Positions 1-64,000 of a DNA stretch of 64,000 nucleotides are shown in pieces (positions within the stretch are counted from its first letter, which is position 1; every line of letters begins with the position of its first letter). The DNA comes from Methanosarcina sp. 2.H.T.1A.6 (GTDB lineage: Archaea; Halobacteriota; Methanosarcinia; Methanosarcinales; Methanosarcinaceae). The DNA lies in assembly GCF_000979455.1 (NCBI RefSeq), contig NZ_JJOY01000049.1:1-64000 (forward strand), given 5' to 3'. The notes beneath the pieces are model-generated. The model did not search any database. It saw only the letters and a list, made by a program, of their open reading frames with translations, and was not told the origin of the DNA. A program made the translations under genes and the position numbers.

Positions 1-32
1 ATTATTATCATTATTATTATTATTATTATTAT
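1..32. repeat. ATT trinucleotide microsatellite
   Basis: Ten or so consecutive ATT units with one ATC interruption run in from the window edge, so the true length is unknown. There is no coding frame here. Confidence 0.85.
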
Positions 33-123
33 CTGTTTTTTATTTGTATTATTTACCTGTTGCAATCTTTTTTATCTTTAAGAATATGCAGAACTCTTAT
101 TTATTTCCCTTAATATTAGTGTT

Positions 124-171
124 AAACTTTGCAGGATTTAAACTTTACAGGATTTAAACTTTGCAGGATTT
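124..171. repeat. Three tandem copies of a 16-bp unit
   Basis: The unit AAACTTTGCAGGATTT occurs three times head to tail; the middle copy has one change (G to A). It lies about 140 bp upstream of the rubrerythrin-like gene, before its promoter. Confidence 0.85.
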
Positions 172-309
172 AACATAGAAGGGTCGAATGCAGGGGTTAA
201 ATACAGCCAGAGATTTATATTTACCTGAACAGAAAGAAACTTTAGTTCAAAATCCGATCATGCGTTTTATTTATAAGTAAGATTATTTTAAATAAAACAT
301 GGTGATTTT

Positions 310-693
310 ATGACTCTTGAAAAAATTCTGAAAGATACCTTTAGAGGAGAGACCACTGAAGTTGGATGGTACCTGGCAATGTCTAAGATTGCTGAACAGG
401 AAGGGCTTGCAGATGTTGCAGTCTACCTCCGCCAGATAGCAATGGACGAAGCCTGGCATGCCACAGAAGTGGCTGAAATTATGGGGCTTGTAAAAAGCAC
501 GACAATTGAAAACCTTGAAATGATGCTTGAAGGGGAAAGTAAAGCCGAGGTCGAAAAAGCTGAAGCTGCAGAACTTGCCAGAAAGGAAGGCAATACCAGA
601 GCTGCTCTTTTCTTTGAGAGGGCGTCCCTTGACGAAGCCAGGCATAAAGCAGGTCTCAAGGGCTTTCTGGAAAGGATTAAAAAGCAGCAGTAA
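310..693 (+). CDS. Rubrerythrin-like ferritin-fold protein without rubredoxin domain
   Basis: A 127-residue protein that fits a single four-helix ferritin-like domain with di-iron ligands: E14 in RGETTEVG, E-x-x-H pairs in MDEAWHATE (about residues 46-54) and LDEARHK (about 107-113). Full rubrerythrins add a C-terminal rubredoxin domain with CxxC pairs; this one has no cysteine at all, so it is a sulerythrin-like short form. Family members reduce peroxide or store iron in anaerobes; the electron donor here would have to be a separate protein (inference). The start ATG follows GGTGA at 4 nt spacing, and a TATA-like TTTATTTATAAG lies near 266-277. A hairpin terminator follows, so it is probably monocistronic. 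Confidence 0.85.
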   Translation: MTLEKILKDTFRGETTEVGWYLAMSKIAEQEGLADVAVYLRQIAMDEAWHATEVAEIMGLVKSTTIENLEMMLEGESKAEVEKAEAAELARKEGNTRAALFFERASLDEARHKAGLKGFLERIKKQQ

Positions 694-701
694 AAACTGC
701 A

Positions 702-725
702 AACGGATCTCCTGATCCGTTCTTT
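702..725 (+). terminator. Hairpin plus T-run terminator of the rubrerythrin-like gene
   Basis: AACGGATC and GATCCGTT form a perfect 8-bp stem around a TCCT loop, followed by TCTTTT. It begins 8 nt after the stop codon. Confidence 0.75.
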
Positions 726-982
726 TCCAGCAGAGTTGCGATTCGGGATCACAGGAAATCGGAGATTTTCTGGGAGTTGCTATGTAATCGCAACAGTCCG
801 CCGTCCTTTTCGCTTTGCTCAAGAGGACTTATTTATGGGTGAGAGTAGCAATCTTCACTCAACTGGATTCATTACGCTTTCTCTAACCCATACAACCATA
901 TTCGCTATACATAGCCGTTTTTATCCCGCTCTACGCAGGAGAACGGCCGCCATACAAAAAAGAGACGAAAGAAAAATAAAAG
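726..982. other. Non-coding stretch with a 9-bp inverted repeat
   Basis: I see no convincing gene. GTTGCGATT at 735-743 is answered by its exact complement AATCGCAAC at 786-794, which would close a 42-nt loop. An open frame at 736-1041 runs through this stretch and into the MITE-like element; its translation resembles no family and has poor coding character. The stretch could be a small RNA or decayed sequence. Confidence 0.4.
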
Positions 983-1090
983 CTAGTGTCGTGGCAACTA
1001 AATTATGGGGCGTTAATATGTGGATAATTCCTCATACGTAGTCCTTTGTCTTAATTTTGATGACTCATAACTAAATTTCCTGGACACTAG
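983..1090. mobile_element. MITE-like element of about 108 bp with terminal inverted repeats
   Basis: The ends are perfect complements over 8 bp (CTAGTGTC at 983-990, GACACTAG at 1083-1090). The match continues imperfectly inward to about 26 bp on each side (GTGGCAACTAAATTATG against the complement of CATAACTAAATTTCCTG). No transposase is inside, so it would be a non-autonomous derivative moved by a full insertion sequence elsewhere in the genome. The parent IS family is not identified. Confidence 0.6.
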
Positions 1091-1200
1091 AAAGTGACAG
1101 CTGCTGTAACGCTTGTGAGTAAGAACGATAACCAAACAGGCAAAAGAGGAAGAAATTTAGGGCTTTATTTCTCTTTCATTTATTCTGCTTTTTTTTCAGG

Positions 1201-1221
1201 GCCGCCAGACAAGCTGGCGGT
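1201..1221. other. GC-rich hairpin
   Basis: CCGCCAG and CTGGCGG pair perfectly around ACAAG. There is no T-run after it. It sits just upstream of a TATA-like CTTATATTTAT (1226-1236) and separates that promoter from the MITE-like element. Confidence 0.5.
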
Positions 1222-1225
1222 GGCG

Positions 1226-1682
1226 CTTATATTTATCTATGAATTTAAATGAGGTTCCTGAGGTCAATACCAACCGATTAATCCGGAACCACCCACGCAT
1301 TTGGTCCCAAAATTGAATTCACTCCCTGAAACAGGTAGTTGTGGGCACATACAATTTATATTGTCTCGAGCAATATATTATCTGGTCTGGTGCTCTTTTT
1401 TACGAGTCCAGAAGTTTAATTCCTCTAATCCGGAAGGGTACCGGATTATCGAGGTTCTGTGGTTATGGAAGGGGTCTAATTTCTTGGGGTTAAACAGGTT
1501 TTCACATCCGTTTCTTTACGGATCTCTGTAAGGGTCTCTGTACTGGTCAAAGGTATTTTTCGGGAACTTCAGCCTGTTTATCAACTCAGTTTTTGCTCTG
1601 ATGTCTGGACATCGGTCTCAAGCAAACTGATTATTAGATCCTGAAACAAACCTGAATCTATTAAATTAGGAGAGTGTAAAAT
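1226..1682 (+). promoter_or_regulatory. TATA box and long structured leader of the siroheme reductase gene
   Basis: CTTATATTTAT at 1226-1236 looks like an archaeal TATA box, which would place transcription start near 1260 and leave a leader of about 420 nt. Several hairpins are visible: GGTTCC/GGAACC (about 1254-1289), TAATCCGG/CCGGATTA with a 7-nt loop (1426-1448), and ATCCGT/ACGGAT (near 1505-1525). A ribosome-binding AGGAGAG lies at 1668-1674. An open frame at 1301-1531 has no recognisable product. The stretch may instead be a separate small RNA gene. Confidence 0.4.
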
Positions 1683-2360
1683 ATGGTAAGCAAGGAATAT
1701 GTTAAGGGAGACCTTCCTGAGAAAGCTGCAATCTTGCAAAGAGATGGGGAAACTTATGCAATTGCTCCACACATTCCCGGAGGGATCGTATATCCCGAAA
1801 CTCTCAGAAAGATAGCAGACATCGCAGACAAATATGGGGCTGCAGCTCTGAAAATTACTTCAGCCCAGAGAATTGCGATTGTAGGGCTCAAGGAGGAAGA
1901 CCTGGATGCAGCATGGGCTGAACTGGGTATGAAACCCGGAGCTGCCATCGGGCTCTGTGTCAGGAGCGTCAAAATCTGCCCTGGAACTACATTTTGCAAG
2001 AGAGGCAAACAGGATGCCGTCGGGCTTGGCTTGAAACTTGATGAAAAATACCACGGCATGCAGCTTCCTTCTAAATTCAAAATGGCTGTTTCCGGCTGTC
2101 AGAATTCCTGTTCCGAACCGAGCATAAAAGACATAGGAATCATGGGCACGGCAAAAGGCTATACTCTTAGCGTCGGGGGGAGCGCAGGGCCTCGTCCAAG
2201 GCTCGGGAGTGTGATGGCAAAGGACCTTTCCGAAGAACAGGTTCTGGATCTTGTTGACAGGATAATTAACTTCTATAAAGGATATGGAAAGGCAAGAAGG
2301 ATCGGAGAAGTACTGGATGAAATAGGGATTGAGAAATTCAAAGAAGGGGTAGGGCTGTAA
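1683..2360 (+). CDS. Small siroheme/[4Fe-4S] sulfite/nitrite reductase-like protein
   Basis: This 225-residue protein has the nitrite/sulfite reductase ferredoxin-like half-domain at the N-terminus (GGIVYPETLRKIADIADKYG...SAQRIAIVG style) and the siroheme-cluster cysteines: C-x5-C in CPGTTFC (about residues 100-106) and C-x3-C in SGCQNSCSEP (about 137-143). It is about a third the size of F420-dependent Fsr and lacks the flavin/ferredoxin extensions. It matches the small Dsr-like proteins known from methanogens, whose physiological substrate is not settled (sulfite, nitrite or an assembly role). No partner subunit is adjacent. AGGAGAG lies 8 nt upstream of the ATG. Confidence 0.85.
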   Translation: MVSKEYVKGDLPEKAAILQRDGETYAIAPHIPGGIVYPETLRKIADIADKYGAAALKITSAQRIAIVGLKEEDLDAAWAELGMKPGAAIGLCVRSVKICPGTTFCKRGKQDAVGLGLKLDEKYHGMQLPSKFKMAVSGCQNSCSEPSIKDIGIMGTAKGYTLSVGGSAGPRPRLGSVMAKDLSEEQVLDLVDRIINFYKGYGKARRIGEVLDEIGIEKFKEGVGL

Positions 2361-2368
2361 GCAGATCT

Positions 2369-2420
2369 CTAATTATTAGTTTGTCTCAAGAAGACTAATT
2401 ATTAGTTCATCTCAGGAAGA
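2369..2420. repeat. Tandem duplication of a 26-bp unit
   Basis: Two adjacent 26-bp copies beginning CTAATTATTAGTT and ending with GAAGA differ at three positions. They start a few bases after the siroheme reductase stop codon. Confidence 0.8.
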
Positions 2421-2933
2421 ATGCTGGGTATTTTTTCTTCAGAGTAAAAGGTTTTTTTAAGCATCTTGCAGGAGTTTTAATCCAGATGTCCCTCTTTCCC
2501 CAGCTTTTTCCACCCTATAGTTTTTGGCTTTTTCGGAGTCCGTTTTATCTTTTTCAGCGATTTCTTCATATCTCTGAAATCTTATTTTCATTTTCATCAA
2601 GGAAGAATTTCAATAAGAATGTTTTATAATTTTTATGTTATAATTTTACCCAAATTTTCCAGTTTCCCTTTTTCTTTCCCTGTTAGACTGCTTTAATGCG
2701 GCCCTATTTTCGCGCCTCTTGCGAGCTTTTCGATGTATTGTATGTTAAAGATAACGTTTAAATATAATAGATACAAAGACTAACAGACTATTCAAACCTT
2801 ATACAGACAGTTGCTACGGTTCTTGCTCTGTCTTTACTGTTATTGATATTCTATAACATCAATGATAATTTTGAAGCAGTATCAGTTTTCAGTTTTTACC
2901 CATATATAGGAGGAATAAACTATTAGCAGTGAG
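2421..2933 (+). promoter_or_regulatory. Upstream region of hdrED
   Basis: No gene is visible in these 510 bp. AACGTTTAAATATAATAG (about 2753-2770) is a plausible BRE/TATA, giving a leader of roughly 140 nt before hdrE. AGGAGG at 2908-2913 is 20 nt from the annotated ATG of hdrE, unusually far; there is no better in-frame ATG, GTG or TTG closer to it. Confidence 0.5.
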
Positions 2934-3716
2934 ATGGCATACTTCTCTGGGCTCTCGGATGCACTCAGACTTACGTTTGTCCAGATAATGATATTCAGCA
3001 CAATAGCCATTGTGATTTTCTTATACGGTATGATCCTTAACTTCCAGAAATGGGGTGCAGGCGTCACAGGCTATGCCCTTGAACCTCAGCCCGGAAGCAA
3101 GGGAAGTGCGATCAGATTTTTAAAGACCTGGTGGGGACAGGTAGTAGAAGAGTCTCACCACGGACACGGAAAACCGATTCTTGAGGTTCTCATCCTCGAC
3201 ATTATGTTCCAGAGGAGAATTCTCAAAAGAAGCCCGGTGCGCTGGTTCATGCACTTTATGATTGTTGCAGGCTGGATGGCCCTTTTCGCTCTGTCAGGGC
3301 TCATGTTTGCAGTGGAAATGATCGAAAAATTCGGAATCGAGCTTCCATTCACCCCCGCCGAGTTCAGAGATTTCCTCGCACTCCCGAACTATATTTTCGG
3401 GTATGTCCTGCTTATCGGAGTCATGATTGCAGTAGTCAGGAGAATCTTTGTCTCGGATGCAAGGAAAGCTTCCATAATGTATGACTGGGTCCTTCTCGGA
3501 GGAGTCTTCTTAGTCACGATTTCCGGTTTTGTTGCCGATGGTATAAGGACCGGATTTATCTGGAGCTTTGGGCTTGATCCCTCAACTGCACCCCCTGCAG
3601 CTCTCTTCCACTCCATAATTTCCCTGCTCTTCTGTATCGCATACATCCCGTACAGCAAGTACATACACGTAATCGCCACCCCGCTTGCAATCCTTGCAAA
3701 CAAGGGAGGAGAATAA
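2934..3716 (+). CDS. hdrE: CoB-CoM heterodisulfide reductase, cytochrome b subunit HdrE
   Basis: A 260-residue integral membrane protein with about five membrane helices (near residues 13-36, 104-128, 148-172, 183-205 and 222-250). It carries histidines suited to b-type haem ligation, for example in RWFMHFM and LFHSII. HdrE takes electrons from methanophenazine and passes them to HdrD, which reduces CoM-S-S-CoB in the last energy-conserving step of methanogenesis. The gene ends 2 nt before hdrD and the two are co-transcribed, as in other Methanosarcina. The membrane HdrDE form is limited to cytochrome-containing methanogens, which supports the taxonomic call. Confidence 0.97.
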
Positions 3717-3718
3717 AA

Positions 3719-4978
3719 ATGTCAAAAAAAACTCCATCTATTGACACCAAGAACCTTACAGCAGTCCAGCTCATGGAGCTCGACTCCTGCACCCGCTGCG
3801 GTGAATGTGTAAAATGGTGTCCAACTTACGCTGCTTCCGGCGAGAAGCCCGGGTTAGCTCCCAGGGACAAGATCCTGCGCTGGAGACAGTTCATGAACAA
3901 GTCCTACGGGCTTAAAGCAAAGCTGTTCGGCCCTACGGAAATCCCCCAGTCCGAACTTGAAGAATTCAAAGACGATGTACACGGCTGTACCACCTGTGGT
4001 ATCTGTGCAACTGTTTGTGAATCAGGTATCAACACTGTGGAACTCTGGGAATCCATGAGGACAAACCTCGTCAAGAAAGGCATCGGTCCCTTCGGAAAGC
4101 AGGGCATGTTCCCTAAACTTATCGGGCAGTACCACAACCCTTACCTCCTTGACCAGAAAGACAGGCTTGCCTGGGTCCCCGAAGACGTTAAGATTGCAGA
4201 CAAGGCAAACATCGTCTACTTCACCGGCTGTACTGCAGGATACAAGCAGCTCGCTCTGGCTTTTGCCACCTCCCGTGTGCTGAATAAGCTGGGCATCGAG
4301 TTCGCCATGCTCGGGGAAGAAGAATGGTGCTGCGGCTCCGCCCTTATCAGGACCGGACAGGTCCATGTCAATGACGTGGCCAGGGAAACTGCAAGGCACA
4401 ATGTAGAAGCCATTAAGGCAAAGGGTGCCACAAAGGTCCTCTATGCATGTGCAGGCTGCTTCCGTGCCTCCAAGGTCGACTGGCCGAGGCTTCTCGGAGA
4501 AGAACTGCCTTTTGAGGTAGTCCACATCACAGAGTTCCTTGCAGATTTGATCAAGAAGGACAAAGTTAAATGGGAAAAATCCATTGACAAGACCATTACA
4601 TACCACGACCCCTGCCACCTTGGCCGCCACGTAGGTGTCTACGATGCTCCCAGGTTTGTGCTTGAACACATCCCGGGTGTTAAGTTTGTAGAAATGGACA
4701 GGGTCAAGGAATTCCAGCGCTGCTGTGGAGCTGGCGGTGGTGTGAAGGCAGGTCTCCCCGATCTTGCCCTCGGTGTTGCCGAATCCCGCGTTAAGGATGC
4801 CCTTGAAACCAACGCAGACATCCTCTCAAGCTCATGCCCCTTCTGTAAGAGGAACCTCATGGACGGCCGTGACTCCCTCAAAGCCGACATCGAGGTTGAG
4901 GACGTAATTGTACTGGTTGCACAGGCCCTCGGTCTCAGTGTAGAAGAACCCAAAAAGGAAGCGCCCAAAAAGGCTTGA
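3719..4978 (+). CDS. hdrD: CoB-CoM heterodisulfide reductase, catalytic subunit HdrD
   Basis: A 419-residue protein with two N-terminal [4Fe-4S] motifs ([12 protein letters not shown] near residues 23-34 and [12 protein letters not shown] near 91-102). Two C-terminal CCG domains follow: [10 protein letters not shown] with CAGCF, and CCGAGGG with CPFC. In the family these CCG motifs bind the noncubane clusters at which the CoM-S-S-CoB heterodisulfide is reduced. HdrD is a fusion-like equivalent of the HdrC and HdrB subunits of hydrogenotrophic methanogens. It acts at the cytoplasmic face bound to HdrE. It is translated from the same mRNA as hdrE with a GGAGGA site overlapping the hdrE stop. 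A short Lys/Glu/Pro tail ends the protein. Confidence 0.97.
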
Positions 4979-5076
4979 AGGCTGGTTTTTTCCAGCTTTC
5001 TTTATTTCTCTTTTTTGATCCAGTGTCTTATTTTTTATAGTAAAACTTAAATACCGATACCTACTTCCCCTTGAAT

Positions 5077-5712
5077 ATGTATATTCCTTACGAATTTCTC
5101 GGAAAAGTATTCGTGTACCTGATGCTCCTTGCTTTTGTAGGTACCGAGCTTGCCCTTCTCATAGGGGTCTACTCGTTCAAAAAACACAGGATCATTTTTC
5201 CGAGTTTCGTACTGTTCACACTCTACCTTTTCTATTCTCCTGCAAAATGGATCTGCAGAGTTTTCCGGATAAGGGATACCCTTGTTGACGATATTCTCAT
5301 TGATGTCCGGAACGCTGTTATGCACGATGATTTCCTGCACACCAAAGGTAAGAAAATTTTGCTTCTTCCGCAGTGCCTGCGTCACCCTAACTGTAAGGCC
5401 CGCTGCGACCCGGTTTACGGGTATGAGTGTAAGCGCTGTGGGCTCTGTGACATTTCAAAACTCTACGAAGCTGCTGAAAAGTATGGTTTCAGGGTTTTTG
5501 TAGTCCCTGGGGGCAGCTTTGTAAAAAAGATCTTCAAGAAATATAAGCCGGAAGCCTGTCTAGGGGTTGCCTGCTATAATGAACTTGCTGAGAACATGCA
5601 GGCTGTTTCGTTTGTCCCCACTCAGGGAGTCCTTCTCCTCAAGGACGGGTGCTTCAATACGGAAGCAAACGTTGAGGAAATAATTCATAAAATGGAGATG
5701 TGCGATGTATAA
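5077..5712 (+). CDS. DUF116 family membrane-anchored Cys-rich protein (copy 1)
   Basis: A 211-residue protein. Two hydrophobic segments lie in the first 60 residues. The soluble part has a dense cysteine group (CLRHPNC, C-x3-C, CKRCGLC) followed by a VVPGGSFVKKIFKKYKPEACLGVACYNEL section and a late DGCFNTE. This is the DUF116 pattern; the function is unknown, and the cysteines suggest a metal or Fe-S site (inference). An upstream TTG at 5071 is possible, but ATG 5077 lies about 28 nt after an ACTTAAATA box, suiting a leaderless message. It overlaps the next paralogue by 8 nt. Confidence 0.8.
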   Translation: MYIPYEFLGKVFVYLMLLAFVGTELALLIGVYSFKKHRIIFPSFVLFTLYLFYSPAKWICRVFRIRDTLVDDILIDVRNAVMHDDFLHTKGKKILLLPQCLRHPNCKARCDPVYGYECKRCGLCDISKLYEAAEKYGFRVFVVPGGSFVKKIFKKYKPEACLGVACYNELAENMQAVSFVPTQGVLLLKDGCFNTEANVEEIIHKMEMCDV

Positions 5713-6340
5713 CTACATTGGAAAGGCACTGTTTTTTGTCACCATCCTATCCCTTGTCCTTTCAGCCGTAGCCCTGGCTGTCAGCCGCAAGAGCCTCACA
5801 CAAAATGTCTTGCTGGCAGGGTTTTTTGCAAATGTGCTCGACTTCTTTTATTTGCCTCTGAGACATATTTTTCTCAAGTTTTCCGATACCCGTGTTCTGG
5901 ACAAATGGATGTCATCTCTGAAAATCAGAGCCCATGCTTCTGCCTTTGCAAAAACAAAAAAAAGGATTATTCTTGCTCCCCACTGCATGCGAGCTCTTGA
6001 CTGCCCTGCCCATTCTACACAGACAGGTATTCAGTGTAAGTCCTGTGGGAAATGCGTTTTTACTCAGTTAAAGAAAGATGCTGAAAAATACGGGTATAAG
6101 GTTTTCATCCTGACTGGCTCTTCATATGTGAAGAACATACTCAAAATGGAAGCCTCCGATGGTATTCTTCTAATTGCCTGCGATTATGAAATCAATAAAG
6201 TTATGCGTGCCCTCAAAGGCAAAAAAGTGATAACCTACGGAATTACTATGGAAAACGATGGCTGTTTCGGGACTGAAGTGAATTACCAGAAGGTGCTTAA
6301 AGTTTTTGATGATTTTAAAAGTCAATCTAACAGGTTATAA
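5705..6340 (+). CDS. DUF116 family membrane-anchored Cys-rich protein (copy 2)
   Basis: The 211-residue protein is a tandem paralogue of the preceding gene. It has the same two-helix N-terminus, the C-x4-C plus CKSCGKC cluster (around residues 92-119), the TGSSYVKNILK block and an ending NDGCFGTEVNYQKV. It keeps the CxxC elements but loses the GVACYNEL cysteine (replaced by LIACDYEI). The start ATG overlaps the stop of copy 1, so the two are translationally coupled and probably form a complex or heterodimer (inference). Function unknown. Confidence 0.8.
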   Translation: MYNYIGKALFFVTILSLVLSAVALAVSRKSLTQNVLLAGFFANVLDFFYLPLRHIFLKFSDTRVLDKWMSSLKIRAHASAFAKTKKRIILAPHCMRALDCPAHSTQTGIQCKSCGKCVFTQLKKDAEKYGYKVFILTGSSYVKNILKMEASDGILLIACDYEINKVMRALKGKKVITYGITMENDGCFGTEVNYQKVLKVFDDFKSQSNRL

Positions 6341-6516
6341 GATACGTCAATGTTTTCTCCGACGGTTCTCTTTTTTTTATACTTATTTCCTATTTTTTCT
6401 TCTTTTTTCCCGACTCAATCGCAATTTTGAATTAATATCAACACTTTAAATTAGCTCCTTATTTAATATAAGTGAAGTTCAGATAATTTCTGGATACTTT
6501 TGAAGGTGCTACTTTC

Positions 6517-7641
6517 ATGTATGACGTAATCATCGTAGGTGGTGGCCCTTCCGGAGCCTCGGCCGGAAGAAGGGCGGGAAAACTTGGTCTCAAGACACTG
6601 CTGCTTGAAAAAGAGGAATTTCCCAGGTACAAACCCTGTGGAGGAGGGCTTTCGAAACATGCTATTTCGTTCCTTGATTTCGAGCTCTCTGAGGATGTTA
6701 TTGAGTGGGAAGTCACAGGGGCAAGAGTCTCTTTCAAGGGGCAGACAGTTGAAGCACACAAAGACCACTCCCTTTGCACTATGGTCTCCAGGGATGTTTT
6801 TGATAACCTCCTGCTTGATAAAGCAAAGGAGAGCGGAGCTGAAGTCCACACCGGGGAAAAGGTCTTCCAATTTATGGAAAATCCTGAGTTTGTGGAGATC
6901 ACGACAGAAAAAGGAACCTATCAGGCAAGGTTTGCCATTATCGCTGAAGGGGCGCATGGGCTTCTCAAGACCTGTGTAAGACCTGTCGATAGTAATGAAG
7001 AGTGTGGAATCTGTGTGGTTACCGAAGTTCCAGCCAGCGAAGAGGAAATCGAAAAAAGGAGCGGTAAAACCGTTGATATGTGTTTCGGAGTGGCTGGCGG
7101 TGGATACGGCTGGATTTTCCCTCACAGGACTTATTATTCAGTTGGAGTCGGAGGACTCATTAAGGACCTTCCTCACCCTAAGGAAACTATGCTTGAGTTC
7201 CTGAAAGATAATGGTTTTACCGGCGATTACAAATTAAAAGGGCACAAAATCCCACTGGGCGGGGTTAAGAGAAAGATCACTGGCTCAAGGGTCCTTTTGA
7301 GCGGGGATGCCGCAGGATTTGTAGATGCCTTTTCAGGCGAGGGGCTTGCTTATGCCATAAGTTCAGGGCAGTTTGCTGCTGAAGCGATTGCCGGAATTTG
7401 CCGGTGTGATGGGAATCTCAAAGATTTGAGCAGATACGAGTCCCTCTGCCAGGCAGAGTTTGGAACTCATCTTAAGTATTCACTTATGTTTTCCAGGATA
7501 ATGCATCGTTTCCCTACCCAATCATTTAAAATCTTTTCATCAAGTGAAAAAATGGTTGATAAATATCTTGAAGTTGTGGATTTTAGTATTACTTATAAGG
7601 AGTATCTTCGCTGGTCCGTTTTGAATTTTAAACTCAGGTAA
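6517..7641 (+). CDS. Geranylgeranyl reductase family flavoprotein (copy 1)
   Basis: A 374-residue protein opening with the FAD Rossmann motif DVIIVGGGPSGASAGRRAG, then the family FPRYKPCGGGL segment and the second FAD motif LLSGDAAGFVDAFSGEGLAYA (about residues 264-284). Members reduce the double bonds of geranylgeranyl chains, including archaeal membrane lipids (digeranylgeranylglycerophospholipid) and polyprenyl cofactors such as methanophenazine precursors; which substrate applies here cannot be read from sequence. A TATA-like TATTTAATATAAG lies near 6459-6471. A close paralogue follows 194 bp downstream. Confidence 0.85.
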   Translation: MYDVIIVGGGPSGASAGRRAGKLGLKTLLLEKEEFPRYKPCGGGLSKHAISFLDFELSEDVIEWEVTGARVSFKGQTVEAHKDHSLCTMVSRDVFDNLLLDKAKESGAEVHTGEKVFQFMENPEFVEITTEKGTYQARFAIIAEGAHGLLKTCVRPVDSNEECGICVVTEVPASEEEIEKRSGKTVDMCFGVAGGGYGWIFPHRTYYSVGVGGLIKDLPHPKETMLEFLKDNGFTGDYKLKGHKIPLGGVKRKITGSRVLLSGDAAGFVDAFSGEGLAYAISSGQFAAEAIAGICRCDGNLKDLSRYESLCQAEFGTHLKYSLMFSRIMHRFPTQSFKIFSSSEKMVDKYLEVVDFSITYKEYLRWSVLNFKLR

Positions 7642-7835
7642 TCAATAATAGGGGATTTTCAAAAATAAGCCGGGATTTTCCAGGGCACTCAAGCTTTTAT
7701 TGGAGATCCCCTTCTGATTCTCTTTTTCCTCTATCTTTTTATTGTTCCAGCATCAATCTACTTATGGGGTAAACCATTCATTTGAGGCTGTCTGTTCAAG
7801 GCATGCCTCTTCTCCATAAGCAGGGGGTCTTGAGC

Positions 7836-9005
7836 ATGTATGATCTGATTATAGTGGGTGGAGGGCCTTCGGGAGCTTCTGCCGGAAGAGCAGCTGGAAA
7901 AGCAGGAATTTCAACCCTCCTGCTTGAGAAAGAATATTTTCCGAGGTATAAGCCCTGCGGAGGGGCTCTATCCCCTTATGCTTTATCCTGCCTGGATTTC
8001 AAACTCCCCGAGTCCGTAGTCGAGAGGGATATTTCAAAGATAAGGATTCATTTCAGGGAGCACTGTACTGAAAGGCAAACCCGTTCAAGGTTAGCTTTGC
8101 TGGTCTCCAGAAAGGTCTTTGACAATTTCCTGCTTGATAAAGCCAGGGAGACTGGAATTGAGGTCCACTTCGGGGAAAAGGTGCTGGACTGCGAGGAAAG
8201 AGAAGAATACGTTGAGGTTAAGACTTTGCAGAACACTTACCTTGCCAAGTTTGTCCTTATTGCGGAAGGCTCCGGAGGCATGCTTAAGTATAAAGTAAGG
8301 CCGCAGAGAGACCGGAGAACGGAATATGGGCTTGCCCTTGTTTCGGAAGTTCCTGAAGATGACGAGGTGATAAGGAATCGGTTTCCCGGTGTAATAGACA
8401 TTCATTTCGGGACTGCACCTGGGGGATACGGCTGGATTTTCCCTCATGCAGGGTACTATTCCGTGGGAGTCACGGGCACAGCTGAATATCTGAAGCATCC
8501 GAAGAAGGTAATGCAGGATTTTTTGCGGGCAAACGGTTTTTCAGGAGAATTGCAGGTCAGTTCCCATATTATCCCGGTAGGAGGGATAAAACGAAAAACC
8601 ATAAGTTCAAGGGTCCTTCTGAGCGGGGATGCCGCAGGTTTCGTGGACGCCTTCATAGGGGAAGGTATTGCATATGCCATCCGGTCAGGGCAGCTTGCAG
8701 CGGAGAACGTAGCTGATCTTGTGCTTTATGACCGGAAATTGAGCGCCCTTAAAGAGTATGAATCCAGGTGCAGGCAGGAGTTTGGAAACTTCCTTGGCAG
8801 TTCCCTTAAACTGGAAAAGGTTATGCATCGTTTTCCCGAGACCTCTTTCAAACTTGTTCTCAGCAGGAAGGAAATATTGGATAAATATCTGGATGAAGTT
8901 GTATTCAGTAGAAGCCACAAAGACTATGTCAGGTGGTTATTGCTCAATTTCAGTCTGGCTGAGCCCTCCTCCAAAATTAAGTCCACAACTGAACGAAATC
9001 GGTAA
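7836..9005 (+). CDS. Geranylgeranyl reductase family flavoprotein (copy 2)
   Basis: The 389-residue paralogue of the preceding gene has MYDLIIVGGGPSGASAGRAAG, FPRYKPCGGAL and LLSGDAAGFVDAFIGEG in the same places, and about 15 extra residues at the C-terminus. I chose ATG 7836 over the upstream TTG at 7782 because it aligns with the start of copy 1 and follows a GGGGGT at about 8 nt. The two copies have diverged clearly, which suggests different prenyl substrates rather than a recent duplication (inference). Confidence 0.85.
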   Translation: MYDLIIVGGGPSGASAGRAAGKAGISTLLLEKEYFPRYKPCGGALSPYALSCLDFKLPESVVERDISKIRIHFREHCTERQTRSRLALLVSRKVFDNFLLDKARETGIEVHFGEKVLDCEEREEYVEVKTLQNTYLAKFVLIAEGSGGMLKYKVRPQRDRRTEYGLALVSEVPEDDEVIRNRFPGVIDIHFGTAPGGYGWIFPHAGYYSVGVTGTAEYLKHPKKVMQDFLRANGFSGELQVSSHIIPVGGIKRKTISSRVLLSGDAAGFVDAFIGEGIAYAIRSGQLAAENVADLVLYDRKLSALKEYESRCRQEFGNFLGSSLKLEKVMHRFPETSFKLVLSRKEILDKYLDEVVFSRSHKDYVRWLLLNFSLAEPSSKIKSTTERNR

Positions 9006-9203
9006 GGGTTTCTATAAAGCAAGAGCTAACAAATAAGAGTAGGGATTAATGGAAAAAAAGTGGGGTGTAATAGCTAAGGGCAATGAAAGAACAGCTTCGG
9101 GGTCCTAAGAGCAGGTAAAAGAAACTGATCGAAAGTGCGAAACCAAAAGAAAACAAAGAACTTCTGAGCAAAGATTGAAAATAAACCTGAAGATAATCAT
9201 TGT

Positions 9204-9570
9204 ATGCGAGTGAGGCGTGTAAGCTCCCTTCTGTTCATGCAAAAATTCCTGCCACCTCATCAGTGGAAGAAATGATCCCTGAGGACTCTTGCATCGACGG
9301 CATTCGGCTAAGCGTTACCAAAACCAATCGGGCGATTCCGAACTGCTCGTTATTCCCGATTTCCAACTTGCACCCACGAGGATTCGCCGTTTCATCCACT
9401 CTCCCTGTGACCTCAGCTTATGGCATCATCGCATTTGCAGGGGATGGTTATCGTTTCTGTGCCAGGGCCCGGGCTCTCGCCCGACATCCTTTACAGATGT
9501 TCGTGTGTCCGGAACGGTGGGGAGACTTTCCTCAGACCAGAAGGTCCGGCAGCCGCCCAGCCTCTCTCGC
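9204..9570 (-). ncRNA. rnpB: RNase P RNA
   Basis: On the minus strand the sequence begins GCGAGAGAGGCTGGGCGG and ends CCTCACTCGCA, so the two ends pair to form helix P1. Conserved RNase P blocks appear in order: GAGGAAAGTC (minus strand of 9524-9533), ACAGAAAC (9453-9460) and GGATGAAACGGCGAA (9383-9397). The length of about 367 nt fits archaeal type A. This ribozyme with its protein subunits trims tRNA 5' leaders. A TATA box lies at the right distance upstream. Open frames in this interval (for example 9200-9577 and 9289-9654 on the plus strand) are shadows of the RNA. Confidence 0.92.
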
Positions 9571-9590
9571 ATATTGATGATTAACTTGCC

Positions 9591-9603
9591 CTATATATTT
9601 TTC
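9591..9603 (-). promoter_or_regulatory. TATA box of the RNase P RNA gene
   Basis: Read on the minus strand this is GAAAAATATATAG, centred about 27 nt before the predicted RNA 5' end at 9570, the spacing expected for archaeal TBP/TFB promoters. Confidence 0.75.
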
Positions 9604-9960
9604 GATGGTATATATATTTATGGGATGATATTTCTGCAAAAGGAGACTGATTAAAGAGGACTCCTGAGTAAAATTGTCTTCAGCGACCTCTGGCTGATTT
9701 TTCTGGCTGATTTTAATTCTTTCCCGGTTCTGGATGAACGGGTGCATTCTTTCCGTGTACTCCATATATCGTTTGCGTGTTAGGGATATGCCCAAATATT
9801 AATATATATGTATTGTAATCGAGAAAATGAAATGGATTTTCCATTTCCTAAATCTCTTAAAAAATATTCAATTCAGATTAAAAAGATTCGTTAGCTTAAT
9901 ATGTGACTATAACTATCATTTTTGTGTTCAGTTTACAGTCTTATTTTTTAGAGGTAAAAC
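9604..9960. other. Intergenic region between RNase P RNA and the MMP9-like gene
   Basis: No gene is visible. AAATATTAATATATATG near 9796-9812 may serve plus-strand transcription toward 9961. AGAGGT at 9950-9955 is a short ribosome-binding site for that gene. Confidence 0.4.
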
Positions 9961-11100
9961 ATGAGTGATTGTCTATTTGATTTGCATATTGGATATGTCC
10001 GTTTTAGAAATCCCATTGCACTGGCGCCAATGGCAGGAATTGTCGACAGCGCTTTTGCCAACCAGTATGCAGGTGATGCCGGGCTGGTAGTGCTTGGAGC
10101 CTTCAATCTTGATGAAGGATCTATTGCAGTTGCATCAGAGCTCGTAGCCAGAGGTAGAAAAGAGTTCATCTCCGATGAACCTCTGGAGCTTATAAAAAAG
10201 GAAATCCGGGCAGTAAACTCGGGCAGTGCTGTTGCAGTAAACGTCAGAAGCACCACCCTTGAGCCTTTAATTGAAGCTGCTAAAATTGTAAAGGAAGAAG
10301 GGGCAATCCTTGAGTTAAACGCCCACTGCAAGCAGCCTGAAATGCTTGAGGCAGGCATCGGAGAAGCCCTTTTGCATGACCTCCCAAGGCTTTCTGCCTG
10401 GATAAAGGCAATAAAGGAAACCGGAGTCGTGCTTTCCGTAAAGGTACGGGCAAATGTGGTGAATGATGTAAAACTTGCCAGGCTTATTGATAAGGCTGGG
10501 GCTGATATCATCCATGTAGATTCCATGCTCGAAAAGTTTGGAGCCGACCTTGATGCGATCACAAGTTACAGGGACGCTACAAGGCTCTTCCTTATAGGCA
10601 ACAACTCGGTTACTGACTTTGCCACGGCAAAGGACATGTTTTCCCGAGGTGCTGACATGGTCTCTGTTGCGAGAGGCGCCATGGAAAACCCTGGATTGAT
10701 AAAGGAACTTGTAGAGAGTGTCAGTTCGTATCAGCAGTCAATAGGCTGGTATAATGCTCCCAAGCACGTTTGCAGTGAAGGGGACTTCAGGGCTCTGGCT
10801 TTCTGCTGCCTTCCGGTAAAACCCTGCCCTGTGCATGCGAAATTCCGAAAGCTGGGATACACTGCCGAAGAGTTCGCCCGGACAAAAATGGAATTTGCCA
10901 GAGGCACAATGCTCGAGTACGGGGAGGATACCTGTTTCGGCAGCCTTGTCTGGTGCTGTAAAATTACAAAGCCCTGCTGGATCAGGAACGGTGTACTGAA
11001 TACACTTAACCTCTCTGATGCGGAGTACATGAAACTTAAGGAGCAGCTGGCAAAACACGTCCTTGATCATGCCAGGATTCCGGTAAATGAATCCCAATAA
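9961..11100 (+). CDS. Methanogenesis marker 9-like, DUS/DHOD-fold flavoprotein with Cys-rich C-terminal domain
   Basis: This 379-residue protein has two parts. Residues 1 to about 255 form a TIM-barrel like tRNA-dihydrouridine synthases and dihydroorotate dehydrogenases: NPIALAPMAGIVDSAFA at the start, ELNAHCKQPEM, SVKVRANV, and a phosphate-binding end SRGADMVSVARGA. The last 110 residues carry many cysteines (CSEGDFRALAFCCLPVKPC, DTCFGSLVWCCKITKPC). This is the pattern I recall for methanogenesis marker protein 9, conserved across methanogens with unknown function; a flavin plus Fe-S redox role is inferred. It overlaps the next gene by 14 nt, so the cluster is co-translated. Confidence 0.7.
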   Translation: MSDCLFDLHIGYVRFRNPIALAPMAGIVDSAFANQYAGDAGLVVLGAFNLDEGSIAVASELVARGRKEFISDEPLELIKKEIRAVNSGSAVAVNVRSTTLEPLIEAAKIVKEEGAILELNAHCKQPEMLEAGIGEALLHDLPRLSAWIKAIKETGVVLSVKVRANVVNDVKLARLIDKAGADIIHVDSMLEKFGADLDAITSYRDATRLFLIGNNSVTDFATAKDMFSRGADMVSVARGAMENPGLIKELVESVSSYQQSIGWYNAPKHVCSEGDFRALAFCCLPVKPCPVHAKFRKLGYTAEEFARTKMEFARGTMLEYGEDTCFGSLVWCCKITKPCWIRNGVLNTLNLSDAEYMKLKEQLAKHVLDHARIPVNESQ

Positions 11101-12133
11101 CACTGCTTTCTCCTGTCATATCCCTGAATTGGTGGAGGATTCCCGAACCTCAAGCCTGATTGCACGCCGTGCACAGCTTGCTATGTTGCTTGAGGTCTCA
11201 GCCTCTCCAAAACCAGGGAACGTTGATAGGGAACATAATTATCCTGATACGTGTTTTGAGCATTTTGTAGCTTCTTCAGTTGCCGTCTATCCTGTCTTTG
11301 AGCTTGCTGCAAGGAGTAAAGACAGTATAGGGGCACTTCTCAGGAGTGCGGTTTGCGAAAGCTCTGCTTGGCAGCAGGGAGGAAATACACATTTTGGCGC
11401 TTTTTTACTCCTGATTCCGCTGGCAATGGCTGCAGGTAAAATCTCCAGAGAACCTCCCCACTCCGGGGAAGCAGGTTTCCGGCTTGAAGCCGGGGAATTT
11501 GAGAGTCTTGCTGCCCGCGCCCATAATTTTGTCCGTGCAACGAACTGCGAAGACGCTGTTGAGTTCTACAGGGCTTTCGGGCATGCAGGAGTCAGGGTAA
11601 ATAGTGTGGAAGAATTCGATCTTGAAGACTCTGAATCAACTGCCGATCTCAGGAAACAGAACATTACCCTTTACGATCTTATGGAAATTGCCAGAGGGTA
11701 TGACCTGATCGCAAATGAGTGGACCTCAGGTTTCGGGCGCTGCCTTGAGGGAGCAAAAAGTATTCTTGAGTTCATGCAGGCACGAAACTGTGGGGCAGAA
11801 GCCTTTATCGGAGGCTCAGTTTCCAGCTGTTCGGGCACAGGAATCAACGAGGCTGTAGTGTATACTTTCCTGAAACTGCTTTCCAGGCACAGGGATACCT
11901 TCATCCAGACCAAGTTCGATATTGAAACTGCAGATTATGTTTCTTCCAGAGCAGGTGAGATCCTTTCAAGCTGGGAAACTTCAGGGAAAACCGCCAGGGA
12001 CTTTGCATCCATCCTTCCTGCAGTACAGGAGTTTGACTCCGAGCTTCTGAAAAAAAGGATCAATCCGGGCTCTACGGCAGATATTATTATTGCAGGGCTT
12101 TTTATTGCCCTTCTTGGAGGACTACGTTTTTGA
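11087..12133 (+). CDS. CitG-like protein (triphosphoribosyl-dephospho-CoA synthase family)
   Basis: The 348-residue protein has the CitG/MdcB signature: EVSASPKPGNVDR, DTCFEHFVASSVAV, then QQGGNTHFGAFLLLIPLA (about residues 94-111) and an EWTSGF element. Bacterial CitG makes the 2'-(5''-triphosphoribosyl)-dephospho-CoA prosthetic group of citrate lyase, but no citrate or malonate lyase is present here. Archaeal homologues therefore probably ribosylate another molecule. The genes on either side (MMP9-like, DUF447, DmrX) point to a methanopterin-type cofactor (inference). It overlaps both neighbours (14 nt upstream, 4 nt downstream). Confidence 0.8.
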   Translation: MNPNNTAFSCHIPELVEDSRTSSLIARRAQLAMLLEVSASPKPGNVDREHNYPDTCFEHFVASSVAVYPVFELAARSKDSIGALLRSAVCESSAWQQGGNTHFGAFLLLIPLAMAAGKISREPPHSGEAGFRLEAGEFESLAARAHNFVRATNCEDAVEFYRAFGHAGVRVNSVEEFDLEDSESTADLRKQNITLYDLMEIARGYDLIANEWTSGFGRCLEGAKSILEFMQARNCGAEAFIGGSVSSCSGTGINEAVVYTFLKLLSRHRDTFIQTKFDIETADYVSSRAGEILSSWETSGKTARDFASILPAVQEFDSELLKKRINPGSTADIIIAGLFIALLGGLRF

Positions 12134-12759
12134 AAAAATATGATGAATCCGGAGATATCTGTAAACCAGATCTCGACCTCTCTGAATACGGGATTCTGGA
12201 AGGTATCTCTGAGACAATCGTAAGTACGGGGCTTGATAATCCCAATGCGGCTCCTATCGGAATTATCAGGAAAAACCAGAAGACTTTTGTCCGCATTTTC
12301 AAAGGCAGCCATACAGGGGAAAACCTGGTCCGGGAAGGGGTTCTCGTAGCAAACGTGGTATATGACCCTCTGCTCCTCGTACGTTCCACCTTCTTCGACA
12401 TTGAATCTTCCGAATTTGATTTTGTGGACATTGGCGGGAAAATGTTTCCTGTCCTGAAATCGGCCATTTCCTGGGTAGCTTTCAGGTGCACCAACCTCAA
12501 AGATACGGAACAGACTGTGATATCCGACCTCGTCCCGCTCGGGGCGGGCTTTTTTGAGGCGAACAGGAGAGCGATCCCGACCCCTAACCGCGGCTTCAAT
12601 GCCGTGCTTGAGGCTACAGTTCATGCAACCCGCTATCAGCTTTCGGGGGATGAAAAATACCTTGAATGGATCCGACACTATGAGACCCTTGCTTCCAAAT
12701 GCGGGGGAGATAATGAAAAGAAAGCTATGAAACTGCTTTATGAAGTTCTGGGGATTTGA
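12130..12759 (+). CDS. DUF447 family protein
   Basis: The 209-residue protein begins with a flavin-reductase-like barrel (EGISETIVSTGLDNPNAAPIG, then FKGSHTGENLVREGVLVANVV), typical of DUF447. It ends with a helical region containing NRRAIPTPNRGFNAVLEATVHATRY. Function is unknown; the barrel could bind a flavin or pterin. I recall DUF447 and CitG-like genes occurring together both in methanogens and in methylotrophic bacteria that use tetrahydromethanopterin, which supports a shared cofactor role. The ATGA overlap with the CitG-like gene indicates translational coupling. Confidence 0.75.
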   Translation: MKKYDESGDICKPDLDLSEYGILEGISETIVSTGLDNPNAAPIGIIRKNQKTFVRIFKGSHTGENLVREGVLVANVVYDPLLLVRSTFFDIESSEFDFVDIGGKMFPVLKSAISWVAFRCTNLKDTEQTVISDLVPLGAGFFEANRRAIPTPNRGFNAVLEATVHATRYQLSGDEKYLEWIRHYETLASKCGGDNEKKAMKLLYEVLGI

Positions 12760-12780
12760 ATTTCTCTCTAACTCCAGATT

Positions 12781-12821
12781 CTTCTCTGATTCTTTTCTGA
12801 TTCTTTTCTGATTCTTTCTGT
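12781..12821. repeat. Short tandem TTCTGATTCTT-type repeat
   Basis: Three to four units close to TTTTCTGATTC follow one another between the DUF447 gene and dmrX; the last copy is shortened. Confidence 0.7.
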
Positions 12822-12889
12822 TCGTTCCCCATTCTAAGTCACGCTTTCTTTAGAAAATTATATTATCCTCTATGGCATGACTTCTGTTC

Positions 12890-13609
12890 ATGAATTTTCA
12901 GAGAATCGCATGGGGAATTACCGGAGCCGGACATTTCCTGGACCGCAGCTACCAGGTATTTAAGGAACTCAAACTCAGAGACTACGAGCTTTCCGTAAAC
13001 ACGTATATTTCCAGGGCAGCTGAAGAGGTGCTCCGGATGTATGGGCTTGAGCAGAAGCTTGTGAAAATCTCGGGAGGAGACTATCTTGAAGAGATTTTTC
13101 GGGAAAGCGAGCAGGGGTCAAGTTCTCCCAAAGTCGGGCGCTTTCTCCTTGACAGGTACGATGCCCTCTTCGTTACGCCTGCAACCTCAAATACAGTCTC
13201 GAAAATCGCCTATGGAATTGCCGATTCCCTTGTAACCAATGCCGTTGCCCAGGCTGTTAAGGGAAGGGTCCCGGTCTATATCGTGCCAGTGGATATTGAA
13301 GGCTCTATCGTATCGGAAATGCCCTACAACATTGACAGGAAACAGTGCCGTCACTGCGAGGACTGTCCCCCGAGGGAAAACTGCCCCCACGAAGCAATAA
13401 CTGAGAAAAACGGTGTCACAGACCAGATAGAACTCCTGAAATGCAAAGGCTGCGGGATCTGCAAGGAATTGTGCTCTTATAATGCCATCAAGGGCGGGCC
13501 TGTTGAAGTCCTGGTCAGGGATGTGGACATGCGCAATGTTGAGATTGTAAAAGAGCTACAGGGAATCACTGTACTTGAAAGCCCGGAAGCCATTCTGGAT
13601 CTTTTCTAA
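12890..13609 (+). CDS. dmrX: Dihydromethanopterin reductase, DmrX type (flavoprotein with ferredoxin domain)
   Basis: The 239-residue protein has an archaeoflavoprotein-like FMN domain: GITGAGHFLDRSY at the N-terminus, then YDALFVTPATSNTVSKIAYGIADSL near 87-111. It ends with two cysteine clusters for [4Fe-4S]: CRHCEDCPPRENCPH (about 153-167) and CKGCGICKELC (about 186-196). This layout matches the characterised Methanosarcina mazei DmrX, which reduces dihydromethanopterin to the tetrahydro form in the last step of cofactor synthesis. A TATA-like AAATTATATTATCC is centred about 28 nt before the ATG, suggesting a leaderless mRNA separate from the genes upstream. Confidence 0.85.
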   Translation: MNFQRIAWGITGAGHFLDRSYQVFKELKLRDYELSVNTYISRAAEEVLRMYGLEQKLVKISGGDYLEEIFRESEQGSSSPKVGRFLLDRYDALFVTPATSNTVSKIAYGIADSLVTNAVAQAVKGRVPVYIVPVDIEGSIVSEMPYNIDRKQCRHCEDCPPRENCPHEAITEKNGVTDQIELLKCKGCGICKELCSYNAIKGGPVEVLVRDVDMRNVEIVKELQGITVLESPEAILDLF

Positions 13610-13673
13610 GTTTTTCATTTTTCCGGCCAAAAAATGTCCCGACAATGAAATATTTGAAAAAAATAAAAAAGGA

Positions 13674-13700
13674 AATGGATTATCTGGATAATCCATTTTT
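13674..13700 (+). terminator. Terminator after dmrX
   Basis: ATGGATTATC and GATAATCCAT form a perfect 10-bp stem around a TG loop and run into TTTTT, 65 nt after the stop codon. Confidence 0.8.
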
Positions 13701-14141
13701 CCGTGGAAATTGTGGAGATTTCCTTTGGCAAAAGATTTTAAAATCAACTTAAATTGTTTTGTTATTGGGTTGTATTCCTTGCCTATATATAAATATTTTG
13801 TTAACGCTGTTATTTTGGAGGGTCTGCCGCCCTTCTTTTTTTCTTTATATTCAGTGGTTGCCCGGGGTTCCATTTCCGGCTCCAATATTCTTTATGTTTG
13901 TCAATTTCTCTTGCCAAGTTTTCTCCCTTTCTATTTCCAATCTTACTTCTTGGTGTAAATTCAAACCGGCCTTTACTTTTCCTTATTCACTTTTTTTGTT
14001 CTTCGTCAGTCTCTATGGATAAGATGGTTTTCAATTCAAGACCACGTTGGTTTTTGTGAGGACATCCATACAAAACAACGAAGAGCTCTTTTTTTATTCA
14101 CTTTTCCTTATAATCTGCCTGTTTCTGGATCGGTCCCTGTA
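13701..14141. other. Convergent intergenic region, no gene seen
   Basis: AT-rich, pyrimidine-rich on the plus strand between the dmrX terminator and the end of the minus-strand ABC operon. Short open frames (13710-13958, 13759-14022) are Phe/Leu-rich translations of T tracts and I do not regard them as genes. Confidence 0.6.
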
Positions 14142-14834
14142 TCACACTTCAATCAAGCCCAGCTGCCCTTTTTCAAGCTCTCCGCAGCTATCGGACATAA
14201 AACGGATCACAGCCTCATCATGGGAGATAAGGAGGTAACCTATTCCCTGCTCGGCTTGCACTTTTTTCAGCAGGTGGAGGACCTGGGCCTGGACCGAGAC
14301 ATCAAGAGCAGAGGTCGGTTCGTCAAGGATAATGTATTCCGGATCGAGCAGGAGAATCCGGCCCAGGGCAAGACGCTGGAGCTGGCCGCCTGAGAGCTGG
14401 GAAGGGTAGCGGAAAAGCACTTCTTCCGGGAGGCCTGTGGTCTTTAACATTTCTTTTGTACATCGGATACGCTCGGTTCCGGAGATCTCGAGCAGTTTCA
14501 GGACTTCGAAAATCGAATGCTCGATTCGCTTCCTGGGGTTAAAGGCATCTGTCGGGTCCTGGAACATCATCTGGACCCTTCGGCGGAAAGTTGAGTATTC
14601 GGCTTTTTTCATCTTGGAAAGTGGATTCCCATTAAAAAGGACTGCACCATCTGTGGGCCTCTCAAGTCCTGCAATTATTCTTCCGAGTGTGCTTTTCCCT
14701 TCTCCTGAGGGGCCCATCAGCCCGAAGGTTTTCCCTGGTTCAAGTTCAAAAGATACGTCCCGGAAAATGCATTTTCCCCTTCCCAGCAGGCCGGACCCGT
14801 ACGCCCTGGAGAGGTTTTCGGCTTTCAGAGACAC
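14142..14834 (-). CDS. Family-5 ABC importer ATP-binding protein (DppF/NikE-like)
   Basis: The 230-residue ATPase has Walker A GPSGEGKST, Q-loop MMFQDP, signature LSGGQLQRLALGR and Walker B IILDEPTSALD. It is the second ATPase of a peptide/nickel-type importer. A longer frame opens at 14894, but GTG 14834 is preceded by GAGGTG at 6 nt spacing and matches the usual family start, so the extension is discarded. The gene overlaps the preceding ATPase by 10 nt. It is shorter than usual: most DppF homologues have a C-terminal oligopeptide-binding extension of 60-80 residues, which is absent here. Confidence 0.88.
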   Translation of the reverse strand: MSLKAENLSRAYGSGLLGRGKCIFRDVSFELEPGKTFGLMGPSGEGKSTLGRIIAGLERPTDGAVLFNGNPLSKMKKAEYSTFRRRVQMMFQDPTDAFNPRKRIEHSIFEVLKLLEISGTERIRCTKEMLKTTGLPEEVLFRYPSQLSGGQLQRLALGRILLLDPEYIILDEPTSALDVSVQAQVLHLLKKVQAEQGIGYLLISHDEAVIRFMSDSCGELEKGQLGLIEV

Positions 14835-15877
14835 AAAAAACACCTCACAGCCCTTCCATTGCTTTCCTTGAGGTCGGGACGCTCCTGCATGCATCTTTTT
14901 TCTTTAACAGGACATCTCGGATGGAACCTGCAGCCTTCAGGCGGGCTGCTGAGGGGTGGGGATGAACCGGGTATGGGCACAAACCCCCTTTCAGGTAAGC
15001 TATTCAGGAGCCCCCTGGTGTAGGGATGGAGCGGTCTTTCAAAAAGATTCGAGGGGTCGGAAATCTCAACGATTTCTCCGGCATACATTACGGCAACCCT
15101 ATCGGCAAGCCGCCGCACGAAGCCGAGGTCGTGGCTTATGAGAAGCAGGGAGGTTTCACTTTTTTCTTTCAGTCCTTCAAGTTCGTTTTCCAGTTCAGCT
15201 ACGCGGTTCCTGTCGAGCCCCTTACTGGGTTCGTCTGCTATAAGGAGGACCGGGTCAAGCATTGTTGAAGCCGCAATCAAAAAGCGCTGGTTCATCCCTC
15301 CGGAACACCAGGAGGGGTAGTATCCCATGTATTCATGGGGATTTGAAAAACCCACTCGCTTAAGGGCTCCTGCAACTTTTGAGAAGTTGTTCTTCCTCAT
15401 CTTCAACTCCTTCTCATTTTTCTCCTCCTTTTCTTCCCACCCCTTTTCCTTTCTCTCCTCTTCTTTCTTCCATTCCTTCCCTTTTCTCTTTTCCTGTCCA
15501 TGAATTCGGAGGGGTTCTGCAAGCTGGTGCCCTATGGAATATACAGGATTTAAAGCAAGAGAAGGGTTCTGGAAAATTATGGAGATTTCTTTTCCCCTGA
15601 GCTTTGTCATTTCTTTTTCGCTCAGTTCGAGGAGGTTTTTGCCTCCGAATTCTATTGTCCCTTTAACTCTGGATTCCAGGGGAAGCAGACGCATAATCGC
15701 ATGTGCAACAACGGATTTCCCACAGCCCGTTTCCCCTACGAGGGCCAGGGTTTCTTTTTCCCTTATAGAAAATGAAACGCCGAAAACAGCGGTCACGTTT
15801 TCTTTTTCTTTCCCTTTTTCGTTTTCATTTTCCTGAAAAGAAACGTTCAGGTCTTTTACTTCCAGAAGGGTTTTCAT
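14825..15877 (-). CDS. Family-5 ABC importer ATP-binding protein (DppD/NikD-like) with charged insert
   Basis: The 350-residue ATPase has Walker A GETGCGKSV, Q-loop IIFQNPSLALNP, signature CSGGMNQRFLIA, Walker B LLIADEPSKGLD and the C-terminal family segment HPYTRGLL...CRFHPRCP. A Lys/Glu-rich low-complexity stretch of about 40 residues (roughly 124-164) is inserted between the Q-loop and the signature motif, with a smaller one near residues 17-25. ATG 15877 overlaps the permease stop (ATGA). The longer frame back to 16432 only shadows the permease gene. It powers uptake together with the second ATPase. Confidence 0.88.
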   Translation of the reverse strand: MKTLLEVKDLNVSFQENENEKGKEKENVTAVFGVSFSIREKETLALVGETGCGKSVVAHAIMRLLPLESRVKGTIEFGGKNLLELSEKEMTKLRGKEISIIFQNPSLALNPVYSIGHQLAEPLRIHGQEKRKGKEWKKEEERKEKGWEEKEEKNEKELKMRKNNFSKVAGALKRVGFSNPHEYMGYYPSWCSGGMNQRFLIAASTMLDPVLLIADEPSKGLDRNRVAELENELEGLKEKSETSLLLISHDLGFVRRLADRVAVMYAGEIVEISDPSNLFERPLHPYTRGLLNSLPERGFVPIPGSSPPLSSPPEGCRFHPRCPVKEKRCMQERPDLKESNGRAVRCFLCL

Positions 15878-16788
15878 TCCGTATCCACTCCTCTTTTTTC
15901 GTTTTCTTTCCCTCCTTCGAACCCGAACCCTATCAGTGCAATGGACATTACACAGAGCGTGATGCAGATCCCCGGGGGCAGGTACCACCACCACATGTCC
16001 CTGATAAAACCGCCCCGGGAAAAGGCAAAGGAAAGCATGATCCCCCAGCTTTTCATGCTTATGTCCCCGAGTCCCAGGAAGGAGAGCGAGGCTTCGGAAA
16101 TCATTGCCGAAGCCGTTGCCAGCATGAACTTGGGCAGCAGGATGTGGATGAGGTTCGGGAAGATGTCTGAGGCCATGATGTGAAAAGAGGAAAATCCCAT
16201 GCATCGGGCACTTTTGACATAACCTGCTTCCCTTATCTGCAGGGTTTTTGAGCGTACAACCCTTGCAATGGACTCCCAGGAAAGAAGCCCCAGGACAAGT
16301 ATAAGGGTCAAGATGCTCGGGTGCAGGAAAGCGCCTATGATTATGATCAGGGGGATCTTCGGGATTGTCAGGACAACGTCGGTAAAGCCCATAAGCAGCT
16401 CGTCCGGCGTCCCCCTGAAGTAACCTGAACAAAGCCCTATCATGAGGCCTATTAAGGTTGAGATGGAAGCCGAGGCAAAGCCCACCATCATCGAGATTCT
16501 GGCCCCGTAAATCAGCTCCGAGAGTATGTCATTTCCTATGTCGTTTGTCCCAAGGAGGTGGGCAGTCGAGGGGGATTCATAAGAAATGAAACGCTCAGTC
16601 GGGGAGTAAGGGGCAAAAAGGGAGGGAAACAGGGCAAGGATAAGGAAAAAGGCGAAGAGAAAAAGTCCTCCCCGGTTGAATTTATTTAAGGTTCTTTCAT
16701 ATTTCCGAATATCGAGGTTTAAATGATGGGCTATAATATCTTTCCACTGCCGGACACTTTCCTGTATGTACACTTCCTTTTGCATCAT
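15874..16788 (-). CDS. Family-5 ABC importer permease (DppC/NikC-like)
   Basis: A 304-residue membrane protein. The N-terminal amphipathic part precedes a first helix (GGLFLFAFFLILALFPSLFA), then the DppC landmark HLLGTNDIGNDILSELIYGARISM. The permease/ATPase contact loop is SARCMGFSSFHIMASDIFPN (near 191-210). Together with the DppB-like partner it forms the membrane channel. Its start overlaps the stop of the upstream permease gene by 4 nt. Confidence 0.9.
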   Translation of the reverse strand: MMQKEVYIQESVRQWKDIIAHHLNLDIRKYERTLNKFNRGGLFLFAFFLILALFPSLFAPYSPTERFISYESPSTAHLLGTNDIGNDILSELIYGARISMMVGFASASISTLIGLMIGLCSGYFRGTPDELLMGFTDVVLTIPKIPLIIIIGAFLHPSILTLILVLGLLSWESIARVVRSKTLQIREAGYVKSARCMGFSSFHIMASDIFPNLIHILLPKFMLATASAMISEASLSFLGLGDISMKSWGIMLSFAFSRGGFIRDMWWWYLPPGICITLCVMSIALIGFGFEGGKENEKRGVDTE

Positions 16789-17732
16789 GTCGGCCTCCTG
16801 ACTCTTGGGTCAGCAACTGCATACAGCAGGTCTGCGAGCATGTTCGCAAGCAAAACCGCAAGGGCTATTACCAGAAAAGATCCCTGGAGGACTGGGTAAT
16901 CTTTTCCTATTATTGCATCATAAATAAGGGTCCCCATGCCGTTTAAGGAAAACACGATCTCTGTAAAAAGGGCTCCGCTGAAGAGAAATCCAAAATCAAG
17001 GGCCAGCAGGGTAATGATGGGAAGGGAGGCATTCTTTATGACGTGCCTGAAAAGAATGGATATATTGTAAAGGCCCTTTGCCCGGGCATAGAGGGCGTAA
17101 AGCTGTCCTTTTTCCTGTATGACACTCCCCCTCATTATCAGGAAGTTTCTGGAGGCGGAAAAGAGGGCCATTACAGTTACCGGTAAAAACATGTGGTACA
17201 TGACACTTCCAGGAGTAGGGACGTCATAAAATCCCTTGAATGGAAAAAGCCCCAGTTCAAAGGCAAAGATATCCAGGCAAAGCAGGGCAAGGAAATAGGG
17301 AGGTGTGCAGGAGAGCGCAATAAACCCGCAGCATACGAGGCGGTTTACCTTTGTTTCAGGTTTCCAGCCCGCGTATGCCCCGAGCAGGGTCCCCAGAACT
17401 GCTCCCATAAGTACGGAAACCCCTACAAAAAGGAGGGTCCAGCCAATCCTCTCCCTCAAAACCTCAGCCACGGGGCTGTGAAGATGATATGAGTAACCCA
17501 GGTCAAACCGGAGGAGGTCTCCGATGTAAGCTGTAAACTGCTCGTAAAGCGGCCTGTTCAGCCCCATCTCGGCCCTCAGTTCTTCCATTACGGCCTCCGA
17601 AACGTAGACGTCTTCCCCTATGAGATTCTTTACGGGATCCCCTGGCATAAGCCTCGGGAACGCAAAGTTGAGGGTAACTATGAGGAAAAAGGAAGCCGCA
17701 TACCTGAGCGTTTTTTTAACCATTTCACTCAT
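16785..17732 (-). CDS. Family-5 ABC importer permease (DppB/NikB-like)
   Basis: The 315-residue protein has about six membrane helices. It has the DppB N-terminal pattern FPRLMPGDPVKNLIGED and MGLNRPLYEQFTAYIGDLLRFDLGYS, and the coupling loop YARAKGLYNISILFRHVIKNASLPI. AAGGTGAT stands 3 nt before the ATG. A 131-nt gap separates it from the binding-protein gene upstream; I see no terminator hairpin there, so it is likely part of the same transcript. Confidence 0.9.
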   Translation of the reverse strand: MSEMVKKTLRYAASFFLIVTLNFAFPRLMPGDPVKNLIGEDVYVSEAVMEELRAEMGLNRPLYEQFTAYIGDLLRFDLGYSYHLHSPVAEVLRERIGWTLLFVGVSVLMGAVLGTLLGAYAGWKPETKVNRLVCCGFIALSCTPPYFLALLCLDIFAFELGLFPFKGFYDVPTPGSVMYHMFLPVTVMALFSASRNFLIMRGSVIQEKGQLYALYARAKGLYNISILFRHVIKNASLPIITLLALDFGFLFSGALFTEIVFSLNGMGTLIYDAIIGKDYPVLQGSFLVIALAVLLANMLADLLYAVADPRVRRPT

Positions 17733-17863
17733 TGTATCACCTTGCCGTTTTCATATCGGGTTGTCGTTTTCAACCGCCTGAGCAGGATTCCCCCCTCAGA
17801 AGCTCCGGTTTACCGGATCGAACAGGAGGGGTAGCTGACAGTATTGTCATCCGGAAGCTGCCT

Positions 17864-19513
17864 TCACACCTCATGTAAATCGAGGAAGGTGTCAAGGGTG
17901 TAGATCCCATCCAGGTTGTTGTAGTGCCAGCCTTCGAACCTTTTGTTATAGGGCGTGACAACCTTTTTCCAGTAAACCGGAATTACCGGCAGTTCCTCCG
18001 CATAATAGTCCTGCAGGGAGTACGAACAGGAACGCAGGGTTTCGGAATCCGTCGTATTCAGGATCTGATCGCAAAGTCCGGTAAATGCAGGGTCTTCGAT
18101 GTAACCGTAGCGTCTGGAATCAAAGTACCCGGTACCAAGTCCCGAATGCATCAGCATACCCCAGGGCGTGGTCCTCGAAAAGACAAGCTCGTACCTGGAA
18201 GTGTCCTTTCGGTCCATGTAGGTGTTCTGGTCAACGTTTTCAATTTCAATGTCTATCCCCACGGCCCGGAAGTACTCCTGCAAAAGTTCTGCATCCCTTT
18301 CGTAGCCCGGCAAGATCATGAGTTCCAGGAGGATATCTTTTCCATTTTTGTTTTCTACAATCCCGTTCCCATTGCGGTCTTCATATCCTGCTTTTTTCAG
18401 GATTTCCCTGGCTTTTTCCGGGTCATAAGTGCATTTCTCCGTGGGTTTGTAGTATTCCATGCCCGGGGGGACCAGCCCCCTGTTGGGAACACTTCCGTAG
18501 CCCAGAGTATCGAGTTGCATGAGTTCTTCGTAATTGATAGCATAGGCCAGGGCTTCCCTGAACTGCAGGTCTGAGCGGGGGGCTTCATTTAAGGTAATTC
18601 CAAGATAACACATCCCTGCACTGTCCTTTTCGACAAAATTGAAGTCCCCTGTTTTTTCCAGACGCTCTATGTTTGCATACGGGTAGGAGGAGGCGTATTT
18701 GTAGTAGGTGTCTGCTTCTCCCTTCTCAAGGGCCAGGCAGGCAGCATCTTCACTTGCGTACCAGTCCACCTCGACCTTATCAAAGGCACATTTTTTGCCT
18801 TTCCAGTAAGGGTTTTTCCGGAAGATGAGGCGGGCGGTGTTCAGGTCTACGGATTCTATGTAATAGGGCCCGCAGCCCACATATGGGCCTTTGCTTGAGT
18901 ATTCCATGGGGTTCTCAATTGATTCCCATACATGGGCGGGCAGGATGTTGTATGTCGTAAATTCCAGGTCGATGCGGGTGTAAGGCTTGTTAAATTTGAA
19001 GGTCACGGAATTGTCGGTATCCGAAACGGAGGAACTTTCCAGGGTTTCGTTGATCCAGCGGCCGGAAGGGTTTTTTTCTCCATAGTAGAGCATGCTGAAC
19101 TGTACGTCTTCGGGGGTCACTTTTACCCCATCACTCCAGTAAAGGTCGTCCCGGATATAGAATGTCCATTCCCTGTGGTCTTCCGAAACTTCATAATGGT
19201 CTGCCAGCCTGCCAACAATCTTGCCGTCTTCGGACATCTGCATAAGTGGGAAATTGGAAAGATGTGCAAAGATGCCCAGGTAGTAGTCTCCTATCAGGGA
19301 TTCGGATTTTATGACGTTAGGGGTCGCGATCTTCAGGACTTTTTCAGGTCCCTCCGAAGAGTTCGCATCCGTTTCTGCATCCGCTTCCGCAGCCGGAGTT
19401 TCAATCCCCGAAGCCCCCTCACTTTCTGAAGGCAGCATTAACAGGTAAATCCCTCCTAAAAATATTAAAGAGAGGGCTGCAATACAGAACACCCTGCTTG
19501 TTGTCCATCTCAT
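17864..19513 (-). CDS. Family-5 extracellular solute-binding protein (copy 1)
   Basis: The 549-residue protein has an N-terminal membrane/signal segment (about residues 9-27) and an acidic linker. The SBP_bac_5 fold follows: LADHYEVSEDHREWTFYIRDDLYWSDGVKVTPEDV early on, the Ca-like loop DRNGNGIVENKNGKD near 370, and the late PVIPVYWKK. It presumably delivers a peptide, nickel or other small solute to the permease. AAGGAGAG stands just upstream of its ATG, 14 nt after the paralogue ends. It shares long identical blocks with copy 2. Confidence 0.9.
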   Translation of the reverse strand: MRWTTSRVFCIAALSLIFLGGIYLLMLPSESEGASGIETPAAEADAETDANSSEGPEKVLKIATPNVIKSESLIGDYYLGIFAHLSNFPLMQMSEDGKIVGRLADHYEVSEDHREWTFYIRDDLYWSDGVKVTPEDVQFSMLYYGEKNPSGRWINETLESSSVSDTDNSVTFKFNKPYTRIDLEFTTYNILPAHVWESIENPMEYSSKGPYVGCGPYYIESVDLNTARLIFRKNPYWKGKKCAFDKVEVDWYASEDAACLALEKGEADTYYKYASSYPYANIERLEKTGDFNFVEKDSAGMCYLGITLNEAPRSDLQFREALAYAINYEELMQLDTLGYGSVPNRGLVPPGMEYYKPTEKCTYDPEKAREILKKAGYEDRNGNGIVENKNGKDILLELMILPGYERDAELLQEYFRAVGIDIEIENVDQNTYMDRKDTSRYELVFSRTTPWGMLMHSGLGTGYFDSRRYGYIEDPAFTGLCDQILNTTDSETLRSCSYSLQDYYAEELPVIPVYWKKVVTPYNKRFEGWHYNNLDGIYTLDTFLDLHEV

Positions 19514-19527
19514 ACGCTGCTCTCTCC

Positions 19528-21324
19528 TTAAGCAGGGGTTTTCGTCACATTCAGGAAGTTGTCAAGGTTATAGATCCCATAGAGGGGGTCTGCATACCAG
19601 CCTTCGAACTGCCTGTTGAAGGGGGTAACCACGTTATCCCAGTAGAGGGGAATTGCAGGCAGGTTCCCTGCATAGTAGTCCTGAAGCTCATACGCGTAGC
19701 CCTGAAGCTCTTCAGGGTCCGTGGTTGCGAGGATGTCATCGCAGAGCTGCAAGAACTCGGGGTTGTCCACGTTGTGCATGACTCCCTGCCCGGTTCTTCT
19801 TGAATCAAAATAGCCGCTTCCCCAGTTTGCGTGCATCAGCATGCCCCAGGGGGTTGAGCGGGTTACTGTCAGGTCATATTCATAGTTGTCCTTCAGGGTG
19901 AACCAGGTATCTGCGTCCACAGTCCTCAGGTCTGCAGCAAGGCCCACCTGTTCCAGGTATTCCTTAAGAAGCTCGCCTATACGGGCATAGTCCGGCCTTA
20001 TCAGGATTTCAAGTTTGATGTCTTTGCCATCTTTGCCTTCAAGGATACCGTTTCCGTTGCTGTCCGAATATCCTGCTTTTTTCAGGATTTCCCTGGTTTT
20101 TTCAGGGTTGTACTCAAGTTTTTCAGTTTCTTTGAAGGCCTCCATGGAAGGTGGCACAAAGCCGCGGTTCGGGACATCCCCATAGCCGAGGGTCTCGAGC
20201 TTGATGATTTCTTCGTAATTTATGGCATAGGAAAGCGCTTCCCTGAATTCAAGGTCCGAGAGGGGGGCTTTCTTCAGGTTCGGGGCAAGGAAGACAAGCC
20301 CGATATTTGTCTTTTCCATGAAGTCGAAATTCCCGGTCTTTTCAAGCTGTTCTATGTTGGGGTAGGGGTATGAACCTGCGTACTTGTAATAAGTATCAAC
20401 ATCCCCGTTTTCAAGGGCCAGGGTGGCTACGTCCATATTGGAGTAAAAGTGGACCTCCACGTTTCCGAATGCCGGAGCCTTCCCTTTCCAGTATGGGTTT
20501 TTCTCAAAAACGAGTTTTCCGGCATTAAGGTCTATCTGTTTGAGGTAATAGGGCCCACAGCCCACGTATGGGCCTTCGTTTAAGTATTCCATGGGGTTTT
20601 CGATTGATTTCCATACATGGGCGGGCAGGATGTTGTATGTCGCAAACTCCAGGTCAATGCGGGTGTAAGGCTTGTTAAATTTGAAGGTCACGGAATTGTC
20701 GGTATCCGAAACAGCCGAACTTTCCAGAGTATCGTTTATCCAGCTTGCCCAGGGTGTCTTTTTCCCGTAGTAGCGGATTGAAAACTCAACGTCTTCGGGG
20801 GTAACCGGCTTTCCGTCGCTCCAGTATAGTTCGTCTTTCAGGTAGAAGGTCCAGCATGTATTATTTTCCGAAACCTCATAGCTTTCAGCAAGCTGGCCTG
20901 TAAGGTGCCCCTCAGAGTCCATTTTCATGAGGGGTGGGTTTGAGAGATGGGCAAAAACTCCAAGACTTGAATCCCCGATAAATGATGCGGATTTTATTAC
21001 ACTTGGGGTTGCGATTTTCAGGGGCACTCCTTCGGTATCTGCTGACGGCTCCACGCCGGAGGCCGAGGCTTCTAAACTGGTTCCTGAGCTGATTCCTGCG
21101 TCCTGCGGGTTTTCTTCTCCTCCAAACAGGCCTTTAATATATGTAATGACCCGGTCAAAAATCCCGTCGTTCGAGGACGTAAGATTTTCTCCAGAATCCT
21201 CAGTTTCTGCCGCTACTGCGGGATACATATTTGCACAAAAAATAAAGATGAGTATGGCAAAGGCCAGCCACCGTTTCAATCCTCTGTTTAATCCTGATCC
21301 CGTAATATTTTTCCCCTGTTTCAT
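19528..21324 (-). CDS. Family-5 extracellular solute-binding protein (copy 2)
   Basis: The 598-residue paralogue of copy 1 has a signal segment (WLAFAILIFIFCANMYPAVA), an Asp/Ser/Glu-rich linker of about 70 residues and then the binding fold (LAESYEVSENNTCWTFYLKDELYWSDGKPVTPEDV, DSNGNGILEGKDGKD, AIPLYWDN). It is the first gene of the operon. Nearly identical segments shared with copy 1 (for example VSDTDNSVTFKFNKPYTRI) point to tandem duplication, while the ligand-contact parts differ. No metal-specific motif tells nickel from peptide. Confidence 0.9.
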   Translation of the reverse strand: MKQGKNITGSGLNRGLKRWLAFAILIFIFCANMYPAVAAETEDSGENLTSSNDGIFDRVITYIKGLFGGEENPQDAGISSGTSLEASASGVEPSADTEGVPLKIATPSVIKSASFIGDSSLGVFAHLSNPPLMKMDSEGHLTGQLAESYEVSENNTCWTFYLKDELYWSDGKPVTPEDVEFSIRYYGKKTPWASWINDTLESSAVSDTDNSVTFKFNKPYTRIDLEFATYNILPAHVWKSIENPMEYLNEGPYVGCGPYYLKQIDLNAGKLVFEKNPYWKGKAPAFGNVEVHFYSNMDVATLALENGDVDTYYKYAGSYPYPNIEQLEKTGNFDFMEKTNIGLVFLAPNLKKAPLSDLEFREALSYAINYEEIIKLETLGYGDVPNRGFVPPSMEAFKETEKLEYNPEKTREILKKAGYSDSNGNGILEGKDGKDIKLEILIRPDYARIGELLKEYLEQVGLAADLRTVDADTWFTLKDNYEYDLTVTRSTPWGMLMHANWGSGYFDSRRTGQGVMHNVDNPEFLQLCDDILATTDPEELQGYAYELQDYYAGNLPAIPLYWDNVVTPFNRQFEGWYADPLYGIYNLDNFLNVTKTPA

Positions 21325-21752
21325 CCTGCTACCTACTCCTGTTTTAAGTTTTTTCTCCCGGATTACAGAAATAGCACCAAAGGTTCCGATTCTTTTGCTA
21401 AACTAATTGTCATCTTGCTCTCCTCTGCATCAATAGAGGGCACGGGCAGTGCTATGCGTGAATTATGAGTAAGAAATCTAATGGTAACCTTAATGTGCTC
21501 TATTTTTTAATTTTATTTGTGTCTCTTATTAAGATTAAATCTCTGGATAATTAAAAATCATACTAATTTATTATTTCTTATGTTATATTACCTAAACAAT
21601 TTCGTAATATAAACCTTTTGATTTTTTAACATTCTTTTGAAAAACAGATCCAAGCACAGCATTTTTTTTAAGTGTTGGACTTCAATCAAACTGGAAAATT
21701 TCAATCAAACTGAATATTTCAATCAAACTGGAAAAATAGAAAAAATGCGTTT
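21325..21752 (-). promoter_or_regulatory. Promoter region of the ABC operon with operator-like palindrome
   Basis: On the minus strand AAAAGGTTTATATTA (about 21606-21620) is a good BRE/TATA. TATATTAC at 21584-21591 and its exact complement GTAATATA at 21604-21611 form an inverted repeat with a 12-nt spacer that overlaps the TATA side and the expected start site, as a repressor site would. The leader to copy 2 of the binding protein would be about 260 nt. No gene is visible in this interval. Confidence 0.55.
21681..21737. repeat. Three tandem copies of an 18-bp unit
   Basis: TTCAATCAAACTGGAAAA occurs three times in a row; the middle copy ends differently. It lies just beyond the 3' end of the PHP gene. 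Confidence 0.85.
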
Positions 21753-22757
21753 TTACTTTTGACTTTCAATCTCAATCTTTTTTTCAATTTCTTTTGCAAA
21801 GACTTTTTTCGAGTGAATATAGAGTGAAGCCGGAAGCCCTGTATTTGAGATCAAGTAGAGCAGGCCCATGGTTGTCCTGTTCAACCTGGGAGAGCAATTT
21901 AAAAGTGCACTCCTCGAGATCCTTACCATTGTATCCAGGGACTTTATTCCTGTAAGGTAACTTTTTATATCCCGGGTCTTCTGACTTTTTTCAAATATCA
22001 GGTCTATCCATGTATTCATTTCTTCTATCAGAATTTCCCTTGTAAGGTCTTCAGGAACAATGTAACTTTTTCCTCTTTCTATATTTTTGAAATACTCCCT
22101 GAAACTCTCTCCTTTTGCAAGAGTATATACCTTCCCCAGTCCCCCCGAGTGTGTATCCGTTGTTGCAGCGATACCTTTGCCAAATCTTTCCGCAAGGGCG
22201 ATAGTAAGCTCATTTTTCTGCTTTAGCTCATGCATATTATATTCAAGTACAGGAAAGAGTTTTGCCAGTTCAGGGACGGCAGAGGGCTCAGGTTCCTCGT
22301 GAAGCTCAAACCAGAAGGGGTGATTGTAGATAAAAGGTAGTTTATGGCGCTTGAGATATCCTATAAAACTCTTCAGGTCATGTTCTATTTTTGCAATCTC
22401 GGTAAGTTCTAGAAAGTCCTCCCGGTAAAGTTCGAAAACGTTCACGTGCAGGGTGTGCCCTGCAAACTTCGGATCATATATGGTCATTTCAACGCCAGAG
22501 ACCAGTTTTTCCCTGTCCCGTCCGAGAATTTCGTATGCTTCGATTGTATTATGATCCGTAAATGTGACAAAATCCATGCCCATCCCGAGGGCTTTTTCAT
22601 AGAGACTCTCGGGACTCAAATCTTTTGCCGGGAGCACGTCAAAAGAACAGGTTGTATGCACATGCAGGTCTGCCCGTTTCCAGCCTTCCTCCATAAGCTC
22701 AGCTGCCCGTTCCGGTGTTATCAGCTTTTCCTGATAATTCTTCGGCCTTCTCCCCAT
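21753..22757 (-). CDS. PHP-domain metal-dependent phosphoesterase
   Basis: A 334-residue protein. The PHP metal-site motifs are present: DLHVHTTCSFD (residues 30-40), TFTDHNTIEAY, GVEMT, NHPFWFELH and ATTDTHSG. After about residue 230 comes a mainly helical tail of 100 residues with unknown role. PHP enzymes hydrolyse phosphoesters such as histidinol phosphate or short nucleotides; this stand-alone archaeal type has no assigned substrate. It is monocistronic, and TATA-like AAAACTTAATTAA sequence lies upstream on the minus strand. It sits at the left edge of the AT-rich accessory block. Confidence 0.85.
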   Translation of the reverse strand: MGRRPKNYQEKLITPERAAELMEEGWKRADLHVHTTCSFDVLPAKDLSPESLYEKALGMGMDFVTFTDHNTIEAYEILGRDREKLVSGVEMTIYDPKFAGHTLHVNVFELYREDFLELTEIAKIEHDLKSFIGYLKRHKLPFIYNHPFWFELHEEPEPSAVPELAKLFPVLEYNMHELKQKNELTIALAERFGKGIAATTDTHSGGLGKVYTLAKGESFREYFKNIERGKSYIVPEDLTREILIEEMNTWIDLIFEKSQKTRDIKSYLTGIKSLDTMVRISRSALLNCSPRLNRTTMGLLYLISNTGLPASLYIHSKKVFAKEIEKKIEIESQK

Positions 22758-23036
22758 AGGCGTAGAATCCCTTAATTATTATTTTGTCCCAATTAATTTT
22801 AATTAAGTTTTATATTTCTCCTACTATAGTAGTATCCTTTTTTTAGATTAAGTTTTTCTGAGAAACTTATATCAGAATCTGGAAGTTTTTAGACTCATGG
22901 AAAAACTCTTTTGGGACTTTTCCGGCTTTAACACTTTGTACACTTTTTTACCTATTCAAAATCACCACATTTATACAAATATACTTTAATACACCGACAT
23001 TTTCACAAAAACAACAGTAGTAATAGTGGTATAACT

Positions 23037-23285
23037 ATGGGTCTATTCAGAAAGCTAAGGAAGATTCTAAGCGTAATTTTTGAAAACGAGTCCGAGCAAA
23101 AAGGAGACGATTTCGAAAAATATGTAGTAGACCTCTTCGATGGAAAACATTGTCTATCGTACAGTGGACCACGGAGATGGCAAGAAAACACATCCGATTT
23201 GTGGATAACACCGGCAGATGTATCTGTTCGTCTAAATAAATCACTTACTCATCAACACTATCAAAAAAGCTTTAAATTAGTAATC
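23037..23285 (+). pseudogene. Decayed copy of the adjacent PD-(D/E)xK-like nuclease gene
   Basis: The open frame gives 83 residues. Its first 37 match the next gene's N-terminus (MGLFRKLRKIL, QKGDDFEKYVVDLFDG). From about 23150 the resemblance moves to another frame, which reads LSIVQWTTEMARKHIRFVDN against FSIVQWSTDITRKHDKFVES in the intact copy. Then PADVSVR in the first frame matches GPDLTIR. A 1-nt loss and a later loss of about 5 nt would explain this, with homology lost after 23240. The nuclease ExK motif is absent. Confidence 0.8.
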
Positions 23286-23322
23286 TAATATTTATTTATA
23301 CTTATTATTTTGGGGCTATATC

Positions 23323-23820
23323 ATGGGATTTTTTGGTAAGATTGCAAAAGTCGTTGAGATTTTGACGGAAGACGAGTCTGTAGAAAAAGGGAACGACTTT
23401 GAAAAGTATGTAGCGGATCTTTTTGATAATAGGTACTTTTCGATAGTTCAATGGAGTACAGACATTACTCGAAAGCATGATAAATTTGTAGAGTCAGATG
23501 CGGGGCCTGATCTTACCATTCGCTATGTCCCAAACAACGAAATCTTTTATGTGGAGTGCAAGTTCAGGTCAGATTTATATGAAGGAAAACTTCACTGGTC
23601 CAATCTCCCGCAGTTAAAACGTTACCAGGGCTTTGCCAGAGAAAACAGACATCCTTTCTTCATTGCTATCGGATTTGGTGGAGATCCGTCTGATCCGGAA
23701 AGAATGTTCTGCATTCCCCTTGAAGAAGCAAGGTATCCGGCGCTTTATCCGAGTGTATTTGAAAAGTTCGAACGAGATCCTGAAAAGAACTTTTTCTGGA
23801 AAAATGGAGTCTTGAAATAA
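23323..23820 (+). CDS. PD-(D/E)xK nuclease-like protein
   Basis: The 165-residue protein begins with a short helix and EKGNDFEKYVADLFD, the start seen in Mrr/NERD-like restriction-endonuclease folds. The catalytic signature follows: GPDLTIRY (D63), then FYVECKF with E78-x-K80. The rest (QLKRYQGFARENRHPFFIAIGFGG) fits the second half of this fold. It could cut DNA as a solitary nuclease or be a conflict-system effector; no methylase partner is near. It lies 34 bp after its decayed copy, in AT-rich DNA next to the DUF262-HEPN pair. Confidence 0.7.
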   Translation: MGFFGKIAKVVEILTEDESVEKGNDFEKYVADLFDNRYFSIVQWSTDITRKHDKFVESDAGPDLTIRYVPNNEIFYVECKFRSDLYEGKLHWSNLPQLKRYQGFARENRHPFFIAIGFGGDPSDPERMFCIPLEEARYPALYPSVFEKFERDPEKNFFWKNGVLK

Positions 23821-24181
23821 CTTACATAGAGCTTACGCGGTTGAGTGATAAAATCAATTGTATTCAGTCTTATCATAACTGTTGAGACCATAATTATTGA
23901 GCCTTGTTGTAGAATTTTTTCGTTTCTTGTTTAAGTTCAACTGCGTGAGCCCTATAAGTTTTCCTTAAATTATAATACCGGGAAATTCAATATTAATAAG
24001 CGGCTCTTTTTGGGAGGAAGCACGAAAGTTAATCCCTCAATCCTTCACTGAAGAATCTTTAATGGTTGCCTTATTGAAAAGAGCACTTTTTTGGTGACTA
24101 ATATTTACAGAATCGTTTTGATTTAACTTTATATATCAATTCTTATGGCAATATATTTGATTATTTGAGGGGGGAAATGCG
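23821..24181 (+). promoter_or_regulatory. Intergenic region with promoter of the coiled-coil gene
   Basis: No gene is visible. ACTTTATATATC (about 24126-24137) is a strong TATA box. GAGGGGGG at 24167-24174 is the ribosome-binding site that selects the TTG start of the next gene. Confidence 0.55.
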
Positions 24182-24559
24182 TTGTCCGAATTAACTGAAC
24201 AGGATGTGTTGTCTAGATTAACTAAGTTAGAACAGAAGATGAAAAGTCTGGATAATAACGCAAATGCTCTGATTGATGAATTCGAGAGTCTGCAAACTGT
24301 AGCTAGAGAATTAAAGATGGCGGACTCTGTCGATAAATTCAATGAATATCTCGAAGAGATCGGAAATATCAAGGAAGATTTAAGCTGCAAAATATCTGAT
24401 AAGATTGAAAATGAACAGATGAAAGAGCTGTTGGATACAATGATAAAAACCATCCCGGCTGATGTCGAAAACTTGAAAAATGAATCTAGTTATGTTCGCG
24501 GTAAATTAGTAGAGATAAGAGATGAAATTAACAAAAGTAAACCGTGTAAAGCGGATTAA
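24182..24559 (+). CDS. Small coiled-coil protein of unknown function
   Basis: 125 residues, strongly helical and rich in Glu, Lys and Asp, with heptad patterns through most of its length (RLTKLEQKMKSLDNNANALI, then ELLDTMIKTIPADVENLKNE). There is no membrane segment and the single cysteines show no motif. I do not recognise the family. Translation begins at TTG: the ATG at 24178 is out of frame and stops after five codons. It has its own promoter and lies within the accessory block. Confidence 0.65.
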   Translation: MSELTEQDVLSRLTKLEQKMKSLDNNANALIDEFESLQTVARELKMADSVDKFNEYLEEIGNIKEDLSCKISDKIENEQMKELLDTMIKTIPADVENLKNESSYVRGKLVEIRDEINKSKPCKAD

Positions 24560-24913
24560 ATTAAACTGAATAGTGTGTTACTGTCGCAAAATCATTTTCC
24601 GAAGAGCTGACACTGGAAGTTGCTGCGTCTGCGCCCGCCTTTATGCTCATTCAATTCCCATACTTTCCTGTATGAAGCCCATCTGATATCAATTTATTGA
24701 AGAAGTTTTAAACTCGGTTTTCCACGTATTTCATCTTAATATTCGCTGGAACATGTCTGGAAAAATAAGTAATAACCAGACTGAAACCCTTCTATATATT
24801 TGATTTATACTTTTTTTAGTTTGGGTGTGTAAATCTTATAATAGTTTTAATAAATTGATTAAAAACATAAAACGTATATTGAATGTACAGCTCATATAAA
24901 TTGAGAGATTGAA
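24560..24913 (+). promoter_or_regulatory. Upstream region of the DUF262-HEPN pair
   Basis: No gene is visible in these 350 bp. CTTATAATAG (about 24835-24844) could be the TATA box, with a leader of about 50 nt. A purine-rich GAGAG stands before the DUF262 start. Confidence 0.4.
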
Positions 24914-26029
24914 ATGGATGAAGATGAGGAAATTGAAAGTATAAATGATGAGGATACCAAAATCCTGAAAAAATATCAGGACGACCAAAAAAGACTCGTA
25001 AGTCAAAAAATGGATCTCTATATACCAAGTTTAAAAGATATGATTAATAATGGCGTGATCGACCTTGATCCCACATTTCAAAGGCGAGATCGTTGGAGTA
25101 TAGCACAACAATCCAGACTTATTGAATCGCTAATAATGGCTGTTCCAATCCCCCCTGTATTTCTTGCAGAGGAAGAATATAACAGTTACTCAGTTATGGA
25201 TGGAAAGCAGAGGTTAACAGCTATTTACATGTATTTGACTGATCAATTTGCATTAACCGGGCTGGAGTTTTGGCAGGAACTGAACAAGAAAAAATTTAGT
25301 GAATTAAATAAAACGGTTCGAAGCGGAATTGATCGACGATACATTTCAGCTGTGGTTTTACTTAATGAATCTGATTTAGAGATTAAATTCGACGTTTTTG
25401 AAAGAATTAATACCGGTGGGCAGAATCTTACTTCTCAGGAGGTAAGAAATTGCATGTATAGAGGTCGATTTAATGACCTTCTAATTGAGTTATCCGAGAA
25501 TGAAAATTTTAAAAAATGTTTGGGGTTGCCGGATGATCTCAACAAGCTTAAGAAAATTAAAATATATCAACGGATGGATGATATTCAGTTAGTTTTGAGA
25601 TTCTTTTTGTTCCAAAATTATGAAATAAATATTACTGGTAATTTAAAAACATCTATGAATGATTATATGAAAGAGAGAAAAACGGATTCTGTAGAACATA
25701 AAGAACTTGCCGTTTATAGAACTTTATTTACTGAAACCATCGATAAAGTGTACAAAGTATACGGAAACATAGCTTTTAGAAAATGGGATCTTTCCAAAAA
25801 TGATTGGGGGACAATTTCGGCTCCGCTATACGATGCTGTAATGTATAATTTTTCAAAAGTGAGTCCGGACTCAATAATTGGTAACGAAGAGCGCATAACT
25901 AATGGAACAAAATTACTGTTTGAAGATAATGAATTTGTTGAGTCAATCAGAAAGGGGACAAACGGCTTAGAGGCAAATAAGATAAGAATCCAAAAATTTA
26001 TGGAAATGCTCAAGTCCTCAATGGAGTGA
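24914..26029 (+). CDS. DUF262 (GmrS-N/ParB-like) domain protein
   Basis: The 371-residue protein has the DUF262 core: DLDPTFQRRDRWSIAQQSRLIESLIMAVPIPPVFL (about residues 50-84), the DGKQR motif (residues 96-100), then RYISAVVLLNE and FDVFERINTGGQNLTSQEVRNC. In characterised relatives such as GmrSD and BrxU this domain hydrolyses nucleotides and regulates a nuclease. Here the usual C-terminal HNH (DUF1524) domain is missing; the C-terminal 170 residues are unassigned. It is followed after 4 nt by a HEPN gene, which probably supplies the nuclease activity (inference). Confidence 0.85.
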   Translation: MDEDEEIESINDEDTKILKKYQDDQKRLVSQKMDLYIPSLKDMINNGVIDLDPTFQRRDRWSIAQQSRLIESLIMAVPIPPVFLAEEEYNSYSVMDGKQRLTAIYMYLTDQFALTGLEFWQELNKKKFSELNKTVRSGIDRRYISAVVLLNESDLEIKFDVFERINTGGQNLTSQEVRNCMYRGRFNDLLIELSENENFKKCLGLPDDLNKLKKIKIYQRMDDIQLVLRFFLFQNYEINITGNLKTSMNDYMKERKTDSVEHKELAVYRTLFTETIDKVYKVYGNIAFRKWDLSKNDWGTISAPLYDAVMYNFSKVSPDSIIGNEERITNGTKLLFEDNEFVESIRKGTNGLEANKIRIQKFMEMLKSSME

Positions 26030-26033
26030 TATA

Positions 26034-26792
26034 ATGAGTCATTCCAACTTAGATATTTCTGAAGTTAAGTTCGAACGAGTACGCTTTTCCTATATTCATT
26101 TTTTAAGTCAAATTAAAGAAGTAAGTGATCTCCTAACGTACGCGGGTAAAATAAATACTGGAAATTTCAGAGTCGTTTGGTCAATCACTTCGAGAAGTGC
26201 CATTATGATAAGTAGTGGATTCCTAGAGAGATATCTTAGAGATTCCTTTATGGAGTTTATCGAACAAATTAATTGTCTAAATATTGATAAAAAATATCTT
26301 AAACGAAATATATTGATAACAAACAAAAATAAAACAATCGAGCTTTTAGATTTAATTAACCGAGATCGGTTTATTGCAGATTATGAAAAAATAATTACAA
26401 CTTATTCTACTCTTTTTGATAACAACTTATGTAAACCAATTTTAGTAAAAGAGACATTCTCACTCAAAGATTCTAATCCTGGAGAAAAAACTATTCGAGA
26501 AATGTTTAATCGCATTGGTATTAAGGATGTATTCAAGCACGAATATTTCAAGGAATTGAACTATGTAGATGGAGTTGATGGAAAAATTAAGGGATTCACG
26601 ACTTTAAGAAACTCATTCGCTCATGGTGCTCTTGGCATAACTATTCCTTCTCTCAGTGATACACAACAGGAAATTGAGTTTTTGAAAACCTTCGTTTACA
26701 TTTTAAATAAAATTCTTGAGGATGAAATTCTTAACATGGAAAAGCAATTTCATAGAGATTATTTCAAAACTTTTCCTCACGTGTATAATTAA
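26034..26792 (+). CDS. HEPN-domain protein (MAE_28990/MAE_18760-like)
   Basis: The 252-residue helical protein ends with LRNSFAHGALG (about 190-200), containing the R-x4-H motif of HEPN ribonucleases. An earlier EIxxF-type helix with SRSAIMISSGFLERYLRDSF fits the MAE_28990/MAE_18760 group. HEPN proteins of this group are proposed RNA-cutting effectors in toxin-antitoxin and phage-defence modules, often beside DUF262 genes. Here it is in a two-gene operon with a DUF262 protein at 4 nt spacing. The target RNA is unknown. Confidence 0.75.
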   Translation: MSHSNLDISEVKFERVRFSYIHFLSQIKEVSDLLTYAGKINTGNFRVVWSITSRSAIMISSGFLERYLRDSFMEFIEQINCLNIDKKYLKRNILITNKNKTIELLDLINRDRFIADYEKIITTYSTLFDNNLCKPILVKETFSLKDSNPGEKTIREMFNRIGIKDVFKHEYFKELNYVDGVDGKIKGFTTLRNSFAHGALGITIPSLSDTQQEIEFLKTFVYILNKILEDEILNMEKQFHRDYFKTFPHVYN

Positions 26793-27036
26793 TATCTGCA
26801 GATCCAAATACTTACAAGACACACGCACGTTCCAACTTTCTTGTTTTTTCAATCTCTCAATAGTATGCTTTTCTTAACTCAGTTATTCTATACACTACAG
26901 GAATGCAGTACATGTGCCCAATTACCGCAGCATCAAATTTAAAAAAGAGGATGAGACTCTGATTTCTTTTAATTGAAATATTGGATAACTTATCGAGAAC
27001 GAACTTTTAATTTTTGTTGCGAGTTTTACACTTTGA

Positions 27037-27297
27037 TTAATAAGCATCTTTGTGATGGGCTAATTTCACCAATGTCACAGTTTGCGCTTTTTCGTCAACA
27101 GAAAAACATAGTACAAAATTAGAATCAATGTGTACTCGCTTATATTTATTTAGAGGATAATTGAGATTTTTGTAATGCTGAGGATTGATACAAATTTCAT
27201 CAGCTTTCTTGAAAATTGCCTCAAACAGTACATGATTTTTCTTGTTTAACTTTCTCAGCTCTTTTGAAAGTTTTACTCTGATCAACAATTTGTACAA
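27037..27297 (-). CDS. RelE-superfamily toxin-like protein
   Basis: The 86-residue protein has the RelE/YafQ pattern: LIRVKLSKELRKLNKKN at the start, NLNYPLNKYKRVHIDSNFVLCFSV in the middle and the closing LVKLAHHKDAY. Family toxins cut mRNA on the ribosome. It follows the antitoxin-like gene by 2 nt in the usual antitoxin-first order. Confidence 0.8.
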   Translation of the reverse strand: MYKLLIRVKLSKELRKLNKKNHVLFEAIFKKADEICINPQHYKNLNYPLNKYKRVHIDSNFVLCFSVDEKAQTVTLVKLAHHKDAY

Positions 27298-27299
27298 GC

Positions 27300-27566
27300 T
27301 TACTCATCCTCATCAGGCAAGCTTTTGATGTATGCTTTTAATTCATCGGCACTTTCGAATGGTCCAATTACTTCATCATTCTCCGAATCAAGCATTTCCT
27401 TTATGAACTCAGGACTGTATCGAGGCTCAAGTATTTTCTCTTCATATTGAGCTACAACTAAGTCGAGAGCGGCACTCTTATCCTTTAAATTATATTTGGC
27501 TTTAACAATATTCAGAACTTGATTCGTTCTGTCTGACATTTTAACTCTAGCTTGTATCATATGCAT
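27300..27566 (-). CDS. Antitoxin-like protein paired with the RelE-like toxin
   Basis: 88 residues: a short N-terminal strand-helix-helix part (IQARVKMSDRTNQVLNIVKAKYNLKDKSAALDLVV) resembling ribbon-helix-helix DNA-binding proteins of the DUF2683 type, then an acidic C-terminal tail (FESADELKAYIKSLPDEDE) suited to covering a toxin. The start could be ATG 27566 or ATG 27560. A minus-strand TATA (TTTTATAAG near 27598-27606) would put transcription start next to the ATG. The hexamers GTATAC (27570-27575) and GTGCAC (27583-27588) there may be the autoregulatory operator. Confidence 0.75.
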   Translation of the reverse strand: MHMIQARVKMSDRTNQVLNIVKAKYNLKDKSAALDLVVAQYEEKILEPRYSPEFIKEMLDSENDEVIGPFESADELKAYIKSLPDEDE

Positions 27567-27887
27567 TCCGTATACACACTATGTGCACACGTCGCTTATA
27601 AAATTATCTTATCAATGAGATTATGTCAACTGTAACATATTCCATGCAGTAAGTTGTTCCTTTATCATAATACTAACTATAGAATACCCAAAAATAAGTC
27701 TTTTGATATTGTTTTTTTCTACTTTTCTTCCTTAAATAATACCTTTACGTAAGGAAAAATGAAAGAACCTGGGGACACTTCCCAGAAGAATTTTTTCTAT
27801 TTCCAGCACCTGTTTTTCCTGGAAAGCAGTCGCTTTTTCTCTTTTCCACTCAACAAATATATATTACTCTTAAAGTATCTTTTATTC
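27567..27887. promoter_or_regulatory. Divergent promoter region, antitoxin (minus) and nurA (plus)
   Basis: No gene is visible. AAATATATATTAC (about 27855-27867) is a TATA box centred about 27 nt before ATG 27888, so nurA is probably leaderless. The minus-strand TATA for the toxin-antitoxin pair lies near 27600. Confidence 0.55.
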
Positions 27888-29228
27888 ATGACCCTTGAGC
27901 CCGTGCATATGCATAAGATCTCGGAGCTTGCAGAGAGGATTGACCGTTCATTTGAGTTTGAGGAAACTAGGACGGCTGTAGATATTTATTCTCTGCTTGA
28001 GGAGTTGAAGATTGACGGGAAGGTCATCCTGAAGGCCGTGGGCAGGCTCTTTCGGGGGATGGTCAGGACCGAACTGATGGCACAGGGCGAGGACCCATAT
28101 CCGGTTACTTATGCCTGTGACAGCGGGAGCACGAACCCGAAGACTTATGACAGCGGGCTTTTTGTTGACTTTTGTCACTGCGGGCTGGCTGCAACACCTA
28201 CTAATCTTGATCTACAGAGGTGCAGGACAATTGTTTGTGCTGCTTATTCTTCTTCGCAGAGGATAGCAATGCAGGCGACATCAGGCTGGGAAACTTTTGA
28301 TGAAGGGCTTGGGAGGGCAAAACTGGTCACAATTGCACCTGACGAGCTGAAAAGAAAGGCTCCTGACATGGTGCATAGTTTTGCCATGTACCTGGCAGAA
28401 TCCGAGCACATGCTTTTTATGAAGGACATGCTGGAGCCGGAGAGCTTTTTCATAATTGACGGGCCTATTTATCCGAAACAGCTCATGTACTGGATGGTGC
28501 TGGACGACGAGGAAGTGCAAGTCCGGCAGAACAATGACGCCCGAAAAATCCTCCAGAATTACATTGATATTATGGATCATTTTCTGGAAAAGCAGAAACC
28601 TGTGATAGGATTTGTAAAAAATCCGACTGACAAGCAGATCATGGATGGTGTCCGGAAGAAGAGAGAAGCTTTTGACCTGCCCTGGATGCTTGACGCTCAG
28701 TTTTTCCGAAACCTCCTCTCCCCTCAGAAAGTTGATAGTCCATCCGGGCAGGGGCATGATGGAAGGAATTCCAAAAATAACGGGAAAAACGGTAAGTTTA
28801 ACGGTTCCAGAAATACTTACATTACTTACACCAACTGGTTTTTACAACCCAACAGGTTTTACGAGAAGCTGCTTAACGGGACTTCCCCTCTTGCAGCCGG
28901 GGACACGCTCCAGCAAAAGCTCAGGCATAAGTTTTCGCCTGAGGATTATGCCCTCTGTTTTTTCATGCTTTACGTGCCTTCCACAGATGTGGTTTTTAAG
29001 GTTGAAGCTCCTTATGGGCTTATCAAGGATGACTCCCTGCGCATGCAAATTACCAAAAAAGTGCTCTTTGACCTTTCTCTGCATGGGTTTCCCCTAACCC
29101 TCACAAAGGCAGACCACCTCGCAAAAATCAGGAAAGTGGAGAGGGGAGAGATCGATAAATTCTTTGAAAATATGAGTCCTGATATCACTTATAATGACAC
29201 TCGGTGGGGTAATATCAATGAAATATGA
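27888..29228 (+). CDS. nurA: DNA double-strand break repair nuclease NurA
   Basis: The 446-residue protein has NurA catalytic motifs: the first acidic site in TYACDSGSTNPKTY (about residues 74-87), then FFIIDGPIYPKQL near 188-200. NurA is a 5'-3' nuclease that works with the HerA motor and Mre11-Rad50 to resect DNA ends. A frame extends 43 codons upstream to 27759, but ATG 27888 sits at leaderless distance from a TATA box and the extension is Phe/Leu-rich, so I exclude it. A Gly/Asn/Lys-rich insert (near residues 285-305) is a species-level oddity. It overlaps herA by 11 nt. Confidence 0.9.
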   Translation: MTLEPVHMHKISELAERIDRSFEFEETRTAVDIYSLLEELKIDGKVILKAVGRLFRGMVRTELMAQGEDPYPVTYACDSGSTNPKTYDSGLFVDFCHCGLAATPTNLDLQRCRTIVCAAYSSSQRIAMQATSGWETFDEGLGRAKLVTIAPDELKRKAPDMVHSFAMYLAESEHMLFMKDMLEPESFFIIDGPIYPKQLMYWMVLDDEEVQVRQNNDARKILQNYIDIMDHFLEKQKPVIGFVKNPTDKQIMDGVRKKREAFDLPWMLDAQFFRNLLSPQKVDSPSGQGHDGRNSKNNGKNGKFNGSRNTYITYTNWFLQPNRFYEKLLNGTSPLAAGDTLQQKLRHKFSPEDYALCFFMLYVPSTDVVFKVEAPYGLIKDDSLRMQITKKVLFDLSLHGFPLTLTKADHLAKIRKVERGEIDKFFENMSPDITYNDTRWGNINEI

Positions 29229-31263
29229 AGATTCCGATATTCTGGCTTTTATTTCTAACAAGTCAAAACCGACTTCTGCTCCTGAAAAGGACACCGGATC
29301 AGAAGAAAATGCAGGATCAAAGGAAAGTCCCGAGAATGAGGCGAAAGGCCAGGAAAATAAATGCTTGGAAAAGGATCTGCTTACGGAAGCCTCCGGTCCG
29401 GACTCTCTACTAGCTTTTGAAGAATTCCCTGTTCCTTCAGCTGAGGCTCCCATGGAAGATGACCCGCAGAACTCTTTTTTCCCGGACGGCTCTTCCGTTT
29501 CCCGGCCTTCCGAAAAAGACGAACTCCCATTTGAACAATTTGATGACTATGATATCGGAACCTCCGGAGTTACTCCATCTCAGGATGAAGCTTTCGGGAT
29601 CGTCACAACCGGCATAGAACCTCTGGAAATAACCCCCTCCGGAGCTACAATTACAGGATACATTGCTTCTGCCCGCAGGAGTGAGATCCGGCTCGGGACA
29701 TATGTTGTTGTGCCGTATGAGGGTGGAGAAAAACTCTTTGCAAGGGTAGGAAAACTTCAGTACAGGCAGGAGTTTGCCGTAGATGATGCAACTGAAATCC
29801 ACTCGAGGCGCATGCTGAATGCCCGGGCAAGCCCTATGAATGAGGCAGACTACAAGTTCCTTGCCTGCCTTGACCCCCTTTGCATCCTGTACCGGAAAAA
29901 AGCAGAGAGTGCACTCACGCGCAGGATGGCAGACAGAATTCCCCGTCCGAACACTCCCATACTGCCTGTAACGGACAGGCTTGAAGTCCAGACGGGCCTG
30001 AACATTCCGGAAGAAGGTGTTTTCCTCGGGCACCTCAGCGTTGGAGGAGAACTTGTAAAGACCCACTCAGAGCCCGAAACAGTTGCTTATTACCTGAGAA
30101 ACGACTATTTGCTGGGCGACCCCCTTATTTTCAGGCATATGCTGATCTGCGGGAGTACGGGAACAGGAAAGACTTTCCTCTCGAAAAACATCCTGCGCCA
30201 GTTCATGACTGAAGACAACAGGTATCGGCTGCGGAATTCTCCCGATAAAGCCCAGAAAAACCCCTGCCTGGTAATCATGGACCCTCAGGATGAATATTCT
30301 CAGCTTTTTGAGGACAACGAAACCCTTACCGAAGAGGACAAATTCAGGTTTGAGTCCGAAAATGTTACTTATGGCAGGATTCAGTCCACAAAGGCTTTTG
30401 TAGCAAAGGTCGAAGGGCAGAAATATCCCGGTGATAAGTCAAGGGCAGAACAGGTCGAGTTTACAATTCCTTTTTCTCTTGTGGAATACAACTCCTGGCT
30501 GATTGCAGCAGCCGGGATGTCCGAACTTCAGCATATCGGGCTTGAAGTGCTCCTTGGGGACTTTTTCAAATCAAGCGTTCCCCATACCTACCTGAACTTC
30601 ATTAGCCATATTGAAAATGAAGGTACTCGTTCCGACTATGTTGACAGTGGAAAACTGCATGAGTCCTCTTATGATGGGATCGTGCGGAGAGTAAAAAGCC
30701 GCTTTTTCTCAAAGGTTTTTGACCAGGATGCAACTCCAATCACCGAAATCCTGGACAAAATCTTCAAGCCAGGGCAGGTTTCGGTTTTCCCAACCGAGTA
30801 CATAAGTTCTCCCAGAATCAGGGACCTCATAGTGCTCACAATCATGAGCCTGATTGTTGACAATAAACTCAGCACCTCGGGTGTAGAGGCGATCAAAGAA
30901 ACTCCAATAATCCTGGCACTTGATGAGGCTCACCGCTATCTTTCCAGTGCAAACGGTGAACATTCCCGCCTTATCATCTCCCGTTTCGCAGATGCAGCCC
31001 GCCAGGGAAGAAAAGAAGCTTTGGGGCTTTTTTTGATCACTCAGGACCCTCAGGATATTGATGACACCGTCTTCAAGCAGGTCAACACAAAGCTGATCCT
31101 TAACCTCAATAATGATGCTGCAATCTCAGCCTTAAAAGTCCCTAAAGAATACGAACGCAGGATTCCCTATCTCAAAAAAGGGCAGATGATAATCCACAGT
31201 CCTGACAACAGTGATATTGTGGAAATCCTCGGGCTTTCAAACTGCGTTGTGAGACACCGCTAA
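29218..31263 (+). CDS. herA: HerA-type DNA helicase/translocase
   Basis: The 681-residue protein has a HAS-barrel region (about 145-220), Walker A GSTGTGKTF near residue 311, Walker B IILALDEAHRYL near 563 and the arginine-rich GRKEALGLFLITQDPQDID after it. HerA is a hexameric pump that drives the nuclease NurA. The first 130 residues are acidic, Ser/Pro/Glu-rich and probably disordered, which is unusual for the family (about 500-550 residues elsewhere). ATG 29218 is chosen over 29194 because GGTGGGG stands 8-9 nt before it and it overlaps the nurA stop. Confidence 0.9.
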   Translation: MKYEDSDILAFISNKSKPTSAPEKDTGSEENAGSKESPENEAKGQENKCLEKDLLTEASGPDSLLAFEEFPVPSAEAPMEDDPQNSFFPDGSSVSRPSEKDELPFEQFDDYDIGTSGVTPSQDEAFGIVTTGIEPLEITPSGATITGYIASARRSEIRLGTYVVVPYEGGEKLFARVGKLQYRQEFAVDDATEIHSRRMLNARASPMNEADYKFLACLDPLCILYRKKAESALTRRMADRIPRPNTPILPVTDRLEVQTGLNIPEEGVFLGHLSVGGELVKTHSEPETVAYYLRNDYLLGDPLIFRHMLICGSTGTGKTFLSKNILRQFMTEDNRYRLRNSPDKAQKNPCLVIMDPQDEYSQLFEDNETLTEEDKFRFESENVTYGRIQSTKAFVAKVEGQKYPGDKSRAEQVEFTIPFSLVEYNSWLIAAAGMSELQHIGLEVLLGDFFKSSVPHTYLNFISHIENEGTRSDYVDSGKLHESSYDGIVRRVKSRFFSKVFDQDATPITEILDKIFKPGQVSVFPTEYISSPRIRDLIVLTIMSLIVDNKLSTSGVEAIKETPIILALDEAHRYLSSANGEHSRLIISRFADAARQGRKEALGLFLITQDPQDIDDTVFKQVNTKLILNLNNDAAISALKVPKEYERRIPYLKKGQMIIHSPDNSDIVEILGLSNCVVRHR

Positions 31264-31328
31264 GAGAATACAGTCCACAAAAAAGGAAATGCCAAAATGT
31301 TTAAGACCTGATCCTGAAAGGGGATGTC

Positions 31329-31364
31329 AGTACATGCCCTTACTGGGTAGGCATGTACTTTTTC
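31329..31364 (+). terminator. Terminator of the nurA-herA operon
   Basis: AGTACATGCC and GGCATGTACT make a perfect 10-bp stem with an 11-nt loop, followed by TTTTTCC. Confidence 0.8.
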
Positions 31365-31442
31365 CTCTCTGCCGGGCAATTTTTATTCCCGGCATTTTCT
31401 TTCAGGTTTTGTTTTTTCAGGTTTTATCTTCTTTTTGCCGTT

Positions 31443-31871
31443 TCAGAGTTTTTCGAAAAGCAGCATATTGTCCAGAACAGCCTGGATATTCCAGTATACA
31501 TAAGTTCTATAGGCTTCGGAGTCGACGATGTCGTAAATTGCCATGCCTCCGACATTCCAGGAAACTCTTTTGATAAGTTCGCTCTCTTGCAGTTTGTCTA
31601 CGAACGCTTTGAGTTTGCTGAAGTCATCGATACTTTCTCTCCAGTCCGCAGCCCTCAGTCCGCTGTCTCTGTCTGCGTTTGCCATTTCCATCTTCTGCAG
31701 GGCAAATGCATATATCTCGAGCAGGTCGATGTTTGCAGGCGAGACGTTCCTGACAATCGGGGCCCCTTCTCGCATACTTTCTTTCAGCCTTTCCGTAAAT
31801 GCAAAGAGGTCGTCGGATGTCAGGGTTTTTTCGGCTATCTTTCCTTTTAATGTTTCAAGAGTCTGTTTCAT
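31443..31871 (-). CDS. Conserved-looking helical protein, unknown function
   Basis: 142 residues, mostly helical and soluble, no cysteines and no membrane segment. It has balanced coding composition (LKGKIAEKTLTSDDLFAFTERLKESM at the start, then a Trp-Asn-Val-Gly-Gly-Met-Ala-Ile-Tyr block near 104-112, YRTYVYWNIQAVL near the end). I do not recognise the family. It is a lone gene convergent with herA. Confidence 0.65.
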   Translation of the reverse strand: MKQTLETLKGKIAEKTLTSDDLFAFTERLKESMREGAPIVRNVSPANIDLLEIYAFALQKMEMANADRDSGLRAADWRESIDDFSKLKAFVDKLQESELIKRVSWNVGGMAIYDIVDSEAYRTYVYWNIQAVLDNMLLFEKL

Positions 31872-32269
31872 GATATTTTACCCCTACATAATATGGCTCA
31901 CATAGTCTTATTTTTAAGGGTGAGTTCCAGGGAGTAGTTCATTCACACCTAAAATAAGTAATAAGTTTTCTATATTAAAATGATTCTAAATCAGTTAGTT
32001 CTATGAGTTATTCACTCACACACCTAAAACAGGATTATCTGTTTTCTGTATTAAAATTACCCGTCATTTATAAAGATACAACTTAAATATTAATATTTGT
32101 CTATTGTAATTCTCAAAAAGAATATCTTTTACGCTGTAAACTGAAGTAATTTAACTATTAAACAGACATTTCCTTTCCAGGATTTTATCTAAAAGATTAA
32201 ACATTTTATCTAAAAAATCCAGGATTTTATCTAAAAGATTAAACATTTTATAAAAAAGATAAAAAATGA
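31872..32269. repeat. Repeat-rich intergenic DNA: two duplicated blocks
   Basis: Two families are visible. A block of about 50-55 bp (TTCATTCACACCTAAAA ... TATTAAAAT) at 31937-31982 recurs imperfectly at 32009-32057. A 42-bp unit starting CCAGGATTTTATCTAAAAG at 32177-32218 is repeated immediately after, to about 32258, next to the 3' end of tRNA-Pro. No gene is seen. Confidence 0.75.
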
Positions 32270-32344
32270 TGGGATAGCGCGGATTTGAACCGCGGTCCAA
32301 GCGTCCCAAACGCTCGAGGATGGACCAAGCTACCCTACTATCCC
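32270..32344 (-). tRNA. tRNA-Pro (anticodon TGG)
   Basis: On the minus strand the acceptor stem is GGGATAG/CTATCCC with discriminator A. The anticodon arm is GAGCG-TTTGGGA-CGCTT, giving TGG for proline. The T arm is CCGCGGTTCAAATCCGCGC. All arms fold; there is no intron and no encoded CCA. Confidence 0.95.
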
Positions 32345-32373
32345 AAGGGTACTTCCTCTCAAAGGTTATTATC

Positions 32374-32384
32374 CTTTATATAGC
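32374..32384 (-). promoter_or_regulatory. TATA box of tRNA-Pro
   Basis: The minus strand reads GCTATATAAAG, centred about 35 nt upstream of the mature tRNA 5' end, leaving a leader of about 8 nt for RNase P. Confidence 0.7.
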
Positions 32385-32496
32385 TTTCGTTAGAACATGC
32401 ATCTGTACTCTGACTTTACGACTCAAAACTTCCAGTCCCACTTTCATTAATTCTTATTATTGTGTTGGGATCCCCCTTATCCTCAGCCTTTTTCCG

Positions 32497-33048
32497 TCAC
32501 TCCCAACGCTGATAGATGTCGTTTTCCACTCCTAAAAGGTCAAGCGCCCTGCCAGCCATGATGTCTATAAGGTCATCCAGGGTTTTCGGTCTGGAATAGA
32601 AGCCCGGGCATGCCGGGAGAATACTTGCCCCTGCTTTTTTAGCCTTCAGCATGTTTTCGAGGTGTATGAGATTCAGAGGGGTTTCGCGAGTCATCAGGAT
32701 AAGTTTCTTCTCTTCTTTCAGGCAGACGTCTGCAGCCCTTGTGAGGAGGGTGTCAGATATCCCGTTTGCAACTGCCCCGAGCGTTTTCATACTGCAGGGA
32801 GCAATAACCATGCCTGCCGTTTTATGGGAACCGCTTGCTATAGGCGCTGAAAAGTCTTTCTGGGAATAATTCCAGGTTGCAAGTTTTTCCACTTCAATGG
32901 GCAAATAATCAGTCTCGATCTCGATTATCTGTTTTGCAGCTTCGGTCAGTACAAGATGGGTCTTAATCCCTTTTTCCGCCAGCACTTCAAGAAGGCGGAT
33001 CCCATACTGTACCCCTGAAGCCCCGCTAATTCCTACAGTTATTTCCAT
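32497..33048 (-). CDS. ubiX: UbiX-family flavin prenyltransferase
   Basis: The 183-residue protein has the UbiX start TVGISGASGVQYGIRLLEVL (FMN phosphate loop) and the conserved PCSMKTLGAVANGISDTLLTRAADVCLKE segment (about 95-123), then RETPLNLIHLENM. The enzyme adds dimethylallyl to FMN to make prenylated FMN, used by UbiD-type decarboxylases. No ubiD is in the window. Its start abuts the stop of the LpdD-like gene by one base (TAATG overlap), so both are made together. Confidence 0.92.
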   Translation of the reverse strand: MEITVGISGASGVQYGIRLLEVLAEKGIKTHLVLTEAAKQIIEIETDYLPIEVEKLATWNYSQKDFSAPIASGSHKTAGMVIAPCSMKTLGAVANGISDTLLTRAADVCLKEEKKLILMTRETPLNLIHLENMLKAKKAGASILPACPGFYSRPKTLDDLIDIMAGRALDLLGVENDIYQRWE

Positions 33049-33428
33049 TATTCGCTTCTCCTTGCTGTCATGTCACTTTTTTCACAGGAGGCGATGAAGC
33101 TTCTAACCATCTCCTCTGCGGCTGAGACTATTTCCCCTATCTCTTCCTGGCTGATATTATCCACATGAATTCCGGCAACAAATACCGATGTCTTTCCTGT
33201 TGCCCTGCTTACCCGCCTTGCGCTGTCCAGGGCAAGCTGCTCTTCCCTGTGTCCGGGCAGTGTGATCACAGAAGAGCTGGCTCTCCTGCTTTTTTCATCA
33301 AATAGCCCGACCGCAACTGCACCTGCATGCTCCTCTCCGCCAGTAAGGGTCAGCAGGTAATCTTCCCCTAGCTTTTTTGCTTCGAGTATGATTTCTACAC
33401 TGCCGACTTTCCTTGTGATTTTAAACAA
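33048..33428 (-). CDS. LpdD-like protein (putative prenylated-flavin chaperone)
   Basis: The 126-residue protein has a beta-rich first half (VGSVEIILEAKKLGEDYLLTLTGGEEHAGAVAVGLFD). A stretch typical of the gallate decarboxylase subunit D/LpdD family follows (SVITLPGHREEQLALDSARRVSRATGKTSVFVAGIHVDNIS, about 57-97). In bacteria LpdD-like proteins accompany UbiX and UbiD and are proposed to handle prenylated FMN. Pairing with ubiX here supports that role. The last 10 residues are charged and probably flexible. Confidence 0.7.
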   Translation of the reverse strand: MFKITRKVGSVEIILEAKKLGEDYLLTLTGGEEHAGAVAVGLFDEKSRRASSSVITLPGHREEQLALDSARRVSRATGKTSVFVAGIHVDNISQEEIGEIVSAAEEMVRSFIASCEKSDMTARRSE

Positions 33429-33446
33429 AAGTTTTACTCCGGTATT

Positions 33447-34652
33447 TTAAGTTTTTTCCAGATCACTCAGCTTAAATTGTTTTGTGGTTTTTTTTACGTT
33501 AAAGTATTCCTTTGCAGCTTTTCCCACGGCTTCACAGTGCTCTTTCGGGCTGTAGACTCCCATTCTCCAGTTATCCATATGGGCTTCCTGCAGGATTGAT
33601 ACGAAATGTGAAGCTTCATTAAGCGGGATCATCCTGTGATCTGCTTTTATCATTGCTTTCATTTCCAGCATTTCAGGAGTCTTTGGAATATCCACAATCA
33701 CGAATTGTGGGTCTACTCCTGCAAGTTCTGCAATCTCCTTTTCAGTTCTCTCAATTTTATCACGGTGCTTGAGCACACCTTTTCCTGCATCTTCAAGCCC
33801 TGTATAAAGCGCCCGCTTATAGAGTTTGCGCGCATCCAGCCGCCTTGCAAGTTCTCCTGCATATCCGCTTGCGTTTCGCATGGCCGCTATCAGGTCGGTG
33901 TCATCCATCTGCCTGAGCCTGGCCGGGTCAAGTTCCCTATTTTTTATCATGTACTCCACGGTTTTTGAGCACATCGCTTCCGAGATTCTGGTCACGTGAT
34001 GATAGTAAACCGAGGTATTCATCCAGAAACGGGAAACCAGAAGAGATTCGGCAGCTTTCAATCCTCCGTAGTCGACAACAAGCCTGTCTTCGTAAAAGTG
34101 CATCTGGTTGATCAGGCGGTTGTAGTCCACGACCCCGAAAGCAACGCCTGTGTAATGAGCGTCCCTGACAAGGTAGTCCATCCTGTCCACATCGATCTCA
34201 CTGCTGAGGATCTGCCCTAAAGAGGTCTCGCCTTTGACGTGTTTTGCAAGGTCTCCGGGGGAAATCCCGTGCTTTTTCAGCACTTCTTTTATTTCCCCTT
34301 TCCCTACAATTTCCTTTACATCATCATGCCTGTGCCGGGTATACTTGTCGATAACATTCTCGGTTACGTGGGAAAAAGGCCCATGCCCTACATCGTGCAA
34401 AAGGGAGGCAGCTCTTATCTCCTTTTTTTTATCCTCTTCAATAGAGTCGAGGTTTTTCATCAGCATGGAGGCAAGGTGCATGGTCCCGAGGGAGTGTTCA
34501 AAACGGGTATGGTTTGCTCCCGGATATACAAGATTTGAAAAGCCAAGCTGCTTGATCCTTCTGAGGCGCTGCATCTGTGGGGTAGCCAGAAGTTCCTGGA
34601 CGATTTCATCCATTTCGATGTAACCGTGTACGGGATCAAGGACAACTTTCAT
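33447..34652 (-). CDS. HD-domain phosphohydrolase
   Basis: The 401-residue protein has the dGTPase/YfbR-like HD pattern: RLRRIKQLGFSNLVYPGANHTRFEHSLGTMHLA, then the metal pair in LLHDVGHGPFSHVTE (about residues 86-100) and SSEIDVDRMDYLVRDAHYTG. Relatives hydrolyse dNTPs or nucleoside phosphates; close archaeal members of this group are of uncertain substrate. The C-terminal 130 residues are an unassigned helical region. It starts divergently from cofD. Confidence 0.85.
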   Translation of the reverse strand: MKVVLDPVHGYIEMDEIVQELLATPQMQRLRRIKQLGFSNLVYPGANHTRFEHSLGTMHLASMLMKNLDSIEEDKKKEIRAASLLHDVGHGPFSHVTENVIDKYTRHRHDDVKEIVGKGEIKEVLKKHGISPGDLAKHVKGETSLGQILSSEIDVDRMDYLVRDAHYTGVAFGVVDYNRLINQMHFYEDRLVVDYGGLKAAESLLVSRFWMNTSVYYHHVTRISEAMCSKTVEYMIKNRELDPARLRQMDDTDLIAAMRNASGYAGELARRLDARKLYKRALYTGLEDAGKGVLKHRDKIERTEKEIAELAGVDPQFVIVDIPKTPEMLEMKAMIKADHRMIPLNEASHFVSILQEAHMDNWRMGVYSPKEHCEAVGKAAKEYFNVKKTTKQFKLSDLEKT

Positions 34653-34782
34653 TATTCTTTAGACAGATGTCATTATATATTGCTGTATCTATTACTTTGA
34701 TGCTATTACTTTGATACTGCATAAGTTGCAGAAGCACCTGCCTACCCGAAGGCTGAAAAAAAATCAGGGAAAAGGTATTATC

Positions 34783-35706
34783 ATGATCATATTGTCAGGA
34801 GGCACCGGAACTCCCAAACTCCTTGACGGGCTCAAGGAAATCCTCCCGCCGGAGGAACTGACCGTTGTTGTAAACACTGCCGAAGACTTGTGGGTTTCTG
34901 GGAACCTGATCTCTCCAGACCTCGATACAGTTCTCTATCTCTTCTCAGACCAGATCGACCGGAAGAAATGGTGGGGTATAGAAAACGATACCTTCCGGAC
35001 TTATGAGCGCATGCAGGAACTCGGGGTCGAAGAAAGTATGAGGCTCGGGGATCGGGATCGTGCAACCCATATTATCCGCTCAAACCTCATCCGGGGTGGG
35101 GCATCTCTTACGGAAGCTACAGTAAAGCTTGCATCCCTTTTAGGGATCGATGCAAGCATTCTACCTATGTCAGATGATCCGGTTTCTACCTGTATCGAGA
35201 CCCTGAATGGGGTTATGCATTTTCAGGATTTCTGGGTTGGAAAACACGGAGAGCCCGATGTGCTTGGAGTTGACATAAGAGGCGTTTCCGAAGCTTCAGT
35301 TGCTCAAAAGGTCATGGAAGCCCTTGAGAAGGATGACAGAGTCCTCATAGGCCCGAGCAACCCCATAACCAGCATAGGTCCTATTATTTCCCTGCCGGGG
35401 ATGAGAGAACTGCTGAAAAAGAAAAAGGTGGTCGCAGTAAGCCCTATAATAGGCAATGCTCCTGTCAGCGGGCCTGCCGGGAAGCTGATGCAGGCCTGCG
35501 GGCTTGAAGTCTCTTCCATGGGAGTTGCGGAGTACTATCAGGAATTCCTTGACGTCTTTGTTTTCGATGAAAGGGATCGGGCAGACGAATTCGCGTTCGA
35601 GAGACTTGGCTGCCGTGCCTGTCGTGCTGATACCCTGATGACCTCAACAGAGAAAAGCAGGGAACTGGCAGAGTTCGTAGTCGGACTTTTTGACACCGTA
35701 TTCTGA
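34783..35706 (+). CDS. cofD: 2-phospho-L-lactate transferase CofD (coenzyme F420 synthesis)
   Basis: The 307-residue protein begins MIILSGGTGTPKLLDGLKEIL, the nucleotide-binding start of CofD. It has NTAEDLWVSGNLISPDLDTVLY, the metal/Fo-contact DDPVST and the GPSNPITSIGPIISLPG block, closely matching the M. mazei enzyme. CofD joins lactyl-2-diphospho-guanosine to Fo to make F420-0. ATG 34783 is preferred to an upstream frame start at 34711 because the known enzymes begin there. It is a lone gene. Confidence 0.95.
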   Translation: MIILSGGTGTPKLLDGLKEILPPEELTVVVNTAEDLWVSGNLISPDLDTVLYLFSDQIDRKKWWGIENDTFRTYERMQELGVEESMRLGDRDRATHIIRSNLIRGGASLTEATVKLASLLGIDASILPMSDDPVSTCIETLNGVMHFQDFWVGKHGEPDVLGVDIRGVSEASVAQKVMEALEKDDRVLIGPSNPITSIGPIISLPGMRELLKKKKVVAVSPIIGNAPVSGPAGKLMQACGLEVSSMGVAEYYQEFLDVFVFDERDRADEFAFERLGCRACRADTLMTSTEKSRELAEFVVGLFDTVF

Positions 35707-36040
35707 TTTTTCAATTTTCCATTTTAACTTTTTTTCTTTCTTTTCTTTCCCGTAAATTTCCTTTTTAACTTTTTCTCTTTCTTTTCTTTCCTGTAAATTT
35801 CCTTTTTAATTTTTTTCTCTCTTTTCTCTTTCCCGCAAATTCCTTTTCTTTCTCTTTTTCCTACTTATATGGTCTTCAACGTTAACAAAATTCGAAAGTT
35901 TTATGTATTCTTTTTTCTTCTTTTGTAACACTAAAAAACATAAAATTGAAATTTTATCTTAATTTTTAAGTTTAATTTTTTGGCAAATGCCATTGTTTTC
36001 CCGATTAAATAAATTATTAACGGGTAGTAGAGGAAAAAGC
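35707..36040. repeat. Pyrimidine-rich tandem repeat region
   Basis: About three imperfect copies of a unit of roughly 48 bp (TTTTAACTTTTTCTCTTTC followed by CTTTCC[TC]GTAAATTTCC) fill 35716-35850, downstream of cofD. The rest, to 36040, is AT-rich leader of the FmdE-like gene. No gene is visible. Confidence 0.75.
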
Positions 36041-37198
36041 ATGATTGGAAGAAGTGTAATTGCTAACAGGAAAATCAAAACAAAAATCATAGATTTTGTT
36101 TTACTTACAATACTTGTTTTCTCCCTTGGTTCTATTCAAGGGATGGCAGCTGAAGCCGATAACCAGGAGTTGATGACTCGGGTTTTTGCCGCAGCCGAAG
36201 AAAGCCTCGGAGACATCGGACCTGAAGACACCCTTATAATCACGGACATCGGTTCTCCTGCGGAGTCTTATGTTTTTCTGGATGATTTCTATTCGGAGTT
36301 TTATGGAAGGGAGTTACTGTACACAAAGAACTTGCTTATAGTCCAGAACGCCAGGAATGCCCCTCTCTGGTTTGCTTTCTTTGACAAATCCAGCGGAGAC
36401 TGCACTTTTATCGAGGTTTCATATGGAGCTGAGAATGAGATCAGTTACCAGGTAACTGAAAATATAGACTTTGATACACTTTCAGAAAACCCGGAGTCCA
36501 TAGCCGCCTGGAATGAAAAAGTAAGCTCAAAGGTGTTTGACGGGCGTGAATTTGCCATTCTTACAATCTCCAATGGCTGGGCCACCGGAAGTTTAGATTA
36601 TGAACTGATGCAGTGCCTGGAATTGCACAACCACTTCTGTCCCGGGGTTTCAAGCGGCTATGTACTTGCAAACTGGATGGAAGAGAATTATCCGCTTGAA
36701 GATGGGGTAAGTTACACGGTTTTCTCCTGCCCCAACTGGTGTAAAGAAGATGTTTTTGTAAAGCGCTGGGATGCATCTCCCGGAAAAGGAGGGGTCTGGG
36801 TATCTGCGCTGACAGATGAAGAAATAGAAGCCATTGGTGGATCTCCTGCCGGAATCTTCGTGGTTACGGATAAAAACGCCGGAACTATGCAGGCAGTGGT
36901 ACTCGGGTTTGACTTTGATGTCGTGCGTGCGGAGTGTGGGGCAAAAGAAGAAGATCCTGCCTGGATTTCGAAATACTTGATGGACCGTTGTCTTATGGAC
37001 AGGAAAAACTGGGATAAGGAAGGACTTGTTACGGAAATCGCAGTCATTGACATTGATGAGGATACCCTGATCGAAATGAAACAGGCGGGTGCCAATCCCT
37101 ATGTTGTCCTTGGGCTGCTCAACCCGGCAGGAAATGTCAATCCCTCAAGAAACGGGTTTCCTGGAATCGGCAGATGGATGAATAAATCTAAAGCCTGA
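36041..37198 (+). CDS. Secreted or membrane-anchored FmdE-family protein
   Basis: The 385-residue protein has a charged N-terminus, one hydrophobic segment (about residues 16-34, ending near MAAEAD) and an extracytoplasmic body. The FmdE core is LELHNHFCPGVSSGYVLANWM (about 200-220), with metal-type His and Cys, then SCPNWCKED. FmdE is named from an extra protein of molybdenum formylmethanofuran dehydrogenase operons, but this secreted version is not beside fmd/fwd genes. Other cysteines (ECG, RCL) may add to a metal or Fe-S site. ATG 36041 follows AGAGGA at 6 nt; the earlier ATG at 35987 has no such site. Confidence 0.75.
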   Translation: MIGRSVIANRKIKTKIIDFVLLTILVFSLGSIQGMAAEADNQELMTRVFAAAEESLGDIGPEDTLIITDIGSPAESYVFLDDFYSEFYGRELLYTKNLLIVQNARNAPLWFAFFDKSSGDCTFIEVSYGAENEISYQVTENIDFDTLSENPESIAAWNEKVSSKVFDGREFAILTISNGWATGSLDYELMQCLELHNHFCPGVSSGYVLANWMEENYPLEDGVSYTVFSCPNWCKEDVFVKRWDASPGKGGVWVSALTDEEIEAIGGSPAGIFVVTDKNAGTMQAVVLGFDFDVVRAECGAKEEDPAWISKYLMDRCLMDRKNWDKEGLVTEIAVIDIDEDTLIEMKQAGANPYVVLGLLNPAGNVNPSRNGFPGIGRWMNKSKA

Positions 37199-37692
37199 AT
37201 GAAAGCCTGATATTTTATAGTTGAGAGCTTTTGACGGGTTTTTTTAACCCTTTTTCTTTTTGCTTTTTTTTGCTTTTTTTTCTTTGGTATGAAGGTACGT
37301 AATTTGAAAGGTACTTTCTTTTCTTTGTGCTTGTTATTTGAAGAATTTCATGTTTGTTTTTACTTTTTCCGTCTTCGTTTTTCCACAGTCAAACTATTCT
37401 TTTTTATAGCTCTCTTATTTTTTCCAGAACTCTTTACCTTTATTATCCTTAAATTTATTAACACTGACATAGCTATTTATTATAAATTTCCATGCGTCCC
37501 GGATGTAAATGGAACTGGAAAACCAAAGTTATATCAAGTACTTCAATGTTTCCTGAAATTGATTTATCTTTCCCGGTAGCGTGTTTGTATATCCGTATCC
37601 GCTTCAGGGGGCAGTATCCTCGAGGGAGCAGAATATTATTTCAGGGTTTTTTACTTCCCGGAATATTGAGACAGCCAAAAAAGGTTAAAACC
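37199..37692 (+). promoter_or_regulatory. Intergenic region upstream of hpt
   Basis: A T-rich tract (37240-37286) likely ends the FmdE-like transcript. CTATTTATTATAAATT (about 37470-37485) is a candidate TATA for hpt, leaving a leader near 190 nt. An upstream in-frame extension of hpt from 37492 and a Phe-rich frame at 37289-37579 are not credible genes. Confidence 0.5.
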
Positions 37693-38262
37693 ATGCTTGA
37701 AAGACTGAAATATTCACTAATTAACTCCCCTGTGATAAAGCGAGGGGAATATAACTATTTTATCCATCCTATTTCTGATGGTGTACCTTCCATCGATCCC
37801 CATATGGTAGAAGAGATTTCCGATTACATCGCAGAGATAGCAGATATGAACGTTGACACTATCCTGACTGTGGAAGCTATGGGCATCCCGGTTGCAAATG
37901 CCCTTTCCCTTAAAACCGGAATCTCTCTTACCATCGTCCGGAAGCGCCCTTACTTCCTTGAAGGAGAAGTGGAACTCTCCCAGAGCACAGGCTATTCGAA
38001 AGGTGTCCTCTATATAAATGGGCTCAAAAAGGGAGACCGAATAATTATCGTTGACGACGTTATCAGTACGGGTGGAACGCTTCTTGCACTTGTAAAGGCG
38101 TTGCAAAATATGGGCGTCGAAGTAAAAGATGTAATTTCCGTTATAGGGCGCGGAGACGGCTATCTTAAGCTAAAGGAACTCGGATTTAAACCCAAGGTTC
38201 TCGTCACAATTGATGTTAGTGAGAAAGGCGTGGAGATAAAGGATGTCTTTGGGGATCAGTGA
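37693..38262 (+). CDS. hpt: Hypoxanthine/guanine phosphoribosyltransferase
   Basis: The 189-residue protein has the PRPP-binding loop [17 protein letters not shown] (about 117-133) and the archaeal HPRT start [25 protein letters not shown]. It converts hypoxanthine and guanine to IMP and GMP with PRPP for purine salvage. ATG 37693 gives the family length and N-terminus. It overlaps dph2 by 20 nt. Confidence 0.9.
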
Positions 38263-39250
38263 AGCATTCGATTTAAGGCCTGATTATATAATCAGCGTGA
38301 TAAAGGATACGAAAGCAAAGTTTGTGGGCTTTCAGTTTCCTGAAGGGCTGAAACGCAAAGGTCCGAAACTTGCAAAAGCCGTTGAGGAAGCTACCGGAGC
38401 CGAGGTTCTCATCTCAGGAGATCCCTGTTTTGGGGCATGTGATCTTGATCGGACTCTCCTTGATCATGTTGATATTCTTTTCCACTTCGGGCATGCGGAA
38501 CTGGAAGATGTCAAGCTTTCGGATAAAGTGTACTTTATCGAAACCCGCTCATCAATTGATGTCCGGCCTGTTGTTGAGAAGGCTGTCCGGGAACTTAAAG
38601 GAGAGAGAATAGGTCTGATCACCACTGTCCAGCATGTCCATAAGCTTCCGGATGCATGCAGTGTGCTTGAGAAACTGGGAAAAACCTGTGTTATCGGACG
38701 CGGTGACTCCAGGATTGCCTATGCAGGGCAGGTGCTCGGCTGCAATTTTTCGGCAGCGAGGGATGAAGACTGTGATGAGTACCTTTATATCGGAAGCGGG
38801 GATTTCCATCCCCTCGGGGTATCCCTTTCCACAAAAAAACGTGTCCTTGCAGCTGACCCATTTTCCGGTGAAGTCCGCGAGGTTAACCCTTCAAAGGTTC
38901 TCCGCCAGCGGAGTGCGGTAATTGCAAAGTCTCTGGATGCGCAGGTTTTCGGGATCATTGTCTCAAGCAAAAATGGGCAGAAGAGGATAGAACTTGCTTC
39001 TTCTCTCAAAGAACTTGCAAGGAAACATGGAAAAGAAGCACACCTGATCCTTATCGATCTCGTAACTCCTGATCAGCTGCTTCAGTTCAAGGTAGACGCT
39101 TTCGTAAACACCGCCTGTCCCAGGCTTGCTGTGGATGAAGTGGGACGTTTTCCTTCCCCAATGCTAACGCCACAGGAGTTTGAGATCGTGCTTGGAGAAC
39201 GTGAATGGGAAAAGCTTGTACTGGACGAAATTACCGAGGAACCTGTATAA
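38243..39250 (+). CDS. dph2: 2-(3-amino-3-carboxypropyl)histidine synthase Dph2 (diphthamide synthesis)
   Basis: The 335-residue protein has the three cysteines that hold the [4Fe-4S] cluster of archaeal Dph2: [10 protein letters not shown] (C62, with C66 also present), LGCNFSAA (near 163) and [11 protein letters not shown] (near 287). The enzyme is a noncanonical radical SAM protein that adds a 3-amino-3-carboxypropyl group to a histidine of elongation factor 2, the first step of diphthamide. It overlaps hpt, suggesting one mRNA. Confidence 0.92.
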
Positions 39251-39311
39251 CCTTTTACCAAATGCCTGCATAACCTCTTACCAGATATAATACAAAGAAA
39301 AATCAAAAGAT

Positions 39312-39905
39312 ATGAAACAGAGAAAACTTGAAATGCTGCTTGAAGAAGTCGAAGGGTTTTCTGATCCCGAACTTGATCTTGAACAATACCAGACTCCTTC
39401 TCCCCTTGCTGCGGAAATACTCCATTTTGCTTATATGCAGGGAGACCTTGAAGAATCAGTTCAGGACCTGGGCTGCGGTACCGGTATTCTTGCAATAGGG
39501 GCAAAACTTCTGGGAGCCAGGGAAGTCGTGGGGTATGATACGGACCCGAAGGCGCTTGAGGTTGCAAAAAAAAATGCCGAAAAGCTTGGAGTGGAGGTGG
39601 AGTTCGTTTGCTCCGATATTACGGAAGTCTCAGGGCATGTAAAAACCACACTTATGAACCCTCCATTCGGGGCAAGAGTTAAAGGCAGGGACAGACCCTT
39701 TCTTTCGTCAGCATTAAGAACAAGTGAGGTAATATATTCCATCCACAACCGCGGAAGCCTTGCTTTTATCCAAAAGTTCATTAAGCCTGCGGTCATTACA
39801 CACTCTTACGTTGCGAAATTCCCTCTAAAAAGGACTTTCGATTTCCATCAAAAAGAAAGAGAAATTATTGAGGTAGAGATTTACAGGGTTGCTGTTCATG
39901 AATAA
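39312..39905 (+). CDS. METTL5-like SAM-dependent N6-adenine methyltransferase
   Basis: The 197-residue protein has SAM motif I VQDLGCGTGILAIGAKLLGA, the acidic YDTDPKAL and the adenine-methyltransferase motif MNPPFGARVKGRDRPFL (about 115-131). It begins with the family LEQYQTPSPLAAEIL segment. Its human relative METTL5 methylates one adenine of 18S rRNA; the archaeal proteins probably modify the matching rRNA site (inference). It lies 61 bp after dph2 in a translation-linked gene run. Confidence 0.85.
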   Translation: MKQRKLEMLLEEVEGFSDPELDLEQYQTPSPLAAEILHFAYMQGDLEESVQDLGCGTGILAIGAKLLGAREVVGYDTDPKALEVAKKNAEKLGVEVEFVCSDITEVSGHVKTTLMNPPFGARVKGRDRPFLSSALRTSEVIYSIHNRGSLAFIQKFIKPAVITHSYVAKFPLKRTFDFHQKEREIIEVEIYRVAVHE

Positions 39906-40344
39906 AGCCTGTGTTCAGGAGCCATTTAAGGCCTCATGTTTTACAGCTTTGCATCTTCAGATTTCATTTTAAAAGGCGGAATTAATAACTCTATTGTATA
40001 GAGTATTGTATAGAGAACAGGTCATGGTGTTAAGAATAAATCCGTAATACATAGAACAAATCCATGGCGTAGACAGATACTTTGGGACAGATAATCTGAA
40101 ATAAATAAGCTGGGGTACTTTACAATAATCTAATTTGTATGTATTGAAATGTATGCCATGCTGCAAGGGAAGAATTAACTGGAAGATATTAAGAAAGGAA
40201 ATTACTCCTATTCCTCCCGAAGATGAGTTCTCTATGAGTTCAATTGCCGCCAAAAACTCTATAATGAAAACTCTCTAAAGATTACTGAAAAACCATTAAA
40301 ACGACTTATCTATCCACTAATAGCGATAATTCGAATGAGGGATC
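39906..40344. other. Intergenic region upstream of csl4
   Basis: No gene is visible. ATTGTATAGAG appears twice in tandem at about 39993-40016. GAGGGATC directly before ATG 40345 is the ribosome-binding site of csl4. I do not see a clear TATA box. Confidence 0.5.
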
Positions 40345-41331
40345 ATGATTAGAATCCGAAAAAATAAAACTACTAGGAAAAAATTAACAGGTCCTGGTGA
40401 AGGAAAGACGATTGCTGAAAAATCGGTCCCTGCAACTGCAGAAAGCAGGGACCAGTCAAGGGACCAGTCAAGGAGCCCTCAAAGGGAGCAGTCCCGGGAC
40501 AAGTTTAAAAGCCAGCCCCGAACCCAGTCCAGGGATCAGTTCAAGGGTCCGGCAAGGGACCAGTTTAGAGGTCAACCCAGGGGCCAATCCAGAGGTCAGC
40601 CCAGGGATCAGTTCAAGGGTCAGTCTAGAGACCAGCCCACAGATCAGTTCAAAGGCGACCCTAACAAAAAGAGAAGGTTCCCATATCCTAAGAAAACTCC
40701 CCGAGATAGGAAGGAAATGTCAGGATCCAGGCCTCCTGTCGAAGAAGTCGTGAGATCTGAAGAAGACCTTGAAAAAGGAGGTTTTGTTCTTCCGGGAGAA
40801 CTTGTCGGAACTACAGAGGAATTCAAACCAGGCGAAGGAACAGCAGTAATTGCTGGAGATATTTATTCTACTGCTACAGGCAATGTACTCATTGACCGAA
40901 AAGCCAGAGTGGTCCTGGTTAAGCCAAATACTCTTACTCCAAATCTCCTTAAAGTAGGAAACATAATTTACGGCAGGATCACTGACGTCCGCGAGTCCGG
41001 GGCAATGGTGGAAGTTGCAGCAATTGAAGGAAAAGAAAACAGGGAAATTGTCAGCTCAAGGCCCGGAGATATCCACGTTTCAAATGTAAGGGATGCCTAT
41101 GTCAAGAGACTGTTAGATGAGTTCAGACCGTCTGATCTTATAAGAGCCAAAGTCATTGAAGTTGACAGAATGCGCCTTACCACAGCCGAAGATTCCCTTG
41201 GAGTTGTAAAAGCTTACTGCTCAAACTGCAGAGGGGAACTTGTGCTGGAAGGGAAAAAGCTTAAATGCCCTGTCTGCAATATGACTGAAACCCGTAAGAT
41301 TTCAACCGAGTACGGGAAAGGAATAAGGTAA
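40345..41331 (+). CDS. csl4: Exosome subunit Csl4 with repeat-rich N-terminal extension
   Basis: The 328-residue protein has its normal Csl4 core at residues 150-328: LPGELVGTTEEFKPGEG, an S1 domain (LKVGNIIYGRITDVRESGAMVEV...IHVSNVRD) and a zinc ribbon (CSNC near 293-296, CPVC near 310-313). Csl4 caps the archaeal RNA exosome and helps bind RNA and DnaG. Residues about 30-112 are an Arg/Gln/Asp/Ser/Gly repeat (units such as SRDQFKGQPR) that makes the protein nearly twice the normal 180-200 residues. The repeat is in frame and ends in a basic NKKRRFPYPKK. Confidence 0.92.
   Translation: MIRIRKNKTTRKKLTGPGEGKTIAEKSVPATAESRDQSRDQSRSPQREQSRDKFKSQPRTQSRDQFKGPARDQFRGQPRGQSRGQPRDQFKGQSRDQPTDQFKGDPNKKRRFPYPKKTPRDRKEMSGSRPPVEEVVRSEEDLEKGGFVLPGELVGTTEEFKPGEGTAVIAGDIYSTATGNVLIDRKARVVLVKPNTLTPNLLKVGNIIYGRITDVRESGAMVEVAAIEGKENREIVSSRPGDIHVSNVRDAYVKRLLDEFRPSDLIRAKVIEVDRMRLTTAEDSLGVVKAYCSNCRGELVLEGKKLKCPVCNMTETRKISTEYGKGIR
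40441..40668 (+). repeat. In-frame degenerate repeat in csl4
   Basis: Degenerate units of 12 to 36 bp, built on CAGTTCAAGGGTCAG and CCAGGGATCAG, encode the SRDQ / FKGQPR motifs. The nucleotide copies are still similar, for example GGGATCAGTTCAAGGGTC at 40534-40551 and again near 40604-40621, suggesting recent expansion. Confidence 0.8.
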
Positions 41332-41447
41332 ATTTCTCTTTCCCTATCTTACTTTATGCAGGTTTCGACATTTTATGATAAATTATGTATTTTATGGCAG
41401 GCTGTTTATAGCAGGCTATATTATTCACCATTTACAGGTGGTCACCA

Positions 41448-41726
41448 ATGGAACTGAACATCATTAACAAAACAAATAACGAGCTCGAAGTCGAGTTCAG
41501 AGGCGAAACTCATACCCTTCTCAATCTTCTCAAGGACCTCCTGATTAAAGATGAAAGGGTTGAAGCAGCTTTTTACGATATGAAACACGTGAGCATCAGT
41601 GATCCTATCCTTTACATCAAAACCGATGGTACGGACCCGATTCTGATCTTAAAGGAAACGGCAGCAATAATTGTTGCTCAGTGCGATGAGTTTATTGAGG
41701 TCTTTGGCAAGGCAGTAAATGCCTGA
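41448..41726 (+). CDS. rpoL: DNA-directed RNA polymerase subunit L
   Basis: The 92-residue protein matches archaeal RpoL (eukaryotic Rpb11 type): MELNIINKTNNELEVEFRGE at the start, the alpha-like HTLLNLLKDLLIKDERVEAAFYDMKH segment and DPILYIKTDG. It dimerises with RpoD in the polymerase assembly platform. It sits 116 bp after csl4 and is followed by a terminator. Confidence 0.95.
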   Translation: MELNIINKTNNELEVEFRGETHTLLNLLKDLLIKDERVEAAFYDMKHVSISDPILYIKTDGTDPILILKETAAIIVAQCDEFIEVFGKAVNA

Positions 41727-41742
41727 AGCCTATGACTGCAGG

Positions 41743-41762
41743 ACGTCTTAATAGACGTTTTG
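41743..41762 (+). terminator. Terminator of rpoL
   Basis: ACGTCT and AGACGT pair around TAAT and run into TTTTG, 16 nt after the stop codon. Confidence 0.65.
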
Positions 41763-43272
<1,510 letters not shown>

Positions 43273-43352
43273 AATCCGCGAAATCAGATCGTTTTTGATG
43301 CCCGGGAGTAATCTGACAGTCTGCTGACAGTCTGTTCCTTACCCCGAGCATC

Positions 43353-43604
43353 ATGATTACTTTTTTGAATCTACCTTTTGAAACCGGGATTAGACTCTCA
43401 TTCCGAATGATGGATTTCTCTGAAAATGTCTTATTCCGAATGATGGATTTCTCTGAAAAGATGCTTGAACACGAAAAGGTGCAGAAAGAGTTTCTCGGTC
43501 CTCAGTGCATGATCAAGTACCTTGAACCTGGGGCAGGTCAGGGCTTGATATGGCAAAGGGTTTCCGAATCAACAGACGGATCTCGAAAAGCGAAGGTAAA
43601 ATGA
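43353..43604 (+). other. Doubtful 83-codon ORF with an in-frame 33-bp duplication
   Basis: A 27-bp stretch beginning ATTCCGAATGATGG is present at 43400-43426 and 43433-43459, a 33-bp period that keeps frame and gives two copies of FRMMDFSE. The C-terminal half (FLGPQCMIKYLEPGAGQG) has no recognised relative. Between pscS and the convergent lysA this may be a gene remnant rather than a working gene. Confidence 0.3.
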
Positions 43605-43674
43605 GAATGTGTAAAGGAAGGTAAAAAAAGATAGAAAGTTTCAGGCGTCTGCCTGTTTTTAAGCTTTTAAGTTT

Positions 43675-44937
43675 TCACCTGAAATCTTTCAGTTCCTCAA
43701 AATCAAGGGTTGCAAAATAGTCCTCGATGGTCTCAGCCCTGCGGATCTGCACAACGCTTCCGTCTTCTCTCAGCAGGAGTTCGGCAGAGCGGAGTTTTCC
43801 GTTGTAGTTGAATCCCATGGCGTGCCCGTGGGCTCCGGTGTCGTGGATTGCCAGGACGTCACCTATTTCGATTTCAGGAAGCATCCTGTCGATTGCAAAC
43901 TTGTCGTTGTTTTCGCAGAGGGAGCCGGTTACGTCGTATTTGTGGGCAGGAGCTGCCTTTTCTTTTCCGAGGACGGTTATGTGGTGGTATGCCCCATAAA
44001 TTCCAGGGCGCATGAGGTTTGCCATGCAGGAGTCCATCCCAACATAGTCCTTGTACGTGCTTTTGAGGTGCCTGACCTGAGAGACAAGATAGCCGTAGGG
44101 GCCTGTGATGACCCTGCCGCATTCCAGGTAGACCTTGAGTGGAGCGAGCCCGTTAGCTGTGATGGTGGCGTCGTAGGCTTCTTTCACGCCTTTTGCTATG
44201 GTTTCCAGGGAGACTGGCTCCTGCTCGGGCCTGTAGGGGATGCCTATTCCTCCGCCGAGATTTACGAATTCGAACCGGATTCCAAGTTCCTTTGAGATCT
44301 CAACTATGAGTTCGAAGAGAATCCTTGCGGTTTCCGCGAAATAATCGGGATTAAGTTCGTTCGATGCAACCATTGTGTGCATTCCGAAGCGCTTTACGCC
44401 TTTATCCCTGAGGATCCTGTACCCTTCAAACATCTGTTCCTTTGTAAAACCGTACTTTGCCTCTTCCGGCTTTCCGATGATTTCGTTTCCTTCTTTCAGG
44501 GAGCCGGGGTTGTACCTGAAGCAGACTATTTCCGGAAGTCCCGCATACTTTTCCAGGTAGGGGATGTGGCTGATGTCGTCAAGGTTGATGTAGCCTCCCA
44601 GTTCCTTTGCTTTTACAAACTCATCAGCCGGCGTATCATTAGAACTGAACATAATATCGTCGCCGGTCATCCCTGCTTTTTCCGCAAGGATCAGCTCGGG
44701 AAGGGAACTGCAGTCCGCCCCGAAACCCTCTTCTTTGAGGACCTTAAGGATGAAGGGGTTAGGGAGAGCTTTTACAGCAAAAAACTCTTTGAAGCCGGGA
44801 ACGTCTTTAAAGGCGGATTTCATTCTTCTGGCGTTTTCCCGAATGGCTTTCTCATCGTAAATATGAAAAGGGGTGGGATATTTTTCCATTATTTTCAGGA
44901 TATCTTCTTTGTTGAAGGGGAGGTCCTTTGAAACCAT
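43675..44937 (-). CDS. lysA: Diaminopimelate decarboxylase-like PLP enzyme
   Basis: The 420-residue protein has the alanine-racemase-fold start PTPFHIYDEKAIRENARRM with the PLP lysine in FFAVKALPNP (K56), then NLGGGIGIPY and the C-terminal DVTGSLCENNDKFA and IHDTGAHGHAMGFNYNG typical of LysA. It makes lysine from meso-diaminopimelate. The group-IV decarboxylase family also holds enzymes for carboxynorspermidine and other substrates, so the substrate is likely but not certain. Monocistronic. Confidence 0.85.
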   Translation of the reverse strand: MVSKDLPFNKEDILKIMEKYPTPFHIYDEKAIRENARRMKSAFKDVPGFKEFFAVKALPNPFILKVLKEEGFGADCSSLPELILAEKAGMTGDDIMFSSNDTPADEFVKAKELGGYINLDDISHIPYLEKYAGLPEIVCFRYNPGSLKEGNEIIGKPEEAKYGFTKEQMFEGYRILRDKGVKRFGMHTMVASNELNPDYFAETARILFELIVEISKELGIRFEFVNLGGGIGIPYRPEQEPVSLETIAKGVKEAYDATITANGLAPLKVYLECGRVITGPYGYLVSQVRHLKSTYKDYVGMDSCMANLMRPGIYGAYHHITVLGKEKAAPAHKYDVTGSLCENNDKFAIDRMLPEIEIGDVLAIHDTGAHGHAMGFNYNGKLRSAELLLREDGSVVQIRRAETIEDYFATLDFEELKDFR

Positions 44938-45131
44938 TATTGTAACCTTTTGCCTGATTTTTGTTTAAATCGATTTTAATACCAATTTGAACTTTTATTC
45001 CTTTATTAGTTTTTCCACTATCTCGGGTACTGCATAAAAAAGTATTGATCTATGGAAATAGAACGTTGTTTTAAAATACGTTAACTTTCCGTTATTTAAT
45101 GCCAGTCTCGTATAACTCGGCTATTTCCGGA

Positions 45132-45317
45132 TTATCCCTCATCTCGTCCTCTTTGAGTTCCCAAAAAACTCATCAATCCTATGATTCTCTTATGGGGCGC
45201 GAGCTTTTCAACCTCCTCAATAAGTTCTGCAAGCTCTTTAAACCGCGTCATTGCCCCCTCAAGTTTCAGAAACAGATATTCACTTTCATCGAGGGGTAAA
45301 CCAGTATTTTCCGACAT
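45132..45317 (-). CDS. Small acidic helical protein, unknown
   Basis: 61 residues from ATG 45317 (MSENTGLPLDESEYLFLKLEG, then FKELAELIEEVEKLAPHKRIIGLMSFLG). A longer frame starts at 45359 but has no ribosome-binding site, whereas AAAGGGACGAG precedes 45317. The family is not recognised. Its promoter region overlaps that of the divergent tRNA-Gly. Confidence 0.5.
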   Translation of the reverse strand: MSENTGLPLDESEYLFLKLEGAMTRFKELAELIEEVEKLAPHKRIIGLMSFLGTQRGRDEG

Positions 45318-45336
45318 CTCGTCCCTTTTACCGAAA

Positions 45337-45352
45337 ACTTTAATATCTAAAA
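45337..45352 (+). promoter_or_regulatory. Promoter of tRNA-Gly
   Basis: CGAAAACTTTAATATC is a good BRE/TATA, about 50 nt before the tRNA 5' end, implying a 5' leader of about 24 nt that RNase P would remove. Confidence 0.55.
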
Positions 45353-45393
45353 GATGCATGAGATGAGTACACAGCAGTTCCTTAAGACAGTTT

Positions 45394-45465
45394 GCGACCG
45401 TGGTTTAGTGGCTATGACCTGAGCTTCCCAAGCTTAGAACCCGGGTTCGAATCCCGGCGGTCGCA
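45394..45465 (+). tRNA. tRNA-Gly (anticodon CCC)
   Basis: The acceptor stem is GCGACCG/CGGTCGC with discriminator A. The anticodon loop TTCCCAA gives CCC for glycine, and the T arm is CCGGGTTCGAATCCCGG. All arms fold; there is no intron and no encoded CCA. Confidence 0.95.
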
Positions 45466-45610
45466 TCCCAAGCTTTTTTAAAACTTCAATCTGCAAAAAA
45501 ATGATTATTTTAATTTTAAGCGTTGTTTACTTTTGGTTTTAAGTGTTTTTTACGTTTAATTTAATCTTTGTTTACGGCAGAATTTTTAATTTTCTTTTAA
45601 TTTTTGGGAT

Positions 45611-46018
45611 TCAAACATCTGAAAAATCAAGTGAAAACTTTTTTCTATAGGCCATTCCCTGAAATATTGCCACGAGGTCTCCTTCGTCATCAGTGATATT
45701 TACAGTATATGTGGCAATTTTAGGGTTTATTGAAGTTTCCTTTGCTTCGGCTGTGAGAGTTCCTTTTGTTGCAGCTTTTACAAAAGAGATATTTGCATTG
45801 AGTCCAACTGCAGCAGTCCCATATGCATTTGAGGCTGCTGCAAAAGCAAGATCTGCAAGGGTAAACAATGCTCCTCCCTGAACTATATTTAAACCATTAA
45901 GATGTTTTTCTTCAATTACCATCCTGGCTTTTGCATATCCCGGGTTAACTTCCAGCAGTTCTATTCCTGCATGTGCAGCGAATTTATCTTTTTTAAAAAG
46001 CCGTTTGAGATCTTCCAT
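45611..46018 (-). CDS. PaaI-type hotdog-fold thioesterase
   Basis: The 135-residue protein has the hotdog/PaaI core: LNGLNIVQGGALFTLADLAFAAASNAYG (about 40-67), then NANISFVKAATKGTLTAEAKE. The family hydrolyses acyl-CoA or aryl-CoA thioesters as a homotetramer in the cytoplasm. The substrate is unknown; no CoA-pathway neighbour helps. Confidence 0.88.
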   Translation of the reverse strand: MEDLKRLFKKDKFAAHAGIELLEVNPGYAKARMVIEEKHLNGLNIVQGGALFTLADLAFAAASNAYGTAAVGLNANISFVKAATKGTLTAEAKETSINPKIATYTVNITDDEGDLVAIFQGMAYRKKFSLDFSDV

Positions 46019-46353
46019 GTAATTACTCCGATAATTGTCAGTGAACTACCCATCATTGAAATGACGGGTATTCTGCCTTCGTTTTTCGTAAAGGCATGGT
46101 TCATTTAACATGTTCACAGTTAAAGTTATTCCTCCAGAACTGCGCCAGCCGGATCTCACTTCTCTCTAATTTCATTTCTCTTTTATTTCCCTTCTGCCAT
46201 GCCCTGAACTTAGTCATCAAAATCCTTTTGAGCATCAAAAATCATTCCTTCTTAGCGGGTAAACGGGGGACAAAAACCAGTGCCCTCTGGAAAAATTTTC
46301 AGTTGAAACTTCTGAAGCGGCAGGGGTTTCTGGCTGAAAGCACAAGGAGTCAG

Positions 46354-47079
46354 ATGGGGATTTTCATGGTTGAAATGGTGGAAAAGGACACCGAATTCTG
46401 GAAAGCATTTTCTCGGAGGGTTGTACAGGTCCTTACAGGCTTATTCCTGATGGCAGCAGTCTTCTTTCTCTCTGCCGGTCGGGCCGACCTTCCCAGGGCA
46501 TGGCTCTTCTTCGGACTGTATTCAGTTTCGTTGCTCTCCAATATGGTTATTTTTCTCAAGTTTAACCCGGAGGTCATCAGAGCACGGAGCAAAATAATCC
46601 GGGAGGAAATGAAGTGGTGGGACAGGATTTTTGTTGTTCTCTACATCCTGCTTATTATCCTGATGTTTATTGTGTGCGGCCTCGATGTGGGAAAGTTTCA
46701 GCTTTCAAGCCCCGGGATGGAGTTTCTGGTTGTCGGCGTGATAATGTTCATCACAGGTTGGCTGTTTGTAGCGTGGGCAATGGTCGAAAACAAGTTTTTT
46801 GAGACAACGGTTCGCATCCAGAAGGACAGGGAACATACGGTTGTTTCCACCGGGCCTTACGCCATCGTCCGGCATCCGGGCTATGCCGGGATGATTCTGT
46901 TTTACGGCTGTGCACCGTTTATCATCGGCTCTTTTTACGGGCTAATCCCTGCACTGTTACTTGCTTTTGCTTTCGTTTTCCGTACCTACTTTGAAGACCG
47001 GATGCTCTATGAGGAGCTTTCGGGATATAAGGAATATACAACGAAAGTAAGGTACCGGCTTGTTCCATTCATCTGGTAA
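46354..47079 (+). CDS. ICMT/PEMT-like integral membrane methyltransferase (copy 1)
   Basis: The 241-residue protein has about five membrane helices. It carries the isoprenylcysteine carboxyl methyltransferase C-terminal signature: VVSTGPYAIVRHPGYAGMILFYG (about 171-193) and RTYFEDRMLYEELSGYKEYTTKVRYRLVP at the end. ATG 46354 is chosen because AAGGAG lies 6 nt before it; the frame runs further upstream to 46096 but that part is unlike coding DNA. Archaea do not farnesylate CaaX proteins, so the true methyl acceptor is unknown (a lipid, thiol or small molecule). Confidence 0.8.
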   Translation: MGIFMVEMVEKDTEFWKAFSRRVVQVLTGLFLMAAVFFLSAGRADLPRAWLFFGLYSVSLLSNMVIFLKFNPEVIRARSKIIREEMKWWDRIFVVLYILLIILMFIVCGLDVGKFQLSSPGMEFLVVGVIMFITGWLFVAWAMVENKFFETTVRIQKDREHTVVSTGPYAIVRHPGYAGMILFYGCAPFIIGSFYGLIPALLLAFAFVFRTYFEDRMLYEELSGYKEYTTKVRYRLVPFIW

Positions 47080-47237
47080 GGCTGCTGCAAAAGCAGGTAA
47101 ATATCCAAAACAGATTATAATTTTTGCAAGTAAATAGAATTATATTCAAGAAGCAATTTCTATCTAAAGATAGCATTTGATAGAATACGTACCCAACTAC
47201 TCTTCCAGATGTTAAACGCAGTAATGGAGGAATCTGC

Positions 47238-47678
47238 CTGAATAAAAAAAGTTTAATGTATTTTTGTGCTCTTTTTTTCCTGTTTTTGGTAATCTTACTA
47301 ATTTTTACAATGCAAGAGGAAGACGGTCCTTCCGGGTTTGAAACTGTGAACGTGGACGAAGCAAGGGAATTGATTGAAATGGGCGATATTTTCGTGCTTG
47401 ACGTCCGCACTCCTGCCGAGTTCAACGAATCGCATATCGAAGGGGCAACCCTGATTCCTGTTACGAATTCCGGCGGATCGAATTTGAGCCCTGATCAGCT
47501 GCTTGAAGCCCGGATAAGCGAAGTTCCGAAAGGCAAAAAAATACTGGTTTACTGCAGGAGTGGGCGCAGAAGTGCTGATGCAAGCCAGATACTGGTTGAT
47601 GCCAGCTACACTGGTGTTTATAACATGGGAGGCGGAATCAATGAATGGATAGCAGCAGGGTATCCTGTCGTAAGTTAA
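47238..47678 (+). CDS. Membrane-anchored or exported rhodanese domain protein, probable CTG start
   Basis: The rhodanese domain covers most of the protein: VNVDEARELIEMGDIFVLDVRTPAEFNESHIEGATLIP and the active-site loop YCRSGRRSADA with catalytic Cys. It moves sulfur atoms, probably outside the membrane. ATG 47256 leaves an anchor without its positive N-terminus and is 25 nt from GGAGG. An in-frame CTG at 47238 is only 7 nt from GGAGG and would add NKKSL before the hydrophobic segment, giving a normal signal anchor and 146 residues. I favour the CTG. Confidence 0.75.
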   Translation: MNKKSLMYFCALFFLFLVILLIFTMQEEDGPSGFETVNVDEARELIEMGDIFVLDVRTPAEFNESHIEGATLIPVTNSGGSNLSPDQLLEARISEVPKGKKILVYCRSGRRSADASQILVDASYTGVYNMGGGINEWIAAGYPVVS

Positions 47679-47766
47679 GCAGGCCGAAAAACCGGCGGTC
47701 AACACGCGCTGAGACGCCATACATCCAGGAAAAATTAAAAAACAATCATTTCGATTAAGCATGTAA

Positions 47767-48426
47767 ATGATAGGGAAAAATAGCAGGAAAAAAGACCGGA
47801 TAAGCTGGGTTATAAGCATCTTTATGCTTTTACTGACGGCTGCAGCCTGGATTAGAATGGACAAAAGTTGGGGCTCTTTAAACCATCTGCCGGTCTATCT
47901 TTACGTAGGAGTCCTTGTATTCTATCTGCGGGCAGAAAAATTCGCATACAAAGGCTCGGACCTTTCAGGAACACAGTCAAATAAATGGACTCGCCACCTG
48001 CTTTTATTCTTCTGGTGGCTGCTGTTAATTGTCCCGGCTCTCGAATACAGCCTTTTTCCGCGGTACAACTTTGCCGTTATAATTACAGGAGCAGTGCTGA
48101 CAGTAATTGGGACGGTTCTCCGGGCCTGGGGTATATGGACACTTGGTAAATACTTCTCTGTCCATATAGAGATCCAGGACAACCATGAGCTTATCGAAAA
48201 CGGTCCCTATAAATTCATCAGGCATCCGGCTTATGCAGGAAACATAATACAGGCTGCAGGAATTCCTCTTATCCTCAATGCTTACTATTCCCTCAGCATA
48301 TCGGCAGTACTGATTTTCCTGTTCTTATACAGGTTGAAGCTCGAAGAAGAAGTCTTAATACGGGAAGTTAAAGGGTACAGAGATTATGTAAAAAGAACGG
48401 ACAGGCTGGTCCCGAAGGTGTGGTAA
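47767..48426 (+). CDS. ICMT/PEMT-like integral membrane methyltransferase (copy 2)
   Basis: The 219-residue membrane protein of the same family as copy 1 has IENGPYKFIRHPAYAGNIIQAAG (about 139-161) and a closing LEEEVLIREVKGYRDYVKRTDRLVPKVW. The N-terminus is basic (NSRKKDR) before the first helix. It lies 88 bp after the rhodanese gene and may be in one unit with it. The two copies differ widely outside the signature. Confidence 0.8.
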   Translation: MIGKNSRKKDRISWVISIFMLLLTAAAWIRMDKSWGSLNHLPVYLYVGVLVFYLRAEKFAYKGSDLSGTQSNKWTRHLLLFFWWLLLIVPALEYSLFPRYNFAVIITGAVLTVIGTVLRAWGIWTLGKYFSVHIEIQDNHELIENGPYKFIRHPAYAGNIIQAAGIPLILNAYYSLSISAVLIFLFLYRLKLEEEVLIREVKGYRDYVKRTDRLVPKVW

Positions 48427-48893
48427 ACCCAAAAAGTATGGTGGACTAAAATATCGTAGATTCAAATTATGATAAGCTTAAACACAGTCAAGCAATCAGT
48501 CAAGCAACAATTGATATTTCTTGACTGATGAATGAACCGGGCCTATTCACAAACTTCTATACTCTTTTGTGCCCAAACATTTTTTATTTATTAATCTGCA
48601 TCTCTTTTTTTAAACCAGGTTGCTACATTTTTTCTCTTCTAATTTCACCTGCTAATGAGGACAATCACAAATATTTATATACCCAATATCCTATCGTAAA
48701 CACTATATCTCTTGATAAATATTTGTTTATCTACAGTATAAATTATTTGCTGAATAGGTGAGCATAAGTGTTTCATAATGAGTTAAGTGTTTCATCTATA
48801 CTCCGAGCTATTATGTCCCTTAAAGATTCAAGAAACTTCACTTTCAGAAATTTTAATCTATCTTTGTTCTGATTTCCAGAGGCGCAAAACGAA
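48427..48893 (+). promoter_or_regulatory. Intergenic region with promoter of the KefB-type antiporter
   Basis: No gene is visible. ATTTATATAC (about 48673-48682), preceded by CACAAAT, is a strong TATA box, giving a leader of about 190 nt. Imperfect copies of GCAATCAGTCAAGCAA-type sequence occur near 48486-48512. Confidence 0.5.
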
Positions 48894-50912
48894 ATGGAAT
48901 TCTCTGTACTGGCACATGTTGATGTCATTCTTGGCTTTGCCATCTTCATCCTTACCATATTTTCCAAATTTGAAGTCCCTCCGGTGATGGGCTTTCTTGT
49001 AACCGGAATGCTGATCGGGCCTTATGGGCTTGGAATTCTTAACGGTGGGCAGAATGTAGACCTGAATTCCGAGCTCGGGGTTGTCTTTTTGCTTTTTACG
49101 ATAGGAGTTGACCTCTCCTTAAAAGAACTCTGGAAAATGAAAACTGCCGTAATGGTCGGAGGCTCTCTCCAGATTCTCTTAACGACAGCGATAGTTTTTA
49201 TTGTATGCTCATATCTCGGTTTTAGTCCTGCTACCTCTACTTTTCTCGGTTTCTTAATTTCACTTAGCAGTACTGCGATCGTACTCAAAGTTTTTCAGGA
49301 CCGAAATGAAGTCTATACTCCCCAGGGAAAAACATCGCTTGCAATTCTGATCTTTCAGGACCTGGCTATCGTACCTCTGATCCTGATCACTCCTATACTT
49401 GCAGGAAGTTCTGTGAGTTTTGATGGAGCCCTTCAGAGTATGTTCTTCAAAGGTTCCCTCATTATCCTGGTTTTTATCCTGAGCGCCAAATTTCTGGTTC
49501 CCTGGATATTTTACCATGTAGGCAGGACAGGTAGCAAACAACTCTTTCTTGTGAGTGTTGTTTTCATCTGCTTATCCGCAGCAGTCTTTACTTCCAGCAT
49601 CGGGCTGTCTCTAGCTCTCGGAGCCTTTTTAGCCGGAATCGTTATATCCGGGTCCCAGTACAGCCAGCAGGCAATGGGTAATATCTTACCTTTGAAAGAC
49701 ATGTTCATGAGTTTTTTTTTCGTGTCCATAGGTATGCTTCTTGATATCAGTTATCTTCTTGATCATCTCCCTCTTCTCATCCTTGCAGCAGCGGCCCTTA
49801 TTCTTATAAAAGCAGTGGCAGGGGTCGCTATAACCTTCCTCCTGGGATACCCGCTCCGTACAACTATACTTACAGGACTCGCACTTTCACAGGTAGGAGA
49901 ATTCTCCTTTGTCCTTTCGAGGCTGGGGCTGGAATACTCTCTTCTGACAGAGGAGACTTACCAGGCATTTCTGGCAGTTTCAATCGTTACTATGGGAGTT
50001 ACACCCTTTTTGATTAATGCTTCTTACAAACCTGCTGACTTTCTTATCAAGAAGGTATCTGGCACTGATTTCGGTATGAAGCTGGTAAAAGGGTTGTACT
50101 CCGAATCCTTTGAAGAGAAAGAAAATGTCGAGCCTGACATGAAAGACCACCTTATAGTCGTAGGATTTGGTTTTTCCGGGAAGACAATCTCAAATGCAGC
50201 AAAAACCGCAGACATCCCATATATTATTGTAGAATCAAACCCCGAAATTGTTAAGCAGGAAACGATGAAAGGGGAAAGAATACAATATGGAGATGCAGTA
50301 TTTGGGGCTGTACTGGAACATGCGGGAATAAAGAATGCAAGAGTCCTTGTAATTGGTATCTCCGACGCAGATGCTACAAGGAAAATAGTAGAGAAAGCAA
50401 AGGAGCTGAACCCTAACATCTGCGTCATTGCAAAGGTACACGACCTGCAGGAAATGAAGCGGCTCAATGCACTGGGCGCAGATGAAATAATCCCGGAAGA
50501 ATACGAAACTTCAGTAGAGATCTTTGTCCGCCTGCTTGAAAAATATCTTGTCCCCAGGGAAGCCATCGAAAAAATGGTAGATGATGTGAGGGCTAACGGT
50601 TACAGGAGATTGCGAAAACTTGTTGTTGACACAGGCGTTGACAGCGGGTTCAGCATAAAGGACGGGCTTCCGGGAATCGATATTCAGGTTCTCAAAGTGG
50701 GAAGGGGCTCTGATTTCGACGGAAAAACCCTTGCAGACCTGGAGTTCAGGAAAAAGCATGGAGTAACTGTACTTTCGGTTCGCAGACGCTCAAATATGAT
50801 CTCTACTCCAGCCGGTGACTTCCTTCTTCAGGAAAACGATGCCTGTATCCTCCTGGGAAAACCTGAGGAACTGTATAATGTAAGAAAGTTTTTTGAAAGT
50901 GTCCGGGGATAA
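48894..50912 (+). CDS. CPA2-family cation/proton antiporter (KefB/KefC-like) with RCK domains
   Basis: The 672-residue protein has 12 or so membrane helices (residues 1-385) of the Kef/CPA2 type (MGFLVTGMLIGPYGLGIL, SLSSTAIVLKVFQDR, LSLALGAFLAGIVISGS). A TrkA-N Rossmann domain follows (DHLIVVGFGFSGKTISNAA near 415-435), then a TrkA-C domain at the C-terminus (VDTGVDSGFSIKDGLPG...). It exchanges K+ or Na+ for protons; the TrkA-N domain senses NAD(H) or nucleotides. Fully intact and unlinked to neighbours. Confidence 0.92.
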   Translation: MEFSVLAHVDVILGFAIFILTIFSKFEVPPVMGFLVTGMLIGPYGLGILNGGQNVDLNSELGVVFLLFTIGVDLSLKELWKMKTAVMVGGSLQILLTTAIVFIVCSYLGFSPATSTFLGFLISLSSTAIVLKVFQDRNEVYTPQGKTSLAILIFQDLAIVPLILITPILAGSSVSFDGALQSMFFKGSLIILVFILSAKFLVPWIFYHVGRTGSKQLFLVSVVFICLSAAVFTSSIGLSLALGAFLAGIVISGSQYSQQAMGNILPLKDMFMSFFFVSIGMLLDISYLLDHLPLLILAAAALILIKAVAGVAITFLLGYPLRTTILTGLALSQVGEFSFVLSRLGLEYSLLTEETYQAFLAVSIVTMGVTPFLINASYKPADFLIKKVSGTDFGMKLVKGLYSESFEEKENVEPDMKDHLIVVGFGFSGKTISNAAKTADIPYIIVESNPEIVKQETMKGERIQYGDAVFGAVLEHAGIKNARVLVIGISDADATRKIVEKAKELNPNICVIAKVHDLQEMKRLNALGADEIIPEEYETSVEIFVRLLEKYLVPREAIEKMVDDVRANGYRRLRKLVVDTGVDSGFSIKDGLPGIDIQVLKVGRGSDFDGKTLADLEFRKKHGVTVLSVRRRSNMISTPAGDFLLQENDACILLGKPEELYNVRKFFESVRG

Positions 50913-50993
50913 CCGGCACTTCTCCTCTTATTTTTTTTAATTTTTCCCATTCCATCCATACAAATATATCCTATCCGTCCAGATTTTTTCCCC

Positions 50994-51587
50994 ATGCGCA
51001 GGATAATTCTCGCGTCTGCATCCCCAAGGCGAAAAGAACTGCTTAAGCAGCTGATCGGAGACAATTTTATTGTTTTCCCGAGTTCTTATGAAGAACCTCC
51101 TCAGCCGGGTATGAACCCTGAAGAGCTTCTTCTGAAGCATTCCGTTGAAAAAGCCAGGGACGTGGCAAAACACTTCGATTCCGGGATTGTAATTTCTGCT
51201 GATACGTCGGTGCTCTATAATGGAGAAATCCTGGGAAAACCGCACCTGCCGGAAAAAGCTAAGGAAATGCTGGAAAAGTTAAGTGGAAAGAAGATTCAGG
51301 TTATAACCGGACTCACGGTCCTGGACCTTGACATCGCGCAGGAAATCAGTGAATCCGAGTCAACAAACGTCTGGATGGCTAACATAAGTAAAGAACAGAT
51401 TTCAGCTTACGTAAGGACGGGAGAACCTCTGGATAAAGCAGGGGCTTTTGCAGCTCAGGGAAAAGGGGCGGTGCTGGTGGAAAAAGTTGAGGGGGATTTC
51501 TTTAATGTGGTTGGACTTCCTCTTTTTCGGCTGGGTAAAATTCTGGAAAGGCTTGGGGTATCGGTGTTTGAAGAAGGCTTTTCCTGA
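50994..51587 (+). CDS. maf: Maf-like nucleoside triphosphate pyrophosphatase
   Basis: The 197-residue protein begins [20 protein letters not shown], the Maf signature, with EEP at about 35, [16 protein letters not shown] (about 66-81) and the closing YCAQG-like [26 protein letters not shown]. It hydrolyses dTTP, UTP or modified nucleotides to monophosphates. Its ATG has no strong ribosome-binding site; a short AT-rich region with ATATATCC precedes it. Confidence 0.9.
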
Positions 51588-51666
51588 CTCTCCTTTCTCT
51601 TTAGGGAATTTCAGGCTCTTTTATCAGGAGTTTTGCCAGAAGCTGCAAAAGTAATAAAGCAATTGG

Positions 51667-51722
51667 AAGTAATAGTAGAAAATAGGGCTAATAGCAGATA
51701 GGGCTAATAGCAGATAGGGCTA
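51667..51722. repeat. Short tandem repeat upstream of cysS
   Basis: About three copies of a 17-bp unit (AATAGCAGATAGGGCTA) stand in a row just before the cysS leader. Confidence 0.75.
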
Positions 51723-51758
51723 ATTTTTCCCATAATTAAATAACCAGAGGCGTGCCGA

Positions 51759-53180
51759 ATGCTGCAAGTCTACAATACCTTGACAAGAGAAAAAGAGATA
51801 TTCAAACCTGTAAAGGAAGGTGAAGTTTCGATTTATGCCTGCGGGCCTACGGTCTACAATATGCCCCATATAGGTAACTATCGGACCTTTCTGATGACGG
51901 ACAATATTGTGAGGACTCTCGAATACCTCGGGTACAGGGTAAAACTCGTAATGAACATTACGGACATTGATGACAAAACTATCAGGGACTCAAAAGCAGC
52001 CGGGATGTCCCTCAAGGACTTTACGGATAAATACACGGCAGAATTCTTCAAAGGCCTTGATCTGTTGAACATAAAGCAGGCGTCATTGTACCCGCGGGCA
52101 ACAGAAAACGTTGAAGGCATGATCGAACTTGCACGGGAACTGATCGATAAGGGGCTGGCTTACGAAAAAGGCGGTTCGATCTATTACAGGATTTCAGGGT
52201 TTCCGGATTATGGCAAGCTTTCAAAGATTGATTTTGATAACATCATAATTGGCGCGTCTGTGGACGTGGACGAGTATGATAAAGACAACCCACGGGATTT
52301 TGCTCTCCTTAAAGCCTCTGCGCCTGAGGAAATCGAAAGGGGGATCTATTTTGAAAGCCCCTGGGGGAAAATTCGTCCTGGCTGGCATATCGAATGCTCG
52401 GCAATGGCAATGAACAGTTTTGGTCCGACCCTGGACATCCATACCGGAGGTGTGGACCTGATCTTCCCGCACCATGAAAACGAGATCGCCCAGTCAGAGG
52501 GTGCAACCGGAAAGCCCTTCGTACGCAACTGGATTCATGGAGAGCACCTTATAGTTGAAGGGGAGAAGATGAGCAAATCCAAAGGAAACGTTTTCACCCT
52601 TCCCGAGATCGTTGAGAAGTACGGGGGAGAGGTTGTACGTTTCATGTTCCTTTCAGTGCACTACCGGAAAAAACTGGACTATTCCGAAGCCTTTGCCGAA
52701 AACGCAAAAAACAATTATCTGCGGCTTAAAGAGACTCTCGATAACCTCGAATTTGCCCTGAAGGGTACAGACGATGAAGCGTACCCCGGAGACCTTGAAA
52801 CCCTTGAAACTCTTCCGGAACTTGAGAATCAGTTCAGGCAGGCCCTTGAGGACGATTTCAATACCCCTAAAGCCCTGACCGTTTTCAGGGAACTTTCGCG
52901 CGCAGCTAACGTATATCTTGAATCCTGTAAAAACAGGGAAGTTCTGAAAAAAGTTTACTCCCTTTACAGACAGTTTTCGGATGTTCTGGGCCTTTTTGCA
53001 CAAACAGGAAAAGAGGAAATCCCGGAAGAAGTTGTTAGGCTTGTGGAGGAACGCGAGGCTGCCCGAAAAAAGAAAGACTGGAAAGCTTCCGATGCCCTCC
53101 GGGAGAAAATAAAGGCACTTGGCTATGTCGTACAGGACACAAAAGAAGGGCCGAACGTAAAGAAAACCGAAGAAATTTGA
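51759..53180 (+). CDS. cysS: Cysteinyl-tRNA synthetase (class I)
   Basis: The 473-residue protein has the zinc and CP1 start [23 protein letters not shown] (HIGN = HIGH motif), [29 protein letters not shown] and the KMSKSKGN loop (about 270). It joins cysteine to tRNA(Cys) in one step. The same genome also encodes SepCysS (42112-43272), so both routes to Cys-tRNA are available, as known for Methanosarcina. Confidence 0.95.
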
Positions 53181-53282
53181 AAACAGAAGAGTTGAAATCA
53201 GGAATCACAGACACCCCTGACTACTCAGTTTTTTGCTTAAATCTTAGCTTTTTCCTTCCCTGATCGGCGCCGGGTAAAAGAG

Positions 53283-54158
53283 TTAAATCCGAATTTCTTC
53301 TTTTTCCCCGGGTGTTTTTCTGGCAGGGAGCTGCAGTGGGGAGTATTGAAGTGAGGAATATAATTCGTTTAAGACCTGCAGAATTTTGAACCCTTTTTCC
53401 GTAATCATATAATCCCCTCTTTCGTGCTGCTGCAGGATCAGTCCGCTGTCCATAAGCTTCTGTAGATGGAAGAGCAGGTTTCCGCCTCTAAGGCCTGTAA
53501 TTTCGGAAAAGGCTGAGAAACTTTTCATCTCAAAAGCCACAGCCTTCAGGATTTCCAGGCGCTGGGGATTGGATACCGGTTCAAGGATCTCTCTCACAAG
53601 TGCGCCGGGTTCAAGGGCTGAAATATCAGGCTTCTGTTCCTGATTTCCAGCATAAATCCTCATCGAGCGCATAAGGTTGACCTGTTTTGTGAAAAGGCCG
53701 GATACTTCGGAAAAACACTGGTCACATTTGCTGTAAGGGGCTCCACATCTCATTTCTTCGAGTTTTTCCCTATTATTTGAAAGGAGTATCTCATCTACTC
53801 TGCCCTGTTTTATAAGCCCTGCATTCCTCTGAAGAAGGGCTGTAAAGGAAGACCTGCAGTTTTCTTTTTCAGGGCATTTCTTTACCATATTTCTTTCAAG
53901 TCCGGTATCGATATCTTCAATAAGGTGGCTGAGAACCGCATTTGAGTATTCCTGCCTCGAACATTCCATAGCAGTTTCAAAGCGCAGCCTGTTCGAATAT
54001 TCCATTACTTTCTTGATATCGCTATGCATATCGCAAAGCTTTTCTCTGATAGCTTTTATTTCCGCCATTTCCGCTACTTCCGGGGTTGCCGGGCTTTCAG
54101 AAAAGTTTTCTTTTTTCTTACCGTTGTCTTTCATATTTTTTACATCTTCCGGCTTCAC
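53283..54158 (-). CDS. ArsR-like winged-helix regulator with cysteine-rich sensor part
   Basis: The 291-residue protein ends in an HTH: VSNPQRLEILKAVAFEMKSFSAFSEITGLRGGNLLFHLQKLMDSGLILQQ (about 204-253). The first 180 residues are helical and hold paired cysteines (KKCPEKENC near 93-101, CGAPYSKCDQC near 140-150), which could bind a metal or sense redox (inference). The ORF begins MKPEDVKNMKDNG with lysine-rich sequence. It is divergent from the small double-CxxC gene. I do not know its target. Confidence 0.75.
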   Translation of the reverse strand: MKPEDVKNMKDNGKKKENFSESPATPEVAEMAEIKAIREKLCDMHSDIKKVMEYSNRLRFETAMECSRQEYSNAVLSHLIEDIDTGLERNMVKKCPEKENCRSSFTALLQRNAGLIKQGRVDEILLSNNREKLEEMRCGAPYSKCDQCFSEVSGLFTKQVNLMRSMRIYAGNQEQKPDISALEPGALVREILEPVSNPQRLEILKAVAFEMKSFSAFSEITGLRGGNLLFHLQKLMDSGLILQQHERGDYMITEKGFKILQVLNELYSSLQYSPLQLPARKTPGEKEEIRI

Positions 54159-54322
54159 TTATAAAGTTTCTGTTACGACCCTGAAGGTCATTTGAATATA
54201 CTAATTCTCTCAGGGTACTGGAGTGCATTTAGTATATTTTGATGCCGATTAAGTATAAATCAATGACTGGCTGATTACTAATGGCATAAATGCCAGGGAC
54301 TTGAAGGGGAGGTGAAAATAGT

Positions 54323-54448
54323 ATGGTAAAGTGCGGAATTTGTGGAGGGGAAGCTCCGAAACAGCCCTGTATAACTGAAGAAGGGAACTGCGACCTTTGC
54401 GGTAAAAAGGTTGCTCTTGCGGAAGAACAGGAAAAGAAGAAAATGTGA
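54323..54448 (+). CDS. 41-residue double-CxxC (zinc-ribbon-like) small protein
   Basis: The frame starts at ATG 54323 after GGAGGTGA (54308-54315) and encodes MVKCGICGGEAPKQPCITEE, then a CDLCGKK motif and a lysine-rich end. Two CxxC pairs (C4-C7, C23-C26) plus C16 suit a zinc knuckle. Small proteins of this kind are common in Methanosarcina but mostly uncharacterised. It is too short for usual ORF cut-offs. It lies divergent from the Cys-rich regulator, which also carries clustered cysteines, and a hairpin follows. Confidence 0.7.
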   Translation: MVKCGICGGEAPKQPCITEEGNCDLCGKKVALAEEQEKKKM

Positions 54449-54454
54449 GATATG

Positions 54455-54545
54455 AATGGTATGAATACCATTTAACTAACTACACACCATCCGAAAAAGA
54501 TGTCTACAGCACTAATTGCCCTTCTAAAAAGGGTAATTAATGCAC
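54455..54545 (+). terminator. Hairpins after the small CxxC gene
   Basis: AATGGTAT/ATACCATT (54455-54472) is a perfect stem of 8 bp with a 2-nt loop, right after the stop codon. A second imperfect hairpin pairs TAATTGCCC with GGGTAATTA (about 54513-54539). Confidence 0.6.
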
Positions 54546-54872
54546 TCTCTTTTTTGAAAACTGGAAATCTATACTGCAAAAATCTATACTGCAAAGTTTC
54601 TCTGTTATTTTATTGTTCTCTCTTCAACCTTCTATTTTAGCTGTTTTCCCCTTACTTTTCTGTTTTTAGTTGTTTTCTCCAAATTTTCTATTTTTATTGC
54701 TTCTCCTCAATTTCAGACAGAGAGATTAACTGCAAAAGCCAGCAACATCTAAAATATATCATCAATTATTTATCCAATTATATACTATTTTATCTATCTT
54801 ATTTCGCTCTTTCTGGGCCGTATTCTTTTTTCTGTCATACGTCCCTTTAACGCCTCCGGGGGATGACAATGC
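54546..54872 (+). promoter_or_regulatory. Upstream region of the 54873 gene
   Basis: No gene is visible. Two near copies of TTTTCCCCTTACTTTTCT / TTTTCTCCAAATTTTCTA occur at about 54642-54690. AATTATATACTATTTTATC (about 54776-54794) is a likely TATA region. GGGGGATGA precedes ATG 54873. Confidence 0.4.
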
Positions 54873-55328
54873 ATGAATTTTAAAGGCATGTTTGATAAAG
54901 ACGCAAGCAACAATAAAGATGATAATGAAAAGTCCGGCAAGGAAGCTGTAAAAGTCGGGCCGATTTTAGCCGAACTTGGGCATGCCCCAGGCACGATAAA
55001 AATGACGCTCGTATCTCCGAAAGCCGTGGAAGAGAAGTCCATAGATTCAATTGCCAGTGCGATGCTTATTATCAAGGAGCTTTCGAGAAAGGTTGGAGAC
55101 ACTGTAGAGGAAATACCTGTTGAACGCAGGCCTTCTCAGGTACAGCTGGCTTTTAGCCTTCGCCTGACTACAGATGGAAGGGCAGTCATTACCAAGTCCG
55201 AAAAGGAAACAAATCTGAAAGTAACACTGATGTGGAAGCACGACGGGAAAGACGGGGACGAAATTATAGAGCAAGGCAAGGAACAATATATAGAGGAAAG
55301 TGATGTAAAACGAGGGCTATACTCCTGA
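54873..55328 (+). CDS. Unknown protein, possibly trypsin-co-occurring-domain-like
   Basis: 151 residues with a Lys/Asp-rich start (DASNNKDDNEKSG), a middle IDSIASAMLIIKELSRKVGDTVEEIPVERRPSQV and a beta-rich end in LAFSLRLTTDGRAVITKSEKETNLKVTLMWKHDG. The last part resembles the trypsin-co-occurring Trypco1 pattern (residue spacing DG-x-AV-x-K-x-x-x-E-x-N-x-KVTLMWK), but I hold that weakly. It lies 137 bp before a secreted Lon-like protease, in keeping with protease-linked domains. Confidence 0.5.
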   Translation: MNFKGMFDKDASNNKDDNEKSGKEAVKVGPILAELGHAPGTIKMTLVSPKAVEEKSIDSIASAMLIIKELSRKVGDTVEEIPVERRPSQVQLAFSLRLTTDGRAVITKSEKETNLKVTLMWKHDGKDGDEIIEQGKEQYIEESDVKRGLYS

Positions 55329-55465
55329 AAGACCAGCTGTCCGAGCCAAAAACCGATTATAGGTAACCTTCCTGATAAGTTTCTGTTCAGCAAATGTATC
55401 TGCTCAAAAATACGGGTTTCTTTAAGGAAGAAATAAGTACGAGCCGGAGCAAAATAATTCATTAT

Positions 55466-56383
55466 ATGAAATCCAGGCTTCTTGCCCTTATCCTTGTCCT
55501 TTCGCTTGTTGCGAATGCTTACTTTGTTTTTTTATATCAAGCTCCGGTTGAGGGGGAACAGGTCCGGGAAATGCAGGCACGTATAAATTCCCTTGAAAAT
55601 GAGAATCAAAGACTTGAAACAAAAATAACTCAGAATAACCAGTCTCTCCAGTCCTATGCTTCCCAGGTGGACTTCTACCGGGAGAGGGTCTTTGAACTCG
55701 AAAATACCCTTCAAACATGCCCTGTAGGTCTGGAAGGTTTTGCCACTTTGCAGGCGCCTGCCGTCTTCCAGAAAGTTGAACTGGAAAGGTCAGGTCCTTT
55801 TATCCGGGAGGCGGTTTCTGAAGAGGGTACCCTTCTCAATATCTCGGTTGAAACCAGGCCTGGGAAAGGCCGGGTGCTTGTCCAGACCACTCCTCTTATG
55901 GGCGTGATTTTTCAGGACGCTGCAAATACTGCAGTTTTCGTGGCCCAGAAGGAGACCGGAGTTTCTCTCTCAGGCAGCGATGTTATTTTCAGCATTACTT
56001 CTGATCAGGAAATCCCGGGTGTTGACGGGTCGAGTGCAGGGGCTCTAATGGCCCTTCTTACAATTTCCGCTATCAACGGCACTGAACTTAATGATAGCAT
56101 CACCCTTACCGGCACCATTGACGATGAAGGCAATATCGGCGCTATAGGCGGAGTTTTCGAAAAAGCTACGGCAGCAGAAGCCGGGGGAAAAACTCTCTTC
56201 CTTCTTCCAGATGAAAACAGTGAGCTTGTCACTTACAAATTAGTAAAAAGGGAAATCAGCGGCTTTGAAGTCATTGAAAGAGTCCCGGAAGTTGTGGACG
56301 CCGAGGAATATATCGAGGATAATGTCGGAATAGATATCGAGTACGTGGATACGATTGAGGACGTGCTGAAGTATGAGAAATAA
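55466..56383 (+). CDS. Secreted/membrane-anchored Lon-like (S16) protease
   Basis: The 305-residue protein has an N-terminal signal anchor (MKSRLLALILVLSLVANAYF). A coiled-coil (LENENQRLETKITQNNQSLQSYASQ) is followed by the S16 catalytic domain: serine in VDGSSAGALMALLTI (near 189-203), then GGVFEKATAAEAGGKTLFLLP with the catalytic lysine of the dyad. There is no ATPase domain, so it works without ATP like LonC or archaeal S16-only proteins. An ATG at 55394 is possible but ATG 55466 gives a proper signal segment. Confidence 0.85.
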   Translation: MKSRLLALILVLSLVANAYFVFLYQAPVEGEQVREMQARINSLENENQRLETKITQNNQSLQSYASQVDFYRERVFELENTLQTCPVGLEGFATLQAPAVFQKVELERSGPFIREAVSEEGTLLNISVETRPGKGRVLVQTTPLMGVIFQDAANTAVFVAQKETGVSLSGSDVIFSITSDQEIPGVDGSSAGALMALLTISAINGTELNDSITLTGTIDDEGNIGAIGGVFEKATAAEAGGKTLFLLPDENSELVTYKLVKREISGFEVIERVPEVVDAEEYIEDNVGIDIEYVDTIEDVLKYEK

Positions 56384-56477
56384 AATCGATGATATAAGAT
56401 CAAATGAAATGTAAAATCGATGAGAAATAAAATCGAGGCCTTCTTACATTTTTTATTTCTAACAAAGTTAGGGAAAG

Positions 56478-56528
56478 GGATTTTTCCTCTCCCTTGTTTT
56501 TCCTCTCCCTTGTTTTTCCTCTCCCTTT
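56478..56528. repeat. Three tandem copies of a pyrimidine unit
   Basis: TTTTTCCTCTCCCTTG repeats three times (the last copy partial) between the Lon-like protease gene and the convergent ABM-like gene, where it may help end transcription. Confidence 0.8.
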
Positions 56529-56566
56529 CATTTTGCCTTAACGGTTTTTATGGGATATTTTACAAA

Positions 56567-56851
56567 TCAGACCGGAAAATCTTCTATTTTCTCTAAGAAA
56601 TATATTTCCGGTTTGCCAATAACCCCTGCCTTTTGCATTGTTTTTTTCAGGTCTTCGGATTCGTAGAATCCTGTTGCGTTTTCTTTTTTATCCCATTCTA
56701 AAAGGATACAAAGGTCGTTTGTTTCGTCCGAACTGCAGAAAAGCTGCCCTCCTTTGCATCCTGCTTTCCCTCTTGTAGTTCCGTGTTCGTCAAAAATAGA
56801 TTTCCATCTGGAATAGTCCTCTACTTTATGCTTTATAACAACATATACCAT
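56567..56851 (-). CDS. ABM-type ferredoxin-like monooxygenase/dimeric alpha-beta barrel protein
   Basis: The 94-residue protein has the dimeric alpha-beta barrel layout (VYVVIKHKVEDYSRWKSIFDEHG, ILLEWDKKENATGFYESEDLKKTMQKAGV) and ends with strand-forming EIYFLEK. Members include small monooxygenases and haem-degrading enzymes as well as non-enzymes. Nothing in the neighbourhood gives the substrate. Confidence 0.65.
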   Translation of the reverse strand: MVYVVIKHKVEDYSRWKSIFDEHGTTRGKAGCKGGQLFCSSDETNDLCILLEWDKKENATGFYESEDLKKTMQKAGVIGKPEIYFLEKIEDFPV

Positions 56852-57025
56852 AGCAGTTCCCCTCTTTTATAATATGGGCTTTTTTATAAAAAAAGCTTGC
56901 TTGAACTCTTCCCCGGAAACCCGAATAATTAATGAGCCGAGTCCTGCAATATTTTATATTCTTTAATAGTCATAATTTTATATCTTAACTTCCATCTCCT
57001 ATTTTTAATTCCAAAGGTGACCAAT

Positions 57026-57427
57026 ATGTTTGAAAAATTTATTCCAAAACAGAGGAAAATGTCCACCCGGGTCGGGGGGCTGCTTACCCTTATGGGGGAG
57101 GCAATGTTTCTGTTTTCAATCCTCAATTTCCTGATGATTTCCCGGCTTCAGTATTACAGTGAAGGGGATTCGTATATCAGGACCGTTTTTCCGCAGTATT
57201 TCCTCTTTTTTGCGGGATTAAGTACCATAGGCTTTGTTGCGATGTGGTTTGTGTACGTTTATGTCCTGCCGAGCAAACAGCGTTTTTCCCAGGAACAGGC
57301 CGTTAAGGACAACCGGAGCCCAATGTATGACAGGATCCTTGAGGTGCAGGACGAGCTTGCCGAGATGCGGAAGATGATCAAAGAGCTCTCGGAAAAGGTC
57401 GAAAAGCTTTCGGAAAAAGAGTTGTGA
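57026..57427 (+). CDS. Two-helix membrane protein with C-terminal coiled coil
   Basis: 133 residues: short amphipathic start, two hydrophobic helices (about 17-38 and 55-78), then a Glu/Lys-rich coiled coil (RILEVQDELAEMRKMIKELSEKVEKLSEKEL). I chose ATG 57026, with GGTGA 5 nt before it, over an in-frame GTG at 57017 that lies inside that site. Family not recognised; it may tether a partner to the membrane (inference). Confidence 0.65.
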   Translation: MFEKFIPKQRKMSTRVGGLLTLMGEAMFLFSILNFLMISRLQYYSEGDSYIRTVFPQYFLFFAGLSTIGFVAMWFVYVYVLPSKQRFSQEQAVKDNRSPMYDRILEVQDELAEMRKMIKELSEKVEKLSEKEL

Positions 57428-57885
57428 TTAGCACTGAGTGTGGTAAAAGAGGTAATTCCTGAAATTTTTCTTTTCGGCATCCTCTTTTATTTGATAGCGG
57501 CGACTTTAATATGACAGCCGCTTCATCAAAAACAGATTCTTCCGGATAGGCTTCTACTCCGTGCTCGGTGCCAGTATATGCTATTGCAAAGGATCTCCAC
57601 TTCTGTTTTAAAATCCCTTATCTAATTTCAGTACTTCAGATTAATATGTCTTTTTTATCAATACTTCTCTATTAAATAACAGTTGCCTTCTTCGTCCATG
57701 TCTCTGAGGCATTAAGGTCTTCCTTGAGTCACCTATCCGTTTCAAGCTCGATGTCAGGGCGCAGTTCGAGCCGGTTGACCCGGATGTCTGGTGTCGGGGC
57801 TGGGTACTGACCGTGTGGGCCCTGGCGCAGATTGTATGAGCTATATGTTTTAGGTAATATTACTCATAGAAAGGAGAATTCAACC
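57428..57885. other. Gene-remnant region before the dipeptidase
   Basis: From 57428 to about 57700 the DNA is AT-rich with no gene. From 57708 to 57839 the plus strand encodes, without a start, a fragment (KVFLESPIRFKLDVRAQF, DPDVWCRGWVLTVWALAQ) that ends in TGA and has coding-like, GC-rich composition. It looks like the tail of a broken gene at the edge of the transferred block. AAGGAG at about 57871-57876 is the ribosome-binding site of the next gene. Confidence 0.45.
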
Positions 57886-59022
57886 ATGAGCGACATAGCT
57901 CCGAGCTATTCAGAAGTGACGGATCCTTGTAAAAAAGGACCGGATTATTCTAAGATACCGCAGCGGCTTCACGAATACCCCGCCTCCGAGCGGGCGAAAA
58001 AGATCGTGCACCAATCCATGACTATGGACTCTCTGTTCTCCTGCGTCTGGCCCACTCAGTGGTCCAGTCCGGAAGCCCCGGAGTTCCATGATGAGATGGA
58101 CCGGTGCATTGCCGCCGGGTTCAAGGTACTGGCTCTCTGTCCATCGGCGGATTCTTTGGATGCGAGTGCCCAGGGGATTGTGAAGGCGCTGGAGTTCTTT
58201 CTTAAGAAGATCAACGAGCGCCCGGACAAGTACAGGATCGTGCGTACTGCAAGGGACATTGACGACGCGATAAAGGAGAAGAAGCTTGGTCTGTTCTTTA
58301 CCCATCAGGGGACCGCACTCTTCGGAGGAGATCTCGACCGCGTCGGCCTCTGGCGGCAGCTGGGTTACGGCTATTGCCTGCTGGCTTACAACACGCGTAA
58401 TGCTGTCGGTGACGGCTGCTTCGAGCCAGACAATGGAAGGCTGACCGGGTACGGCAAACTGCTGATCGAGGCTTACAATCGCTATGGGATGATCGTGGAT
58501 GTCAGCCACACCGGTGAGCGTACGGCTCTCGATGCCATCGATCACAGCCGGCAGCCTGTGATCTCCTCCCATGCGGTCGCCAAAGCTATCTCGGACTACC
58601 CGCGCAGCCTCTCGGACAATGTGATCAAGGCAGTCGCCAGGAGCGGCGGGGTCTGCTCCATAAACATGGTCGGCGCCTTCGTGGACCTAACCAACCCCGA
58701 CATCGTGACCACGGATATGCTGTTCCGCCATATTGACTACATGGTTAACCTCGTGGGGATCGACCATGTGGGCTTCGGCTCCGACTACATCCCGGATATC
58801 ACCCAGACGGCCATAGGATGTCAGTCGGCAGCAGGCGAGCTGTTCTTCCCCGATGGCGGCTATACCAAGAAGATGGGAGCCAAGGGCGTTCCCACGCCTG
58901 CCCCGTATCAGATCGTGGCCGCTCTAGTCGACAAATTGCTTGAGAATGGCTATTCCGAGGAAGATTGCGGCAAAATTCTGGGAGGCAACCTCTACCGTGT
59001 GTTCAAACAGGTCTGGAAGTAA
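57886..59022 (+). CDS. M19 membrane-dipeptidase-like protein with altered metal ligands
   Basis: The 378-residue protein keeps much of the M19 fold: DVSHTGERTALDAI near 205-218, PVISSHAVAKAISDYPRSLSD, and HVGFGSDYIPDI near 290-301. Two metal ligands appear changed: the N-terminal HxD reads MTMD (about 45-48), and the bridging glutamate position reads HQGTALFGGD near 142-151. It may therefore act on another substrate or bind one metal. ATG 57886 follows AAGGAG at 9 nt. Higher GC than the surroundings suggests transfer. Probably cotranscribed with the amidohydrolase. Confidence 0.75.
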   Translation: MSDIAPSYSEVTDPCKKGPDYSKIPQRLHEYPASERAKKIVHQSMTMDSLFSCVWPTQWSSPEAPEFHDEMDRCIAAGFKVLALCPSADSLDASAQGIVKALEFFLKKINERPDKYRIVRTARDIDDAIKEKKLGLFFTHQGTALFGGDLDRVGLWRQLGYGYCLLAYNTRNAVGDGCFEPDNGRLTGYGKLLIEAYNRYGMIVDVSHTGERTALDAIDHSRQPVISSHAVAKAISDYPRSLSDNVIKAVARSGGVCSINMVGAFVDLTNPDIVTTDMLFRHIDYMVNLVGIDHVGFGSDYIPDITQTAIGCQSAAGELFFPDGGYTKKMGAKGVPTPAPYQIVAALVDKLLENGYSEEDCGKILGGNLYRVFKQVWK

Positions 59023-59059
59023 CATTCATGACGAACGGGAAAATTTAAGGGGCTAACTT

Positions 59060-60340
59060 ATGAGTATGCAAAGTGACAAACCCAAGGTCCTCATCACCAA
59101 CGCAAACACCTTCGACGGCCAGCATGAAGCCCTCGCCGAGGGCATGAGCGTACTGGTCGAGAGAAATAAGATTGTTAAGATTGCCGAGTCCATTTCCGCA
59201 CCGGCCAACGCAACGGTGATCGACGCGAAGGGGAAGGTGCTGATGCCAGGTCTTATCGATGCCCACTGGCACTCGATGTTCAATTTTTGGCCTATCAGCA
59301 AGGTGTTGAGTTCCGATTTTGGTCTCCTCAGTATCGCTGCTTCCAAAGAGGCAAGGGAAACTCTGCTCAGGGGATTTACTACGGTTCGGGATGCTGGAGG
59401 CAATTGTTTCCCGATCAAAATAGCGGCTGATGAAGGTTTGATCGACGGTCCGCGTGTCTATCCCTCTGGTCCGTACATCAGCCAAACCGCTGGGCACGGC
59501 GACTTCCGTGGCCCGAACGATGTACCCGAGAATCCTGGGACTCCGCTGGATTATACGCAGAGAGTCGGGCACACGTTGATCGCAGATGGCGTGCCGGAGG
59601 TGACGAAGCGCACCCGGGAGGCGCTCCGCATGGGTGCCAGTCAGGTCAAAGCCATGGCGGGAGGCGGAGTTACTTCCCTTTATGATCCGCTAGATGTCAC
59701 GGAATACACCTTCGACGAGATGAAGGCAATCTGCGACGTTGCCAAGACCTGGAACACTTATGTCATGATCCATGCGAATACCGATGAGGCCATACGGCAG
59801 TGGATCAAAGCTGGTGCCATGTCTGTTGAGCACGGTTTCTTCATCGAAGAGGAGACCGCGAAGCTGATGTCCCAAAAGGGGGTGTGGTGGTGTATGCAAC
59901 CCATGTCGGTTAACGACGAAGACGCCTTTAAGTTCGAGAGTCCCATCAGCACGGCAAAGTATGAACAGTGTGTTTCCGGCCTGGTACGTGCCATTACGCT
60001 AGCCAAAAAGTATAATGTCAAAACCGCCTTCGGTACTGACATGCTGTTCGATCCCGCGCTAGCGGCGAAACAGGGTAAGTTCCTGGCCAAGATGAAGAAG
60101 TGGTACACTTCCTATGAAGCGCTGAAAATGGCTACGTATGACAATGCACAACTTCTCAAGATGTGCGGACCTCGCGATCCCTACCCTGGCGAACTCGGTG
60201 TGGTGAAGGAAGGGGCACTTGCCGACCTGATCCTGGTGGACGGCAATCCACTCGAGAGCCTCGATCTCATCGCGAACCCGGAAAAGAACCTTGCACTGAT
60301 CATGAAGGACGGAAAGATATACAAGAACACAGTTAAGTAA
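59060..60340 (+). CDS. Amidohydrolase-family metal-dependent hydrolase (imidazolonepropionase/prolidase-like)
   Basis: The 426-residue protein has the superfamily motifs: GLIDAHWHSM (HxH, about 70-79), KAMAGGGVTS with the bridging lysine near 198, MIHANTDEA, VEHGFF and FGTDMLFDP with the last Asp. It ends with the usual composite beta-sheet ending (LADLILVDGNPL). Relatives cut cyclic amides or dipeptides. It lies 37 bp after the dipeptidase-like gene, so a two-step peptide or amide route is likely (inference). AAGGGG precedes ATG 59060. Confidence 0.85.
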   Translation: MSMQSDKPKVLITNANTFDGQHEALAEGMSVLVERNKIVKIAESISAPANATVIDAKGKVLMPGLIDAHWHSMFNFWPISKVLSSDFGLLSIAASKEARETLLRGFTTVRDAGGNCFPIKIAADEGLIDGPRVYPSGPYISQTAGHGDFRGPNDVPENPGTPLDYTQRVGHTLIADGVPEVTKRTREALRMGASQVKAMAGGGVTSLYDPLDVTEYTFDEMKAICDVAKTWNTYVMIHANTDEAIRQWIKAGAMSVEHGFFIEEETAKLMSQKGVWWCMQPMSVNDEDAFKFESPISTAKYEQCVSGLVRAITLAKKYNVKTAFGTDMLFDPALAAKQGKFLAKMKKWYTSYEALKMATYDNAQLLKMCGPRDPYPGELGVVKEGALADLILVDGNPLESLDLIANPEKNLALIMKDGKIYKNTVK

Positions 60341-60362
60341 CCTAACGGAAAGGAGAGGCGAG

Positions 60363-60590
60363 ATGAAAACGACTTACGAAGCCTACCCGGGCATGAACGA
60401 GTATGACCGGCACGTCTAGAGGTTGGCGGCGAAGACAAAAGTGGGTCTGATCATTGCGGCTGGTTTGCTCGCCGGTAACACGATCGTCCGCTCGGATGTC
60501 ACGCTTTAACATCAGGCATCTGGTGGGGCAAATGGCTATATTATCATGTTCCCTATATCTGGCGTTGGCTTGGTTCTACACTAACGACGA
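60363..60590 (+). pseudogene. Broken third gene of the transferred block, with in-frame TAG and frameshift
   Basis: After a strong GGAAAGGAG, ATG 60363 opens MKTTYEAYPGMNEYDRHV, then TAG at 60417-60419, then RLAAKTKVGLIIAAGLLAGN with a hydrophobic segment, to TAA at 60507. A coding-like continuation (TSGIWWGKWLYYHVPYIW) follows in another frame at about 60505-60560. The TAG could be read as pyrrolysine in Methanosarcina, but the downstream frameshift argues for a decayed membrane-protein gene. No family is recognised. Confidence 0.55.
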
Positions 60591-60857
60591 CGAAAATCAG
60601 GAATTGGTTCGAACGATCTCAGCACCTTTATTTTTCAGAAGGAGGCCAGGGAACTCTATTCCTGAATGCTGATGCAGTTTATTCAGAACCTGTCAGGTGA
60701 CGAAAAAAGATTAGAATCGATGTCCATATCCTCATTCATTCAAAGTGCATAAATTCAAGAAAACAGATTCTGTAATAACATTCTCTCCATGTATAATCTT
60801 TTTTCAAAAACAATTTTATGTATAGGGGAAGAATAAGTTCAGGGAGTTACTGGTTAA
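60510..60857 (+). other. Intergenic DNA and leader before the ThrE-like gene
   Basis: The first 80 bp belong to the broken gene above. From 60600 on the composition drops back to the AT-rich host level and no gene is visible. CAATTTTATGTATAGGG (about 60811-60827) may hold the TATA box. Confidence 0.4.
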
Positions 60858-62153
60858 ATGGTCCCACATACTGATTCATCTCACACAAACCCTTTGAATA
60901 TTTCAGATGAGAGTGGTTTACCTCCACATCTTCTGAAATTTCTCACCGAGATATCCCGAGCTTTGACTGCTGCAGGAATCGCGGTGATGTCCATAGAATC
61001 AATTTTAAAAAAAATATGCCAGGCTTATGGTGTCAAAGCTGAAGAGGTTATTAATTTACCTACTTTTTTACTCATAAAGATTGCAGATGGCGATTCAAAG
61101 GCTCTGGAAGTCACTCTGCAGAAGCCCGGTGTACTTCCTTTAGACCAGGTTTCAAGATTATATGAGTTGATCTACCAGGCAGAAAATGCTGAAATAACAC
61201 CTGAACAGGGAATAAGGCGTATTAATGAAATCCTTAATGTTAAACGCCAGCATAACTATATTAAAAATATTTTAGGCTATGCACTGTTTTCCACAGGCCT
61301 GGGAACACTCTTTTTGCCAACCCTTAATGGGTTATTTTTTTGTGGGGCATTAGGGACCGTAGTGGGACTTATATTAGCTTATTCTCAGGATAAACCAAAA
61401 CTTACTCTGATTCTGCCTGTTCTAACGGCTTTTATTGTTTCCATGATATTCTCTTTCGGGTTTAAACAGGGAATTGTAAACGGGTCCCTAACTATAATGG
61501 TCCCAGCACTTGCCTACTTCATCCCCGGAGCAGTTCTGTCCACAGGAATGTTCGAACTGGCAGCAAACAATGTTGTATCCGGTGCAACCCGCCTGGTTCA
61601 GGGAGTTGTAATACTGCTACTTCTCTTATTCGGAGTGATAGTAGGCCTCCAGGTTGCAGGACTGTCCGGGGTCCACATAGTAGCTGATACGGCAACTCCT
61701 CTAAATTGGTGGGCTCCCTATATCGGAGTTCTTGTTTTCACCCTCGGGATGTATCTTTTGATGTCTATAAGAAACAAGGATATGTTAGGGGTTTTAATTG
61801 TATTGTTTGCCACTTTTCTGGGACAGCAAGCAGGGAACTACCTTTTAGGAGGGCTTTTCGGGGCTTTCACAGGCTCCGTCATCATGACCACGCTGGGAAC
61901 TTTTCTGGAGCGATCCAGGCTTAGAACGCCGTATTATGTGTCTATAATACCTGCATTCTGGATCCTGGTTCCCGGAGCACTTGGATTTATCAGCTTAGCT
62001 GCACTGGTGGAGAACTATTCACCTTCCATTTCCAGTCTGATCCAGGTAGCTCTGACCTTTGTGGGGATCTCCACGGGGCTGTTAATCGGTGCTGTGATTG
62101 CCGATCCTTTAAAAATAGGGTCGTATCCTCAGGTTATTGAAAAGGAAATCTAA
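60858..62153 (+). CDS. Threonine/serine exporter family (ThrE-like) membrane protein
   Basis: The 431-residue protein has a cytosolic ThrE-type N-terminal domain ([26 protein letters not shown], then [19 protein letters not shown]) followed by about ten membrane helices (from residue 140). The conserved [33 protein letters not shown] segment lies near 214-246. The family exports threonine and serine in bacteria, so amino acid export or another small solute is plausible. The two halves, which are separate genes in some species, are fused here. Confidence 0.88.
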
Positions 62154-62250
62154 ACATTAATGATTCCTTTAAACTCCATATGTGACCAGTTATTCCTTCT
62201 GCCATCTGGAGATCTAAGCCCATAAAGTACAGACCAATCTTAACATATTC

Positions 62251-62262
62251 CTATTTATATAC
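62251..62262 (+). promoter_or_regulatory. TATA box of the small Cys-rich gene
   Basis: CTATTTATATAC is a strong archaeal TATA box about 75-90 nt upstream of the two possible start codons. Confidence 0.6.
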
Positions 62263-62341
62263 ATATATGTAAATATTACTTTTCTAGTGTTTTTGAGGCT
62301 TCTACCTGAGGGTAGAACTCTTTGGAATGTGGGAAGAAGTC

Positions 62342-62539
62342 ATGGAAGATATCTCGAGAAAAGCTCAGACTTATGATTTGATAAGCAACAACGGCCGTGA
62401 AGCTTGCCTGGCCTTTAAAGGTGTTTTTGGTGGGCTGCTGGAAGATGGTGACGGGGAATTAAACTGCTGTACATGCAGCACCGCATCTTCTTCCGGGAAC
62501 GCGCATGAACCCCTTAAAGGAAAAAATAAACCTCAGTAA
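62342..62539 (+). CDS. Small protein with CCTC motif, unknown
   Basis: 65 residues from ATG 62342 (MEDISRKAQTYDLISNNGRE at the start, then CLAFKGVFGGLLEDGDGE and NCCTCSTASSSG). ATG 62327 in the same frame would add five residues; the GGGAAG before 62342 favours the shorter form. The Cys/Ser/Thr-rich end could bind metal or, less likely, be a modified peptide. No partner genes for peptide modification are near. Confidence 0.5.
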   Translation: MEDISRKAQTYDLISNNGREACLAFKGVFGGLLEDGDGELNCCTCSTASSSGNAHEPLKGKNKPQ

Positions 62540-62727
62540 AGGTTAGTCTGGAGTATAATGTTGCAAACCAGGAACATGCATTTATGATTTGCCAGTGCCC
62601 GATCATTTAAATATCGTAAACTGCATATTGCTGCGGGTCTGAAGAGTTATGTTCTCTTTTCAAGAGCAGCTCTCTTTTCAGGAAAAAATAATTTCTTCAA
62701 ATCCTTAAAAACGATCTTCCACCGATT

Positions 62728-63582
62728 ATGCCCCCTGAAATCACCCCAATCCTGAACGAGCCCGCCCTCACCGTCACGAACACCGAAACCGCGCTGTTAA
62801 TTGCCGATGTCCACCTCGGGATCGAATGGGATCTCTACCGGAGCGGAATTAATCTGCCGAGCCGGATAAAAGACCGGCTGGACCGGGTTCTGGGCTATAT
62901 ACAAACATATTCTCCTGATCGGATAGTTCTCCCTGGGGATGTGAAGCATAATGTTCCTCAGATCTCCTGGCAGGAGAAGGACGAGATCCCTCATTTTCTT
63001 GAAACGCTTGCAGAATACGCACATATAGATATTCTTCCGGGAAATCATGATGGAGGAATCGAATCTCTTTTTAGCGGACAGAAGGATATCAAGGTCCATT
63101 CGGTCCGCGGTGCGGTCATTGACGGAGTGGGGTATTTCCACGGGCATACCTGGCCTGCACCTGAACTTCTGGCTGCATCCCACGTAATTACTGCCCATAA
63201 CCATCCGACAGTCCGTTTTACCGATGCCTTTGGTTATTCTATAGTTGAACCTGCCTGGATCAGGACAAAATTCAATGTTGAAGTCCTGAAAGGGCGTTTT
63301 GGAAACCTTGATTTTGAAAACAGGAGAGATTGGGCGGACCCTGAGGTCTTTATCATGCCCGCTTTTAATGAGCTCTGCGGAGGCGTCCCATTTAATGAAT
63401 CAACACAGGAAGACCTTCTGGGTCCGATTTTCTCCTCAGGGGGGATTGAACTTGAAAATTCTGAAATGTATCTACTGGATGGGACAAGGCTCGGGCTGCT
63501 TAAAAATATCCGGAAACTGCAGCATACCAGGGTTAGAAGCAGGATCGGAAGCAGGAAACGTAATTCTAAAAGTCCATTGTGA
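62728..63582 (+). CDS. Icc-like metallophosphoesterase
   Basis: The 284-residue protein has the calcineurin-like motifs in order: IADVHLG (about 27-33), LPGDVKH, LPGNHDGG, FHGHTW and TAHNHPTV. It belongs to the archaeal SbcD-related/Icc-like phosphoesterases, whose substrate is not known; nuclease and cyclic nucleotide activities are possible. The C-terminus is basic (RVRSRIGSRKRNSK), which would suit nucleic-acid contact (inference). It lies alone. Confidence 0.85.
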   Translation: MPPEITPILNEPALTVTNTETALLIADVHLGIEWDLYRSGINLPSRIKDRLDRVLGYIQTYSPDRIVLPGDVKHNVPQISWQEKDEIPHFLETLAEYAHIDILPGNHDGGIESLFSGQKDIKVHSVRGAVIDGVGYFHGHTWPAPELLAASHVITAHNHPTVRFTDAFGYSIVEPAWIRTKFNVEVLKGRFGNLDFENRRDWADPEVFIMPAFNELCGGVPFNESTQEDLLGPIFSSGGIELENSEMYLLDGTRLGLLKNIRKLQHTRVRSRIGSRKRNSKSPL

Positions 63583-64000
63583 GATGACCGAATAGGTAAC
63601 CAGTGGATTCATCTTTAATTAGAGAGCTATTTTGCTGCAAAAATAGCTCTTTCGCTTAAATTTTGCAACATGCCCTGGTTTTCAAGGAAAATCGATATGT
63701 TCTCGTTTTGACTTTTAAGCTTCTGATCAAAAAAGACACGTTACTCCGTTTTTTTGTTCTAACTTTTCTTTTGAAACCCGTTCGCAGTAACATTTTTCTG
63801 TAATACCCAAATATCTTTATGAAATATAAAGATCTATTACCGACACAAATTTCCGAGTGATTTTTAGAGATTATCTGAAGCCTGGAGACTAATAACAGAG
63901 TCCTATAAAATAATTATATAAATATCATTCTTCTATTTATTTAATTGATTATATATTATTAAAATTATCAGGCAGATTTCTTCTGTTCTTCCAAAAAGCG
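63583..64000. other. Window end: terminator hairpin and palindrome
   Basis: AGAGCTATTTT (63623-63633) pairs with AAAATAGCTCT (63640-63650) around a short loop, a likely terminator of the phosphoesterase gene. ATCTTTAT (63813-63820) and ATAAAGAT (63826-63833) form an inverted repeat with a 5-nt spacer that may belong to a promoter of a gene beyond the window. Otherwise AT-rich with no gene. Confidence 0.5.

Follow-up and report, generated by a model that had tools for sequence, protein, structure and literature searches.

The window, a stretch of 64,000 nt of contig NZ_JJOY01000049.1 from Methanosarcina sp. 2.H.T.1A.6, holds a row of four genes encoding an MMP9-type TIM-barrel protein, a CitG-like protein, a DUF447 protein and the dihydromethanopterin reductase DmrX, compiled in Table 1. 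The two overlaps and the spacing to the DmrX gene given in the preliminary description of this DNA agree with the ORF coordinates to the base. The MMP9-type protein scores 180.7 bits against TIGR03277 (cut-off 96.2) and also matches TIGR00736 and PF01207. DmrX is a clear member of TIGR02700 (405.5 bits, cut-off 251.35), with PF02441 and Fer4 domains found by profile search, and falls in the same family as DmrX of M. mazei; according to work cited in PMC6193120, dihydromethanopterin is reduced by DmrX of this family. Only a possible promoter of its own, separate from the upstream genes, sets the DmrX gene apart; it may have one because the preceding gap is T-rich and contains a TATA-like stretch. 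A contig scan with a single close query returned four methanosarcinal loci and no others. The order MMP9-CitG-DUF447-DmrX is shared by other Methanosarcinaceae and by locus L071 of a further family, and given this recurrence the arrangement is not due to chance.

Table 1. Genes and sequence features at positions 9961-13609 of the window.
Feature	Position	Strand	Description
MMP9-type gene	9961..11100	+	379 aa; Dus-like TIM barrel carrying a methanogenesis-marker-9 domain at its C-terminus
CitG-like gene	11087..12133	+	348 aa; 14 nt overlap with MMP9-type gene
CitG motif PKPGNVDR	11207..11230	+	residues 41-48; E. coli CitG has L in place of N45
CitG motif NTHFG	11384..11398	+	residues 100-104; N100 and G104 invariant, also in E. 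coli CitG
CitG motif PGSTAD	12065..12082	+	residues 327-332; P, G, A and D invariant, also in E. coli CitG
DUF447 gene	12130..12759	+	209 aa, TTG start; 4 nt overlap with CitG-like gene
DUF447-DmrX gap	12760..12889		130 nt, T-rich; TATA-like ttatatta at 12858-12865, by eye
DmrX gene	12890..13609	+	239 aa; dihydromethanopterin reductase (acceptor), flavoprotein with ferredoxin-type domain

The CitG-like protein matches PF01874 over its full length (255.5 bits, profile positions 1-284 of 284), as do the ATP:dephospho-CoA triphosphoribosyl transferases CitG and MdcB (PF01874; TIGR03125, TIGR03132). The core motifs PKPGxVxR, NTxxG, D270 and PGxxAD are common to both, and when 45 sequences from archaea and one from a bacterium are aligned with E. 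coli CitG, the residues G44, R48, F60, N100, G104, D270, P327, G328, A331 and D332 are invariant; N45 and N326, on the other hand, stand where E. coli CitG has L and S. The AF2 model, computed without the alignment rows that came from plasmids or E. coli, reached a pLDDT of 89 and matches 3h9p, the only structure returned by a fold search for distant CitG relatives; the ADP-ribosylhydrolase ARH3, with E about 0.9, is no better than a chance match and was dismissed as a fold relative. As in CitG and MdcB, ATP is predicted to donate the ribosyl group, adenine being released and an alpha ribosyl link formed.

The DUF447 protein consists of DUF447_N and DUF447_C (PF04289 and PF20766), and its AF2 model has a pLDDT of 91. 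The nearest solved structure is 2nr4, the FMN-bound MM1853 of M. mazei; this Methanosarcina orthologue is 68% identical over the aligned part, and the structures 2iml and 2ptf of the same family likewise carry bound flavin. Judged by homology to these three, the protein is an FMN-binding split-barrel flavoprotein; the descriptions of 2nr4, 2iml, 2ptf and the related 3b5m assign no function.

The preliminary description had connected both proteins with methanopterin synthesis, and phyletic profiles bear this out, the tie being specifically to RFAP synthase. Among 72,556 plasmids, an identical set of 35 bacterial records carries the CitG-like protein, DUF447, Mch and RFAP synthase in each case, and the one record inspected in full contains a complete H4MPT cluster. 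The control set of 14 genomes has four species positive for RFAP synthase, DUF447 is positive in exactly these, and CitG is positive in these and in E. coli. Within a panel of 67 genomes, all those without RFAP synthase (G008, G053 and G108, the last read up to its last small contigs) also lack the CitG-like and DUF447 proteins, yet Mch is present. RFAP synthase and CitG agree in 26 of 26 genomes of one haloarchaeal family, in which DUF447 is missing from one fragmented genome, and Halobacterium salinarum and a second genus have neither the pair nor RFAP synthase, Mch being kept where tested. These co-losses may represent two events only, and the Fisher values for co-occurrence take no account of relatedness. 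Three genomes of family f22 have the pair, with RFAP matches below the cut-off only (69-80 bits), and haloarchaeal RFAP homologues score 175 bits, which passes the subfamily cut-off and falls short of the 328 bits of the equivalog. Wide occurrence of the pair in organisms without methanopterin had been named as an argument against the link; on its face this is what haloarchaea and Sulfolobus display, since they carry the pair, but both also have RFAP-synthase homologues, and haloarchaea without RFAP synthase are without the pair.

CitG and DUF447 are adjacent in 23 of the 25 Halobacteriota families sampled; of the 40 Halobacteriota loci read, 37 have the two genes side by side on the same strand (36 according to tblastn, L077 according to profile coordinates). 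DmrX and a dihydropteroate-synthase-like TIGR00284 protein are found near the pair in L071, L068 and L090, and in the bacterial locus L008 the full H4MPT cluster surrounds it. An MMP9-type homologue lies immediately upstream of CitG in 22 of the 40 loci. The proposal that all four genes form one methanopterin unit is nevertheless not supported for this barrel: H. salinarum, lacking RFAP synthase, retains the series CofD-TIM barrel ... asd and lacks the two intervening genes CitG-DUF447, the barrel is without a tblastn match in L008, and its haloarchaeal version is devoid of the MMP9 domain. It is not lost and gained with RFAP synthase, as would be expected of an enzyme of the pathway; an obligate partnership with the pair is thus contradicted, and MMP9 is tied to CitG-DUF447 by position only, and loosely.

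In methylotrophic bacteria, the dH4MPT cluster (mch-orf5-orf7-fae-orf17; orf19-orf20-afpA-orf21-orf22) is archaeal-like and contains orthologues of the CitG-like and DUF447 proteins, probably orf7 and orf19 according to the gene order in L008, with AfpA or DmrA in place of DmrX. Unlike methanopterin of methanogens, the cofactor carries neither phosphate nor hydroxyglutarate; since dH4MPT is described as being without only these two groups (PMC8141765), bacteria, too, require the ribose step. Each gene of the bacterial cluster is reported as essential for growth on methanol (PMC8141765), so that the link of CitG and DUF447 to methanopterin is not wholly new, given that their probable orthologues belong to it. 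A 2011 review counted about seven proteins of methanopterin synthesis as still unknown (PMC3087415). The CitG-like and DUF447 proteins are good candidates for two unassigned enzymes of the non-pterin half; a literature search for either name together with methanopterin found nothing.

Methanopterin is the one-carbon carrier in methanogenesis and in the oxidation of formaldehyde by bacteria. Its non-pterin half starts with RFAP synthase, which joins ribose and an aminobenzene ring; the ring ribose is then reduced to an open 1-deoxyribitol and the phosphate removed, a second ribose is joined to the 5-OH of the ribitol by an alpha link, and in methanogens this second ribose bears a phosphodiester to hydroxyglutarate. 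Very probably, the CitG-like and DUF447 proteins are members of this half of the pathway. From co-occurrence, co-loss, gene neighbourhood, the CitG core, the absent client protein (see below) and the FMN-bound homologues we infer every catalytic step of the following model. DUF447 with its bound FMN would reductively open the RFAP-type C-riboside to the deoxyribitol, a tentative prediction at somewhat less than even odds. The CitG-like protein would apply CitG chemistry to a new acceptor, displacing adenine from ATP and transferring the 5-triphosphoribosyl group to the ribitol hydroxyl with inversion to give the alpha link; the chances of such an ATP-dependent transfer are put slightly above even. 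In methanogens the triphosphate could drive formation of the phosphodiester bond to 2-hydroxyglutarate, in methylotrophic bacteria it would be hydrolysed to yield dephospho-H4MPT, and the final reduction would fall to DmrX. A comparable bond is formed by CitX with a Ser of the citrate-lyase carrier protein. The incomplete pathway would thereby gain two named candidate enzymes with defined reactions, of concern to bacteria and most salt-loving archaea as well as to methanogens. For the combined model, counted as right if at least the CitG step holds, the probability is put at about 0.5. Cell-extract work by R. H. White reportedly used PRPP, and not ATP, as the ribose donor; this counts against the model, as do the presumed haloarchaeal use of folate, the RFAP homologues below the equivalog cut-off and the f22 matches. 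Furthermore, DUF447 could serve any flavin step, and the substrate of the pair could be a by-product of the pathway.

The usual automatic annotation, to which the full-length PF01874 match lends itself, would make the protein an ordinary CitG that supplies triphosphoribosyl-dephospho-CoA for the carrier protein of citrate lyase or malonate decarboxylase. This is highly improbable: the client carrier protein CitD/MdcC (PF06857) is missing in all 38 CitG-bearing archaea, the present genome included, with a positive E. coli control, which contradicts the canonical role unless a carrier protein has escaped recognition. Moreover, the scores stay far below every CitG/MdcB equivalog cut-off (48.8/272.3, 47.4/280 and 37.1/282.35 bits), the gene is partnered by DUF447 in place of the citX/citDEF of true CitG, and its distribution follows RFAP synthase instead. 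The pair might also serve another cofactor, F420 or methanofuran, or a product derived from RFAP other than a C1 carrier, as could be suggested by its location downstream of the CofD and TIM-barrel genes in several haloarchaea and by the methylofuran genes in the methylotroph clusters that contain it. An F420 role is unlikely, considering that H. salinarum keeps CofD and not the pair; methanofuran is, to our knowledge, not used by haloarchaea, and in one haloarchaeal genus (g74, loci L080-L083) the pair sits between Mer and RFAP synthase in the order Mer-CitG-DUF447-RFAP synthase. We consider service to another cofactor or product improbable.

A weightier alternative, still clearly below even odds, leaves the pair in the methanopterin pathway at other steps, the CitG-like protein using PRPP or another donor or attaching the terminal group only, and DUF447 acting as a general flavin reductase that feeds DmrX or methylation enzymes. 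The same co-occurrence and neighbourhood fit this equally, DUF447 adjoins DmrX in several Methanosarcinaceae and in L071, and its fold search returned many flavin reductases. DmrX, however, had no match in haloarchaeal loci carrying CitG-DUF447, and bacteria with the pair use AfpA; therefore, feeding DmrX is not the general role of DUF447. The core motifs of the CitG-like protein are, in addition, those of an ATP-using family.

Haloarchaea are regarded as folate users (PMC8305020), and the published view, which places their Mer and RFAP-synthase homologues in a folate setting only, is called into question here. It is conceivable, if rather doubtful in its entirety, that a CitG-family enzyme makes the alpha-ribosyl link of methanopterin from ATP as in the combined model, and that the module of RFAP synthase, CitG and DUF447 works in most haloarchaea to give a carrier of methanopterin type that Mer would use alongside folate, H. 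salinarum being among the exceptions that would have lost it.

The four genes of the Methanosarcina locus lie at the positions assigned to them in the preliminary description: on ORF reading the first three overlap by 14 and 4 nt and the fourth begins after a gap of 130 nt. The family assignments given there for all four agree with the profile matches, and the related loci recovered place the window in Methanosarcina.

Genes of the MMP9-CitG-DUF447-DmrX locus in the window
Gene product	Position	Basis
Dus-like TIM barrel with methanogenesis-marker-9 domain (MMP9)	9961-11100	domain profiles
CitG-like protein	11087-12133	PF01874
DUF447 protein	12130-12759	PF04289, PF20766
Dihydromethanopterin reductase DmrX	12890-13609	TIGR02700, well over cut-off

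In 37 of 40 Halobacteriota loci, picked for spread over families rather than at random, the CitG-like and DUF447 genes adjoin on one strand (23 of 25 families), and an MMP9-type barrel stands directly upstream in 22. The order MMP9-CitG-DUF447-DmrX is found in L071, with a dihydropteroate-synthase-like gene (TIGR00284) close by; DmrX and such a gene are likewise present in L068 and L090. Most of the Methanosarcina loci read also share an upstream block, at 3719-9005 in the window, that encodes a TfrB/HdrD-like Fe-S protein, a pair of overlapping DUF116 proteins and two geranylgeranyl-reductase-like flavoproteins; its first three genes directly precede MMP9-CitG-DUF447 in L067.

The cluster had been proposed to form a unit of methanopterin biosynthesis. 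This is strongly supported for the CitG-like and DUF447 genes, which track RFAP synthase, the enzyme starting the non-pterin half of methanopterin, in plasmids and archaea (the three are termed here the RFAP module); it does not extend to the barrel, which is kept without the pair in one haloarchaeon, G108. A Phyllobacterium plasmid (L008) carries both genes within a complete H4MPT-linked formaldehyde cluster, together with mch, fae, mptG, afpA, methylofuran genes and fhc. When its proteins were run by tblastn against 72,556 plasmids, matches were obtained in 36 records for CitG-like, 35 for DUF447, 36 for Mch and 44 for RFAP synthase, and comparison of the lists placed all four together in 35. 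Beyond these, CitG-like occurs in one Natrinema plasmid, where an archaeal query found DUF447 too, Mch in one Natronorubrum record, and RFAP-type matches in two haloarchaeal records and as seven distant paralogues (rhizobia and Cupriavidus, 25-33% identity) without CitG-like, DUF447 or Mch. The rhizobial plasmids NZ_AP023260, NZ_AP017989, NZ_CP050093, NZ_CP071620 and NZ_CP147998 hold distant RFAP-synthase paralogues of 25-28% identity, and these five records are without Mch, CitG-like and DUF447.

Four of the 14 named control genomes (M. jannaschii, H. volcanii, S. acidocaldarius, M. acetivorans) have DUF447, and exactly these also have RFAP synthase; CitG is present in them and in E. coli, and Mch in three of them, Sulfolobus being the exception. 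DUF447 is present in 151 of 158 Halobacteriota genomes; of a panel of 67, which took in all seven genomes lacking it, all carried Mch, 63 carried CitG and 64 carried RFAP synthase. Three haloarchaeal genomes, 99% complete (G008, G053, G108), jointly lack CitG, DUF447 and RFAP synthase and keep Mch, and the remaining absences fall in fragmented genomes. Within their family of 26 genomes, CitG and RFAP synthase are always present or absent together, and DUF447 deviates in one fragmented genome only (Fisher values of 7e-5 and 3e-4, which ignore relatedness); the joint losses may represent two events. An exception is family f22, where three genomes hold the pair with only weak RFAP matches.

G108 is identical over 1,824 bp to a plasmid gene of Halobacterium salinarum NRC-1, and is therefore H. 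salinarum or nearly so. A congener (L094) has the order CofD - TIM barrel - CitG - DUF447 ... asd; at C7:22423-26629 of G108, CofD, the barrel and asd are kept in this order with CitG and DUF447 missing between. Neither was found by tblastn in the 2.09 Mb of it that were searched, whole-genome profile searches concurring, nor did the genome yield RFAP synthase or a close orthologue of haloarchaeal Mer (best match 30%). Since the barrel persists here without the pair, the MMP9-type gene is not tied to the RFAP module and is ruled out as a partner bound to the pair. The haloarchaeal barrel follows CofD, of F420 synthesis, and is without the MMP9 domain (L009:4145-5895, L094:8305-10046); it may be linked to F420 chemistry.

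RFAP-type synthase, CitG-like and DUF447 occur together in nearly all haloarchaea, which have been characterised as users of folate, with Mer and RFAP-type homologues operating outside methanopterin (PMC8305020). Mer lies in one run with DUF447 and the RFAP-synthase homologue in Halobellus (Mer - DUF447 - RFAP synthase, L010:6845-9562), and with CitG as well in genus g74 (Mer - CitG - DUF447 - RFAP synthase, L080-L083), which speaks against a folate-only view of haloarchaeal Mer. From joint presence, Mer adjacency in some and joint loss in H. salinarum, we propose that most haloarchaea make an RFAP-derived carrier; this stays a proposal because the synthase homologue scores below the equivalog cut-off.

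The CitG-like protein retains the residues common to archaeal, bacterial and E. coli CitG sequences (PKPG.V.R, NT..G, D270, PG..AD) but differs from E. coli CitG by N45 and N326 in place of L and S; it scores far below the CitG and MdcB equivalog cut-offs, and no carrier protein served by CitG was found in 38 archaeal genomes. Its model (pLDDT 89) matches Archaeoglobus structure 3h9p. That of DUF447 (pLDDT 91) matches FMN-bound M. mazei MM1853 and two other flavin-bound structures, followed by flavin-reductase-like proteins. In methanopterin, the RFAP ring ribose ends up as an open 1-deoxyribitol, whose 5-OH bears a second ribose in alpha linkage. CitG uses a beta-nucleoside, ATP, as triphosphoribosyl donor and forms an alpha link, so a CitG with a new acceptor fits this stereochemistry: the CitG-like protein would transfer triphosphoribosyl from ATP onto the deoxyribitol 5-OH. 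The triphosphate could power the later phosphodiester to hydroxyglutarate, much as CitX uses the triphosphate product in citrate lyase. Opening of the C-riboside would be a reduction by two electrons. Of the proteins in the module, the FMN protein DUF447 is the obvious candidate to catalyse it, and DmrX would carry out the final reduction; these assignments are our inference. The bacterial cofactor is described as differing only by the loss of phosphate and hydroxyglutarate (PMC8141765), so that the ribose is kept and the same ribosyl step would be needed.

In M. extorquens every gene of the archaeal-like cluster is essential for growth on methanol (PMC8141765), and Methylosinus carries the clusters mch-orf5-orf7-fae-fae-orf17 and orf19-orf20-afpA-orf21-orf22 (PMC3615186). 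Comparison of this gene order with that of L008 leads us to infer that orf7 is the CitG-like gene and orf19 DUF447. Novel genes for dH4MPT, the bacterial cofactor form, were reportedly identified by mutagenesis in a 2005 paper cited in PMC6193120, and the link of the pair to dH4MPT may thus already be published in part; no paper proposing the CitG-like and DUF447 reactions was found in the literature covered, which omits most subscription journals. In nine genomes (G042, G007, G017, G027, G055, G043, G003, G023, G065) the open frame holding RFAP synthase is 513-562 aa long, against ~325 aa for the family, which suggests that an additional domain is fused to the enzyme in several methanogen families.
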